Assembly (NCBI GenBank): GCA_017480445.1
Contig: JAFVAO010000016.1
Location: forward strand, 1-46,398
From: Lachnospiraceae bacterium
GTDB taxonomy: Bacteria > Bacillota > Clostridia > Lachnospirales > Lachnospiraceae
Reading direction: 5' to 3'
DNA: 46,398 nt
Under the pieces are notes generated by a model, which was given only the letters and a program-made list of their open reading frames with translations, had not been told where the DNA came from and did not search any database. Both the position numbers and the translations under genes were made by a program. This document shows, piece by piece, positions 1 to 46,398 of the stretch; position 1 is the stretch's first letter, and each line of letters opens with the position of its first letter.

Positions 1-37
1 AATCCTCGTGTCACTGGTTCGATTCCGGTTCTGGGCA
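1..37 (+). tRNA. tRNA-Phe, 3' part only (5' half outside window)
   Basis: The sequence holds the 3' side of an anticodon stem (TCCTC), the variable loop GTGTC, a T-arm (stem 13-17 with 25-29, loop TTCGATT) and the 3' acceptor strand TCTGGGC with discriminator A at 37. The anticodon itself is outside the window. AATCCTCGTGTC followed by a TTCGATTCC T-loop is the usual pattern of bacterial tRNA-Phe, so Phe is inferred. CCA is not encoded. It is followed after 23 bases by tRNA-Lys, so the two probably form a cluster. Confidence 0.65.
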
Positions 38-60
38 TTTGTGTTATGCAAAAATAATAC

Positions 61-133
61 GGAGCATTAGCTCAGTCGGTAGAGCACCTGACTTTTAATC
101 AGGTTGTCGGGGGTTCGAATCCCCCATGCTTCA
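61..133 (+). tRNA. tRNA-Lys (TTT)
   Basis: A full cloverleaf can be folded. The acceptor GGAGCAT (61-67) pairs with ATGCTTC (126-132). The D-arm contains AGCTCAGTCGGTAGAGC. The anticodon stem CCTGA/TCAGG encloses the loop CTTTTAA with anticodon TTT at 94-96, and the T-stem is GGGGG/CCCCC with loop TTCGAAT. Discriminator A is at 133 and CCA is not encoded. A strong terminator follows directly. Confidence 0.96.
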
Positions 134-145
134 TTGAAAGCCATG

Positions 146-187
146 GCATAAAAGGCAAATTTGAAGCCTTTTATGCTATTTTTTTTA
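146..187 (+). terminator. intrinsic terminator after tRNA genes
   Basis: A perfect 11-bp stem (GCATAAAAGGC at 146-156 with its complement at 166-176) and a 9-base loop are followed by TATTTTTTTT. It ends the tRNA transcript and separates it from the L,D-transpeptidase gene. Confidence 0.9.
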
Positions 188-196
188 TAAAAGTCA

Positions 197-205
197 TGGT
201 ATAAT
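197..205 (+). promoter_or_regulatory. extended -10 promoter of the L,D-transpeptidase gene
   Basis: TGGTATAAT at 197-205 is a perfect extended -10 (TGN plus TATAAT). No convincing -35 hexamer is present because the upstream bases are the T-tract of the tRNA terminator. The leader would be about 48 bases before the ATG at 260. Confidence 0.55.
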
Positions 206-259
206 AATTCTGCTAATAATCTGTTGATATGGCACGTATGAGGAGAAAAGAGGTATTTT

Positions 260-1915
260 ATGAAAAAATCTTCTGAAAGGATGGAGTGGTTCAGTCCGGA
301 ACGGCTGTTGGGTCACGAGGGTATTTTGTTTTTCCTGGCGATGGGCTTTTTGGTCGTGGTGCTGGCGGTGATCTATATTTTTGGCGCGATCTTTTATCAG
401 ACGCATTTTTATCCGGGAACGATCATCAATGGCATGGGCTGCAGCAATGCGGACAAGGTCACGGTGATGTCGAGATTGATCCTGCAGTCACAGAATTACC
501 AGCTGGACATTGCAGGGCGTGATGTCAAAACCGGTGAGAAAGTGTCACTGGCTTCTGTGGAGGCGAAGGATATCGAGCTGATCAATTCGGTTGCGGAGTC
601 GGATGTGGTTGCTTTGATGGATGAGCAGAATGGTTGGCTTTGGCCCAGTTTTATCTGGCGCTCGGACTTTCAGTACACCTTGTCCGGAAGCAACGACTAT
701 AGCGAGGAGCTGCTGTGGAGTTTTTTGAATAAGCAGGCTGCTTTTCAGAAGGGTCGGATGAAGGCACCCACAGATGCATACATAGGCGATTATTCGGAGG
801 AAAATGGCGGGTTTGTGCTGGTGGCGGAGACGCAGGGCACACAGCTGGACATGGATAGGACGAAGAAGGTCATCAAGGATTCGATTGATCGCAGACAGCG
901 ATCGCTGGATCTGGACGAGAGAGGCTGTTACACCAAGCCGCAGATCACGGCGAAGGACGCGGCACTCTTAGAGAGTGTGAAACAGGGGAACCGCTGGATG
1001 AAGACGAATGTCACCTATGATTGGAACGGTACGCCGGTTGTGGTGAATGCGGATCTTGTGAAGGAATGGATTACTAAGGACGGGACTTCTCTGGCGTTGG
1101 ATGAGGCGGCGGTCAAAAAATTTGTGACGGAACGCGCGGAACAGTATGATACGTATGGCAAGAGCCGGTCGTTTCACACGACGCTGGGTTATAATCTGAG
1201 TCTGACAGCGCCAAACTATGGCTGGAAGACGGACACGAACGCGGAGGCAACGGCGCTGATTGCACTGATTCAGGACGGTACAGCGGCGGAGAAAACGCCG
1301 GCGTATGAGCAAACGGCCTGGAACAAGGGAACGAATGATATCGGAAATTCTTATGTGGAAGCGGATCTGACGCATCAGCACCTGTATCTGTATCAGAACG
1401 GGTCTGTGGTGTTGGAGACAGATTTTGTATCAGGTAATATGAGCAATGGGAGCAGGACACCGCAGGGTGTGTTCGGCATTACCTATAAGACGACTAACGC
1501 GGTTCTGCGCGGTGCGGACTATCAGACGCCGGTGAATTACTGGATGCCTTTTTACGGCAATTACGGTATGCATGATGCGACGTGGCGCGAGGAATTTGGC
1601 GGGGATATCTATCTGACAGAAGGGTCGCACGGCTGTCTGAATCTGCCTTTGGATCAGGCTGCATCGATCTATAATTATATGTCAGAGGGATTCCCGGTGG
1701 TTTGTTATTATTATCCGGACGGCATGCTGCCGCAGCCGGGACAGGAGGAAGGCCAGGGCGAAGGGCAAGGCGAATGTCAGGGTGAAGGCCAGGGCGAGGA
1801 GCAAAATCCGGATGTGCCGGAGTATGAACAGCCCGCAGCGCCGGAGCAGGTAGAGCCACCCGAGTATGAGCAGCCCGCGGCGCCGGAGGAAGTAGAGCCG
1901 CCTGAGTACGAGTAG
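260..1915 (+). CDS. membrane-anchored L,D-transpeptidase (YkuD family) with peptidoglycan-binding domain
   Basis: This 551-residue protein probably forms 3-3 peptide cross-links, or attaches ligands, in peptidoglycan outside the membrane. Residues 21-46 form one hydrophobic segment with a charged cytoplasmic N-terminus (type II anchor). Residues about 60-350 match the layout of the YkuD-associated peptidoglycan-binding region. The catalytic YkuD domain covers about 364-484, with H438 (YGMHDA) and the nucleophile motif SHGCLNL (H457, C459). The tail 491-551 is low complexity: GQGEGQGE-type repeats, then two 14-residue Pro/Glu repeats and a truncated third. The start ATG has GAGGAG upstream and is the first codon before the membrane helix. 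The domain assignment is firm; the exact cross-link made is not visible. Confidence 0.92.
   Translation: MKKSSERMEWFSPERLLGHEGILFFLAMGFLVVVLAVIYIFGAIFYQTHFYPGTIINGMGCSNADKVTVMSRLILQSQNYQLDIAGRDVKTGEKVSLASVEAKDIELINSVAESDVVALMDEQNGWLWPSFIWRSDFQYTLSGSNDYSEELLWSFLNKQAAFQKGRMKAPTDAYIGDYSEENGGFVLVAETQGTQLDMDRTKKVIKDSIDRRQRSLDLDERGCYTKPQITAKDAALLESVKQGNRWMKTNVTYDWNGTPVVVNADLVKEWITKDGTSLALDEAAVKKFVTERAEQYDTYGKSRSFHTTLGYNLSLTAPNYGWKTDTNAEATALIALIQDGTAAEKTPAYEQTAWNKGTNDIGNSYVEADLTHQHLYLYQNGSVVLETDFVSGNMSNGSRTPQGVFGITYKTTNAVLRGADYQTPVNYWMPFYGNYGMHDATWREEFGGDIYLTEGSHGCLNLPLDQAASIYNYMSEGFPVVCYYYPDGMLPQPGQEEGQGEGQGECQGEGQGEEQNPDVPEYEQPAAPEQVEPPEYEQPAAPEEVEPPEYE
1741..1912 (+). repeat. in-frame tandem repeats encoding the C-terminal tail of the L,D-transpeptidase
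   Basis: Two kinds of repeat occur in frame. Gly/Gln/Glu units (GGCCAGGGCGAA-like) lie at about 1750-1803. A 42-base unit lies at 1820-1861 and 1862-1903, with 9 bases of a third copy before the stop. The copies differ at only a few positions. The encoded tail is acidic and proline-rich, as in wall-spanning linkers. Confidence 0.85.
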
Positions 1916-1965
1916 CCCATATTGCAGGGGCAACAGCCTGTCACAGTTTCGTTTTGGGGGAAGCT

Positions 1966-2547
1966 ATGAAAAAAAAGTATGTGAGTCAATCAACCCGCGG
2001 CAGATGTGAAAAGGATGCGCTGCGCTGGCAGAGACAGTTCATCCGCCGCCGGGATCTGCACAGAAAGATAAAAAATGCGGCCGGAGATATTTTGCAGTCG
2101 GATAATTTCAGATCGACGAAAAAGCATGTGCAGCATGGTGATATGACAGTGAACGCGCATTGTCTGAATGTGGCGACCTACAGTCTGATGCTGCGGGATA
2201 AGCTGCATATTCGCTGCAGTGAGGAGGAATTGATCCGCGGAGCGCTGCTGCATGATTATTTTCTCTATGACTGGCACAGTAAAGAGCATGTTTCCATCAA
2301 GAATCTGCACGGTTTTTATCACCCGGGGATCGCGTTGAAAAATGCGTCCGAGGAGTATGAGCTGACACCGCGGGAGAAGGATATTATCAAAAAACATATG
2401 TGGCCGTTGACGGTGGTGCCGCCCGCGTGCAGAGAGGCATGGATCGTGACAGTGGCGGACAAATGGTGTTCTCTGATGGAGACATTTCGGATTCATAAGG
2501 GCCACGGAGCCAAAAGGGATGACAGAGAGAATCAGGCTGTATCATAA
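1966..2547 (+). CDS. HD-domain phosphohydrolase family protein
   Basis: A 193-residue cytoplasmic protein. H52 in the HCLNVATYSL segment and the HD pair in LLHDYFLYDWH are the metal-binding signature of the HD superfamily. A further HPGIALKN histidine and a conserved Asp near VADKWCS complete the pattern. Substrates in this family range from nucleotides to cyclic dinucleotides, and none can be named here. The ATG at 1966 is preferred because GGGGGA lies just upstream; an in-frame TTG four codons earlier sits inside that site. The last 29 bases overlap the decarboxylase-like gene, so the two are probably co-transcribed. Confidence 0.82.
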   Translation: MKKKYVSQSTRGRCEKDALRWQRQFIRRRDLHRKIKNAAGDILQSDNFRSTKKHVQHGDMTVNAHCLNVATYSLMLRDKLHIRCSEEELIRGALLHDYFLYDWHSKEHVSIKNLHGFYHPGIALKNASEEYELTPREKDIIKKHMWPLTVVPPACREAWIVTVADKWCSLMETFRIHKGHGAKRDDRENQAVS

Positions 2548-3967
2548 ATTGATGGCATATGGGGAGACGGATGCATATCCGTATCATATGCCCGGGCATA
2601 AGCGAAGACAGTTGGGAGACATGCCCGAAGCGTTTTTGCAAGCGGATATTACGGAGATTGACGGGTTTGATAATCTGCACGAGGCGGAGGGAATTCTGCG
2701 GGATGCGCAGGAGCAGGCTAATGCGCTGTATGGTGCAGTAGAAACCTTTTATCTGGTCAACGGCAGCACAGCGGGGATTCTGAGCGCAATCAGCGCAACC
2801 TTGCCGGAGGGAGGGCATCTGCTCATGGTGCGCGGATGTCACAGATCGGTGTATCATGCGGCGTATCTGCGGCATTTGCGGTTAAGTTATTTATATCCGG
2901 AGCAGACAGATGTACCGGGGCTGCAGGAGGCGATTACTGCGCAGGCGGTAACAGAAGCGCTGGAACAGGAGCAGGATATTGACGCGGTGCTCATTGTCTC
3001 TCCGACCTACGAAGGGAGGATCGCGGATGTGCGCGCGATTGCCGAGGCGGTGCATGCAAAAGGCATTCCGCTGATCGTGGATGAAGCGCACGGGGCACAT
3101 CTGGGGTTTGCGTCCGGCTTTGCGGAGGGAAGCTGCAGGCTTGGGGCGGATCTGGTGATCCACAGCGTGCATAAAACGTTGCCGGCGCCCACACAGACAG
3201 CGCTGCTGCATGTAAACGGCAGTCTGGTGGACAGAGAGAAGCTGCGGCGTTTTTGGCACATTTATCAGTCGAGCAGTCCCTCGTATCTGCTGATGGCCGG
3301 TATCTGTGATGCGATGGAGATTTTAGAGCGGGATGCGGACAGATTGTTTGCTGCATTTTACAAGCGATATTGTGGCATGTTGGATGCGCTGGCGTCGTGC
3401 AAGGTACTGCGTTTTCTGCCGCAGGAGGATATCGCGCAGGGGAAGCAGGATGTAGGAAAGCTTGTGGTGGTGACGGATCGGGCCGGTATCTCCGGTCAGC
3501 AGCTGTACGAGCTGCTGCGCGAAAATAACCACCTGCAGTGTGAGATGGCTGCGGAGCGGTATTGTCTGGCGATGTTCACGGTGGCGGACGGAGATGAGGC
3601 TTATCAGAGAATGACCCGGGCGCTGCTGGAAATCGATAGAATGCTTGCAGAGCAGTCGGCAGACGGCGGGGCGATGCAGTCTGCCGGATGCGGGAAGGCG
3701 GAGGAAGAACGGCCGGAGGTGCGGTACACGCTGACGGACGCGTGGGAGCGTCCATGGGAGCGAATGCGGCTTTCCGATGCGTCGGGGGGCGCTGCGGCGG
3801 ATTTTGTCGCGGTGTATCCACCGGGGATTCCGCTGCTTGTACCGGGAGAGATCCTCTCTGTAGGGATGTGTGAGAGGCTGGGGCGCTATCAGGCGCAGGG
3901 ACTGCGGCTGACGGGTGTACAGTCGGAAAACGGAGACAGCTATATCAAGGTGCTCGCGGAGCACTGA
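2519..3967 (+). CDS. Orn/Lys/Arg decarboxylase family PLP enzyme (YaaO-like)
   Basis: A 482-residue fold-type I PLP enzyme of the basic amino acid decarboxylase family. The N-terminal MPGHKR (24-29), the cofactor-binding DEAHGAH (188-194) and the Schiff-base motif SVHKT with Lys219 are all visible. The C-terminal part (about 390-482) matches the family's small C-terminal domain, with PPGIPLLVPGE. It is much shorter than the 700-residue inducible E. coli enzymes and agrees with the short YaaO/SpeA-like Gram-positive form. Its position before a nucleotide kinase, yaaR and holB is the same as yaaO in Bacillus. The substrate (Arg, Lys or Orn) cannot be told from sequence. The start overlaps the HD gene by 29 bases. 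Confidence 0.88.
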   Translation: MTERIRLYHKLMAYGETDAYPYHMPGHKRRQLGDMPEAFLQADITEIDGFDNLHEAEGILRDAQEQANALYGAVETFYLVNGSTAGILSAISATLPEGGHLLMVRGCHRSVYHAAYLRHLRLSYLYPEQTDVPGLQEAITAQAVTEALEQEQDIDAVLIVSPTYEGRIADVRAIAEAVHAKGIPLIVDEAHGAHLGFASGFAEGSCRLGADLVIHSVHKTLPAPTQTALLHVNGSLVDREKLRRFWHIYQSSSPSYLLMAGICDAMEILERDADRLFAAFYKRYCGMLDALASCKVLRFLPQEDIAQGKQDVGKLVVVTDRAGISGQQLYELLRENNHLQCEMAAERYCLAMFTVADGDEAYQRMTRALLEIDRMLAEQSADGGAMQSAGCGKAEEERPEVRYTLTDAWERPWERMRLSDASGGAAADFVAVYPPGIPLLVPGEILSVGMCERLGRYQAQGLRLTGVQSENGDSYIKVLAEH

Positions 3968-3986
3968 GACAGGAACGGCGGGACAC

Positions 3987-4592
3987 ATGGGTAAGATTTT
4001 TTATTTGATGGGCAAGAGTTCATCGGGCAAGGATACAATTTTTAAAAAATTGCGCACTGCAAGTGCGGAGGGGGCTGCACTGCAGGCGATCGTTCCGTAC
4101 ACGACGCGCCCGATCCGCGCCGGCGAGCATGAGGGAACGGAGTATCATTTTACGGACGAGGCGGGTTACGAGGCGTTGCTGTCGTCCGGCAAGGTCATTG
4201 AGCATCGGGCGTATCAGACATTTTACGGCGTCTGGCGCTATTTTACCGTGGATGACGGGCAGTTTGATCCGGACAGCGATCAGGACTATATCATGATCGG
4301 TACGCTGGAGGGCTATGCGAGCATGAAGGCGTATTTCGGGGCGGACAAGGTCAAGCCGATCCTGATCGAGTTGGATGACGGAACACGCTTACAGCGCGCG
4401 CTGAACCGCGAGAGAAAGCAGGCCAAGCCGAAGTATGAGGAGATGTGCCGCCGCTTTCTGGCGGACGCGGAGGATTTTTCCGAGGAGAAGCTTCAACAGG
4501 CGGGGATTGAGAAGCGGTTCCGGAATGAAGTGCTGGGCAAGTGCCTGCATGAAATCCGAAGCTATATTTTTGCGCAGCATGAGCCGAAATAA
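3987..4592 (+). CDS. guanylate-kinase-like nucleotide kinase
   Basis: A 201-residue P-loop protein. The loop is GKSSSGKDT near residues 8-16, with Asp in place of the usual Ser/Thr after the Lys. TTRPIRAGE and the EYHF segment resemble the GMP-binding part of guanylate kinases, so phosphorylation of GMP or a related nucleotide is inferred. It lies where Bacillus has tmk (thymidylate kinase), but the TTRPxRxGE segment argues against Tmk. It may be a second, divergent Gmk-type enzyme, since gmk proper usually sits near rpoZ. ATG 3987 is chosen because an upstream in-frame ATG at 3915 lies inside the previous gene; GGCGGGA precedes 3987. The gap to the decarboxylase is 19 bases. Confidence 0.8.
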   Translation: MGKIFYLMGKSSSGKDTIFKKLRTASAEGAALQAIVPYTTRPIRAGEHEGTEYHFTDEAGYEALLSSGKVIEHRAYQTFYGVWRYFTVDDGQFDPDSDQDYIMIGTLEGYASMKAYFGADKVKPILIELDDGTRLQRALNRERKQAKPKYEEMCRRFLADAEDFSEEKLQQAGIEKRFRNEVLGKCLHEIRSYIFAQHEPK

Positions 4593-4619
4593 ACATTAAA
4601 TGTACAAGGGGGTGGGCGT

Positions 4620-5060
4620 TTGGAAATTCGTGTAAATCAGATACAGCAGACGGCGAATGTGGAGCAGACACACAATACAGCGCCCTCGGACGGTACGTTT
4701 AAGTTTATGCTGGCCAGCAACATCGAGGAGGCGGAGCTGCAGACCAGGCTGAATTCTCTGATGGAGGAGATCACCATGCAGGGTGAGCGGCTGGCGAAAA
4801 AGCGGGACGTCAAGGATATGCGCCACTACAGGGGGCTGGTGAAGGATTTCCTGAACGAGGTGGTGACCCACTCGCATGCGTTTTCCAGAGAGAATTTCCT
4901 GGACAGGCGGGGCAGGCACCGCGTGTATGGCATCATCCGGCTGGTGGATGAGAATCTGGATCAGCTGGCGCAGGAGCTGATGAAGGACGAGAAAGACAAT
5001 CTGGCGATCCTGGGGAAGATCGGCGAGATTCGGGGATTGCTGTTGGATATTTTCACGTAG
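4620..5060 (+). CDS. yaaR: YaaR family protein (DUF327)
   Basis: A 146-residue, mostly helical, charged protein with no membrane segment. The C-terminal half ([32 protein letters not shown]) fits the YaaR/DUF327 family, whose function is not established. Initiation is at TTG 4620, set by AAGGGGGTGGG just upstream; no ATG is available at the family's usual N-terminus. The position between a nucleotide kinase and holB is the same as in Bacillus, which supports the assignment. Confidence 0.85.
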
Positions 5061-5120
5061 CTGCAAACGTATCTGCAGCACTACGGGAACGGTAGAAGGT
5101 GTATCGGAAAGGGGCAGAGT

Positions 5121-6113
5121 ATGGCACAATTCAAGGATATCATCGGGCAGGAGCAGATCAAAGAACATTTGATGAACGCGCTGAAATCACAGAAGATTTC
5201 GCATGCGTATATTTTGAACGGAGAGAAATCCTCCGGCAAGGAGTATATCGCGAAGGTGTTCGCCATGGCGCTGCAGTGCGAGAAACACGAGACCGAGCCT
5301 TGTCAGGAGTGCCACTCCTGTAAGCAGGCGCTGTCCGGCAATCAGCCGGATATCCTTCGTCTGGTGCATGAAAAGCCCAATACTATCAGCGTGGATGACA
5401 TCCGCAGTCAGATCAATGCGGACGTGGCGATCAAGCCCTACAGCAGCCCATATAAAATTTATGTGATCAATGAGGCGGAGAAAATGAATCCGCAGGCACA
5501 GAACGCGCTGCTTAAGACGCTGGAGGAGCCGCCCGCGTACGCGGTGATTCTGCTGCTGACATCCAATATCCACGCACTGTTGCCTACGATCGTCAGCCGC
5601 TGTGTTGTGCTGAATATGAAGCCGGTGCCGGACGAGCAGGTGAAGCGGTTCCTGATGGAGGAAATGAAGGTGCCGGATTACAAGGCGGATGTGTGTGTGG
5701 CGTTCGCCCGCGGCAATATTGGCAAGGCCAAGGCACTGGCGTCCAGCGAGGAGTTTGAAAATGTCAAGAACGAGGCGCTCTCGCTCCTGAAATATATTCG
5801 GGACATGGAGCTCTATGAAATTGTTGCCGCGGTCAAGCGGATCGGGGAATATAAGCTGGAGATCAACGACTATTTTGATATTATGGCGATCTGGTACAGG
5901 GATGTATTGATGTTCAAGGCGACGAAGGACGCCAACCATCTGGTATTCCGCGAGGAGCTGGGAGCCATCCGGAAATGTGCCCAGCGCAGCAGCTACGAGG
6001 GACTTGAGACCATCGTACAGGCGTTAGACACGGCCAAGAAGCGGCTGGATGCCAATGTGAATTTTGATCTGGTGATGGAAATGCTTTTTTTGACAATACA
6101 GGAAAACGGATAA
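5121..6113 (+). CDS. holB: DNA polymerase III subunit delta' (clamp loader)
   Basis: A 330-residue AAA+ clamp-loader subunit. Residues 1-160 form the AAA+ domain with a zinc module C53, C61, C64, C67 and the SRC sensor motif (IVSRCVVL). The P-loop GEKSSGKEY is degenerate, with Glu where Ser/Thr is needed, as expected for delta', which usually does not hydrolyse ATP. The LLKTLEEPP segment is characteristic. The start ATG has GAAAGGGG upstream. It is the last plus-strand gene before a bidirectional terminator; ricT, the usual next gene, follows after an inverted gene. Confidence 0.95.
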   Translation: MAQFKDIIGQEQIKEHLMNALKSQKISHAYILNGEKSSGKEYIAKVFAMALQCEKHETEPCQECHSCKQALSGNQPDILRLVHEKPNTISVDDIRSQINADVAIKPYSSPYKIYVINEAEKMNPQAQNALLKTLEEPPAYAVILLLTSNIHALLPTIVSRCVVLNMKPVPDEQVKRFLMEEMKVPDYKADVCVAFARGNIGKAKALASSEEFENVKNEALSLLKYIRDMELYEIVAAVKRIGEYKLEINDYFDIMAIWYRDVLMFKATKDANHLVFREELGAIRKCAQRSSYEGLETIVQALDTAKKRLDANVNFDLVMEMLFLTIQENG

Positions 6114-6136
6114 TGCGCTCGGCATTATCCGTTTTT
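6107..6136. terminator. shared terminator between holB and the EAL gene
   Basis: CGGATAATGC (6107-6116) and its complement (6122-6131) form a 10-bp stem followed by TTTTT on the plus strand. The reverse strand ends in four T. The stem contains the stop codon of holB and the T-run touches the stop of the convergent gene, so one hairpin serves both. Confidence 0.85.
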
Positions 6137-7463
6137 AAGGATCTAACAGTGCGTCAAAGTCTGTAATCGGCATAGGTTTGTAGTACAGAAAGCCCTGCGC
6201 GAAATTGCAGTTGCGTTCCAGCAGGTATTTTTGCTGGGAGGCGGATTCCACGCCTTCTACCATGATGGTCTTTTTCAGGGATCGGAGCATGTAGATCACA
6301 TTGTCCAGAATGATCTGGACGTTTTCATTCTCAATATTATCAATAAAGCCCTTGTCGACTTTAACTTCATCCACCGGCTGGTCCTTCAGCATGGTCATGG
6401 TGGAATATCCTGTGCCGAAATCGTCCATAGAGAGTGTAAAGCCGTGTTCCTTTAGCTTGACCATGTTCTGATATACGCTGTTGGCGTCGGATAAAAATGC
6501 GCTCTCGGTCAACTCCAAAAGGATCAGGGATGCGGGAACTTCATACATTTTACTGAGACCAATCAGCTTCTCCTGGAAGGTGTTGTCATACGCATGCATA
6601 CGGGAGATATTGATGGAGATCGGAACCACGGGTTTGCCGACTTTGACGCGTTCGCCGAGCCAGCGGAAAATCTGTTCCCAGACATGGAAGTCCACGTTGA
6701 TGATCAGACCGTTTTTCTCCAATACGGGAATAAACTGACCGGGGGAGATCACACCCTGCACGGGATGGATCCAGCGCACCAACGCTTCGCCGCCGATGAT
6801 CTCTTTCGTGCGCATGTCCACTTTCGGCTGAATGTAAGGGCGCAGCTGATTGGACTCCAGCGCGTGCAGGATCTCGTTTTCTATCTGCTTCTCCTGCAAA
6901 AGGTCCTGAAACATACGCTCGTCGAAGAAATTGTATTTGGCGTAAAATTTACCCTTGATCTCCTTCAGGGCCATGGTCGCGTAATCGCACATATTGTTGG
7001 CCGGCGTATCGGGAGTCGGGCGTATACAGATGCCGATTGAGGGAAGCACCTTGAAGGGCAACGGAAACGCATCCACATAGGCATGCAGTGCAAGCGCCGT
7101 ATCGATGAGCTCCTGCTTGTCTTCAAAAGGACGCAGGAGCGCAAAGGTATCTGCCCGAAAATGGGAGACCAGCGTCAGGTCGTTCCAATAACCCTTTAGA
7201 TAATCGGAGATGTAGAGCAGCATTTCGTCGCCCTTTTTACGGTCGCAGAACACGTTGACGGATTTAAAATTGGCAATGTCCATCACAAGCATGGCATATT
7301 TTAACTCCGGGTGTGTCTGCATGAGCTCCGTACCGGAATGGTGAAAGACGTGACGCGTCAACAGACCGGTCATGCGCGTGAGACCAGAATTGGCTGTCTC
7401 CTGCGCCGGCTGGCTGTTGGTCTGATGATTGTTCTGGCCGGAATCCTGTTGCATGTGCGTCAC
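6135..7463 (-). CDS. EAL-domain protein with degenerate GGDEF domain (probable c-di-GMP phosphodiesterase)
   Basis: A 442-residue soluble protein with no membrane segment. Residues about 35-175 form a GGDEF-like domain whose active site reads RADTF (103-107) instead of GGDEF, so cyclase activity is not expected. Residues about 190-440 form an EAL domain. All key residues I checked are present: E226 (EALVRW), N285, E317, D347-D348 (DDFGTG), K368, E403 and Q423 (AQGF). It should therefore hydrolyse c-di-GMP to pGpG, perhaps controlled by the inactive GGDEF part. The N-terminal 30 residues are Gln/Asn-rich and probably disordered. GGGAGG precedes the ATG. The gene is inverted inside the holB-ricT cluster. 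Confidence 0.93.
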   Translation of the reverse strand: MTHMQQDSGQNNHQTNSQPAQETANSGLTRMTGLLTRHVFHHSGTELMQTHPELKYAMLVMDIANFKSVNVFCDRKKGDEMLLYISDYLKGYWNDLTLVSHFRADTFALLRPFEDKQELIDTALALHAYVDAFPLPFKVLPSIGICIRPTPDTPANNMCDYATMALKEIKGKFYAKYNFFDERMFQDLLQEKQIENEILHALESNQLRPYIQPKVDMRTKEIIGGEALVRWIHPVQGVISPGQFIPVLEKNGLIINVDFHVWEQIFRWLGERVKVGKPVVPISINISRMHAYDNTFQEKLIGLSKMYEVPASLILLELTESAFLSDANSVYQNMVKLKEHGFTLSMDDFGTGYSTMTMLKDQPVDEVKVDKGFIDNIENENVQIILDNVIYMLRSLKKTIMVEGVESASQQKYLLERNCNFAQGFLYYKPMPITDFDALLDP

Positions 7464-7485
7464 CTCCCTCTATGTATTATGCACT

Positions 7486-7491
7486 ATTATA
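7486..7491 (-). promoter_or_regulatory. -10 element of the EAL gene promoter
   Basis: On the minus strand TATAAT reads at 7491-7486, about 22 bases before the start codon. The best -35 at 17 bases is TGGAAT, a weak match. The region 7464-7627 is a divergent promoter region that also serves ricT. Confidence 0.45.
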
Positions 7492-7566
7492 CTATGTTTT
7501 TGATTGGAATTCCACATATTTCATACTTCTTTTGTACAAAAACCAGTAGTTTTTTGCATTTTCCTA

Positions 7567-7575
7567 TGTTATAAT
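7567..7575 (+). promoter_or_regulatory. extended -10 promoter of ricT
   Basis: TGTTATAAT at 7567-7575 is a perfect extended -10. No good -35 is visible at the right spacing. The leader to the ATG at 7628 is about 45 bases. It provides a start point for ricT-trmN6-rsmI independent of holB. Confidence 0.6.
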
Positions 7576-7627
7576 GGGCTGAATAGACAGATTTGTATAG
7601 ACAGATGTAAAGTGAGGTTTATAGATA

Positions 7628-9073
7628 ATGGTAAAAGTGATTGGTGTTCGGTTTCGTACGGCGGGGAAGGTTTATTTTTTTGACCCGCTGCAGTTACAGA
7701 TTAAGCGCGGGGATCATGTGATCGTGGAGACCGCGCGGGGGATTGAGTTTGGTACTGTTGTGGCCGGCGTGAGAGAGGTCGAGGAGGAAAAGGTTGTACA
7801 ACCGTTGAAGCCTGTGATTCGGCTGGCGAACGAGCGTGATGTGGAGCAGGAGAAGGCCAATCGCATCAAGGAGAAGGAAGCGTTCAAAATCTGCCTGGAA
7901 AAGATCCACAAGCACAGGCTGGAAATGAAGCTGATCGATGCGGAGTACACCTTCGACAACAATAAAGTTTTATTTTATTTTACCGCCGATGGGCGGATTG
8001 ATTTCCGCGAGCTGGTAAAGGATCTCGCGGGCGTGTTCAAGACGCGGATTGAGCTGCGTCAGATCGGCGTGCGCGATGAGACCAAGATTCTCGGCGGTAT
8101 TGGTATCTGCGGCAGACCGCTGTGCTGCCACAGTTATCTGTCCGACTTTGTACCGGTGTCCATTAAAATGGCGAAGGAGCAGAATCTCTCGCTGAATCCG
8201 ACCAAAATATCCGGTGTGTGCGGGCGTCTGATGTGTTGTCTGAAAAACGAGGAGGACACCTATGAGGAGTTGAACCGCAGGTTGCCCAATATTGGCGATT
8301 TTGTGACGGCGGAGGATGGCGGCAAGGGCGAGGTGCAGAGTGTCAATGTGCTCCGTCAGCTGGTGAAAGTGGTCGTGGAAGAGGGCGACGAGAAGGAGAT
8401 CCGTGAGTATGAGGTAAGCAAGCTGCACTTTAAGCGGAAGCATACCAAGAAGGAGCGCATGGAGCTGTCTCCGGAGGAATTGGCTGAGCTGGAGAGTCTC
8501 GAGCAGGTGGAGTTCACGGAGCAGAAAGAGGAAGAGCGGGATACCGCCAAGCAGGAGCATCGCAGAAGCGAGCGCGCAGAGGGCGGCAAAGAGAATCGTC
8601 GCGGTGAGAATAAGCGCGGCGAGAACAGACGCCAGGATGGCGGCCGGGGCGAGGGCCGCGGTGAAGAACGTCGCAGCGCGGAAGGTCGTGGCAGCGCGGA
8701 AGGTCGTGGCAGCGCGGAAGGACGCAGCAGTGCAGAAGGACGTAGCAGCGCGGAAGGTCGTAGCGCGGAGAACCGCAGAGAGAGGAATCGGGATCGGGAG
8801 AATTCCGCAGAGCGCAGGGAGCGCAGACAGGGCAATTCCCGCGATCGTGCCGATAAGGAACCGAAGGAGCAGCGTGATCGCAGGGATCGAAACGAAGGGG
8901 ATCGCAGCGAGGAACGCCGCAACGCGGAGAACCGCGAGGAGCGCGGCGAGCGGTCAAGAGATCGTCATTTCAGACGGGACAGAAGGAACCGTTCGGAGAG
9001 GAAGGCGGAGAATCATGCCAATGCAGGAAACAACGCAAACACAGGAAATGACGGTGCTCCTAAAGGAGAATGA
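7628..9073 (+). CDS. ricT: PSP1-domain protein RicT/YaaT-like with long Arg/Glu/Ser-rich tail
   Basis: The first 270 residues match the PSP1 family. In Bacillus this protein (YaaT/RicT) joins RicA and RicF in an iron-sulphur complex that affects RNase Y, sporulation and competence. Six cysteines lie in two groups, C161/C166/C167 (CGRPLCC) and C198/C203/C204 (CGRLMCC), the expected cluster ligands. Residues about 295-481 are an added tail of Arg, Glu, Ser, Gly and Asp, with a five-fold six-residue repeat (GSAEGR/SSAEGR). Bacillus RicT is about 275 residues long, so the tail is a lineage extension, possibly RNA-binding. The ATG has only a weak ribosome site (AGTGAGG upstream). The 3' end overlaps the methyltransferase gene by 59 bases. 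Confidence 0.9.
   Translation: MVKVIGVRFRTAGKVYFFDPLQLQIKRGDHVIVETARGIEFGTVVAGVREVEEEKVVQPLKPVIRLANERDVEQEKANRIKEKEAFKICLEKIHKHRLEMKLIDAEYTFDNNKVLFYFTADGRIDFRELVKDLAGVFKTRIELRQIGVRDETKILGGIGICGRPLCCHSYLSDFVPVSIKMAKEQNLSLNPTKISGVCGRLMCCLKNEEDTYEELNRRLPNIGDFVTAEDGGKGEVQSVNVLRQLVKVVVEEGDEKEIREYEVSKLHFKRKHTKKERMELSPEELAELESLEQVEFTEQKEEERDTAKQEHRRSERAEGGKENRRGENKRGENRRQDGGRGEGRGEERRSAEGRGSAEGRGSAEGRSSAEGRSSAEGRSAENRRERNRDRENSAERRERRQGNSRDRADKEPKEQRDRRDRNEGDRSEERRNAENREERGERSRDRHFRRDRRNRSERKAENHANAGNNANTGNDGAPKGE
8675..8764 (+). repeat. five tandem 18-base repeats in ricT
   Basis: Units of 18 bases start at 8675, 8693, 8711, 8729 and 8747, each reading approximately AGCGCGGAAGGTCGTGGC. They stay in frame and encode Ser-Ala-Glu-Gly-Arg-Gly/Ser. 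The first two units are identical, which suggests recent duplication. Confidence 0.9.
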
Positions 9074-9785
9074 GCGAGTCGATGACCTGCAGCGCAACGG
9101 ATACCGGATCATCCAGAATACAGAGAAATTTTGTTTCGGAATGGATGCGGTGCTGCTCACCGGTTTTGCCGAGGCAAAGGAACAGGACCGGCTGTTGGAT
9201 CTGGGCACCGGAACGGGCATCATACCGATTCTCATGGAGGCGAAGTACCATTGCGCACAGCTGACCGGTCTGGAGATTCAGGAGGAGAGCGCGGATATGG
9301 CGCGCAGAAGTGTGGCGCTGAACGGGCTGAGTGACCGGATCGATATTGTCACAGGGGATATCAGGGAAGCAGACAAGTATTTTGCGTCTGCTTCTTTTGA
9401 CTGTATCACCTGTAACCCGCCCTACATGATCGCGCAGCATGGGCTGGCCAATCCGGCGGACGCCAAGGCGATCGCACGGCATGAGCTGCTGTGTAATTTT
9501 GCGGATGTGGCGCGCGTGGCGGCCAGACTGCTGAAGCCCGGCGGACAGCTTTTTCTGGTGCACAGACCTTTCCGGCTGCCGGAGATTTTCACGACGCTTG
9601 TGCAGTATCAGCTGGAGCCCAAACGGATGCGGATGGTTCATCCGTATGTGGACAAGGAGCCCAACATGGTGCTGATCGGGGCGGTGCGGGGCGGCAAGCC
9701 GCGCATGACGGTGGAAAAGCCGCTGATCCTCTTTGAACGTCCCGGCGTTTACACGGCAGAAGTGCGGGAGAATTACGGATTCTGA
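9015..9785 (+). CDS. tRNA1(Val) (adenine37-N6)-methyltransferase-like protein (TrmN6/YabB)
   Basis: A 256-residue class I SAM methyltransferase. The SAM-binding motif LDLGTGTGIIPIL and the catalytic CNPPYM motif typical of N6-adenine enzymes are clear. The opening ERVDDLQRNGYRIIQ and FCFGMDAVLL match the TrmN6/YabB group, which acts on A37 of a tRNA. The product may thus be a tRNA m6A enzyme; substrate choice is inferred from family and position. ATG 9015 is preferred because GGCGGAG lies four bases upstream. Starts at 9021 and 9048 are also possible. The gene begins inside the end of ricT, as in the Bacillus ricT-yabA-yabB-rsmI order without yabA. Confidence 0.88.
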   Translation: MPMQETTQTQEMTVLLKENERVDDLQRNGYRIIQNTEKFCFGMDAVLLTGFAEAKEQDRLLDLGTGTGIIPILMEAKYHCAQLTGLEIQEESADMARRSVALNGLSDRIDIVTGDIREADKYFASASFDCITCNPPYMIAQHGLANPADAKAIARHELLCNFADVARVAARLLKPGGQLFLVHRPFRLPEIFTTLVQYQLEPKRMRMVHPYVDKEPNMVLIGAVRGGKPRMTVEKPLILFERPGVYTAEVRENYGF

Positions 9786-9864
9786 CCACAGCAGTGCGGG
9801 AAGATTATGAATTTTGGCTACCATTTCTTGCAGGAGAGATCAAAATAGAGAAGGAGGCGGCAGC

Positions 9865-10710
9865 ATGGCGGGAACGCTGTTTTTATGCGCGACACCCATC
9901 GGCAATCTCGGGGATATGACGCCTCGGGTGGTGGATACGCTGCGGGAAGCGGATCTGATCGCGGCGGAGGATACGAGAAACAGCATCAAGCTGTTGAATC
10001 ATTTTGACATTCACACGCCCATGACCAGTTATCACGAGTACAATAAGGTGGAGAAGGCCAGACAGCTGGTGGGGCAGCTGCTGGAGGGAAAAAATATCGC
10101 ACTGATCACCGATGCGGGTACGCCGGCGATCTCCGATCCGGGGGAGGTGCTGGTGCAGATGTGCAGGGAGAGCGGTGTGCCGGTGACGTCGCTGCCGGGC
10201 GCGTGCGCCTGTATCACGGCGCTGACCCTGTCTGGACTTTCCACCAGAAGATTCTGTTTTGAGGGCTTTCTGCCCGCGGATAAGCGGGAGAAGAAGCAGG
10301 TGCTGGAGGAGCTCGCTAAGGAGAGCCGCACGATGATCCTCTATGAGGCGCCGCATCATTTGGTGCGCACGCTGGAGGAGCTCTACGAGGCATTGGGGCA
10401 GCGCAAAATCACGCTGTGTCGGGAGCTGACCAAGAAATTTGAGACGGTGGTCTCCACCACGTTGGAGGAGGCGCTCGCCTGCTATCAGACGGAGGAACCC
10501 CGCGGAGAGTATGTGCTGGTGATCGAGGGCAAAAGCTTCGCGCGCAAGCGTCAGGAGGAGATCGCGGGCTGGGAGGAGCGCACGATCGAGGAGCATATGG
10601 CGTATTACGAGGCGCAGGGTATGGATGAGAAGACTGCCATGAAGCAGGTGGCGAAGGATCGCGGCGTCAGCAAGCGGGAGATTTATGCGTACCTGCATGG
10701 TGAAAAATAA
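9865..10710 (+). CDS. rsmI: 16S rRNA (cytidine1402-2'-O)-methyltransferase RsmI
   Basis: A 281-residue member of the tetrapyrrole-methylase-fold family. ATPIGNLGD at the N-terminus, AEDTRN, and the SLPGACACITALTLSG segment with GFLPADKREK are diagnostic of RsmI, which methylates the ribose of C1402 in 16S rRNA. Family length is about 280 residues. The ATG at 9865 has AAGGAGG eight bases upstream; an in-frame ATG at 9814 has none. The gene follows trmN6 after 79 bases and precedes a small Cys protein. Confidence 0.95.
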   Translation: MAGTLFLCATPIGNLGDMTPRVVDTLREADLIAAEDTRNSIKLLNHFDIHTPMTSYHEYNKVEKARQLVGQLLEGKNIALITDAGTPAISDPGEVLVQMCRESGVPVTSLPGACACITALTLSGLSTRRFCFEGFLPADKREKKQVLEELAKESRTMILYEAPHHLVRTLEELYEALGQRKITLCRELTKKFETVVSTTLEEALACYQTEEPRGEYVLVIEGKSFARKRQEEIAGWEERTIEEHMAYYEAQGMDEKTAMKQVAKDRGVSKREIYAYLHGEK

Positions 10711-10772
10711 GGCTTTTTATATAAGGTTTGGTGGAGTGATATTAGTGATAGCGGGCTTGGCGGGAGGATGCT

Positions 10773-10946
10773 ATGAGTAATTGCGATGCATGTGTCAATT
10801 ATGTGTACGATGAAGACGAGGAGTATTACTATTGCGATGTGGATCTGGATGAGGACGAGATGTATCGATTCCTGACCGGCTCACAAAAGGAATGTCCCTA
10901 TTTTCGGGCGGATGACGAGTATGCCGTCGTGCGCCACCAGATGTAG
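10773..10946 (+). CDS. small Cys-containing acidic protein (DUF6472-like)
   Basis: A 57-residue protein, very acidic, with cysteines at 4, 7, 21 and 41 that could bind one metal ion. The pattern CxxCVNYVYDEDEEYYYC and DLDEDEMYRFLTG followed by CPYF resembles small proteins annotated as DUF6472 in Lachnospiraceae; function unknown. GGGAGG lies six bases before the ATG. It follows rsmI after 62 bases and is closed by a strong terminator, so it is probably the last gene of the ricT operon. Confidence 0.75.
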   Translation: MSNCDACVNYVYDEDEEYYYCDVDLDEDEMYRFLTGSQKECPYFRADDEYAVVRHQM

Positions 10947-10982
10947 CGCGGGGCAGAAGATTGTGCATATGAACAGAATAAA

Positions 10983-11019
10983 GCGCCCCCTGCCAGTGGA
11001 TCCGGCAGGGGGCGTCTTT
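10983..11019. terminator. intrinsic terminator between the ricT operon and the subtilase gene
   Basis: A 12-bp, very GC-rich stem (GCGCCCCCTGCC at 10983-10994 with 11004-11015, one G-U pair) is followed by CTTTT on the plus strand. It lies between two convergent genes and can act in both directions. Confidence 0.85.
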
Positions 11020-11038
11020 TGGCTATTTAGCACATAAC

Positions 11039-14000
11039 TTAGTATATAACGTACAAGTGATCATCTGTGGAACGCATCAGTTTGTAGGAACCTGACCAGG
11101 ACTTGTTGCCGCCGGTCTGGAACGTTACCTTTACTTTTGCAGTCACAAAGTCACTGCTGGTGATGGTTCTCGAAGAAATGGAACCGGAAGCCTTCTTGGT
11201 CGTAGGCTTGCTGGGCATGATGGTAAAGGAACTGCCGCCATAGGAACAGCTGACGATATTTTTCGGACTGGATACGTTCACTGTGTAGGCGGAGAGGCTT
11301 ACCTTATTGCCGTTATCAAATACAACCCAAGGAGTGAATGTGCCATAATATGAGGAGTAGGTCACACCGTATTGTTTGATCTTCCGCAGAACAGTGATTT
11401 CATACTCTGCTTTCACATTGCTGCCGTCTGTCGCTTCTGCAATGACAATGGCAGTGGTGCTGTTGCCGGTTGCGCTGCCCATAGACAGAGCCTTCACCAC
11501 GCCGGAGGAGGAGACAGAAATAATCTTCTCATATCCGGACTTCACAGACCATTTGATCTTGGTATTGGCAGGTTTGCCAAAGCTTGTGTTGATCTTTGTA
11601 CCCAGCTTTACCGTGGTGCCGACGGAGATAACGCCTTCGTTGTCTGTCGCGGGAACGATATCCAGTCGGGACATGGGAGCGGATACTGTCACGGCACAGG
11701 TTGCCTTTTTGCCATTGGCAGCGAGGCAGGTAATGGTTGTCTTGCCGCAGGAGACAGCGGTCACCACGCCGGAAGCGTTGACAGTGGCAATGCCGGGTGC
11801 ACTGCTGCTGTAGGTCACAGCGGAAGCATCGCCGCCGGTTACAGTTGCCTTCAGGGTTGCGCTGGTCGGCGCATTGGAGTAGCCCTTGGTTGTGAACAGC
11901 GTCAGGCTCTTCTGATCCAGAGAAACACTCTTGATGGTATCCGCATAAATGATGATTGCCCAAGATGTACTCATGCCGGAGCCGTCGGTCGCTGTTGCGG
12001 TGACGGTTACTCTGGTGCCCGCTGCCAGACTCTTGTCTGCGGTCACTTTACCATTCTTTACAGCCACCTTCTCATTGTTTGAAGTCCATTCCACGGTCTT
12101 TTTCGCAGCCTTGGCGGGCAGTACAGTTGCCTTCAGAGAGATGCTCTTTCCTGCAGTCATCTTGGTAGGACCAGAGAGTGTAATAGAGGTCACGGGCTCT
12201 CCCACAGTGAGTTTGCATACAGCAGACTTGCCGCTGCCGTCATTTGCCGCAACACGGATCTCTGCCTTACCAATCGCCTTGGCGGTTACCATACCTGCTG
12301 CGGTTACAGTGGCAACAGAAGTGTCGCTGCTGCTCCATACCAGACCGGAAGTGCTGCCTGTCTTGCCGTCCTTATTGGTCACAGTCAGACCAGTGCCTAG
12401 AGAAGCAGTCTTGCCGGGGATCAGTGAAAGACTTGTATTACCCTTTGCCAACGCAATGGACTTGATGGTGGCTGCATCTGCAGGTTTCACGGTTATGGTA
12501 AAGCCGGCTGTCCTGGTAACAGCAGTTCTGTTCTTGTCGGTGGTCGTTGCGCTGGCGGTCACGGTGTAGCTGCCGTCGGTAGCTGTCTTGGCAACGCTGA
12601 CTTTACCGCTTGCGCTGACTGTGACGCCTTTATCTGCGGGAGCCACACTCCAGGTGGTCTTCACAGGGATTGCATAGGAGGGTGTCACCGTCGCTTTGAG
12701 GGTCAGACTGCCGCCCGGTACAACGCTGTTGCAGCCGTTTGCGGAAGCGATGGTCAAAGCGGTGGGATTGGGTTTAAAGGTATAAGTAGCGCTGGCAACC
12801 TTACTGGTCTTACCGGTCGTCAGGTTTACGGTGATCGCCTTCAGGGTAACGGACTTTGCGTTTCCGATAGTGATCGCGCCGGTATATCTGGTACCGTTGG
12901 TGATCGCACCGTTTTTAAAGGAGGGCGTCTTGCCGTCCGTGCTGTAGAATGCAGCGCATCCCGCTGGAATACCGGAGATGGTGATGCTTGCGGTAAGGCT
13001 GCTGTATTCTGTCTTGTTGGCTGCGCTGAATATCGGTGCAGCGGGTACTGCATCCGCCGTAGCGGGGGTGATGCCGAATACCTTGGGCAGATAGGTGGTT
13101 CCTGCACCCATGCCTGCGGAACCGGACTTGACTGCGTTCTTCTTCATGACGCTCACGAGCGCGTCAACTCTCTTGGCACCGGTTTTTCCCTGCAATTCGG
13201 GAATCGTTCCTGCACCGGAGAGGATGACAGCAGCTGTACCGGTTGCCACGGGACATGCCATACTGGTACCGGACATAAAGGTATAGCTGCTGGCACCGCT
13301 GTTGTAAGTGGAGTAGATATCCAGACCGGGGAAGGCCAGATCCACTTCCGCATTGTAGTTGGAGAAATTCGTCTTTTTGCCGTCCTGCTTTAACGCTCCG
13401 ACCGATACAACGTTTTTGTAGGAAGCGGGGTAGGACAGGGTATTGGCACATTCGTTGCCGGCTGCGGCAAATACGGTGATACCGGCATTGTAAACGCTCT
13501 GCAGTGCCGCGTTCTCAGCATCACTGAAGTTGGGACCGCCGAGACTCATATTGATGACGTCCACCTTATCGGAGATAGCGCGGTTCAATGCACGAATCGT
13601 CGCTGCGGAATCTACACTGCCCTTGGAGTCTGCCACACTGTACACGTACAGACTTGCGGAGGGTGCTACACCTGCGCCGCCCTTGCCATTATTGGCGGTT
13701 GCGGCAGCGATACCGGATACGTGGGTACCGTGACCGTTGGGATCCGTGGTCGTGGCAGCAGCAGTGGTACCGGACATGTTCAGGTTCTGCTTGATCTGGC
13801 TCTTGATGTCCTCCTGGGAGCTGAGCGCACCGGAGTCCACGATACCGATCTTGACACCCTGTCCCTTGTAACCGGCATCCCATACATATTTGTCGCCGAC
13901 TGACTCGTGGAACCACTGATAGCCAGCGTTATTCTCAGCCAGTGCGGGGTCATTGTAGGTTGCGCTGAAATATCTGTAATAGTTGGGCCATACGGCGGGG

Positions 14001-14599
14001 AGATTGTAGGCGGGGTCGGCGGATGCCAGAACAGCCTGCACTACGGTTCTGTTTGCGGGCAGCATAACGACTGCAACGCCGTCAAAATAGCTCTCCAGCG
14101 TACCGTCGAAGCCCTCTGCTACCAGCTGTGCCTCTTCCTCGCTGTCTGTCAGGAAAATGACTTCGCCGGGAACATACAGATCGTTGCCTGTCTCATAATC
14201 CAGATTGTCCGTGAAGGTTGAGATCTCACCGGTATATTCAGCCAGTGTCTGCTTGTCAGCCAGCTGCTGCGCAGAGAGTACATAGTCCTCGCCCAATCCG
14301 GTGAAGAGCGGCTGTGCGGGGGCTGCGGGTACATTGCCGTCGGATACATCGCTTGCGGACACATCGCCCGCGGAGATATCCTCTGCGGTGACATCGTTTA
14401 CGGATACGTCCCCTTCGGATACGTCGCTGTTTACATCCGTACCGTCCGAGGTGTCATCGGCAACGGTCATGATGATCTGCGTATCGTCTGCGGCAGGCTC
14501 GGCCAATACGGTCAGACCGGCGCTGTTGAAGACCAGAGACGCAGCCATGATCACGGACAGCAGCTTGGTTTTCCTGAGTCTTTTCATTGCTGGTTTCAT
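11039..14599 (-). CDS. secreted subtilisin-like serine protease (S8) with chitobiase-type and Ig-like domains
   Basis: An 1186-residue exported protease. Residues 1-33 are a signal peptide (KRLRKTK, hydrophobic core, VLA). Residues 50-92 are an Asp/Ser/Val repeat (DVS units). Residues about 143-212 look like the propeptide, and 245-460 are the S8 catalytic domain with D255 (IVDSG), H290 (GHGTHVSG), oxyanion N382 and S446 (SGTSMACP). After it comes a chitobiase C-terminal-like module (about 530-600: AAFYSTDGKTP) and several bacterial Ig-like (Big_2) domains. No LPXTG or S-layer anchor is evident. The ATG at 14599 is set by GGGAGG upstream. It is 18 bases downstream of the small propeptide-like gene and surely shares its transcript. 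Confidence 0.95.
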   Translation of the reverse strand: MKPAMKRLRKTKLLSVIMAASLVFNSAGLTVLAEPAADDTQIIMTVADDTSDGTDVNSDVSEGDVSVNDVTAEDISAGDVSASDVSDGNVPAAPAQPLFTGLGEDYVLSAQQLADKQTLAEYTGEISTFTDNLDYETGNDLYVPGEVIFLTDSEEEAQLVAEGFDGTLESYFDGVAVVMLPANRTVVQAVLASADPAYNLPAVWPNYYRYFSATYNDPALAENNAGYQWFHESVGDKYVWDAGYKGQGVKIGIVDSGALSSQEDIKSQIKQNLNMSGTTAAATTTDPNGHGTHVSGIAAATANNGKGGAGVAPSASLYVYSVADSKGSVDSAATIRALNRAISDKVDVINMSLGGPNFSDAENAALQSVYNAGITVFAAAGNECANTLSYPASYKNVVSVGALKQDGKKTNFSNYNAEVDLAFPGLDIYSTYNSGASSYTFMSGTSMACPVATGTAAVILSGAGTIPELQGKTGAKRVDALVSVMKKNAVKSGSAGMGAGTTYLPKVFGITPATADAVPAAPIFSAANKTEYSSLTASITISGIPAGCAAFYSTDGKTPSFKNGAITNGTRYTGAITIGNAKSVTLKAITVNLTTGKTSKVASATYTFKPNPTALTIASANGCNSVVPGGSLTLKATVTPSYAIPVKTTWSVAPADKGVTVSASGKVSVAKTATDGSYTVTASATTTDKNRTAVTRTAGFTITVKPADAATIKSIALAKGNTSLSLIPGKTASLGTGLTVTNKDGKTGSTSGLVWSSSDTSVATVTAAGMVTAKAIGKAEIRVAANDGSGKSAVCKLTVGEPVTSITLSGPTKMTAGKSISLKATVLPAKAAKKTVEWTSNNEKVAVKNGKVTADKSLAAGTRVTVTATATDGSGMSTSWAIIIYADTIKSVSLDQKSLTLFTTKGYSNAPTSATLKATVTGGDASAVTYSSSAPGIATVNASGVVTAVSCGKTTITCLAANGKKATCAVTVSAPMSRLDIVPATDNEGVISVGTTVKLGTKINTSFGKPANTKIKWSVKSGYEKIISVSSSGVVKALSMGSATGNSTTAIVIAEATDGSNVKAEYEITVLRKIKQYGVTYSSYYGTFTPWVVFDNGNKVSLSAYTVNVSSPKNIVSCSYGGSSFTIMPSKPTTKKASGSISSRTITSSDFVTAKVKVTFQTGGNKSWSGSYKLMRSTDDHLYVIY

Positions 14600-14617
14600 T
14601 TCTTTCCTCCCTTTTGT

Positions 14618-14875
14618 TCATTCCGCATAAAGCGTTCGCACACGCTTGGGCTCTAATGCGGGATAACCGTTTTGCGCGCCAAGCTCTGAGAGCACTAACA
14701 GATCCCTAGTCGTGGAATAGACCGCGACCCCGTCGAAAAAGGACACCAGATCGATTCCGTACAGGCGGGCAGTCTCCTCCGCTTCCCCCTGTGTGGAAAC
14801 CAATGCGATCAGCTCCTGCGCCTGATTACCTGGCGATTCCGCTAAGTGCAATTCCATGATTTCCTTTTTCCTCAT
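14618..14875 (-). CDS. free-standing subtilase-propeptide-like small protein
   Basis: An 85-residue protein with no signal peptide. Residues 21-80 align by eye to residues 145-210 of the protease encoded 18 bases downstream. ELIAL/EVIFL and SFFDGVAV/SYFDGVAV match, and both continue into a Pro-Ala-containing stretch and an aromatic/basic end. It therefore appears to be a detached copy of the protease propeptide (an I9-like intramolecular chaperone/inhibitor). AGGAGG lies seven bases before the ATG at 14875. A cytoplasmic inhibitor role is an inference; propeptide-like inhibitors are known in other subtilase systems. It could also be a decayed duplicate, but the intact frame and strong ribosome site argue against that. 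Confidence 0.8.
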   Translation of the reverse strand: MRKKEIMELHLAESPGNQAQELIALVSTQGEAEETARLYGIDLVSFFDGVAVYSTTRDLLVLSELGAQNGYPALEPKRVRTLYAE

Positions 14876-15019
14876 CCGTCAACCTCCTGAAATCAGTGGC
14901 GTGCGTGTGACAAAAATATAAAAAATGCATTAAAAAGGTATAAAAAAATAAATCATTTTCACTATATCATAAACAGAAGGGAATTTCTAGTGGGCAAAGC
15001 GACAACTTTCCTTTTTTTA

Positions 15020-15048
15020 TTGCGGAAAAGCTGTGAATAATGCATAAT
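15020..15048 (+). promoter_or_regulatory. possible sigma-A promoter of sigI-rsgI
   Basis: TTGCGG at 15020-15025 and CATAAT at 15043-15048 are 17 bases apart. The start would lie near 15055 with a very short leader to GGGAGG. No C-rich -35 / CGAA pair typical of SigI autoregulation is seen in 14876-15067. The rest of this 192-base divergent gap is AT-rich with no other clear feature. Confidence 0.35.
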
Positions 15049-15067
15049 ACAGGTACGAGGGAGGCGT

Positions 15068-15730
15068 TTGGATATGCCGGAGGATACATCGCGGGAGGCG
15101 CTCAGAGCGCAGCAGGACCCGGTTTTTTTCAATACATTCATAGAGAAAAATAAGCGTTTCATGATGTCCTGTGCATATCGGGCGGCGGGGCGCTTTATCA
15201 CGGAGAGCGACGACGAATGGTCGGTGACAATGATTGCTTTTTCTGAGGCAGTGAAGTCCTATGACATAGAAAAGGGCGATTTCAACGCGTTTGCGGCGCT
15301 GGTGATCCGGCGCAGGCTGCAGGATCATTTCAAGGCGCATGTCAGGTACCGGCAGGAGGTTCCGCTGGATCCGGACGATGAAACCATTCCGGCGGAGACG
15401 CCGCAGACTGCCGTAAGGGATGAGATCGAGGCGATGCAGCAGGTGCTGGCGGCCTATGGCTTCTCCTTTTTTGATCTGGTGAAATGCTCGCCCAAGGCGG
15501 GCAAAACCAAGGCGGCCTGTGCCGAGGCGGTCCGTTGTCTTGTAGCGGAGGAGGCGCTTGCGGCTAAAATGCGGGATACCCGCACGCTGCCGGCAACGGA
15601 GATCAAAAAACGTGTCGGCGTACCCCAAAAAATTTTGGAGCGCCATCGAAAATATATAATAGCAGCAGCAGAGATCCTACAGGGAGATTTTCCTCTGCTG
15701 GCGGAGTACATAGCGTATATCAGGCAATGA
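15068..15730 (+). CDS. sigI: RNA polymerase sigma factor SigI
   Basis: A 220-residue sigma-70 family protein of the SigI type. The N-terminal region-2-like segment includes FIEKNKRFMMSCAYR and DEWSVTMIAFSEAVKSYD, and FNAFAALVIRRRLQDHFK continues it. The C-terminal half (FFDLVKCSPKAGKT, GVPQKILERHRKYI) is the SigI-specific DNA-binding part instead of a standard region 4. Such factors respond to heat, cell-wall stress or, in cellulolytic clostridia, extracellular polysaccharide through their RsgI partners. The TTG at 15068 or the ATG at 15074 could be the start; GGGAGG suits both. rsgI follows after 10 bases. Confidence 0.93.
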   Translation: MDMPEDTSREALRAQQDPVFFNTFIEKNKRFMMSCAYRAAGRFITESDDEWSVTMIAFSEAVKSYDIEKGDFNAFAALVIRRRLQDHFKAHVRYRQEVPLDPDDETIPAETPQTAVRDEIEAMQQVLAAYGFSFFDLVKCSPKAGKTKAACAEAVRCLVAEEALAAKMRDTRTLPATEIKKRVGVPQKILERHRKYIIAAAEILQGDFPLLAEYIAYIRQ

Positions 15731-15740
15731 GGGTGATGCG

Positions 15741-16997
15741 ATGAAAGCAGTGGTTTTGGAGATTAAAGGGGGCGTGGCTGCCGTTTTGAAGGAAGACGGG
15801 ACGGTGGGAACGACCAGACAAATATGTGCGGTGGGAGACACGATCGAGTTGAAGGATACGCCCGCCTGGCGGTTTGAGAAGCTGAGCTATGGAAAGCTGC
15901 GGTATGCGGCGGCTGCCGTGGCGGCGGCGCTGTTTCTGACGACAATGGGGGGGACATATATGACGGTCTCTGCGTGTTCCTATGTGTCCGTCGATGTGAA
16001 TCCTTCGCTGGAATTTGCACTCAACCGGTTCAACCGTGTGGTCCAAGTCACGGCAGTGAATGAAGATGCGAACCGGCTGGTGGAGGATCTGAACGAAGAA
16101 ACGGTGCGGAATGACACACTTTCTGAGGCGCTGACCAAGACGATCTCACTTCTGGAGGGGTACGGTTATCTGGACGGAGAGGCAGACTATATGCTGTTAA
16201 ATATTGCCTCTGATGATGCGGCGCGCTCGGACAGACTGCAGACGGAGGCGGAGGCAGCGCTCAGTGAGGTTACGTATTTTGTGACCGCATCGGATCGGGA
16301 GAGCCGCAGGCAGGCGCAGGCGCTCGGCATCAGCACCGGACGGTATGAAGAGATTCGCAGCATTGAGGAGTTGTCTGTATCCGGCGCAGAACAGGCGGTA
16401 GATGAGGATATCGTGAAAAAATATCAGGATGATTCGCTGTATGAGCTGCTGTCGAAGAATGGTCGTGTGCCGGAGCGCGAAACAGGATCGGAGCATCCTG
16501 ACGCGGCGGCATATCCTGCGGGCGGCACCGAACAGGAGCGGACGGACAGACCCGAAGGGGATGCTTCGGAGGAGCGACAGGATACAGAGCGCGACGCCCG
16601 GGAGCCCAGGCAGAACGCCGGCCAGGGCGCGGAAGCGGGCATCGGACAGGAGCCCGGGCAGAACGCCGGCCAGGGCACGGAAACAGGCATCGGACAGGAG
16701 CCCGGACAGAATCCGGAGCAGCGCTCAGGACAAGACCGGAACCCGAATCCGGCATCTGGTCAGGGTATGAACCCCAGCCAGAATCCGAATGGAGACGCAG
16801 GGCGGGATCCCAGTCAGGATCCCAGTCAGGATCCGAGCGAAGACGCAGGGCAGAACCCGGGTCAGGATCCGGGCGGAGACGCAGGGCAGAACCCGGGCCA
16901 GAATCCGAATGAAGACGCAGGGCAGAACCCGGGTCAGGATCAGAATGCGGACGCAGGACGGGATCCGGGTCAGAATCCGGATTCAACCGTCCGTTAA
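15741..16997 (+). CDS. rsgI: anti-sigma factor RsgI with a repetitive extracellular tail
   Basis: A 418-residue single-pass membrane protein. Residues 1-50 are the RsgI N-terminal domain that binds SigI in the cytoplasm. Residues about 55-75 are the membrane helix. Residues 80-225 form the conserved extracellular domain with SVDVNPSLEF. The Asn87-Pro88 bond corresponds to the site at which RsgI proteins are reported to self-cleave on the way to regulated proteolysis. Residues 243-418 are a Pro/Gln/Asn/Asp/Gly repeat with no recognisable carbohydrate-binding module, unlike the Clostridium thermocellum RsgIs. The tail may cross or sense the wall. The ATG has GAGGGTG upstream. It is encoded directly behind sigI, as expected for a sigma/anti-sigma pair. 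Confidence 0.93.
   Translation: MKAVVLEIKGGVAAVLKEDGTVGTTRQICAVGDTIELKDTPAWRFEKLSYGKLRYAAAAVAAALFLTTMGGTYMTVSACSYVSVDVNPSLEFALNRFNRVVQVTAVNEDANRLVEDLNEETVRNDTLSEALTKTISLLEGYGYLDGEADYMLLNIASDDAARSDRLQTEAEAALSEVTYFVTASDRESRRQAQALGISTGRYEEIRSIEELSVSGAEQAVDEDIVKKYQDDSLYELLSKNGRVPERETGSEHPDAAAYPAGGTEQERTDRPEGDASEERQDTERDAREPRQNAGQGAEAGIGQEPGQNAGQGTETGIGQEPGQNPEQRSGQDRNPNPASGQGMNPSQNPNGDAGRDPSQDPSQDPSEDAGQNPGQDPGGDAGQNPGQNPNEDAGQNPGQDQNADAGRDPGQNPDSTVR
16780..16979 (+). repeat. tandem repeats encoding the RsgI tail
   Basis: Units built on GACGCAGGGCAGAACCCGGG plus CAGGATCC/CAGAATCCG variants repeat several times in frame. They encode Asp-Ala-Gly-Gln-Asn-Pro-Gly-Gln-type units. An older, more diverged block with GQNAGQG-type units lies at about 16600-16720. 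Confidence 0.85.
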
Positions 16998-17012
16998 AAA
17001 ATTTTTTGTATT

Positions 17013-17042
17013 CCCCCCAAAATTTTCCGGAAAGCTCTCGAA
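17013..17042 (+). promoter_or_regulatory. candidate SigI promoter of the secreted beta-helix protein gene
   Basis: CCCCCCAAAA at 17013-17022 and CGAA at 17039-17042 are separated by 16 bases. A C-run followed by A at -35 and CGAA at -10 are the hallmarks reported for SigI-dependent promoters in Bacillus and Clostridium. No sigma-A hexamers compete in this 102-base gap. The position 58 bases before the start codon, directly behind sigI-rsgI, supports it. The spacing relative to the published consensus was not computed. Confidence 0.6.
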
Positions 17043-17099
17043 TTATTGATTGAACAGCAATGAGGAAGCAAATTCCCGGAAGAGAAGGAGGATACAAAC

Positions 17100-20000
17100 A
17101 TGCGGTATAGAAACAAAATGCGCCTGTTGGCCTGGCTGATGGCTGGCGTGACATGCATGGCACAACCGCTGTCGGTATTGGCACAGACGTCGGACGGCGC
17201 GGATGTAGCGGTACAGGCAGACAATGAGGCAGCGTACGATGTGTCGGTGACAACAGATGCGACAGATCTGGGATTGGTGACATCCGGCGAGGGAGCAGGG
17301 ACGGTGACGCTCACCGTAAGCGGCGGCGCAACGACGGCTACCGTTTCGGACGGCGCAGCAGGTATCACGGCGACCACAGATGCGGAGACCGGCGTGACGT
17401 TGATCGCCATTACCGCGGCCGGCAGTTATACCTTGACCGGCACGGCGAAGAATACGTATGTGACAGTAAAGAAGAGTACGACCGGTGTCAATCTGACACT
17501 GAATGGATTATCTATTGATGACAGTGGACTCGCGGCGGCGCTGGGGGAGGATGCTTCTGTGATTTCCTGTGGGAAAAATGCGGAAGTGACGTTTGTGTTA
17601 ACAGGAGAAAATACCCTGACCGGCAGCAGCACGTTCGTCAAAGAGCCCGAGGCGGTCATCAAGGCATCCACCGCGACGCTGACGATCGACGGTACCGGTA
17701 CCCTGCAGGTGACGGATAGCATGGCAGCCGATACGGATTATACCGTTGACGGAGTGAGCGTAGATCCTGCGGACGGCATATCTGCCAAGACCGGTGCGGT
17801 GTATTTTGCGGGCGGTACAGTGAAGGCTTCCGCAAACGGCAGCGCAGTCAAGGCCAAAGAAGGTACCATCACCGTAGACGGCGGTACGGTGCAAGTCTCC
17901 TACAGTGGAGATGCAGCCATCAAGGCGAAGGGCGGCACCATTCAGGTCAAGAGCGGCGTAGTGACGATCGACGAATGTTACGGTGACGGTATCAAAGGGG
18001 AAACGGTCGATATCTCCGGCGGTGAGATTACGATCGCGACGGTCTACAATCAGGCGGCAACCGGTTTTTATACAAGCGGTTCCTCCTCGACTACGCTCAA
18101 TACCCTTGTGGAAAGCGGCAGCAGCAAGACGGAGCGCGTGAATGTGGACACCGGCAGCCATAAGGGCATCAGTGCCGGAACCAAGGCGTCCACCAGAATT
18201 TATACAGATCTGCTGACTACGGATCCCACTGCGGCAGTGGAAAGTGTAGAGGCGTCCGGCGGACTGACCATCTCCGGCGGTACGATCACCGTTGATACGA
18301 CAGGTGCCGGTCTCAAGGCAAATTCGCTGAACACGAGCGGCTACACAGCGGCAGGTACCGGCGCGTATATCATCGGCGCTCCGGACGATGCGATCCATTC
18401 CAATCACAACTTAGAGATCACCGGCGGCACGATCACGGTGCGTTCCTCGGACGACGGCATCGGCGCGGCGGATACCATCACGATCACGGGAACTCCGGTC
18501 ATCGACATTGAGACCGCGTTTGAGGGCATTGAGGCCGGAACCATTTTGATCGGCACGCAGGGTGCTGCCACCGGTCCGCAGATCACGACCAACACCGTCG
18601 ATGACGGCATGAACGCGTCCTCCAAGACCGTGACGTATACATATGACAGCAGCGAAGATACGGACTGCAATTACACCAAGGTCTCCGTATCCAAGAGCAA
18701 CAACAGCTGTGTGATTTATAGCGGAAAAGTGGTGGTAAAAATTGACAGTACGAACAGTAAGAGTGTCTCGCTGCGAAACGGAAGTGCTTCATCGGTAAAA
18801 ACGATCAGCTACAAGGCGGAGGGAGACGGCATAGACTGTAACGGCACTCTGGACATCGAGGGTGGCACAGTTTACGTATTCGGTCAGTCCTCGGGCGCGA
18901 ATTCGCCGTTGGATCATGATACCGGTTTTACGCTTTCCAATCAGGCGACGGTATTGGCGGCAGGCTCCAATGACATGAGCAGCGAGAGTATTCCAGGATA
19001 TGGCACCGGCGTCTATGTGACGTATGGGAACAGTTCCTCCGGCGGTCAGGGCGGCCCCGGTGGGCAGGGTGGTCCCGGAGGACAGGGTGGCAACTCAGGA
19101 AGCAGTTCGTCCTCTCTCAGTGCGGGTTCGACCTTTACCGTGAAAAACGGCAGCACGACGGTTTTTGAAGAGACGCTGCTCTATGCGGCATCCTTTGTAT
19201 TATTTGCTTCCCCCGACCTTACGAGCGGTACGAGCTATACCTTGAGCGCGGGGAGCACCAGCACGACAGCCACAGCGGCAACACCTGCAAACAGCGGTTC
19301 GCCTTCTGTGACGGTGTCTTCTATCAGTTTGAACAAGAGTAGTCTGAGCCTTAATATGGGCAAGAGTGAGACGCTTACCGCGACGGTGAGCAGCTCCGGT
19401 TCTTCCTCCGGCAGTCAGGGCGGTCCCGGCGGCTTCGGCGGCCAAAGCAGCTCCGTGACCGTGACATGGAGTTCTTCCGATGCCTCCATTGCAGCGGTCA
19501 GCGGAAGCGGTACGGTCTATGCGAAAAAGGCGGGAACGGCTGTGATCACTGCGACAGCCGGAGACAAATCCGCGACGTGTACGGTGACAGTCAAGCCCAC
19601 CTATGCGACAGGAATTGCGCTGAGCGATGCCACGCTGACGTTAGCGGCAGGTGCCACAAAAGAATTGACGGCGACAATCACGCCGGGCTATGCGACAGAT
19701 ACCAGCGTAACATGGACATCCTCTGACACGCAGGTGGCAACGGTGACAGACGGTATGGTGACGGCTTTGCAGGCGGGAGAGACGACCATTACCGCGACGA
19801 CGAATGACGGCACCAATCTGTCCGCGACCTGTACTGTGACTGTGACAGCGGATGAATCCGAGGATCCGGAAGATCCGGGGGATGCGGAAGATCCGGAGGA
19901 CGCGGATTACAGATCCGGTCAGGACGATCAGGTTACTTCTGAGGAAGCCTCCGACAGCACCGATCAGGCAGCTGTCTACTCGGCAGAGATGGTGAAAGGT

Positions 20001-21224
20001 CAGAAATATACATTTGGCACCGGCGTCTGGACGACCAGCGACAAAACAGTGGTGGCTGTTGCGAAAAAGACCGGTGCAGCCACTGCAAAGAAGGCCGGCA
20101 CAGCGACGCTGACCAATACGGCAACCGGAGCACAGTACCGGATCACGGTTTATGAACCGGCACTTTATAAAGATTCTGCGCTGGTCAAGAAAATAATACT
20201 CCTGGCGGGGCAGAGTGACGATACCGTTTATCTGAAGAATACCGGAGACATGGCAGTCAGTTGGATTTCCTCCAACGCGTCAGTGGTTGCAGTCACCGGC
20301 GGACGCGATGCGGACAACACATCCTATGCAACCATTACCGCAGTAGGCAAAGGCAGTGCCAAGGTTTGGGCATACGTAGGCGGTAAGGCTTATACCGTTG
20401 CCGTGGTGGTAAAGGATGTCACAGCTTCCACAAAGCTTGCGGATGCAGCATCTGTTGACCTGAATGTGTTCCAGACCTACGCGCCCAAATTTACAAGCGG
20501 CTTCAAGGCGTCCGGCGCGGCATGGACGGATGAGAGCGGCAATGCCTGGGTCCAGGATGCAAAGGGCAACTGGAGCGCGCCTGAGGGTCAGACCGCATCC
20601 ATCACGATCACGAAAGCAGGCAAGATCACAGGAACGGCAGTGGGCGAGACGACTGTGAAGGGAACGGACCAGAACGGGAAAAGCATCACGCTGACCGTCC
20701 GGGTACAGGCGATCCCCGTAAAGACCGATATTTACCTGAACGTCGGACAGAAGACGACCCTGAAGCACACCTACGTGAAAAACAACAAGCTGACACCGGT
20801 TGCATGGACGACGGATACCACAGACGGTGCACAGATTGTCAGCCTGACGAACGCGGATAAGGCGAACGTCACGATCAAGGGCGAGACCGTAGGAGAGACG
20901 ATGCTTTTCTGCAGCTACAACGGCGTTACCTATGAGACCTGCGTACATGTGGAAAATCCTGCGCTTGCGGATGCCAAGACCGGTGCGAGCATCACGCCCG
21001 TCAAAGCGAATACCTACAACTACACGCTGAACCTGAAGGTGGGCGAGACATTCCGGATTTCCCAACCGGAAGTGTCCCAGACAGTAGTATTCAAAAGCAG
21101 CAAGAAAAAAGTTGCTTTCGTCAGCGAATACGGCATCATCGAAGCCCGTTCCAAGGGGAAGGCGGTGATTTCGGCGAAGGTGAATAACAAGACAGTCAAG
21201 ATCACTGTCAATGTGACAGAATAG
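17100..21224 (+). CDS. very large secreted carbohydrate-binding-type beta-helix protein with Ig-like domains
   Basis: A 1374-residue exported protein. Residues 1-29 are a signal peptide ending near VLAQT. Residues about 45-640 are repeats of the form SGGTITV / GDGIKG / DDGIGAAD, matching the parallel beta-helix family of Cthe_2159, a C. thermocellum protein reported to bind cellulose and pectin-like polymers. A Gly-rich spacer (GGQGGPGG units) follows. Then come several Big_2 Ig-like domains, one with a Gly-rich insertion, an acidic linker (DPEDPGDAEDPED) and further Ig-like modules to the C-terminus. No sortase motif or catalytic domain is visible, so binding or adhesion is more likely than catalysis. 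AAGGAGG precedes the ATG. It is probably the output of the SigI/RsgI pair just upstream. Confidence 0.88.
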   Translation: MRYRNKMRLLAWLMAGVTCMAQPLSVLAQTSDGADVAVQADNEAAYDVSVTTDATDLGLVTSGEGAGTVTLTVSGGATTATVSDGAAGITATTDAETGVTLIAITAAGSYTLTGTAKNTYVTVKKSTTGVNLTLNGLSIDDSGLAAALGEDASVISCGKNAEVTFVLTGENTLTGSSTFVKEPEAVIKASTATLTIDGTGTLQVTDSMAADTDYTVDGVSVDPADGISAKTGAVYFAGGTVKASANGSAVKAKEGTITVDGGTVQVSYSGDAAIKAKGGTIQVKSGVVTIDECYGDGIKGETVDISGGEITIATVYNQAATGFYTSGSSSTTLNTLVESGSSKTERVNVDTGSHKGISAGTKASTRIYTDLLTTDPTAAVESVEASGGLTISGGTITVDTTGAGLKANSLNTSGYTAAGTGAYIIGAPDDAIHSNHNLEITGGTITVRSSDDGIGAADTITITGTPVIDIETAFEGIEAGTILIGTQGAATGPQITTNTVDDGMNASSKTVTYTYDSSEDTDCNYTKVSVSKSNNSCVIYSGKVVVKIDSTNSKSVSLRNGSASSVKTISYKAEGDGIDCNGTLDIEGGTVYVFGQSSGANSPLDHDTGFTLSNQATVLAAGSNDMSSESIPGYGTGVYVTYGNSSSGGQGGPGGQGGPGGQGGNSGSSSSSLSAGSTFTVKNGSTTVFEETLLYAASFVLFASPDLTSGTSYTLSAGSTSTTATAATPANSGSPSVTVSSISLNKSSLSLNMGKSETLTATVSSSGSSSGSQGGPGGFGGQSSSVTVTWSSSDASIAAVSGSGTVYAKKAGTAVITATAGDKSATCTVTVKPTYATGIALSDATLTLAAGATKELTATITPGYATDTSVTWTSSDTQVATVTDGMVTALQAGETTITATTNDGTNLSATCTVTVTADESEDPEDPGDAEDPEDADYRSGQDDQVTSEEASDSTDQAAVYSAEMVKGQKYTFGTGVWTTSDKTVVAVAKKTGAATAKKAGTATLTNTATGAQYRITVYEPALYKDSALVKKIILLAGQSDDTVYLKNTGDMAVSWISSNASVVAVTGGRDADNTSYATITAVGKGSAKVWAYVGGKAYTVAVVVKDVTASTKLADAASVDLNVFQTYAPKFTSGFKASGAAWTDESGNAWVQDAKGNWSAPEGQTASITITKAGKITGTAVGETTVKGTDQNGKSITLTVRVQAIPVKTDIYLNVGQKTTLKHTYVKNNKLTPVAWTTDTTDGAQIVSLTNADKANVTIKGETVGETMLFCSYNGVTYETCVHVENPALADAKTGASITPVKANTYNYTLNLKVGETFRISQPEVSQTVVFKSSKKKVAFVSEYGIIEARSKGKAVISAKVNNKTVKITVNVTE

Positions 21225-21320
21225 TAAGAGATAAAAGAAATATGTTGAAGAAGCACATGGCAGAAGAAACATGCGTCAGAATTCAAAAGTTATCCTGAAA
21301 TGTAGGTAAATACAATCTCT

Positions 21321-21371
21321 CCAAGGCAGGGCGAAATTCCGATAGTGAAGTGGAATTTCGCCCTGTTCTTG
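21321..21371. repeat. long imperfect palindrome downstream of the secreted protein gene
   Basis: CAGGGCGAAATTCC (21327-21340) and its exact complement (21352-21365) form a 14-bp stem, extended by CCAAG/CTTGG with small bulges. No T-run follows, so it is not a typical intrinsic terminator. A second weaker dyad (ATGGTT ... AACCAT, about 21374-21418) lies next to it. I see no gene in 21225-21679; minus-strand open frames there follow the palindrome and look non-coding. Confidence 0.7.
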
Positions 21372-21534
21372 GTATGGTTCCAAATCTGTGGGCCGCACCG
21401 GTGAAGCCTGAAACCATGACGGAGGATCCCTTGACAAAGATCAATGAGCATAGTATTTTTTTTATTATAGAAATAGAAGATTGAGCTGCCAATTCTATGG
21501 AGGGATATACCAATGAAGCGGTGCAGCACAGGAG

Positions 21535-21655
21535 AATTTCGGCTAAAACGATGCAAGAAAGAAATTATAGCTGAAAAACTAGCACCTAAAGCGACATAGA
21601 ACAGGGAAAAATTCAGCTAAAATCAGGCAGAGGGGCGATTTTTAGCTGTATTAAA
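21535..21655. repeat. cluster of AGCTAAAA-type short repeats and a hairpin
   Basis: Related AT-rich words occur at about 21535 (AATTTCGGCTAAAA), 21562 (AATTATAGCTGAAAA) and 21609 (AAATTCAGCTAAAAT). The third pairs with an inverted copy, GATTTTTAGCTG at about 21637-21648, as a hairpin that is followed by an AT-rich run. They may be remnants of a mobile element end or a regulatory array. Confidence 0.55.
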
Positions 21656-21679
21656 ATATTTTTGGAAGGAAAGATGCAC

Positions 21680-21934
21680 ATGAGTATCATAAAGAAAGTG
21701 ATCGATGAATGGGATCCGATCGATTTGTTTCCGTTCGCACCGGACAATGAATATGAGGTTGAGATTGCGGATGTCGAAGCTTTGGTTGATTTCGGATGTG
21801 ACGCGGATGAATTAGCTGAGGGAATATACCGGATTTTTATGAAAGCATTTGGTGCTGATGTTTTCCGCAAAACAGAATCGGAGTGTGCGGAGATTGCCAA
21901 AAAGATTCTGGCAGCAAAAGGCTCCCGCCCGTAA
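21680..21934 (+). CDS. DUF1871-like small protein (YugE family)
   Basis: An 84-residue acidic cytoplasmic protein. EWDPIDLFPFAPDNEYEVEI followed by an ELAEGIYRIFMKAFG segment agrees with the DUF1871/YugE family, whose function is unknown; some relatives lie in toxin-immunity settings. Start choice is uncertain between ATG 21674 and 21680; GGAAGGA upstream gives better spacing to 21680. The gene is isolated between a repeat-rich gap and convergent coat genes. Its stop codon is inside a terminator hairpin. Confidence 0.75.
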   Translation: MSIIKKVIDEWDPIDLFPFAPDNEYEVEIADVEALVDFGCDADELAEGIYRIFMKAFGADVFRKTESECAEIAKKILAAKGSRP

Positions 21935-21958
21935 GAAGAAAGGGTGGGAGCCTTTTGT
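21916..21958. terminator. bidirectional terminator after the DUF1871-like gene
   Basis: AAAAGGCTCCCGCCC (21916-21930) pairs with 21942-21956 (15 bp, one G-U pair). The flanks read TTTT on both strands, so it can end the plus-strand gene and the convergent coat gene. Confidence 0.88.
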
Positions 21959-21964
21959 TAGCAA

Positions 21965-22219
21965 TTACAGTGTACTTGAGGTAAAGAGGCTTCTCACATG
22001 GGCAACCTCTTCGTCCGTGGCCTGCGCTGCGGGAACGTAGTAGGATTTCGCCCGTGCGATCTGGTAGAGCTCCTCCTGAGACTGCTCGCATGCGTTGCGC
22101 ATCTGCTTCAAAGTGCTCTTTAATTCCTTGTTCTCGGACTGTGCGATCATGCCCGCGTAGCGGGTGAGTTCACCGTTGATGCCGGCGAGGGTGTCGGCTA
22201 CCATCATTTTTTCCTGCAT
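21965..22219 (-). CDS. coat-F-like spore coat protein
   Basis: An 84-residue helical protein. The Met-rich start, the ADTLAGINGELTRYAGMIAQ segment and the Gln/Tyr-rich end (YYVPAAQATDEEV) fit small coat-F (CotF) domain proteins of spore formers. GGAGGAACAG precedes the ATG. It follows a second coat-F-like gene after 14 bases and the two are co-transcribed. Expression late in sporulation is expected from family membership, although no clear sporulation promoter was recognised upstream. Confidence 0.72.
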   Translation of the reverse strand: MQEKMMVADTLAGINGELTRYAGMIAQSENKELKSTLKQMRNACEQSQEELYQIARAKSYYVPAAQATDEEVAHVRSLFTSSTL

Positions 22220-22233
22220 GTCTGTTCCTCCTC

Positions 22234-22419
22234 TTAATTCAAAAACTTCATCAGCTGCTGCTTGTTTTCCATGGCGGACTTAGCGCCCTTTGCGAAAAAC
22301 TGTTTGATCTCAGAGTCCTGCGCCTGCTCCGCGTAAGCCTGCATTTTGCAGTGTGTGGTGTCAAAACCGCCGATGAGATGGCGGAGGTTTTGCAGATCCA
22401 GTTCAGAAATGTTGCTCAT
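22234..22419 (-). CDS. small coat-F-like protein
   Basis: A 61-residue helical protein (LRHLIGGFDTTHCKM, YAEQAQDSEIKQFF) resembling the N-terminal half of a coat-F four-helix domain. Together with the 84-residue neighbour it may form a split two-chain version of the fold. AGGAGGTAGATT precedes the ATG. The 218-base gap to spmA is AT-rich; no sigma-A-like promoter stands out, and a sporulation promoter is possible. Confidence 0.68.
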   Translation of the reverse strand: MSNISELDLQNLRHLIGGFDTTHCKMQAYAEQAQDSEIKQFFAKGAKSAMENKQQLMKFLN

Positions 22420-22637
22420 AATCTACCTCCTGACTTGTTGGTTTTATTTTACAAAAACAGTGTTTCCGCAAAATAAAGAAATATACTCCCAAATGACATC
22501 CAAAAGAAATTATTTCTCTCAATATACAATGGAGAGACAATGTGTATAAGTGTGTCAGAAATCGGGAAAAAGCTGCATAAAATGTGATATAGAATAATTT
22601 CTCATTTATAATCCGATCGAAAAGAGGAGAAACTATC

Positions 22638-23225
22638 ATGTTGAACGGTATCTGGGCAGGAATGATCTTGGTTGGTGTGGTCTACGCGGCGCTTACCGGC
22701 AGACTGGACGCGGTGACGAGTGCCGCTATCGACAGCGCGGGGGAGGCCATCTCTCTGTGCATCACGATGGCGGGAGTGGTAGCGCTGTGGATGGGACTTA
22801 TGGAGATTGCAAAGGAGGCGGGTGTCATAGAGAAAATGACCCGTGGAATCGAACCATTTCTCGACTTTATGTTTCCAAAGATTCCACGCCGCCATCCCGC
22901 CAGAGAGTACATAGCCACCAATCTGATCGCCAATATTCTGGGACTCGGCTGGGCATGTACGCCTGCGGGGCTGAAAGCGATGGAGGAGTTGGCGAAGCTG
23001 GAGGAGGAACGTGGGCATAGCACGGAGATTGCGAGCAACGAAATGTGTGATTTCCTGATCCTGAATATCTCTTCGCTCCAACTGATACCGGTGAACATGA
23101 TTGCGTACCGCGCGCAGTACGGCAGTGCCAATCCGGCGGGCATTATCGCCCCCGCCATCGCTGCGACGCTTGTCAGCACGTTGACGGCGATTGTCTTTTG
23201 CAAGATAAAGACGAGGCGGTCTTGA
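22638..23225 (+). CDS. spmA: spore maturation protein A (nucleoside recognition domain)
   Basis: A 195-residue membrane protein with about four hydrophobic stretches. ITMAGVVALWMGLMEIAKEAGV, FPKIPRRHPA and TNLIANILGLGWACTPAGLKAM agree with SpmA, which acts with SpmB in the mother cell during spore core dehydration. AGAGGAG lies upstream of the ATG. In most Firmicutes spmB follows directly; here it is 1.1 kb away on the opposite strand. Confidence 0.9.
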   Translation: MLNGIWAGMILVGVVYAALTGRLDAVTSAAIDSAGEAISLCITMAGVVALWMGLMEIAKEAGVIEKMTRGIEPFLDFMFPKIPRRHPAREYIATNLIANILGLGWACTPAGLKAMEELAKLEEERGHSTEIASNEMCDFLILNISSLQLIPVNMIAYRAQYGSANPAGIIAPAIAATLVSTLTAIVFCKIKTRRS

Positions 23226-23320
23226 CAAGGCGGAGATTCCGACAAATAATATAGTTGAAATTATGATAAAGAGCGCCTTTCGTATTTGCCTGAAAACAGA
23301 CGGCGGACCGAGGAGAAACA

Positions 23321-23959
23321 ATGACCACTGCGAAGCACGAAGATATATATAAATTAAATATGGAAATGCAAGAAGCATTTCTCCGGGAGAGGACAGAGCC
23401 TAATTTAGAGCGGTATGTCATGTCTGAGCTGTTATCTCCGATAGAAGATTATGCGCATGTCATGCAGCTCGTGAAAGAAAATGAGGCAATTATTCAGAAC
23501 CTTCACCTGTACTACGTTGCGGCTGAATTGGCTTCAAACTGGAAACCGGATGACACATATTTTCTAAACAAACTGAATGGGTTGCTTCCCGAGGTTCCCG
23601 AAAATGATAAGGCGATTATATATTATTTAAACGCCTTATATGCCCAGCACGCTTCGGGAAGAGATTCAAGGGAGTATAGAGAGTATCTGCAAAAATCCGT
23701 TGATTGTTCTTCCAATATGAAATTTGTGAATAACAAATACGATCTCGCCTGCATTTCCCATGGGAGACAAGCTGAAAAATTGTTGTCCGAAGCGTTCAAA
23801 GATATCGAAACGATAGAGACACAAGAAGGTTTGCAATATAAACCGAACGAATATTGGCTCAACATTCACCGGTGGATCAAAGAGTTTATTTTAGGAACAG
23901 AGACAACAAAAGACGCTTTGGAGCTTAAGAAGTATGAAGGAATCAACCATGCATATTGA
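23321..23959 (+). CDS. orphan AT-rich protein of unknown function
   Basis: A 212-residue soluble, mostly helical and acidic protein. I recognise no domain. GAGGAG precedes the ATG. Its base composition is clearly lower in GC than the flanking sporulation genes, which suggests acquisition by transfer. It overlaps the next gene by 11 bases, so the two form a cassette. The shape of the pair is compatible with immunity-type or toxin-antitoxin proteins, but there is no motif that proves it. Confidence 0.65.
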   Translation: MTTAKHEDIYKLNMEMQEAFLRERTEPNLERYVMSELLSPIEDYAHVMQLVKENEAIIQNLHLYYVAAELASNWKPDDTYFLNKLNGLLPEVPENDKAIIYYLNALYAQHASGRDSREYREYLQKSVDCSSNMKFVNNKYDLACISHGRQAEKLLSEAFKDIETIETQEGLQYKPNEYWLNIHRWIKEFILGTETTKDALELKKYEGINHAY

Positions 23960-24317
23960 ACAGTTGATACATGCAATGCAGCAAAGACCGAACATGTTTA
24001 TGAAAGATGTCCGGCTGGACTACATTTATTACATAATCTCAGGATATTGTGGTGCGCAGAGAGATGATGCAGAAAATAGTTTGGATAAAAAATTTTGTGG
24101 TTGGTTTACAAAGTGGCTGCAAATATGGATGCAGGAAAATGGTAAAATAGATGCATTACCTTATTCGGTGTGGTGGTACGAGACTTTATTGATGTTGTCT
24201 GAGAATGAAGAGGAAGCAATAAAACTTTTTTTTGATTTGTGTGAACTGTTTTTTGATGATTTTTATCATAAAAGAGGTTATTTTGCGTGGCGAAATCATA
24301 CAACCGCACAGGGTTGA
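23949..24317 (+). CDS. orphan AT-rich protein, possibly immunity-like
   Basis: A 122-residue soluble protein rich in Trp, Tyr and Phe. The opening (LIHAMQQRPNMFMKDVRLDY, then YYIISGY) and the WFTKWLQIWM segment recall small immunity-type families that begin with a 'kRPgMf' motif and an aromatic-Gly-Tyr motif; this is a recollection, not a match. ATG 23949 has AAGGA seven bases upstream. GC content is low, like its partner. No toxin gene is visible nearby. Confidence 0.62.
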   Translation: MHIEQLIHAMQQRPNMFMKDVRLDYIYYIISGYCGAQRDDAENSLDKKFCGWFTKWLQIWMQENGKIDALPYSVWWYETLLMLSENEEEAIKLFFDLCELFFDDFYHKRGYFAWRNHTTAQG

Positions 24318-24346
24318 ACTCTGGAGACAATCACGTTGAGCCGGCT

Positions 24347-24868
24347 TCACAGTCCCGCCAGCACGATGCTGGCAATGGTTCCCGCCAGTGTCGCAAGCAG
24401 CGCGCCGGCGAGCGTATAGCGGGTTTTGGTTACTTTGGCCGCGAGAAAATAAATACTCATGGTGTAGAAAACGGTCTCCGTGCAGCTCATGAGGATCGAG
24501 GTGAGGGTTCCGGCGTAGGAGTCGGGGCCGCTTGTCTTGAAGATGTCCAGCACCAGCCCGGTTGCGGCGGAGGAAGAGAATAATTTCACAACCAAAAGAG
24601 GAATAAGCTGGGCGGGTAGCCCGGCTTTTTCTGTCGCAGGGGCAAGGAGCGCGCCGAGCAGATCAAAAAATCCCGATGCTCTGAGCACGCCCACCGCCAC
24701 CATCAGTCCGATCAGTGTGGGTATGATGTCCACGGAGATTTTCAGGCCGTCCTTCGCCCCCTTTAAAAAGCTTTCGTAGACCTTTACATGAGAGACGAGA
24801 CCGTACCCCACGACCAGAAACAGGATTGCCGGGATCAGGATGTCGGACAGGTGCAGCAGGATATTCAT
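24347..24868 (-). CDS. spmB: spore maturation protein B
   Basis: A 173-residue membrane protein with four to five hydrophobic stretches. ILFLVVGYGLVSHVKVYESF, KDGLKISVDIIPTLIGLMVA and SCTETVFYTMSIYF agree with SpmB, the partner of SpmA. ATG 24868 is preferred because GGGAG precedes it and it gives the usual family length; a longer frame upstream runs into the neighbouring gene. It lies 22 bases after the DUF885 gene on the same strand, so its transcript is linked to that gene and not to spmA. Confidence 0.9.
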   Translation of the reverse strand: MNILLHLSDILIPAILFLVVGYGLVSHVKVYESFLKGAKDGLKISVDIIPTLIGLMVAVGVLRASGFFDLLGALLAPATEKAGLPAQLIPLLVVKLFSSSAATGLVLDIFKTSGPDSYAGTLTSILMSCTETVFYTMSIYFLAAKVTKTRYTLAGALLATLAGTIASIVLAGL

Positions 24869-24890
24869 AATACGTACTCCCTTCATAAAT

Positions 24891-26744
24891 TCAATTTTTA
24901 GGCAATTGCGCCAGTTCGGAAAGTGTGGTGAAGTCCACCGGCCCCGCGTCCAACAGAAACCGGTGAAAAGCAAGGTCGTTCATGGGATATGCGGACTGTG
25001 TCTGCAGGGCTTTTTTCAATTCCAGAATCTCCAGATAGCCCAGATAATATTTGGGATAATTGCACGGTTCATCGGCAATGTAATTGTAGACGGCGTCCAC
25101 GGCGGCGCTTTTTTTGATGCCGAAGGGAGCCAGAAATTGTGCGATATCCTCGCGGGAGGCGTTGTCATAGTGGATCATCAGATCCATGGTAGCGTAAAGG
25201 CACAGGAGGAGACTGCGATTGTGCTGCTCCAGTTCCACACACAAAGCATCGGTGGTACGGCCTTCCCGGTTCAGCATGTCTATCACATACGCATAGCTGT
25301 AAAACTCCACGTACAGCGCCCAACCCTCCAGATAACCGCCGTACCAGAGCAGCTGGCGGGCGTTGTTTTGATTGAAGTCCGTCAACCGGCGGTTGAAATA
25401 GACCGTCTGATAGAGATGGCCGGGGAACCCCTCGTGTGCCAGTGTGGTGTAGAGGGAGAGGGCATCGGGATCGTCTTTGGGATTTATATAAATGACATTG
25501 CTGTCGGTATCATCGACAGGTGCCGTGAGATAAAAAGCCGGCGCGCAGTAGTCCTGCAAATTCGGCGATACGGTTTTGACGGCGACGAGTGGCGCGTTGT
25601 CACTTGCGGGCAGCGCCGGAAAATCCGCCTGCATCCGGGTCTGCAGATCCGCGAGCATACTTTCGGCGTCTGTGCAGGGAAGCGTCGTGTAGCTGTCGGC
25701 GTCAAGCTGTTCCCGCAGTGTCGGATGCTCGATCAGAAGATCGCGCATGGCTTTGTATTCACTGTTCAGTGTTTGCTGAAGCAGCGATTTGATCTCCTCA
25801 ATCGACCGGTAGGAGCCGGTCTGGGAGATCAATAGCTGTTCATAATAGGCCTGCCCCCGGGGCTTGGAGGCAAGTCCCGCAGGCAGCGCGGGAACATTGG
25901 CCCCATCCTCCAGAAGGAACAGACCGTCGGCCAGAGTCTCGTAGGCGGGCTGCACCACGGTGCGCAGCAGGCGATTGTTCTGTGATATGTATTGTTCCGC
26001 TTCGTTTGGGGTAATCTTTTGTTGATCCAGCAGAGACTGGATACGCTCGGCAAATGTGGTCTGCAGAAAGTGCGTATCAGAGTCAAGCGTATCTTTTGTG
26101 ACGATTGTGTCACATTGCTTTTTGACGCGATCCAGGGAATAGGTGGATTGGGACAGTCCGGCCGCAGCCTTCTGCTGCTCATAGGCGAGCAGGGAGGCAA
26201 AGTAGTCGTCCACCTGCTCTAACAGTGCCAGATAGTCCGTCACATCCCGCTTTTCCCGAAAGGTGTATTCGGCGAGCAGGATGGGGAGCTGGGACTGTAC
26301 GCCCGAGGAGGGAGAGAGCGGTTCCTCATAAAACGGAAAGTCGTTTAACAGATAGGAGTTGTTCAGCTTCCGCTGCAGCAGGCGGTAGAGCAATGCATCC
26401 TGTTCGCTTAACTGTGTCGGGTCAATGGCGTCCAGCGAGGCCAGGGTCTCGCGGATGGCGCTCTGGGACTGTGCGTAGGAATCCGGCCGGTAGGCCGGCA
26501 GCGTCGGTTCGTAGGCAAAGATCCCATAGTGCTCCGGATAAGCCAGCGAATAATGCATGTTCAGGGTATTTGCGGACATTTCCGAGGTAAACAGCTCCCG
26601 GGTCAGACGGTTGAAGGAGGCCTGATCTGACGGGGGTGTCGATTTGTTTTGCCTGTACAGCGATATGATAAACAGGATAAACAACAGCAGGAGCGCTATG
26701 CACCACAGGATCTGTGTAGGAGAGAGAGAAGGTCTTTTTTTCAA
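24891..26744 (-). CDS. membrane-anchored DUF885 family protein, probable metallopeptidase
   Basis: A protein of about 617 residues. A short basic N-terminus is followed by a membrane helix (about 10-30), with the rest outside. HEGFPGHLYQ is the DUF885 zinc-type signature, a variant HExxxGH, and the wide spread of conserved Trp/Tyr (WGYGGYLEGWALYVE-like segment YLEGWALYVEFYSY) continues it. Function in this family is not established; peptidase activity is inferred from the motif. GTG 26753 opens the longest frame, but AAAGGTG then lies on the start itself. TTG 26744 has that site six bases upstream and is preferred. spmB follows. Confidence 0.87.
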   Translation of the reverse strand: MKKRPSLSPTQILWCIALLLLFILFIISLYRQNKSTPPSDQASFNRLTRELFTSEMSANTLNMHYSLAYPEHYGIFAYEPTLPAYRPDSYAQSQSAIRETLASLDAIDPTQLSEQDALLYRLLQRKLNNSYLLNDFPFYEEPLSPSSGVQSQLPILLAEYTFREKRDVTDYLALLEQVDDYFASLLAYEQQKAAAGLSQSTYSLDRVKKQCDTIVTKDTLDSDTHFLQTTFAERIQSLLDQQKITPNEAEQYISQNNRLLRTVVQPAYETLADGLFLLEDGANVPALPAGLASKPRGQAYYEQLLISQTGSYRSIEEIKSLLQQTLNSEYKAMRDLLIEHPTLREQLDADSYTTLPCTDAESMLADLQTRMQADFPALPASDNAPLVAVKTVSPNLQDYCAPAFYLTAPVDDTDSNVIYINPKDDPDALSLYTTLAHEGFPGHLYQTVYFNRRLTDFNQNNARQLLWYGGYLEGWALYVEFYSYAYVIDMLNREGRTTDALCVELEQHNRSLLLCLYATMDLMIHYDNASREDIAQFLAPFGIKKSAAVDAVYNYIADEPCNYPKYYLGYLEILELKKALQTQSAYPMNDLAFHRFLLDAGPVDFTTLSELAQLPKN

Positions 26745-26852
26745 TCGGGTCACCTTTGGATGATTCGGGAATTATTATAAAATATGCAGTTTTTTCCGCC
26801 CTATGCATATGTAAAAGCATATGTAAAAAACGAATCTTCTTCTATGCGAATG

Positions 26853-26881
26853 TGGACAAACAGGGAAACTTATGGTACAAT
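26853..26881 (+). promoter_or_regulatory. sigma-A promoter of the transketolase operon
   Basis: TGGACA (26853-26858), 17 bases, TACAAT (26876-26881), with an additional TGG just before the -10 (extended -10). The leader to the ATG at 26944 is about 55 bases. Confidence 0.8.
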
Positions 26882-26943
26882 AGCACGGTGTATATTTTTT
26901 AGACGATGATGCCGCTGTACACGGATCAGAAACGGAGGATACT

Positions 26944-27786
26944 ATGTTGAATTTGGAGCTTAAAAAGCGTGCCAACGATATCCGCAAGGGAATTATTGAG
27001 GGAACGCATAGTGCAAAGGCAGGACATCCGGGAGGATCTCTGTCTGCGGCGGATGTGTTCGCTTTTCTATATTTTGAAGAATTGCATGTGGATTCCGCCA
27101 AACCGGATTGGGAGGATCGGGATCGTTTTGTCTTGTCCAAGGGACACACAGCGCCGGGGCTGTACGCGGCGCTGGCGCACAAAGGGTTTTTCCCGGTGGA
27201 GGATCTGAAGACGCTGCGCAAGCTGGGGTCCTATCTGCAGGGACATCCGGATCTGCACATTCCCGGCGTAGACATGGCGTCCGGTTCTCTGGGGCAGGGG
27301 ATCTCTGCCGCGGCGGGAATGGCGCTGGGAGCGAAAATGAAGCAGAAGGATTATCGTGTATACACGCTGCTCGGAGACGGTGAGATCGAGGAGGGACAGG
27401 TCTGGGAAGCAGCTATGTTCGCAGGCTTCCGCAAGCTGGACAACCTCTGTGTGATCGTGGACAACAACAATCTTCAGATAGACGGTCCCATTGATCAGGT
27501 TTGCTCTCCGTACCCGATCGACAAAAAGTTTGAGGCATTCAATTTTCATGTGATCAATGCAGATGCGCATGATTTTGATTCGCTGCGGGCGGCCTTTGCG
27601 GAAGCTAGAGCCACGAAGGGGATGCCCACCTGCATTGTGATAAAGAGTATCAAGGGAAAGGGTGTCTCTTACATGGAAAACAATGCGGACTGGCATGGAA
27701 AGGCGCCGAATGATGCGGAGTATGAGATCGCTATGGCAGATCTGGATAAAATAGAAAAAGAACTGGCAGAGGAGGCGAACAAATAA
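26944..27786 (+). CDS. transketolase, N-terminal subunit
   Basis: A 280-residue thiamine-diphosphate subunit. HSAKAGHPGGSLS near the N-terminus and the ThDP motif GDGEIEEGQVWEA followed by NNNLQIDG are diagnostic. It is the first half of a split transketolase and joins the C-terminal subunit encoded next. The enzyme moves two-carbon units between ketose and aldose phosphates in the cytoplasm. GGAGG lies six bases before the ATG. The stop codon overlaps the start of the next gene by one base (TAATG). Confidence 0.96.
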   Translation: MLNLELKKRANDIRKGIIEGTHSAKAGHPGGSLSAADVFAFLYFEELHVDSAKPDWEDRDRFVLSKGHTAPGLYAALAHKGFFPVEDLKTLRKLGSYLQGHPDLHIPGVDMASGSLGQGISAAAGMALGAKMKQKDYRVYTLLGDGEIEEGQVWEAAMFAGFRKLDNLCVIVDNNNLQIDGPIDQVCSPYPIDKKFEAFNFHVINADAHDFDSLRAAFAEARATKGMPTCIVIKSIKGKGVSYMENNADWHGKAPNDAEYEIAMADLDKIEKELAEEANK

Positions 27787-28730
27787 TGGCAGAGCAGACG
27801 GTGAAAAAGATAGCGACCAGAGAAGGATACGGGGAAGCGCTGAGAGAGCTGGGCGCGGAATATCCGCAGCTGGTGGTTCTGGATGCAGACCTGGCAGCCT
27901 CCACAAAGACGGCGGTTTTCGGCAAGGCATATCCGGACAGACACATTGATTGCGGCATTGCCGAGGCGAACATGATGGGCGTCGCTGCGGGGCTTTCGCT
28001 GAGCGGTATGATCCCGTTTGTCAGCTCCTTTGCAATGTTTGCGGCGGGACGTGCCTTCGAGCAGGTGCGGAATTCCATCGGTTACCCGCATCTGAATGTG
28101 AAAATCGGTGCGACCCATGCGGGCGTGACGGTTGGCGAAGACGGAGCAAGCCACCAGTGTAATGAAGATATCGCGCTGATGCGCACGATTCCGGGGATGG
28201 TCGTGATGTGTCCTTCCGATTATGTGGAGGCGAAGGCGGCGGTTCGCGCGGCAATCGAGCACGACGGCCCGGTCTACATCCGCTTTGGACGTGCCGCGGT
28301 ATCTGTGATCAACGATCATCCGTCGTATCATTTTGAGATCGGCAAAGGCACGATCGTTCGTCCGGGCGCAGATGTGACCATCGTGGCAACGGGCATCTGT
28401 GTGGATTCGGCTATGGGCGCCGCGAAGCTGTTGGAAGCGGACGGTATACAGGCAGAGGTTGTCAATATCTGTACGATAAAACCCCTCGACGAGCAGTTGA
28501 TCGTCGAGAGCGCGAGAAAGACCGGCAAGGTGGTTACGGTGGAGGAACACTCCGTCATCGGAGGCCTCGGAAGCGCCGTATGTGACTGCCTGTGCGCAAA
28601 TCTGCCTACGCCGGTGAAAAAATTGGGTATGCAGGATGTGTTTGGCACTTCCGGTCCGGCAACGGAGCTGGTACACAAATACGGTCTGGATGCAGAGGGC
28701 GTGTATAAGTCCGTGAAAGAATTTTTGTAA
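27786..28730 (+). CDS. transketolase, C-terminal subunit
   Basis: A 314-residue partner of the preceding subunit, made of the pyrimidine-binding and C-terminal transketolase domains. GIAEANMMGVAAGLSLSG, FAMFAAGRAFEQVRN and GEDGASHQ are typical. It starts on the last base of the N-subunit gene, so translation is coupled. Split transketolases are usual in Clostridia. A regulatory C-terminal domain, VTVEEHSVIGGLGSAV, is present. Confidence 0.96.
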   Translation: MAEQTVKKIATREGYGEALRELGAEYPQLVVLDADLAASTKTAVFGKAYPDRHIDCGIAEANMMGVAAGLSLSGMIPFVSSFAMFAAGRAFEQVRNSIGYPHLNVKIGATHAGVTVGEDGASHQCNEDIALMRTIPGMVVMCPSDYVEAKAAVRAAIEHDGPVYIRFGRAAVSVINDHPSYHFEIGKGTIVRPGADVTIVATGICVDSAMGAAKLLEADGIQAEVVNICTIKPLDEQLIVESARKTGKVVTVEEHSVIGGLGSAVCDCLCANLPTPVKKLGMQDVFGTSGPATELVHKYGLDAEGVYKSVKEFL

Positions 28731-28801
28731 ATGCACGGAAAAGCGATATATAACGGAGCCGGATTGTTTTGTTTCCGGCAGTAGGTAAGAGGTGTCAACG
28801 T

Positions 28802-29458
28802 ATGAATATTTTATCACCATCCATATTGTCGGCTGATTTCTGGCACTTGGGAGAGGATATTAAACAGGTCGAGCGGGAACAGGTTCCCTACCTGCATGTG
28901 GATGTAATGGACGGCATCTTTGTTCCCTCCATTTCCTTCGGAATGCCCGTCCTGCAATGTGTGCGCAGACAGACGGATCTGTTTCTGGATGTACACCTGA
29001 TGATTGATCGGCCGGAGCGGTATGTGCAGAGCTTTGCGGACAGCGGAGCGGATTTGATCAATTTTCACGTGGAGGCCACGGATCAGGTGCGTGAAACCAT
29101 AGCAGCGATACGGGGGCTGGGGAAGAAAGCAGGCATTACGATCAAACCCAAGACACCTGTACAGGTGCTGGAACCATATCTGGAGCTGGTGGATATGGTG
29201 CTGGTGATGACGGTGGAGCCTGGATTCGGCGGACAGAAGCTGATTCCGGAATGTATCGATAAGGTGCGGGAAGTGCGTCGGATGCTGGATGAGAGAGGCC
29301 TGCAGACGGATTTGGAGGTTGACGGCGGCATCCATCTGGGCAATGTACAGACGGCTCTGGAGGCGGGCGCCAATGTGATTGTCGCGGGTTCGGCTGTCTT
29401 TAAGGATGATATCGGCGCGAATTTGCGCGCTTTCCTAAAGCAGATGGATTGTGTGTAA
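28802..29458 (+). CDS. rpe: ribulose-phosphate 3-epimerase
   Basis: A 218-residue TIM-barrel enzyme that interconverts ribulose-5-P and xylulose-5-P. SPSILSADF, HVDVMDG, HLMI, MTVEPGFGGQ and EVDGGI are the family motifs, and all active-site residues look present. ATG 28802 has AGAGGTG upstream and gives normal length; an earlier in-frame ATG at 28769 would add 11 non-family residues. It follows transketolase after 71 bases and supplies that enzyme's substrate, giving a compact pentose-phosphate cassette. Confidence 0.96.
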   Translation: MNILSPSILSADFWHLGEDIKQVEREQVPYLHVDVMDGIFVPSISFGMPVLQCVRRQTDLFLDVHLMIDRPERYVQSFADSGADLINFHVEATDQVRETIAAIRGLGKKAGITIKPKTPVQVLEPYLELVDMVLVMTVEPGFGGQKLIPECIDKVREVRRMLDERGLQTDLEVDGGIHLGNVQTALEAGANVIVAGSAVFKDDIGANLRAFLKQMDCV

Positions 29459-29479
29459 TATAGGGAGAAAACGTACAGA

Positions 29480-30247
29480 ATGCAGATTGGTGGGATCGGG
29501 AGCGGGAATCCCGATTACGGAAGACAGGGAATTTCCCATCAGATAACAGATTGTATTCATGATCATGGCACAGCAGGGACAAAGACCGGCGCGGTAGGCA
29601 TGTCGGCTCCGGCTGTGTCTTTTTCGTCTGCGGTGCAGGCAACGGAGGCTAAGCAGCCGGCAGCACAGGAGACGGTGACGCTTTGGGGCAGGGTGCGGGA
29701 TGTGCTCGGAAACGGCAGACAGCTGCTCGGCAGGATCTGGGGACAGAATGCGTCGGGAGAAGCGTCGGCTGCGCAGGAAGCGGGAGAACTACTGCAGGAG
29801 ACTTTGCGCGAGGACGCGGTGGATGCGGTGCGGGAGAACGCGCTGGAGGTCCTGTCCGAGGACAGGGAGCACCACGAGTCACGGGTTGCCGCAGCTGCCT
29901 CGGCGGTGCAGGCGCCCCAGGGAATGGTCGCGTCGAACCCGTATTTTACCGTGACCTCCGATACCGGCAAGGTCAAGGAACCGTTGCTGGTGCGGATCCG
30001 GATCCGGTTCCGCGATATCACCGGGTATCTGTCCCGGTATGCGGGCGGCAGGCTGGCGGGGCGGTTCTCGAAGGGGAGCAATCTGACCGGCGGCAGAAAT
30101 AAGCCCAGGCAGGATCTGCGCAAACAGAGCCGTTATCGGGAGAAGGGCGTGGAGATGGACTGCGTGCTCACCGACGACAGCCATCTGATGGATTCCTACG
30201 ACAGCACGGGCAATTACAGCAGGCTGGGGACGGAAAACAGGCGCTGA
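29480..30247 (+). CDS. lineage-specific hypothetical protein
   Basis: A 255-residue protein with no membrane segment and no domain I recognise. Residues 1-150 are Ala/Gln/Glu-rich and probably disordered. Residues 165-230 are basic (VRIRIRFRDITGYLSRYAGG, then KPRQDLRKQSRYR). The end is acidic and looks conserved (EMDCVLTDDSHLMDSYDS). AGGGAG precedes the ATG. It lies 21 bases after rpe and is likely part of that transcript; the metG promoter begins after it. Coding potential is supported by codon pattern and the ribosome site. Confidence 0.75.
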   Translation: MQIGGIGSGNPDYGRQGISHQITDCIHDHGTAGTKTGAVGMSAPAVSFSSAVQATEAKQPAAQETVTLWGRVRDVLGNGRQLLGRIWGQNASGEASAAQEAGELLQETLREDAVDAVRENALEVLSEDREHHESRVAAAASAVQAPQGMVASNPYFTVTSDTGKVKEPLLVRIRIRFRDITGYLSRYAGGRLAGRFSKGSNLTGGRNKPRQDLRKQSRYREKGVEMDCVLTDDSHLMDSYDSTGNYSRLGTENRR

Positions 30248-30319
30248 ACGGTGGCGGCAGGATATGTCTGACCGACGCTTAGGCGCAGTGTGTGAGCGTG
30301 GAATAAGGCGCGGCGGCGA

Positions 30320-30348
30320 TTGACGCAGGCGCGATTTTGCGCTATAGT
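30320..30348 (+). promoter_or_regulatory. sigma-A promoter of metG
   Basis: TTGACG (30320-30325), a 17-base spacer and TATAGT (30343-30348). The leader is about 60 bases before the ATG at 30415. No T-box-like structure is visible in this short leader. Confidence 0.85.
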
Positions 30349-30414
30349 GGTTTTATGCATGTGTAGAATAAATCGAAGCTGGTATCGAAGAGCACCAAGC
30401 AGGAGGAACAGAGA

Positions 30415-32439
30415 ATGCAAAATAAGGGAAAGTATTATCTGACGACGGCGATCGCCTATACATCCGGCAAGCCGCACATCGGAAACAATTACGAGATCGT
30501 TCTGGCGGACAGCATCTGCCGGTTCAAGAGAAAGGAAGGCTATGAGGTCTTTTTCCAGACCGGCACGGACGAGCACGGACAAAAGATAGAGTTGAAGGCG
30601 CAGGAGGCGGGCGTTACGCCGAAGGAGTTTGTGGACGGCGTTGCTGGTACAATCCGCGGTCTCTGCGATCTGCTGAATATATCCTATGACAAATTTATTC
30701 GGACGACCGATCCGGATCACGAGCGGCAGGTGCAGAAGATCTTCAAGCGTCTGTACGATCAGGGAGACATTTACAAGGGCGCGTATGAAGGTCTTTATTG
30801 TACGCCCTGCGAGTCCTTCTGGACGGAGTCCCAGCTGGTGGACGGCAAGTGCCCGGACTGCGGCAGAGAGGTGAAGCCGGCCAAGGAAGAGGCGTACTTC
30901 TTCCGTATGAGCAAGTATGCGGACAGGCTGATCAAGCACATCAATGAGCATCCCGAGTTTATCCAGCCGGTGTCCCGCAAAAATGAAATGATGAACAATT
31001 TCCTGCTGCCGGGTCTGCAGGATCTGTGTGTGTCCAGAACCTCCTTCAAGTGGGGGATTCCGGTGGATTTTGATGACAAGCATGTCGTTTATGTGTGGCT
31101 GGATGCACTCACGAACTATATCACCGGCATTGGCTATGACGCAGACGGTAACAGCACGGAGCAGTACAGGAAGCTGTGGCCTGCGGATCTGCACCTGATC
31201 GGTAAAGACATCATCCGGTTCCATACGATTTACTGGCCGATCTTCCTGATGGCGCTGAACGAGCCGCTGCCGAAGCAGGTGTTCGGACATCCCTGGCTGT
31301 TGACCGGCGCCAACAAAATGAGTAAATCCAGAGGAAACGTGATCTATGCGGACGATCTGGTAAACTTTTTTGGCGTGGATGCGGTGCGTTATTATGTGCT
31401 GCATGAGATGCCTTATGAAAATGACGGCAATGTCACATGGGAGCTGATTGCGGAGCGGACGAATTCGGATCTGGCCAACACACTGGGCAATCTGGTGAAC
31501 CGCACCATCTCCATGAGCAACAAATATTTCGGTGGCGTCGTGGCGGATAAGGGCACGCAGCTCGACGCGCGGGATGCGGACATCGACGCGGATCTGAAGG
31601 CGACGATCACAGGCACCTATGCGCGGGTGGCGGACAAAATGACAACCCACCGCGTGGCTGATGCGCTCACGGAGATCTTCGGGATCTTCAAGCGCTGCAA
31701 CAAGTATATTGATGAGACGGAGCCCTGGGTGCTTGCCAAGGATGAGACGAAGGCGGACCGGCTTTCCACCGTGCTCTACAATCTGGTGGAGGGGATCCTG
31801 ATCGGGGCGTCCATGCTGGAGCCGTTCATGCCCGAGACGGCGGAAAAAATCGCCGCACAGTTGAATGCGCCGCTGCGCGACTTCGACAAGCTGGAGACGT
31901 TTGGTCTCTATGAGAGCGGTACGAAGGTGACGGAGACACCGGAGATCCTCTTCGCGCGTCTGGATATGAAGGAAGTGCAGGCGAAGGAAGAGGAGATTGC
32001 GGCTGCGCAGATAGCAGCAGCGCAGGCGGCTTCCGGCGCCGGGTCGGACAGCGGGGCTGCCGGCGGACAGGATGATGCAAATGACAGCGGTGTCATAGAT
32101 ATAGAACCGAAGGAAGAGATTTCTTACGATGATTTTGCCAGATTGCAGTTCCAGGTGGGCGAGATCATCGCCTGCGAGGCGGTGCCCAAGTCCAAGAAGC
32201 TTCTTTGCAGCAAGGTGAAGATCGGCAGTCAGGTGAAGCAGATCGTATCCGGCATCAAGGCGCATTATACGCCGGAGGAAATGGTGGGCAAGAAGGTGAT
32301 GGTGCTGGTGAATTTAAAGCCGGCTACGCTGGCGGGCGTTGTCTCTGAGGGCATGCTTCTGTGCGCGGAGGACGCCGAGGGGAATCTTGCACTGATGACA
32401 CCGGAAAAATCGATGCCCGCGGGCGCAGAGATCTGTTGA
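30415..32439 (+). CDS. metG: methionine-tRNA ligase
   Basis: A 674-residue class I synthetase. The HIGH motif reads HIGN (21-24) as PHIGNNYE, and KMSKS is at 301-305. A zinc knuckle with two CxxC pairs (CTPC ... CPDC) lies in the connective peptide. Residues about 480-560 are an Ala/Glu-rich linker. Residues about 570-674 form an EMAP-II/Trbp111-like tRNA-binding domain (FARLQFQVGEI, SGIKAHYTPEEM), usual for bacterial dimeric MetRS. The HIGN variant is probably a lineage feature. AGGAGGAACAGAG precedes the ATG. The gene has its own promoter. Confidence 0.97.
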   Translation: MQNKGKYYLTTAIAYTSGKPHIGNNYEIVLADSICRFKRKEGYEVFFQTGTDEHGQKIELKAQEAGVTPKEFVDGVAGTIRGLCDLLNISYDKFIRTTDPDHERQVQKIFKRLYDQGDIYKGAYEGLYCTPCESFWTESQLVDGKCPDCGREVKPAKEEAYFFRMSKYADRLIKHINEHPEFIQPVSRKNEMMNNFLLPGLQDLCVSRTSFKWGIPVDFDDKHVVYVWLDALTNYITGIGYDADGNSTEQYRKLWPADLHLIGKDIIRFHTIYWPIFLMALNEPLPKQVFGHPWLLTGANKMSKSRGNVIYADDLVNFFGVDAVRYYVLHEMPYENDGNVTWELIAERTNSDLANTLGNLVNRTISMSNKYFGGVVADKGTQLDARDADIDADLKATITGTYARVADKMTTHRVADALTEIFGIFKRCNKYIDETEPWVLAKDETKADRLSTVLYNLVEGILIGASMLEPFMPETAEKIAAQLNAPLRDFDKLETFGLYESGTKVTETPEILFARLDMKEVQAKEEEIAAAQIAAAQAASGAGSDSGAAGGQDDANDSGVIDIEPKEEISYDDFARLQFQVGEIIACEAVPKSKKLLCSKVKIGSQVKQIVSGIKAHYTPEEMVGKKVMVLVNLKPATLAGVVSEGMLLCAEDAEGNLALMTPEKSMPAGAEIC

Positions 32440-32493
32440 TCACGCTGATTCAGTGGTTTGCCGGGAGAGCAGAAAATTCGGGAGGTGTACGGG

Positions 32494-33459
32494 GTGAAGA
32501 AGCATACACTGTATTTTGATTCCAGAGACGGTATCACGGGGATTCATGCGCTGCGCTATGAACCGGAGGAGGAGCAGCTGCGCGATGGGAAACCGGTGGC
32601 GATCCTGCAGATCATCCACGGAATGGCGGAGTATTTTGAGCGCTATGAGGAGACGGCCGCGTTTTTCACGGAAAAGGGGTTTGTGGTCACGGGAGAGGAT
32701 CACCTCGGCCACGGCAAATCCCTGATGGACGGCGAACCCTACGGCTATTTTTGCCAGCAGGATCCCGCGACGGTTGTGGTGCGGGATGTGCATCGCCTGA
32801 AGAAAATGACGCAGACGATCTATCCGGATGTGCCGTACTTTATCCTGGGGCACAGCATGGGCTCGTTTATTCTCCGCAATTATATCTGCCGGTACGGAAG
32901 CGGTATTCAGGGCGCTGTGGTGATGGGCACGGGGATGCCGTCCGCTGCGGCGATCTCCGCCGGCAAAGCGTTGGTGAAGGAACAGCGGTTGCTGCACGGC
33001 GACAAGCATGCCAGCGGTCTGCTCTACAAGATGGCGTTTGGCCTGTACAACGCCAGGATTCCGAATGCGACCACGGATTTCGACTGGATCAGTAAGAATC
33101 CGGACAATGTTGCCCGCTATATCGCGGATCCGCTGTGTGGCTTCCCGTTTACAGTGAACGGCTATCAGACGCTGTTCGATCTGCTGTCCCGCATGAGTGA
33201 CCCGCAGGAGCTTGCCAGGATTCCGAAGACGCTGCCTGTATTCCTGGTGTCGGGCGCGGAGGATCCCGTGGGAGAATACGGGGACGGTGTGAAGCGCTCC
33301 TACGATGCCCTCAAGGAGGCGGGACTGGAGAAGCTGTCCATGAAATTGTACGGCGGCGACAGGCACGAGCTGCTGAACGAGGACGACAGAGCGCATGTCA
33401 TGGAAGATATCTGCCAATGGATACGCAGCAACAGCAAGGCGTCGGCAGAAGAGGCGTAG
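32494..33459 (+). CDS. alpha/beta hydrolase, monoacylglycerol-lipase-like (Hydrolase_4)
   Basis: A 321-residue cytoplasmic hydrolase. The oxyanion HGMAEYFERY segment, GEDHLGHGKS, and the nucleophile elbow GHSMGS with Ser121 match the serine-aminopeptidase S33/Hydrolase_4 group. The Asp is in VSGAEDPVG and the His in GGDRHELLNE. The substrate is probably an acylglycerol or other ester, not determinable here. GTG 32494 is preferred, with GGAGG eight bases upstream, over a TTG twelve codons earlier. The gap to metG is 54 bases with no terminator. Confidence 0.9.
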   Translation: MKKHTLYFDSRDGITGIHALRYEPEEEQLRDGKPVAILQIIHGMAEYFERYEETAAFFTEKGFVVTGEDHLGHGKSLMDGEPYGYFCQQDPATVVVRDVHRLKKMTQTIYPDVPYFILGHSMGSFILRNYICRYGSGIQGAVVMGTGMPSAAAISAGKALVKEQRLLHGDKHASGLLYKMAFGLYNARIPNATTDFDWISKNPDNVARYIADPLCGFPFTVNGYQTLFDLLSRMSDPQELARIPKTLPVFLVSGAEDPVGEYGDGVKRSYDALKEAGLEKLSMKLYGGDRHELLNEDDRAHVMEDICQWIRSNSKASAEEA

Positions 33460-33545
33460 ACGACGAGACGTGGACGGCAAGGTGCCGGCAGAGCAGGCAT
33501 AGGATAATAGAGAGCGGAACCTGAACGGAAAGTGGAGAGGGAGCT

Positions 33546-34034
33546 ATGGAGCAGAACACATTTGCCTATGCGATCCGCTGGGCGAAGGTGGAGGAGTGGG
33601 AGCCGGCCATGAAGATGATCTGGCGCACGTTTCTTCGCTTTGAGGCCTCGGATTATACGGAGGAAGGGATCCGGAATTTTCTGGATTTTATCACGGATGA
33701 AAAATTGTTTCGGTCGTTCCTGCGGGGAGACTATCAAATGATGGTCGCGCTGGATCAGGGAAAGATCGTCGGAGCGGCGTCGGTCCGCAACAGGAACCAT
33801 CTCTCCCTGCTGTTTGTGGATGAGCCCTATCATCACCGCGGAATCGGCAGAGAGCTGGTTCGCAGATTCAGCAGCTATCTGCAGAAGGAGGCGGGGGAGC
33901 AATTCATGTCCGTGAAGGCGGCGCCCTACGCGGTGGGGTTTTATCTGAAAAACGGATTTCGGGCCGTGAGTCCCGAGGAAATGGTAGGCGGCATCCGTGT
34001 CACCTCCATGGAAAAGTATTTTGAAAGAGGCTGA
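33546..34034 (+). CDS. GNAT family N-acetyltransferase
   Basis: A 162-residue protein with the GNAT acetyl-CoA-binding pattern, SLLFVDEPYHHRGIGRELVR, and the later KAAPYAVGFYLKNGFR strand-helix unit. The substrate is unknown. GAGAGGGAG precedes the ATG. It follows the hydrolase after 86 bases and is four bases ahead of the YesL-like gene. Confidence 0.9.
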   Translation: MEQNTFAYAIRWAKVEEWEPAMKMIWRTFLRFEASDYTEEGIRNFLDFITDEKLFRSFLRGDYQMMVALDQGKIVGAASVRNRNHLSLLFVDEPYHHRGIGRELVRRFSSYLQKEAGEQFMSVKAAPYAVGFYLKNGFRAVSPEEMVGGIRVTSMEKYFERG

Positions 34035-34038
34035 AAAC

Positions 34039-34806
34039 ATGAGAATTTTTGATATTGACGGTCCGATCATACAATTTTTGAGCAAAATGGCGGATCTGAT
34101 GTGGCTGAATATCCTGACGATCGTCTGCTGTATTCCGATCATCACGGTGGGGGCGTCGCTTACCGCGCTCAACTATATGGCGTTAAAGATCGTGCGCGGC
34201 GAGGAGAGCTACATCACCAAAGGGTTCTTCAAATCCTTCAAGGAAAACTTCAAACAGTCCACGGTGATCTGGCTGCTCTTTTTGGTCGTGATCGCAGTGC
34301 TTGTGGCGGACTACCGGATCGTGCTGACCACCGACATCCAGATCGGCAATGTGATGAAGGGGCTGATCGTGCTGGTGGCTGCGATGACCCTTTTCACGTT
34401 TATGTTTGTATTCCCTGTGCAGGCGAAGTTCGCCAATACGATCCGGATGACGATCTGGAACGCATTCATATTCAGCATTGCACAATTCCCCAAGACGGTC
34501 ACCATGATTGTGCTCTATGCGGTGCCCTATGTGCTCATGTACATGTATTTCTGGATCTTTCCCATCGTGATTATGTTCTGCTTCTCACTGCCGGCCTTCC
34601 TGTCTGCATTTCTGTATAATAAGTTCTTCCAGCGCCTGGAGGATCAGATTCTGGGCAGAGACGGACAGGCAGATGCGGAAGGAATTGACGGAGAAGCAAC
34701 CGAGGCACAGGAGGATGCAGAAGGAATTGACGCAAAGGCAGTCGAGGCGCAGGAGGATGCGGAAGACGCTGACAGAGAAGCAGTCGACGGAGCGGCGGAT
34801 GTGTAG
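34039..34806 (+). CDS. YesL family membrane protein (DUF624) with acidic repeat tail
   Basis: A 255-residue membrane protein with about five hydrophobic helices. The opening FDIDGPIIQFLSKMADLM and WLNILTIVCCIPIITVGAS followed by TALNYMALKI are characteristic of YesL/DUF624 proteins, which often accompany sugar ABC transporters. Residues about 210-255 are an acidic tail made of a repeating Asp-Ala-Glu-Gly-Ile-Asp / Glu-Ala-Gln-Glu unit. The ATG at 34039 follows AAAGAGG. A sugar-transporter ATPase gene begins 240 bases downstream, which agrees with the usual context. Confidence 0.87.
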   Translation: MRIFDIDGPIIQFLSKMADLMWLNILTIVCCIPIITVGASLTALNYMALKIVRGEESYITKGFFKSFKENFKQSTVIWLLFLVVIAVLVADYRIVLTTDIQIGNVMKGLIVLVAAMTLFTFMFVFPVQAKFANTIRMTIWNAFIFSIAQFPKTVTMIVLYAVPYVLMYMYFWIFPIVIMFCFSLPAFLSAFLYNKFFQRLEDQILGRDGQADAEGIDGEATEAQEDAEGIDAKAVEAQEDAEDADREAVDGAADV

Positions 34807-34946
34807 ACGGATGATGAGAATCCGACACGGGTGTCATGCCTTGGCGCGATGCTTGGGCAAAGTTACCAGTAAAACGAACCACATTTGTACAACTTGACCA
34901 TAAAATTAAAAAAAATACAAAACAATAAGCATTTTTTACAATATGG

Positions 34947-35001
34947 ACAAAAATATTTGTGAAATTGTTGTATGGAATTTGATGGGATCTTTCGCTATAC
35001 T
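34947..35001 (+). promoter_or_regulatory. possible promoter and operator region of the msmX-like gene
   Basis: TATACT at 34996-35001 is a likely -10 with no good -35 at 17 bases. Upstream lies a short palindrome, ACAAA-AATA-TTTGT (34947-34960), within a broader TACAAT...ATTGT dyad (34937-34972). A weak -35 plus an upstream dyad suggests activation. The rest of the 240-base gap (34807-35046) is AT-rich with no gene. Confidence 0.4.
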
Positions 35002-35046
35002 AATTGAAAGACGAGTGTTATTTACACATGAAAGGAGTTAATACCA

Positions 35047-36159
35047 ATGGCTAGTTTATCTTTAAAGAACGTGTGCAAGGTATATCCCAACGGCTTCGAG
35101 GCTGTTAAGGATTTCAACCTTGAGATCGCTGATCAGGAGTTTGTCATTTTCGTAGGACCTTCCGGATGTGGTAAGTCCACCACACTACGTATGATCGCAG
35201 GTCTGGAGGATATTTCTTCCGGTGAGCTCAAGATCGGTGACAGAGTTGTAAATGATGTAGAGCCGAAGGACAGAGATATCGCAATGGTATTCCAGAACTA
35301 CGCTCTGTATCCGCACATGTCCGTATATGACAACATGGCATTCGGACTGAAGCTGAGAAAGGTTCCCAAGGATCAGATCGATAAGATGGTAAAAGAGGCA
35401 GCGAAGGTACTTGATCTGACACCCCTCCTTGATCGTAAGCCGAAGGCTCTGTCCGGTGGTCAGAGACAGCGTGTGGCAATGGGACGTGCAATCGTGCGTA
35501 ACCCGAAGGTGTTCCTGATGGATGAGCCTTTGTCCAATCTGGATGCAAAGCTGCGTGTGCAGATGAGAATTGAGATTGCGAAGCTGCATCAGAGACTGGG
35601 CACCACCATTATCTACGTAACTCATGACCAGACAGAGGCTATGACCCTGGGTACCAGAATCGTCGTTATGAAGGATGGCGTAATCCAGCAGGTTGATACC
35701 CCGCAGAATCTGTATGACAAGCCCCAGAACCTGTTCGTTGCAGGATTCATGGGATCTCCGCAGATGAACTTCTTAGATGCAACTGTTAAGGTAAACGGCG
35801 ATATCGCATACTTAGAGATCGGCGGCAAGTCCATTCCTTTGCCGGAAGCAAAGTCCAAGAAGCTGATCGAGGGCGGCTATGACGGCAGACAGGTAACCTT
35901 TGGTATTCGTCCTGAGGATGTATATGATTCCGAGATGTTCATCGAGGCATCTCCTGCAAGCGTATTCGAGTCTACCATTAAGGTATACGAGTTGCTTGGT
36001 GCAGAAGTTTATCTGTACTTTGATTTGGATGAGTTCCCTATGACTGCAAGAGTAGATTCTCGTACCAATTCAAGACCCGGTGATGTTGTGAAGTTTGCTC
36101 TGGATACAGAGAAGATTCACGTGTTCGATAAAGAGACCGAGCAGATCATTACCAACTAG
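35047..36159 (+). CDS. carbohydrate ABC transporter ATP-binding protein (MsmX/UgpC type)
   Basis: A 370-residue CUT1-family ATPase. Walker A is GPSGCGKST, the signature LSGGQRQRVA and Walker B VFLMDEPLSNLDA, with the H-loop YVTHDQTEA. Residues 240-370 form the regulatory TOBE domain. Such ATPases serve several sugar-uptake systems in one cell. No permease or binding protein is nearby, so it is an orphan and probably shared. AAAGGAG precedes the ATG. Its codon choice differs from the neighbours (more A/T third bases), as in highly expressed genes. Confidence 0.95.
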   Translation: MASLSLKNVCKVYPNGFEAVKDFNLEIADQEFVIFVGPSGCGKSTTLRMIAGLEDISSGELKIGDRVVNDVEPKDRDIAMVFQNYALYPHMSVYDNMAFGLKLRKVPKDQIDKMVKEAAKVLDLTPLLDRKPKALSGGQRQRVAMGRAIVRNPKVFLMDEPLSNLDAKLRVQMRIEIAKLHQRLGTTIIYVTHDQTEAMTLGTRIVVMKDGVIQQVDTPQNLYDKPQNLFVAGFMGSPQMNFLDATVKVNGDIAYLEIGGKSIPLPEAKSKKLIEGGYDGRQVTFGIRPEDVYDSEMFIEASPASVFESTIKVYELLGAEVYLYFDLDEFPMTARVDSRTNSRPGDVVKFALDTEKIHVFDKETEQIITN

Positions 36160-36172
36160 TATGAAACAACGG

Positions 36173-36203
36173 GAGGGTGCTGGTGACGGCACCCTCTTTT
36201 TTT
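36173..36203 (+). terminator. intrinsic terminator after the msmX-like gene
   Basis: GAGGGTGC (36173-36180) pairs with GCACCCTC (36189-36196), followed by seven T. Confidence 0.93.
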
Positions 36204-36217
36204 ACACTGCAGGAAAT

Positions 36218-36286
36218 TGCGTCCGTCAGGACGCATCAAATCAGGAGTTGCGAAGCAACTCGCAGAAATAACGCGAAGCGTTTTTT
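36218..36286 (+). repeat. array of three small hairpins, the last terminator-like
   Basis: Three successive perfect hairpins lie in 69 bases: TGCGTCC/GGACGCA with loop GTCA (36218-36235), GAGTTGC/GCAACTC with loop GAA (36245-36261), and AACGC/GCGTT with loop GAA (36270-36282) followed by a T-run. They lie between a working terminator and the regulator gene. The compact layout resembles dispersed palindromic elements. Confidence 0.8.
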
Positions 36287-36322
36287 CTTGCGATAGGAAA
36301 TGGGTAGAAAAAGGGGGACTAT

Positions 36323-37408
36323 ATGATTTCCGCACAGATTATACAAACCAGTTTGGATGAACTGAAATCGATCACAAAGGTGGATCTATGTGTATACGAG
36401 CCCACGGGGAATCTCGTGGCCGGCACCACGGATAAGCAGGATATTACGGAGGAAATGATTCTGAATTTTGCGGAGTCCCCTGCGGACAGTCAGGTGATTT
36501 CCGGTGCACATCTGATGAAGATCTACGAGGAAGGCGAGCTGCTCTTTGTGGTATTGTCCAAGGGAATGAGTGACGACGCCTACATGGTGGGCAGGATTGC
36601 GGTGTGTCAGCTGCGCAACTTGTCCATGGCCTACAGAGAGCGATACGACAGGAATAGCTTTTTTCAGAATTTGCTGCTGGATAATCTGCTGCTGGTGGAC
36701 ATTTACAATCGCGCCAAGAAGCTTCGCCTGGAAGTGAAACAGCCCAGAGCAGTCTTTTTGGTCGAAACCAGGCAGGAGCGGGACAATATTGTCAAGGAAC
36801 TTTTGGGCGGCATGTTTTCTGCACAAACGGGAGATTTTGTCACCGCAGTGGATGAAAAAAATGTCATTCTGATCAAGAGTCTGGCGGAGGGCAGCAGCCC
36901 CGAAGCGCTTATGGAGATCGCGGAAACAATCGTGGACATGATGAACGCCGAGGCGATGACCAATGTGCGGGTGGCTTATGGCACGGTGGTGCAGGAGCTG
37001 AAAGAGGTTTCGCGCTCCTACAAGGAAGCCAAAATGGCATTGGAAGTAGGGAAGATCTTTTACGCGGAGAAAACAGTCGCGGCATACAGTGCGCTGGGCA
37101 TCGGCCGCCTGATCTATCAGTTGCCGGTGAACCTCTGCCGGATTTTTATCGAGGAGATTTTCGGGGAGAAAATTCCGGAGGATCTGGACGAGGAAACCCT
37201 GAATATGCTGGATAAATTTTTTGAAAACAACCTCAATGTGTCCGAGACCTCCAGGCAGCTTTTCGTGCATCGGAACACGCTGGTGTATCGTCTGGAAAAA
37301 ATTCAGAAGAGCACGGGTCTCGATCTGCGGAGCTTCGACGATGCACTGACCTTCAAGATTGCCCTGATGGTGGTAAACTACATGAAATATCTGGAAACGA
37401 TGGCATAA
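36323..37408 (+). CDS. PucR/CdaR-type transcriptional regulator
   Basis: A 361-residue protein. Residues about 1-130 form a sensor-like N-terminal domain, and 130-270 a GGDEF-like CdaR spacer. Residues about 295-355 are the PucR C-terminal helix-turn-helix, FENNLNVSETSRQLFVHRNT and LVYRLEKIQKSTGLD. Members control uptake or catabolism of sugars, diacids or purines. The position 163 bases behind an orphan sugar ATPase suggests, but does not prove, a role in carbohydrate use. AAAGGGGGA lies before the ATG. A terminator follows that reaches into the next gene's ribosome site. Confidence 0.88.
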   Translation: MISAQIIQTSLDELKSITKVDLCVYEPTGNLVAGTTDKQDITEEMILNFAESPADSQVISGAHLMKIYEEGELLFVVLSKGMSDDAYMVGRIAVCQLRNLSMAYRERYDRNSFFQNLLLDNLLLVDIYNRAKKLRLEVKQPRAVFLVETRQERDNIVKELLGGMFSAQTGDFVTAVDEKNVILIKSLAEGSSPEALMEIAETIVDMMNAEAMTNVRVAYGTVVQELKEVSRSYKEAKMALEVGKIFYAEKTVAAYSALGIGRLIYQLPVNLCRIFIEEIFGEKIPEDLDEETLNMLDKFFENNLNVSETSRQLFVHRNTLVYRLEKIQKSTGLDLRSFDDALTFKIALMVVNYMKYLETMA

Positions 37409-37417
37409 ACACGGTAT

Positions 37418-37466
37418 CCCCTGCATATATATTAGATGTACCAGAATATATTTGCAGGGGGTTTTT
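37418..37466 (+). terminator. terminator whose 3' arm contains the next gene's ribosome binding site
   Basis: A 16-bp stem with one mismatch (37418-37433 with 37445-37460) is followed by GTTTTT and directly by the ATG at 37467. The 3' arm ends in GCAGGGG, the only ribosome-binding-like sequence for that ATG. Read-through RNA would therefore hide the site, while a transcript starting inside the loop would expose it. Confidence 0.8.
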
Positions 37467-38492
37467 ATGTATTCCGAACCGATCAGACCAGTGACGCAAT
37501 ACGAGCGAAAGATTCGATATCTGGATTATATAGAAAACGGCGAGCGTGTGCGGGGCGCCGGCTTCGTCAAGATTGAGCGGCGGGACGAGCTGTGCAATAT
37601 CAGTCTGCAGGTGAGCGGACTGTATCGCAAGGATCGTTTTACGCGGCCGTTTCTTCTGGTGGGGGAGGAAGGCGAAAAAGAACTGTATAAACTGCAGCTG
37701 ACGGACGGCGGAATCAAGACCTATTTCGGCGGTCTTGACAGCAATGATCTCGGTGGACAAGGAATCAGCTATGAGGCGCTCTGCGGCATACGGATCCCGA
37801 TTTCTGAGGGAAAAGAGATCCGCTGTATCTGGAAGACGGCGGAGGGGAGCCGACAGGAAGTTGCAGAGGTGCCGGAGGAGAGCCGCCAAGAGGTTGCGGA
37901 GCTGTCGGAGATTGTCGCGGTGCCCGCGGAGTCGGGTGACCGATCCGATGCAGAGTCGGTTGGGGAGACGCAGTTTGATGCAGACGGCATGGAGTCACAG
38001 GTGTCGGACACAGGCGAAGTGGACACGGGCCGACCGGACACAGGCGAAACGGATACGGGCCGACCGGATATGTGCAGCACAAACGCGGATCTGTCAGCGG
38101 AGGATTACATTCCGCAGGAATCAGAGCAAAACATGGTGCTGCAGGAACATAAGTGGGAGCAGTTGTGGATGATCTATCCGCATATCCGTCCTTTTTCCGA
38201 TGACAGGGAATATCTCACGATCGGTCCGGGCGATTTTGTATTGCTGCAGGAGAATTCATACCGATTGGTGAATAACAGCTTTCTGCTGCATGGATATTAC
38301 GAGTTCCATCATTTGCTCCTGATGCGCATGGGGCCGTATACGAATCCGCGTTATTACATCGGCGTCCCGGGAAATCTTTATGAGCGGGATAAGCAATCCG
38401 CGATCCTGTTTGGATTCCAGGGGTTCGAGTGTGCAAATGAGCCCGCGGAGGAAGGTGATTTCGGCTATTATATGATCTCTGTAGAGTTATAG
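37467..38492 (+). CDS. DUF6128-like protein of unknown function
   Basis: A 341-residue soluble protein. Residues 1-125 (RYLDYIENGERVRGAGFVKI, YKLQLTDGGIKTYFGGL) form a beta-rich domain. Residues about 125-205 are an acidic, variable linker with an imperfect Asp-Thr-Gly repeat (VDTGRPDTGETDTGRPD). Residues about 230-341 form the conserved end (KWEQLWMIYPHIRPF, NNSFLLHGYYEFHHLL), which I associate with DUF6128 proteins of Lachnospiraceae. Function is unknown. ATG 37467 is chosen; its site lies in the terminator stem. It converges on the radical SAM gene, seven bases away, with no terminator between. Confidence 0.72.
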   Translation: MYSEPIRPVTQYERKIRYLDYIENGERVRGAGFVKIERRDELCNISLQVSGLYRKDRFTRPFLLVGEEGEKELYKLQLTDGGIKTYFGGLDSNDLGGQGISYEALCGIRIPISEGKEIRCIWKTAEGSRQEVAEVPEESRQEVAELSEIVAVPAESGDRSDAESVGETQFDADGMESQVSDTGEVDTGRPDTGETDTGRPDMCSTNADLSAEDYIPQESEQNMVLQEHKWEQLWMIYPHIRPFSDDREYLTIGPGDFVLLQENSYRLVNNSFLLHGYYEFHHLLLMRMGPYTNPRYYIGVPGNLYERDKQSAILFGFQGFECANEPAEEGDFGYYMISVEL

Positions 38493-38499
38493 CATGTGC

Positions 38500-39489
38500 C
38501 TACAGGCCGCTGTAATCGAAGGGTGGGATAAAGCTGTCCTGCGCGGTGTCACCCTCTTGGATAAAACCGTTGTCGATCCCCAGACGCTCGGCGAACCGGA
38601 GTATATTGGCATATTCCTCCGGCGTGATGCGCCGGTCGAGCGGCGGGAGCTTGGCGACGTGTGCCAGCGGCGTATACTGGTTCATAATGCTGACATAGAT
38701 CGTATCGCCGTAGGTTTCATGCAGATAGCGCAGTACCTTTTTGGAATCTTTGGTCTGTTCCGGCAGGATGAGATGCCGCACGATCATGCCGCGTTTGAGC
38801 AGACCGGTATTGTCCAACTGAATCGCACCGACCTGACGGTACATCTCCGCGATGGCAGCGGAGGCCTTGTCAAAATAGTCCGGTGCGTTGGAAAACTGCC
38901 TGCCAAGTTCGGCGGAGCAATATTTCAAATCCGGCAGATAAATATCCACCAGTCCGTCTAACAGGCGCAGGGAGGTCACCTCCTCATAACCGCCGGTGTT
39001 GTACACAATGGGAAGCGTGAGCCCGGCATTTTTGGCGCGGGTCAGCGCGTCTATGATCTGTGGAATAAAGTGAGAGGGAGTCACAAGATTGATATTGTGG
39101 GCTCCCTTTTTTTGCAGGGTGAGAAAAATTTCGGCCAAATGTGCGATAGATACGGGCTTGCCGGCTTTACCCAAGGCAATATCGTGATTCTGGCAATAGA
39201 TACAGCGCAGACTGCAGCCTGAAAAAAAGACCGTACCGGAGCCGTTTTCACCGGAGATGCAGGGCTCTTCCCAGTAGTGCAGAGCCGCACGCGCCGCCTG
39301 TACAGAGGCAGTCTGCCCGCAGTAGCCGACATTGCCGGTCAGTCTGTTTACATGACATGCTCTGGGACATAGGGTACAGTCGCGCAGCAGCTGCATGGAT
39401 TGTGCAGAAAGGCCGCTGCTTGCATCGTCATATGCACTTTTATCCTGTGGCATGGAAATCAATTTGCTCATGTCTTCTATGTTTCCCAT
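38500..39489 (-). CDS. radical SAM protein, PflA-like (COG1313 type)
   Basis: A 329-residue protein. C92, C96 and C99 (SGCSLRCIYCQN) bind the radical SAM 4Fe-4S cluster. An N-terminal group C38, C41, C45, C57 (CTLCPRACHVNRL ... YCGQ) may hold an additional metal site. GGYEEV, LPDLKYCS and RHLILPEQ are family features. Members activate glycyl-radical enzymes or are of unknown role; no such target is adjacent. The ATG at 39489 has a weak ribosome site, and a second ATG six codons later is possible. It lies downstream of the SRP RNA on the same strand. Confidence 0.88.
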   Translation of the reverse strand: MGNIEDMSKLISMPQDKSAYDDASSGLSAQSMQLLRDCTLCPRACHVNRLTGNVGYCGQTASVQAARAALHYWEEPCISGENGSGTVFFSGCSLRCIYCQNHDIALGKAGKPVSIAHLAEIFLTLQKKGAHNINLVTPSHFIPQIIDALTRAKNAGLTLPIVYNTGGYEEVTSLRLLDGLVDIYLPDLKYCSAELGRQFSNAPDYFDKASAAIAEMYRQVGAIQLDNTGLLKRGMIVRHLILPEQTKDSKKVLRYLHETYGDTIYVSIMNQYTPLAHVAKLPPLDRRITPEEYANILRFAERLGIDNGFIQEGDTAQDSFIPPFDYSGL

Positions 39490-39573
39490 AACATCTTACA
39501 ATAACGCTTTTCATAAGCTCTATTCAGTCACATGGTTCATGTTCATAACAGCTATGCAGGTGCATTTTTCCAC

Positions 39574-39740
39574 AAAAAGACCATATGCGCCGGTCCTGTC
39601 CTTCGACTCCACCCGGTTGCCTCACGGCACATGAGAAATTCCACTTAGTGCTGCTTTGTTCCCAACCTGACACGGTTCGTGGATTCCCATTGCGCGAGAC
39701 CGAATTTCATCATCGAAAGCTGGTGTCCGACGCATACGGC
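39574..39740 (-). ncRNA. ffs: signal recognition particle RNA (4.5S-like, long hairpin)
   Basis: The minus strand contains GTCAGG TTG GGAA CAA AGCAGC, the conserved SRP helix-8 core with its GGAA tetraloop and symmetrical loop. The ends pair: GCCGTATGCGTCGG at the 5' side (39740-39727) with CCGGCGCATATGGT at the 3' side (39593-39580), including G-U pairs. A T-run (39578-39574) follows. A consensus promoter lies at the right distance. The RNA is about 160-165 bases, binds Ffh and guides membrane protein targeting. It lies next to tadA, a common SRP RNA neighbour in Firmicutes, but on the opposite strand. Confidence 0.9.
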
Positions 39741-39746
39741 TTTTTC

Positions 39747-39775
39747 AGTGTATCGTTTTATAGGTGTTTTGTCAA
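39747..39775 (-). promoter_or_regulatory. sigma-A promoter of the SRP RNA
   Basis: On the minus strand TTGACA (39775-39770), a 17-base spacer and TACACT (39752-39747). The predicted start near 39740 coincides with the first base of the terminal SRP helix. Confidence 0.88.
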
Positions 39776-39813
39776 GTATAATCCGCGTTTCTTAGGTCGC
39801 CATTTTATCAGCA

Positions 39814-39841
39814 TTTACTTCTGCGCCTTTTGTGTTATAAT
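39814..39841 (+). promoter_or_regulatory. probable promoter of tadA
   Basis: TTTACT (39814-39819), 16 bases, TATAAT (39836-39841). The start would be near 39848, just ahead of AGGAGG and the ATG at 39870. Its -10 is 61 bases from the divergent SRP promoter's -35. Confidence 0.5.
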
Positions 39842-39869
39842 AGTTTCGGAACAAAAGCAGGAGGCTCCT

Positions 39870-40460
39870 ATGGCTGTCATCAAGAATATTCAGGAAAAGT
39901 ATATGCGCGAGGCCTTAAAACAGGCACACAAGGCGTATCTGCTCGGCGAGGTGCCGATCGGCTGCGTGATCGTCCATGCGGGCAAAATCATCGGACGTGG
40001 CTACAACCGGCGCAACACGGACAAAAACACGCTCGCGCATGCAGAGATCACTGCCATCAACAAGGCAAGTAAAAAAATCGGTGACTGGCGGCTCGAGGAC
40101 TGCACCCTCTATGTGACCTTAGAGCCTTGCCAGATGTGTGCCGGTGCCATCATACAGGCTCGTATTCCGGAGGTGGTCATGGGCTGCATGAATCCCAAGG
40201 CCGGCTGCGGAGGATCGATTCTGAACATCCTGGAAATGCCCCAGTTTAATCATCAGGCCGCTGTGACCAGAGGCGTGCTGGAGAAGGAGTGCAGCGAGAT
40301 GCTGAAAGCTTTTTTCAGCGAACTGCGAATCCGGAACAAGGCGGAAAAGGAAGCTGCCAAAGCTGACATGCCGGAAACACACTCCAAAGATCCGATTGGG
40401 GATCGTGTCGAAAATGCAGAAATAAATGCTGATAAAATGGTTGACAAAAAAGGAAAATGA
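39870..40460 (+). CDS. tadA: tRNA-specific adenosine deaminase
   Basis: A 196-residue zinc deaminase that makes inosine at position 34 of tRNA-Arg(ACG). The HAE motif (H57, E59) and PCQMC (C87, C90) provide the zinc site and general acid/base; MRxALxQAHKAYLLGEVPIG is the family start. The core ends near residue 155, and the last 40 residues are a charged extension. AGGAGG lies five bases before ATG 39870; a longer open frame back to 39585 runs through the SRP RNA and is not coding. The adjacent SRP RNA supports the call. Confidence 0.95.
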   Translation: MAVIKNIQEKYMREALKQAHKAYLLGEVPIGCVIVHAGKIIGRGYNRRNTDKNTLAHAEITAINKASKKIGDWRLEDCTLYVTLEPCQMCAGAIIQARIPEVVMGCMNPKAGCGGSILNILEMPQFNHQAAVTRGVLEKECSEMLKAFFSELRIRNKAEKEAAKADMPETHSKDPIGDRVENAEINADKMVDKKGK

Positions 40461-40554
40461 TATTAGAATACAGTCTACAGTACTTATTCGCAAAAGGTAG
40501 ATTCTACTGGCGTTTCAGCCGATTTTTCCAAGTGGAGAAGAGTAAGACATGAAG

Positions 40555-40584
40555 TTGACAACAGAAAGGAGGTAAGCCTATAAT
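40555..40584 (+). promoter_or_regulatory. consensus sigma-A promoter of a 54-residue gene
   Basis: TTGACA (40555-40560), an 18-base spacer and TATAAT (40579-40584), both hexamers perfect. AAGGAGG falls inside the spacer but cannot act as a ribosome site for the RNA made. The start would be near 40591, giving a leader of about 16 bases. Confidence 0.88.
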
Positions 40585-40606
40585 ATCCCTAGAAAGGGGT
40601 GGGGCT

Positions 40607-40771
40607 ATGGAAGAAATGGGTATGACGAATGAACAATATAAGGGAATGCTGCTTGATGAATTGGAGGACTGGCAGGAAGTTCTCGAAGCAGCCATTGAAG
40701 CAGACAACGAGAGGATTATTCAAAAAGCGCGTAAACAGATCAATAAAATAAATGAAAAGCTTAAATTTTGA
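40607..40771 (+). CDS. 54-residue acidic helical protein of unknown function
   Basis: A small soluble protein predicted as two helices, DELEDWQEVLEAAIEADN and ERIIQKARKQINKINEKLKF, possibly a coiled coil. AAAGGGG lies upstream of ATG 40607, and a perfect sigma-A promoter lies just before it, which argues for real and strong expression. No family recognised. GGGAGATCTCCC, a perfect 12-base palindrome, lies nine bases after the stop (40781-40792). It is followed by the phosphorylase promoter. Confidence 0.7.
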   Translation: MEEMGMTNEQYKGMLLDELEDWQEVLEAAIEADNERIIQKARKQINKINEKLKF

Positions 40772-40807
40772 TCTGAAAGGGAGATCTCCCCGAAAAATGT
40801 CGGATAC

Positions 40808-40836
40808 TTGCAATGAAATTCCTCTTATGATATGAT
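40808..40836 (+). promoter_or_regulatory. sigma-A promoter of glycogen phosphorylase
   Basis: TTGCAA (40808-40813), a 17-base spacer and TATGAT (40831-40836), with the start about 22 bases before the ATG at 40865. Confidence 0.75.
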
Positions 40837-40864
40837 AGATGCGTTAAAATCAGGAGGGAATCGT

Positions 40865-43135
40865 ATGAATTTAGAGCAGCATTTAAACGAGATCACAGGC
40901 AAAGCATATGGAAAAAGCATCGGTGCATGTACGCATATACAGTTATATGCAAGTATCCTGCAGCTGGTGAAGGAGAGAGCGGCGCAGGTGCCCGCGATCA
41001 CCGGACAGAAGAAGGTTTATTATATTTCCATGGAGTTCCTGATCGGGAAATTATTGTCCAACAATCTGATCAATCTGGGAATCTATGAGGAGTTAAAAGA
41101 GATTCTGGCCGCGAACGGAAAGAGTCTCGCGGAGATTGAGGATATTGAGCCGGAACCGTCTCTCGGAAACGGCGGACTGGGACGTCTCGCGGCATGTTTT
41201 CTGGATTCGATTGCGTCGCTGGGATTGCCCGGAGACGGTATCGGACTGAATTATCATTTTGGGTTGTTCAAACAGGTATTCAAGAATCATTTGCAGAACG
41301 CGGAGCGGAATGAGTGGATCGAGAAGTTTTCATGGCTATGTCCCACCGGCACGAAGTTTGACGTTTGTTTTGGAGACAGAAAGGTGACGTCTGTCCTTTA
41401 TGACATAGATGTCATCGGGTACGAAAACGGTGTGAACAAGCTGCATCTGTTCGATCTGGAGTCCGTGGATGAGCGTCTGGTGAAGAAGGGCATCACCTTC
41501 GATAAGACCGCGGTGGATAAGAACCTGACACTGTTCCTCTATCCCGACGATTCGGATGAGGCAGGCAATCTGCTGCGCATTTATCAGGAATATTTCATGG
41601 TGTGCAACGGCGCCCAGCTGATCCTCAAGGAAATGAAGGAAAAAGGGCAGGATCTGCACAGGATGAATGACTACGTGGCGATTCAGATCAACGATACGCA
41701 TCCGACGCTGGTCATTCCGGAATTGATCCGCATTTTGACGGAGCAGGAAGGCTTTACCATGGATGAAGCCATCAGTGTGGTGAGCAAGACCTGCGCATAT
41801 ACCAACCACACTATCCTGGCGGAGGCGCTGGAGAAATGGCCGCTCGCTTACCTGGAGGAAGTGGTGCCGCAGCTGGTGCCCATCATCAAGGAGCTTGACA
41901 AGCGCATCAAAGCACAGTACAAGGACGCCAAGGTGCAGATCATCGACAGGAAAAAGACTGTACATATGGCGCACATTGATATCCATTACGGCTACAGCGT
42001 AAACGGCGTGGCTGCCATTCACACCGAGATTTTGAAGGATACGGAGCTCAATCATTTCTACAAGATCTATCCGGAGAAGTTCAACAACAAGACCAACGGC
42101 ATCACCTTCCGCAGATGGCTGTTGTCCTGTAACCGGGAACTCGCCGCATTTCTGACGGAGACCATCGGGGACGGGTACAAGAAGAACGCGGATGAGCTTC
42201 AGAAGCTGCTGGCAAAGAAAGACGACCAGGCAGTGCTCGATAAGCTCGCAGATATCAAGCAGGGCAAGAAGGAAGCGCTTGCCGCTTATATCAAGGAGAA
42301 CGAAGGTGTGGAGATCGATGTGAACTCTATTTTTGATATCCAGATCAAGCGTCTCCACGAGTACAAGCGCCAGCAAATGAACGCGCTGTACATCATTCAC
42401 AAATATCTGGAGATCAAAGACGGCAAAAAGCCCTCCACTCCGATCACGTTCCTGTTCGGCGCCAAGGCTGCGCCCGCCTATGTGATCGCGCAGGATATCA
42501 TCCATCTGATTCTGGTGCTCTCCGAGATCGTGAACAACGATCCGGATGTCAGCCCCTATATGAAGGTTGTGATGGTCGAGAACTATAACGTGACGTATGC
42601 GGAGAAGCTGATCCCCGCCTGCGATATCTCCGAGCAGATCTCTCTGGCGTCCAAGGAGGCATCCGGTACCGGCAACATGAAGTTTATGCTGAACGGCGCT
42701 GTGACCCTCGGCACCAGCGACGGCGCGAACGTTGAGATCCATGAGTTGGTGGGCGATGACAACATTTACATCTTCGGCGAAAAGAGTGATACCGTCATCA
42801 AGCATTACAAGAAGGCGGATTATGTTTCCAGGGATTACTATGAGAAGAGTACCGTGATCAAGGAAGCGGTGGACTTCATCGTGGGCAAGCAGGCATTGAA
42901 GGTCGGCAAAAAGGAGAATCTGCAGCGCCTCTACAACGAGCTTTTGAACAAGGACTGGTTCATGACACTGTTGGATCTGGAGGATTATATCAAGACCAAG
43001 GATCAGGCGTTTGCGGATTATGAGGACAGACAGAAATGGAAGAAAATGATGCTGGTGAACATTGCGAAGGCAGGTTTCTTCTCCTCAGACCGGACGATCG
43101 CGGAGTATAACAGAGATATCTGGAAATTGAGATAA
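40865..43135 (+). CDS. glgP: glycogen/starch/alpha-glucan phosphorylase
   Basis: A 756-residue PLP enzyme releasing glucose-1-phosphate from alpha-1,4-glucan. [36 protein letters not shown] and the PLP motif [15 protein letters not shown] with Lys606 are all present. It is shorter than the E. coli enzymes (about 800-815), mainly at the N-terminus, where the allosteric segment of regulated phosphorylases is reduced. AGGAGG precedes ATG 40865; an upstream ATG at 40832 lies in the promoter -10. It has its own promoter and no other glycogen genes beside it. Confidence 0.96.
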
Positions 43136-43211
43136 TTGCGGAAAGAGTCATGGGACATAGATGCTGTATAGGCTATGAAACATGGCTCTCTCCATAGTGA
43201 TCAAATATAAT

Positions 43212-43985
43212 ATGGCAGATATGAAAATATATGGTTTTCAGAAGACAACTTTATTGGACTATCCGGAGCATGTGGCAGCCACCGTTTTTACAGGTGGCTG
43301 TAATTTCCGCTGTCCGTATTGTCAAAACGGCGGGCTGGTGACGGAGCCGGGCAGATACGGTGAGGTGTCGGCGGAAGAGGTCTGGCGGCATCTGGAGAAG
43401 AGAAAAGGGATTCTGGACGGCGTCTGCATCACCGGCGGCGAGGCGACTCTGCAACCGGATCTGGAGGAGTTTATCCGCAGGGTGAAGGCGATGGGGTACG
43501 CCGTGAAGCTGGACACCAACGGATATCGTCCGGACGTGCTGCAAAGACTTTTAGAAGAACAATTACTCGACTACGTGGCGATGGATGTGAAGGCTTCGAA
43601 GGAGAATTATGCGCGGGCGGTCGGATGGATTGCATGCACAGCCGGAAAGAATCCGGAAGGGCCGGCCGTTGCGCAGGAAGACATGGAGCATGGATTGGAC
43701 ATCGGCAGAATCGAGGAGTCGGTGGCGCTTCTGCAAAACAGTGGCATTGCCTATGAATTTCGCACCACGGCGGTAAAGGGTCTGCACACGGTGGAAGAGT
43801 TTGACCGGATCGGTGCATGGCTGGCCGGCAGCAGGGCATATTTTATACAAAACTACCGGGAAGAGGGAGAGATCCTGTGCGGCAGCGGATTGTGCAGCTT
43901 CTCACAAGAGGAGTTAGAGCAAATGAAGCGACTGGCGGGAAAACATATCGCAAGAGTAGAATTGCGCGGCGTGGATACGGAATAG
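43212..43985 (+). CDS. nrdG: anaerobic ribonucleoside-triphosphate reductase activating protein (NrdG2-like radical SAM)
   Basis: A 257-residue radical SAM protein. IYGFQKTTLLDYPEHVAATV and GGCNFRCPYCQN with C30, C34, C37, then GGEATLQPDL, fit the NrdG2 activase group, which makes the glycyl radical on NrdD. The NrdD gene is not in the window. A stretch at about 145-170 (WIACTAGKNPEGPAVAQEDM) looks like an insertion relative to relatives. The start is uncertain among ATG 43182, 43212 and 43221; none has a strong ribosome site, and 43221 begins exactly at the family's conserved MKIYGF. Confidence 0.88.
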   Translation: MADMKIYGFQKTTLLDYPEHVAATVFTGGCNFRCPYCQNGGLVTEPGRYGEVSAEEVWRHLEKRKGILDGVCITGGEATLQPDLEEFIRRVKAMGYAVKLDTNGYRPDVLQRLLEEQLLDYVAMDVKASKENYARAVGWIACTAGKNPEGPAVAQEDMEHGLDIGRIEESVALLQNSGIAYEFRTTAVKGLHTVEEFDRIGAWLAGSRAYFIQNYREEGEILCGSGLCSFSQEELEQMKRLAGKHIARVELRGVDTE

Positions 43986-44010
43986 AGGGGAATCTGCTGC
44001 GGGCATTATA

Positions 44011-45435
44011 GTGAATGGATCAGATCAGAGAGATATGAAGAAAACGGGACATACGAGAAATTGGACAGACGATAAAGAATTTTATAAAAAAATGTTTGCG
44101 ATCGCCATCCCCATCATGATCCAGAACGGGATCACGAATTTCGTGGGATTGTTGGATAATATTATGGTGGGACGCGTGGGGACGGAGCAGATGTCGGGGA
44201 TCGCCATTGTGAACCAGCTGCTGTTTGTGTTCAATCTGGCCGTATTCGGCGCCATCTCCGGCGCCGGCATTTTCGGTGCGCAGTTTTGCGGCAAGGGGGA
44301 CACCGAGGGCGTGCGGCATACCTTTCGCTTTAAAATATATATCTGCACGCTGATCTTTCTGGCGGGTATCCTGTTGTTCGGCCTGTGGGGAGAGCAGCTG
44401 ATCGGGCTGTATCTGCACGGAGAGGGGAATGAAACCGCGCTGGCGGCGACGCTGCACTATGCGCAACAGTACCTGTGGGTGATGCTGTTCGGGCTGCTGC
44501 CCTTCGCGATCGAGCAGGCGTATTCCGGTACGCTGCGCGAATACGGCGAGACAAAAGTGGCAATGACGGCGGGGATTGCGGCAGTGTTTGTCAATCTGGG
44601 GCTGAATTATATGCTGATCTTCGGCAAGTGCGGATTTCCGGTGCTGGGTGTCGTGGGAGCGGCGATGGCGACGGTGATCTCGCGCTATGTGGAGATGACG
44701 ATTGTTGTGTTGTGGACGCATACACATCCGCAGAAAATGCCGTTTATCGTCGGTGCATACAGGGAGCTTCGCGTGTCCAGGCAGCTGACCCTGCAGATCA
44801 TCACAAAGGGTACGCCCCTCATGATCAACGAGATCCTCTGGGCGGCGGGTATGGCAGCGCTGATGCAGTGTTACTCCGTCAGAGGGCTTGACACGGTGGC
44901 GGCGCTCAATATTTCCACCACGATTTCCAACCTGTTCAATGTGGTATTGATCGCGCTGGGAGGCGCGATTGCGGTCATCGTCGGACAGCTTCTGGGAGCG
45001 GGGAAATTGGAGGAGGCCAGGACGACGGCCAATCGGATGATTCGCTTTTCCGTGTTGAGCTGTGTGGTGATTGGCGGACTTGTGGCGCTTGCGGCACCGC
45101 TTTTTCCGCTGCTGTACAACACCTCGGAGGAGGTGCGGGCACTGGCGGCGAACATTCTGCGCATCGCGTCCTGCTGTATGCCGATCGCGGCATATTTGAA
45201 CGCCTGCTATTTTACCCTGCGATCCGGCGGGAAGACCATTGTCACATTTCTGTTTGACAGCGCTTTTTTGTGGGTGGTGAGCACGCCGGTGGCATTTGCG
45301 CTAAGCAGATATACACAGATGCCGATTGTGCCGCTGTATCTGTGTGTGCAGCTGCTGGATCTGATCAAGTGCGCGAGCGGATTCGTGCTGGTGAAAAAGG
45401 ACGTGTGGCTGAACAATATTGTGGGGGAACAATAA
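44011..45435 (+). CDS. MATE family efflux transporter
   Basis: A 474-residue membrane protein with twelve hydrophobic segments in two similar halves. IPIMIQNGITNFVGLLDNIM and VGTEQMSGIAIVNQLLFVFN are the MATE/DinF-like opening. It probably exports organic cations or drugs using Na+ or H+. GTG 44011 gives the longest frame; ATG 44035 is equally possible, and both lack a good ribosome site. It begins 25 bases after nrdG and is followed after 18 bases by a small membrane protein, so these three are likely co-transcribed. Confidence 0.93.
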   Translation: MNGSDQRDMKKTGHTRNWTDDKEFYKKMFAIAIPIMIQNGITNFVGLLDNIMVGRVGTEQMSGIAIVNQLLFVFNLAVFGAISGAGIFGAQFCGKGDTEGVRHTFRFKIYICTLIFLAGILLFGLWGEQLIGLYLHGEGNETALAATLHYAQQYLWVMLFGLLPFAIEQAYSGTLREYGETKVAMTAGIAAVFVNLGLNYMLIFGKCGFPVLGVVGAAMATVISRYVEMTIVVLWTHTHPQKMPFIVGAYRELRVSRQLTLQIITKGTPLMINEILWAAGMAALMQCYSVRGLDTVAALNISTTISNLFNVVLIALGGAIAVIVGQLLGAGKLEEARTTANRMIRFSVLSCVVIGGLVALAAPLFPLLYNTSEEVRALAANILRIASCCMPIAAYLNACYFTLRSGGKTIVTFLFDSAFLWVVSTPVAFALSRYTQMPIVPLYLCVQLLDLIKCASGFVLVKKDVWLNNIVGEQ

Positions 45436-45453
45436 AAGAAGGGAAGAGGAAAG

Positions 45454-45912
45454 ATGGAAAACGTGTTTGGAGTGGTGGATGGAGCAGTACAGTCGGTGGT
45501 GCAGGGGAGATTTACCACGCAGCAGGTGCTGATTGCAGTTCTGGCAGTGGTGGCGGCGATTGTGGTGATCAAGGCGATCAAAGGGATTCTGAAGACGGCG
45601 GTTCTGGTGGGCGGAATCATCGCCTTTGTGATCTATTTCGGACTGGCCACGCCAACCCAACTGAAAGATATGGCTTCTGAGACAGTGGAAAAAGCAGGAC
45701 AGAAATATCAGGCGATCTCGCAAAGCATTGATGTGGAAGACGGAGAAGTCTATATCATCGTGGGAGGGAAACGCTTGCCGCTGTCGGATGTCGTTTCCTT
45801 CAAAAAGACGTTGGATGGCAAGATCCATATTTTGACATCTGAGGGAACCTACACGTCGGAGGATGAAAATCTGCTGAAATTTTTTGGCGAGATGTCTAAA
45901 TCCTCGGAATAA
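45454..45912 (+). CDS. small membrane protein of unknown function
   Basis: A 152-residue protein. Residues about 24-40 and 44-64 are two hydrophobic segments, followed by a helical linker and a beta-rich C-terminal part (VYIIVGGKRLPLSDVV, KIHILTSEGTY) of unknown fold. AAGGGAAGAGGAAAG precedes the ATG. It is probably the last gene of the nrdG-MATE transcript. No domain recognised. Confidence 0.75.
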   Translation: MENVFGVVDGAVQSVVQGRFTTQQVLIAVLAVVAAIVVIKAIKGILKTAVLVGGIIAFVIYFGLATPTQLKDMASETVEKAGQKYQAISQSIDVEDGEVYIIVGGKRLPLSDVVSFKKTLDGKIHILTSEGTYTSEDENLLKFFGEMSKSSE

Positions 45913-45991
45913 GAGATACGTGACATGCGGACGAGACGATACGGATTGATCAGTTCATCAATCAATAGAAGCTGGTTTTGACATCTATTAT

Positions 45992-46023
45992 CCAAGAACA
46001 GATTGTACTTAGACTGTTCTTGG
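45992..46023. other. inverted repeat in the 375-base gap after the small membrane protein
   Basis: CCAAGAACAG (45992-46001) and CTGTTCTTGG (46014-46023) form a perfect 10-bp stem with no T-run. It may be a weak terminator or an operator. The rest of 45913-46095 shows no gene. Confidence 0.6.
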
Positions 46024-46095
46024 GTGATATGGATGTATATTTGAAGCTTTGTTTATGAGAACCCGCCTTTCTGTAAATTTTTCGCAGAAATGTAG

Positions 46096-46124
46096 TTGAC
46101 ATATACACCCGCTTATCTTATAAT
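46096..46124 (+). promoter_or_regulatory. perfect sigma-A promoter of the Rpn-like gene
   Basis: TTGACA (46096-46101), a 17-base spacer and TATAAT (46119-46124), both hexamers consensus. The leader is about 155 bases (46131-46287) and holds a short hairpin, GGAGC/GCTCC with loop GCAT, near 46188-46201. The open frame 46158-46346 in this leader looks non-coding. Confidence 0.92.
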
Positions 46125-46287
46125 ATCCTCACAAGCAAAGATAACATTCTGATATAAGTGCATGATTTGCATTCTACGGAGTCTAAGGAGCGCATGCTCC
46201 GTTTCAACAATCCTTGCTTTAAATCCCAAACAATGAATTGCATAGCTGTAAAAGCAGGGGGGGAGTCTTCCTGCGGAAAGGAAGAAA

Positions 46288-46398
46288 ATGGGGCAAAAAG
46301 ATCTTGCGCAGAAGCATCTGGTGTCTTATCCGGATGTGTTTGCTGATATCATAAATGCGCTGCTGTACGGCGGACGGGAGGTGGTGAGAGCAGAGACG
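46288..46398 (+). CDS. Rpn family nuclease/putative transposase, N-terminal fragment
   Basis: Only 37 residues are inside the window. MGQKDLAQKHLVSYPDVFAD, INALLYGG and VVRAE are very like the opening of Rpn/PD-(D/E)XK nuclease proteins, common in multiple copies in Lachnospiraceae. Such proteins are reported to promote recombination. GGAAAGGAAG lies upstream of ATG 46288. The catalytic part lies beyond the window end, so activity cannot be judged. Confidence 0.72.
   Translation, partial: MGQKDLAQKHLVSYPDVFADIINALLYGGREVVRAET

What the first reader, a model, noticed from the sequence alone, without database searches (positions are those of the whole stretch)
15068..21224. SigI-RsgI pair with its own candidate SigI promoter driving a giant beta-helix surface protein
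The order sigI, rsgI, C-run/CGAA promoter-like element, then a 1374-residue exported beta-helix protein suggests a self-contained sensing and adhesion module. In cellulolytic clostridia SigI/RsgI pairs control polysaccharide-related genes. Here the target appears to be directly linked and resembles the polysaccharide-binding protein Cthe_2159.
Basis: partly seen in the sequence, partly recalled or inferred. Interest (0 to 1): 0.72.

Follow-up and report, generated by a model that had tools for sequence, protein, structure and literature searches.

The report
Sigma gene hides its own promoter
A gut-type bacterium's regulator gene sits beside a large exported protein that it probably switches on, and the part of the regulator gene coding for its DNA-reading helix appears to double as a promoter for its own inhibitor, an arrangement seen in many related bacteria.

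Summary
In detail: sigI, rsgI, a C-run/CGAA element (17013-17042) and a 1374-residue exported Cthe_2159-type protein lie in that order. Comparison supports a SigI promoter: in 81 sigI loci (80 fetched plus the window), all 13 Cthe_2159-like genes whose start was held carry CCCC-N20-CGWA 80-107 bp upstream; a 14th runs off the fetched stretch.

Of 47 genes with proline there, 41 hold its key codons; usage predicts 2.7. Synonymous sites are fixed in the two boxes, much freer between. Loci lacking it nearly always have the element within 4.5 kb upstream (38 of 40 versus 4 of 41). A second sample replicated the codons (16 of 20; 0.73 expected) but not the exclusion (p=0.34).

Likely reading: SigI drives rsgI from inside sigI (negative feedback) and drives the exported protein. 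Polysaccharide sensing is unsupported: no binding module was found in RsgI, only a self-cleaving-type domain and a low-complexity tail. No transcript data exist.

The parts
15068..15730 (+). sigI, sigma-I factor (likelier start ATG 15074)
   Evidence: only match in the own genome
15623..15650 (+). embedded SigI-promoter-like element inside sigI: CCCC 15623-15626, 20-bp spacer, CGAA 15647-15650, then AATATATAATAG
15741..16997 (+). rsgI, membrane anti-sigma factor, 418 aa
15897..15974 (+). transmembrane segment of RsgI (about residues 53-78)
   Evidence: hydrophobic stretch; no predictor run
15978..16355 (+). RsgI_M periplasmic domain, residues 80-205; VDVNPSLE with the Asn87-Pro88 motif at 15999-16004
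16368..16994 (+). low-complexity, probably disordered RsgI tail, 209 residues
   Evidence: composition; no Pfam domain
17013..17042 (+). SigI-type promoter element before the exported protein: CCCCCC 17013-17018, AAAATTTT, CGAA 17039-17042
17100..21224 (+). exported 1374-aa protein: signal peptide by eye, Cthe_2159 domain (residues 102-401 plus a second stretch), two Big_2 stretches, no LPxTG

Best explanation
This is a sigma-I/anti-sigma-I switch with two SigI-dependent promoters of the same design (CCCC, 20 bases with an A/T tract, CGAA). One, at 17013-17042, drives the adjacent exported Cthe_2159-like protein. The other lies inside the 3' coding end of sigI (15623-15650) and drives rsgI, whose start is about 90 nt downstream. 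RsgI holds SigI at the membrane; when its outer part is disturbed, the domain that self-cleaves at Asn87-Pro88 separates, an intramembrane protease releases the rest, and SigI is freed. Free SigI then makes the surface protein and, from within its own gene, more RsgI, so the response is self-limiting. sigI itself has no SigI-type element upstream here and is probably transcribed at a basal level. Shown: genes, domains, both elements, their recurrence, and nucleotide-level constraint on the embedded one. Inferred: that SigI transcribes from them, the feedback sign, self-cleavage here, the stimulus and the role of the surface protein.
For: Spacing: across 81 loci CCCC-Nk-CGWA (k 10-30) peaks at k=20 inside sigI (40; other k 0-8), within 400 bp upstream of sigI (26; others 0-5) and elsewhere on the sigI strand (41; others 7-15); no peak on the other strand (18; others 11-23). 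That is the spacing of the published Bacillales consensus ACCCCC--AA-15N-CGAA (passage of PMC4711584). Target: 13 of 14 Cthe_2159-like genes in these loci have it 80-107 bp upstream; the 14th (L098) runs off the fetched stretch, so its start is not held. Embedded copy: the six codon columns with the strongest synonymous conservation of 126 ranked are 185-188, 194 and 198 (z 18-33; median 0.93; spacer columns 189-193 z -0.6 to 5.6); 41 of 47 against 2.7 expected. Replication: 16 of 20 against 0.73 expected, other Pro and Arg columns mostly near expectation. Complementarity 38/40 against 4/41, p=4e-16. Precedents: C. thermocellum rsgI5 has a SigI6-recognised promoter in the gap after sigI5 (PMC4711584 passages); C. 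glutamicum rshA has a SigH-controlled promoter within sigH (PMC3489674 passages). RsgI: in 5 of 7 PDB hits the profile match starts, near the Asn-Pro motif, at residue 1 of the chain, as for cleaved chains (not checked residue by residue). An M50 protease is in the own genome, but also in all 14 control genomes.
Against: No transcript start, reporter or mutant. The complementarity did not replicate in the class-wide sample (4/16 against 1/14, p=0.34). The pattern alone is at chance level in the window. The z-scores treat related genes as independent. The window's element before the exported protein has TT where C. thermocellum promoters have a conserved AT. Published C. thermocellum spacing from the A-tract (13-14) is 2-3 shorter. 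Seven unlinked homologues with some upstream sequence held (45-1299 bases) have no element before the gene; two more run off the stretch. The two other PF14262 genes of the own genome lack it, one having a CCC-N22-CGWA nearby. So the link is local. The embedded box also holds TATAAT, which SigA could use. The sigma-70 scan listed no + strand promoter before sigI, so its basal promoter is not identified.
Confidence: 0.72

Rival explanations
1. The fixed codons in sigI reflect translation (a rare-codon cluster for slow folding) or protein constraint, not a promoter.
For: CCC, CGA and ATA are minority codons (mean shares 0.25, 0.09, 0.24), and the region codes for a conserved helix.
Against: AAA (mean share 0.52) is fixed too, as is third-base A before the Pro codon; Arg192 varies while codon 194 is CGA or CGT in 42 of 47; non-coding copies before sigI and target genes have the same boxes and spacing; L094, which has an upstream copy, keeps Pro (CCC) but has AAA AAG at the next codons and CGG, ATC, ATT further on.
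Confidence: 0.05
2. The embedded element is a housekeeping SigA promoter for rsgI (TATATAATA), not a SigI promoter.
For: TATAAT occurs within the conserved TATATAATA; codon 198 is ATA in 44 of 47.
Against: The strongest constraint is on CCCCRAAAA and CGW, which are SigI boxes at SigI spacing; the sigma-70 scan of window 14880-17200 listed no + strand site.
Confidence: 0.1
3. RsgI here senses a polysaccharide and the exported protein is a polysaccharide-binding adhesin, as in cellulolytic clostridia.
For: Cthe_2159 domain and homology to 4peu/4phb.
Against: No carbohydrate-binding module found in RsgI; tail of low complexity. Nothing here tests binding.
Confidence: 0.2
4. The element at 17013-17042 is a chance match and the exported protein is transcribed by read-through from rsgI or by SigA.
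For: Bare pattern at chance level in the window; only 102 bp separate the genes and the scan listed no terminator between them.
Against: 13 of 14 linked Cthe_2159-like genes carry the element at 80-107 bp, other spacings 0-1.
Confidence: 0.12

Closest known systems
Bacillus subtilis SigI-RsgI
   Same: SigI, membrane RsgI with disordered outer region, Bacillales promoter consensus ACCCCC--AA-15N-CGAA (passages of PMC4711584 and PMC10128001)
   Different: The consensus comes from promoters upstream of sigI; targets named in the passage are mreBH and lytE. The B. subtilis gene itself was not read here; in 30 unnamed phylum-sample loci no embedded element lies at the helix
Clostridium thermocellum SigI/RsgI paralogues
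   Same: SigI fold, self-cleaving periplasmic domain; rsgI5 has its own SigI-type promoter
   Different: RsgI with sensor modules; shorter A-tract spacing; rsgI5 promoter in a 97-nt intergenic gap, not inside sigI5
Corynebacterium glutamicum sigH-rshA
   Same: Anti-sigma gene driven by a promoter of its own sigma located within the sigma gene (passages)
   Different: ECF SigH; nothing in the passages seen about codon constraint or the reading helix
Cthe_2159 (PF14262; PDB 4peu, 4phb)
   Same: Same domain family
   Different: Here much longer than the 313-residue chain, with Big_2 domains and a SigI-type element

Membership tests
Sigma-I factors | Sigma region 2 plus the SigI-specific C-terminal domain | tested here: met
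   Sigma70_r2 5.5e-8; PDB SigI1 aligned over residues 22-218, whole-sequence E 1.3e-22
Sigma-I factors | Score above the curated NCBIfam SigI cut-off | tested here: not met
   TIGR02895 164.5 against 185; NF006176 168.5 against 260; a divergent member by naming rule
RsgI anti-sigma factors | Gene after sigI, one membrane segment, RsgI_M domain | tested here: met
RsgI anti-sigma factors | N-terminal SigI-binding domain | tested here: inconclusive
   no Pfam match at E 0.01; alignment profile matches RsgI1 N-terminal domain 6ivs at 0.0023
RsgI anti-sigma factors | Asn-Pro self-cleavage | not testable with these tools
   motif VDVNPSLE present; a loose motif in 48 of 78 RsgI frames found in 81 loci
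RsgI with carbohydrate sensor | C-terminal binding module | tested here: not met
   no Pfam match in the tail
Cthe_2159 family PF14262 | Domain above the gathering score | tested here: met
   75.9 against 25.8 bits
SigI-dependent promoters | C-run, A/T tract, CGWA at conserved spacing | tested here: met
SigI-dependent promoters | Transcription requires SigI | not testable with these tools
   needs reporter or start mapping

The most novel reading that the evidence does not exclude
In many Clostridia the DNA that codes for the -35-reading helix of SigI is itself a SigI promoter, so the sigma factor reads its own reading helix's gene to make its inhibitor. The position of this one element (upstream of sigI, or inside it) would set the feedback sign, and it has moved repeatedly in evolution, with a proline in the helix and minority codons kept for the promoter's sake.
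Probability: 0.7. Interest if true: 0.82.

Novelty: new variant of a known kind. Interest (0 to 1): 0.72.

Why it matters
It would be a clear case of one DNA stretch serving both as code for a DNA-reading helix and as the site that helix reads, with the feedback design readable from sequence. It also extends the likely SigI regulon in Clostridia to Cthe_2159-type surface proteins and VTC-domain proteins, and gives a marker (CCCC-N20-CGWA) for finding more.

Tried and rejected
Single-genome evidence for the promoter: rejected as insufficient. The T-tract variant has 2 hits in the own genome against 1 and 1 in the control; both lie within open stretches of 170-185 codons. Cthe_2159-like genes as general SigI targets: not supported, see the Against line. 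The first scan of unlinked homologues asked for AAA and could have missed T-tract elements; one search repeated it without that demand, with the same result. SigI as a standard part of this genus: no, 2 of 101 genomes of the genus and 53 of 397 of the family have a match. Exclusion of upstream and embedded elements as a universal rule: not replicated class-wide. Sampling: the 80 loci are the best of 371 confirmed and were found with two peptide patterns, one being LERHRKYI, which biases the amino acids but not the codons; the 30 loci are the best-scoring in 93 genomes with matches of 391 searched, without such a seed. Of 30 phylum loci only 14 were read and about half, because of strand; re-read all 30 (helix DNA printed for 29). 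Pfam saw 19 of the 27 downstream proteins listed plus one from L051. RsgI frames were found in 78 of 81 loci. The strict embedded class (41) is defined by codons (CCC at 186, CGA/CGT at 194, A next); one of them, L170, has CCCA, and 40 hits have the full CCCC-N20-CGWA.

Full report
Observation. SigI, RsgI and a Cthe_2159-type exported protein are recognised by Pfam. SigI falls below NCBIfam's SigI cut-offs but aligns with the solved SigI1 and SigI6 over almost its whole length. The genome held is 2.17 Mb and 83% complete; SigI matched once. SigI is uncommon among its kin: 2 of 101 genomes of the genus and 53 of 397 of the family have a match. The window is probably Lachnospiraceae: a same-family genome, G151, has a contig of the same 30,044 bases as a record titled Lachnospiraceae (inference).

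The element before the exported protein. Published SigI promoters have a C-rich -35 with an A-tract and CGWA at -10; the Bacillales consensus is ACCCCC--AA-15N-CGAA (passages of PMC4711584; PMC6056542), i.e. CCCC-N20-CGAA. The window has CCCC-N20-CGAA at 17015-17042. The bare pattern is at chance level in the window (3 against 2.66). With the A-tract it occurs twice in the held genome, both times in this locus, but about two are expected by base count, so comparison is needed. I fetched 80 named sigI loci (best of 371 confirmed). The spacing spectrum over 81 loci peaks at 20. Fourteen loci hold a Cthe_2159-like gene; 13 have the element 80-107 bp upstream; the 14th (L098) runs off the fetched stretch, so its start is not held. 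The profile was seeded with nine of these genes, eight chosen because they carried the element plus the window; of the five non-seeds four carry it. Of 20 proteins behind such elements scanned with Pfam (19 of the 27 listed, plus one from L051), 9 have PF14262 and 2 have VTC; the other 9 have Big_2, other or no domains. One same-family genome has sigI, rsgI, a pilin-like gene and a 43%-identical homologue with the element. Of nine homologues not next to sigI, seven have some upstream sequence held (45-1299 bases) and none shows the element before the gene; two run off the stretch.

The element inside sigI. The other genome-wide hit lies at 15623-15650, inside the coding end of sigI, 90 nt before rsgI. 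Among the 81 loci, 47 have proline at this place; 44 use CCC, and 41 have CCC with CGA or CGT at Arg194, against 2.7 expected from each locus's codon usage. Ranking 126 codon columns by synonymous conservation, the top six are 187, 188, 186, 185, 198 and 194. Columns 189-193 are much lower (z -0.6 to 5.6). Two fixed boxes around a freer spacer are what a promoter would leave. The z-values treat genes as independent, which they are not; the other columns of the same genes (median z 0.93) are the control for relatedness. The embedded consensus is TACCCCGAAAA...CGWAAATATATAATAG; non-coding copies read CCCC[AG]TTTTT...CGAAT, so the tract is on the other strand in most of those.

What the embedded DNA codes for. 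The SigI open-complex paper lists SigI1 residues H215, G216, R217, G220, N221 and R223 among those contacting the -35 major groove (passage of PMC10575876). The alignment places these opposite P186, Q187, K188, E191, R192 and R194 of the window's SigI (chain numbering is one higher than the paper's, judged from the KHRDS motif). The two boxes therefore lie in codons of residues expected to read the -35 element. This mapping is by alignment, not by structure.

Complementarity. An element with an A/T tract within 450 bp upstream is found in 24 of 40 loci without the embedded copy and in 2 of 41 with it; within 4.5 kb, where it often heads a secreted-protein gene before sigI, 38 of 40 against 4 of 41 (p=4e-16; other spacings 0-6 of 40). 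The two exceptions, L109 and L118, differ from the embedded motif by one base. On a tree of the 81 proteins the embedded-only state needs 10 changes, at least 4 forced by well-supported branches (the bootstrap had not settled). In 30 unnamed phylum-wide loci, best-scoring by the SigI model, the helix mostly reads SRKT and none has the embedded element there; three CCCC-N20-CGWA hits lie elsewhere in those genes, and 10 of 30 have one upstream.

Independent test. Thirty further loci from the class (best-scoring, from 93 genomes with matches among 391; none a duplicate by an exact 120-base check) gave 14 embedded. Codons replicate: CCC at Pro186 17 of 20 (4.2 expected), CGA/CGT at Arg194 18 of 20 (3.7), both 16 of 20 (0.73); control Pro142 7 of 20 and Pro175 3 of 20 (4.2 each), Arg192 4 of 18 (3.2), Arg82, 83 and 89 1 of 16, 3 of 16 and 4 of 18 (2.8, 2.6, 3.0). 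The complementarity does not replicate: 4 of 16 against 1 of 14, p=0.34. Several of the 16 have near-variants (TCCC, CCCA, CCTC) at the same place; more divergent SigIs may use other boxes, but that is a guess.

How it probably works. RsgI has a short N-terminal part like the SigI-binding domain (weak match), a membrane segment, an RsgI_M domain with VDVNPSLE and a long disordered-looking tail. In 5 of 7 PDB hits the profile match begins at chain residue 1 near the Asn-Pro motif. By analogy with C. thermocellum (passages of PMC12203970), separation after self-cleavage leads to intramembrane proteolysis; an M50 protease is encoded, as in all 14 control genomes. Free SigI would transcribe the surface protein and, from inside sigI, rsgI. 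Because no SigI-type element precedes this sigI, SigI would raise its inhibitor without raising itself. This sign is inferred. Read-through from the embedded promoter into the exported-protein gene is also possible.

Known and new. SigI-RsgI pairs are known. A sigma-driven anti-sigma promoter inside the sigma gene is known in C. glutamicum (PMC3489674 passages), and a SigI-type promoter just before rsgI5 in C. thermocellum. No paper in the open-licence library holds sigI and rsgI with 'internal promoter', 'negative feedback' or Lachnospiraceae; three hold them with 'synonymous' and 'promoter' (two seen in passages, the third in the listing only). Papers outside that library were not searched. 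New here, as far as these searches show: a promoter embedded in the reading-helix codons, its wide conservation at synonymous sites, and the link to Cthe_2159-type genes.

Noticed in passing
14621-14875 (-) and 11042-14599 (-): An 85-aa gene, by eye without signal peptide, resembles the pro-region of the adjacent subtilisin-like protease (32% over 68 aa, pairwise E 2e-4); it may be a stand-alone propeptide-type inhibitor. Both are divergent from sigI.
   Followed up: partly
L122, L124, L163, L164, L168: CCCC-N20-CGAA also precedes genes beginning like VTC-domain proteins (Pfam-tested in L122 and L124 only).
   Followed up: partly
L150 about 6158 (+): A 388-aa RsgI-like frame with its own CCCC-N20-CGAA lies upstream of sigI, a possible second anti-sigma gene.
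   Followed up: no
L051:7320-7952 (-): A type IV pilin-like gene (by its N-terminus) sits between rsgI and the Cthe_2159-like gene.
   Followed up: no
sigI codon column 181: Synonymous conservation is also high (z 12.5) five codons before the Pro codon, outside the two boxes; unexplained.
   Followed up: no
L116:6774-7688 (-): A secreted metallopeptidase-like protein (ATLF match above and M90 match just below the cut-off) was listed behind a CCCC-N20-CGAA element.
   Followed up: no
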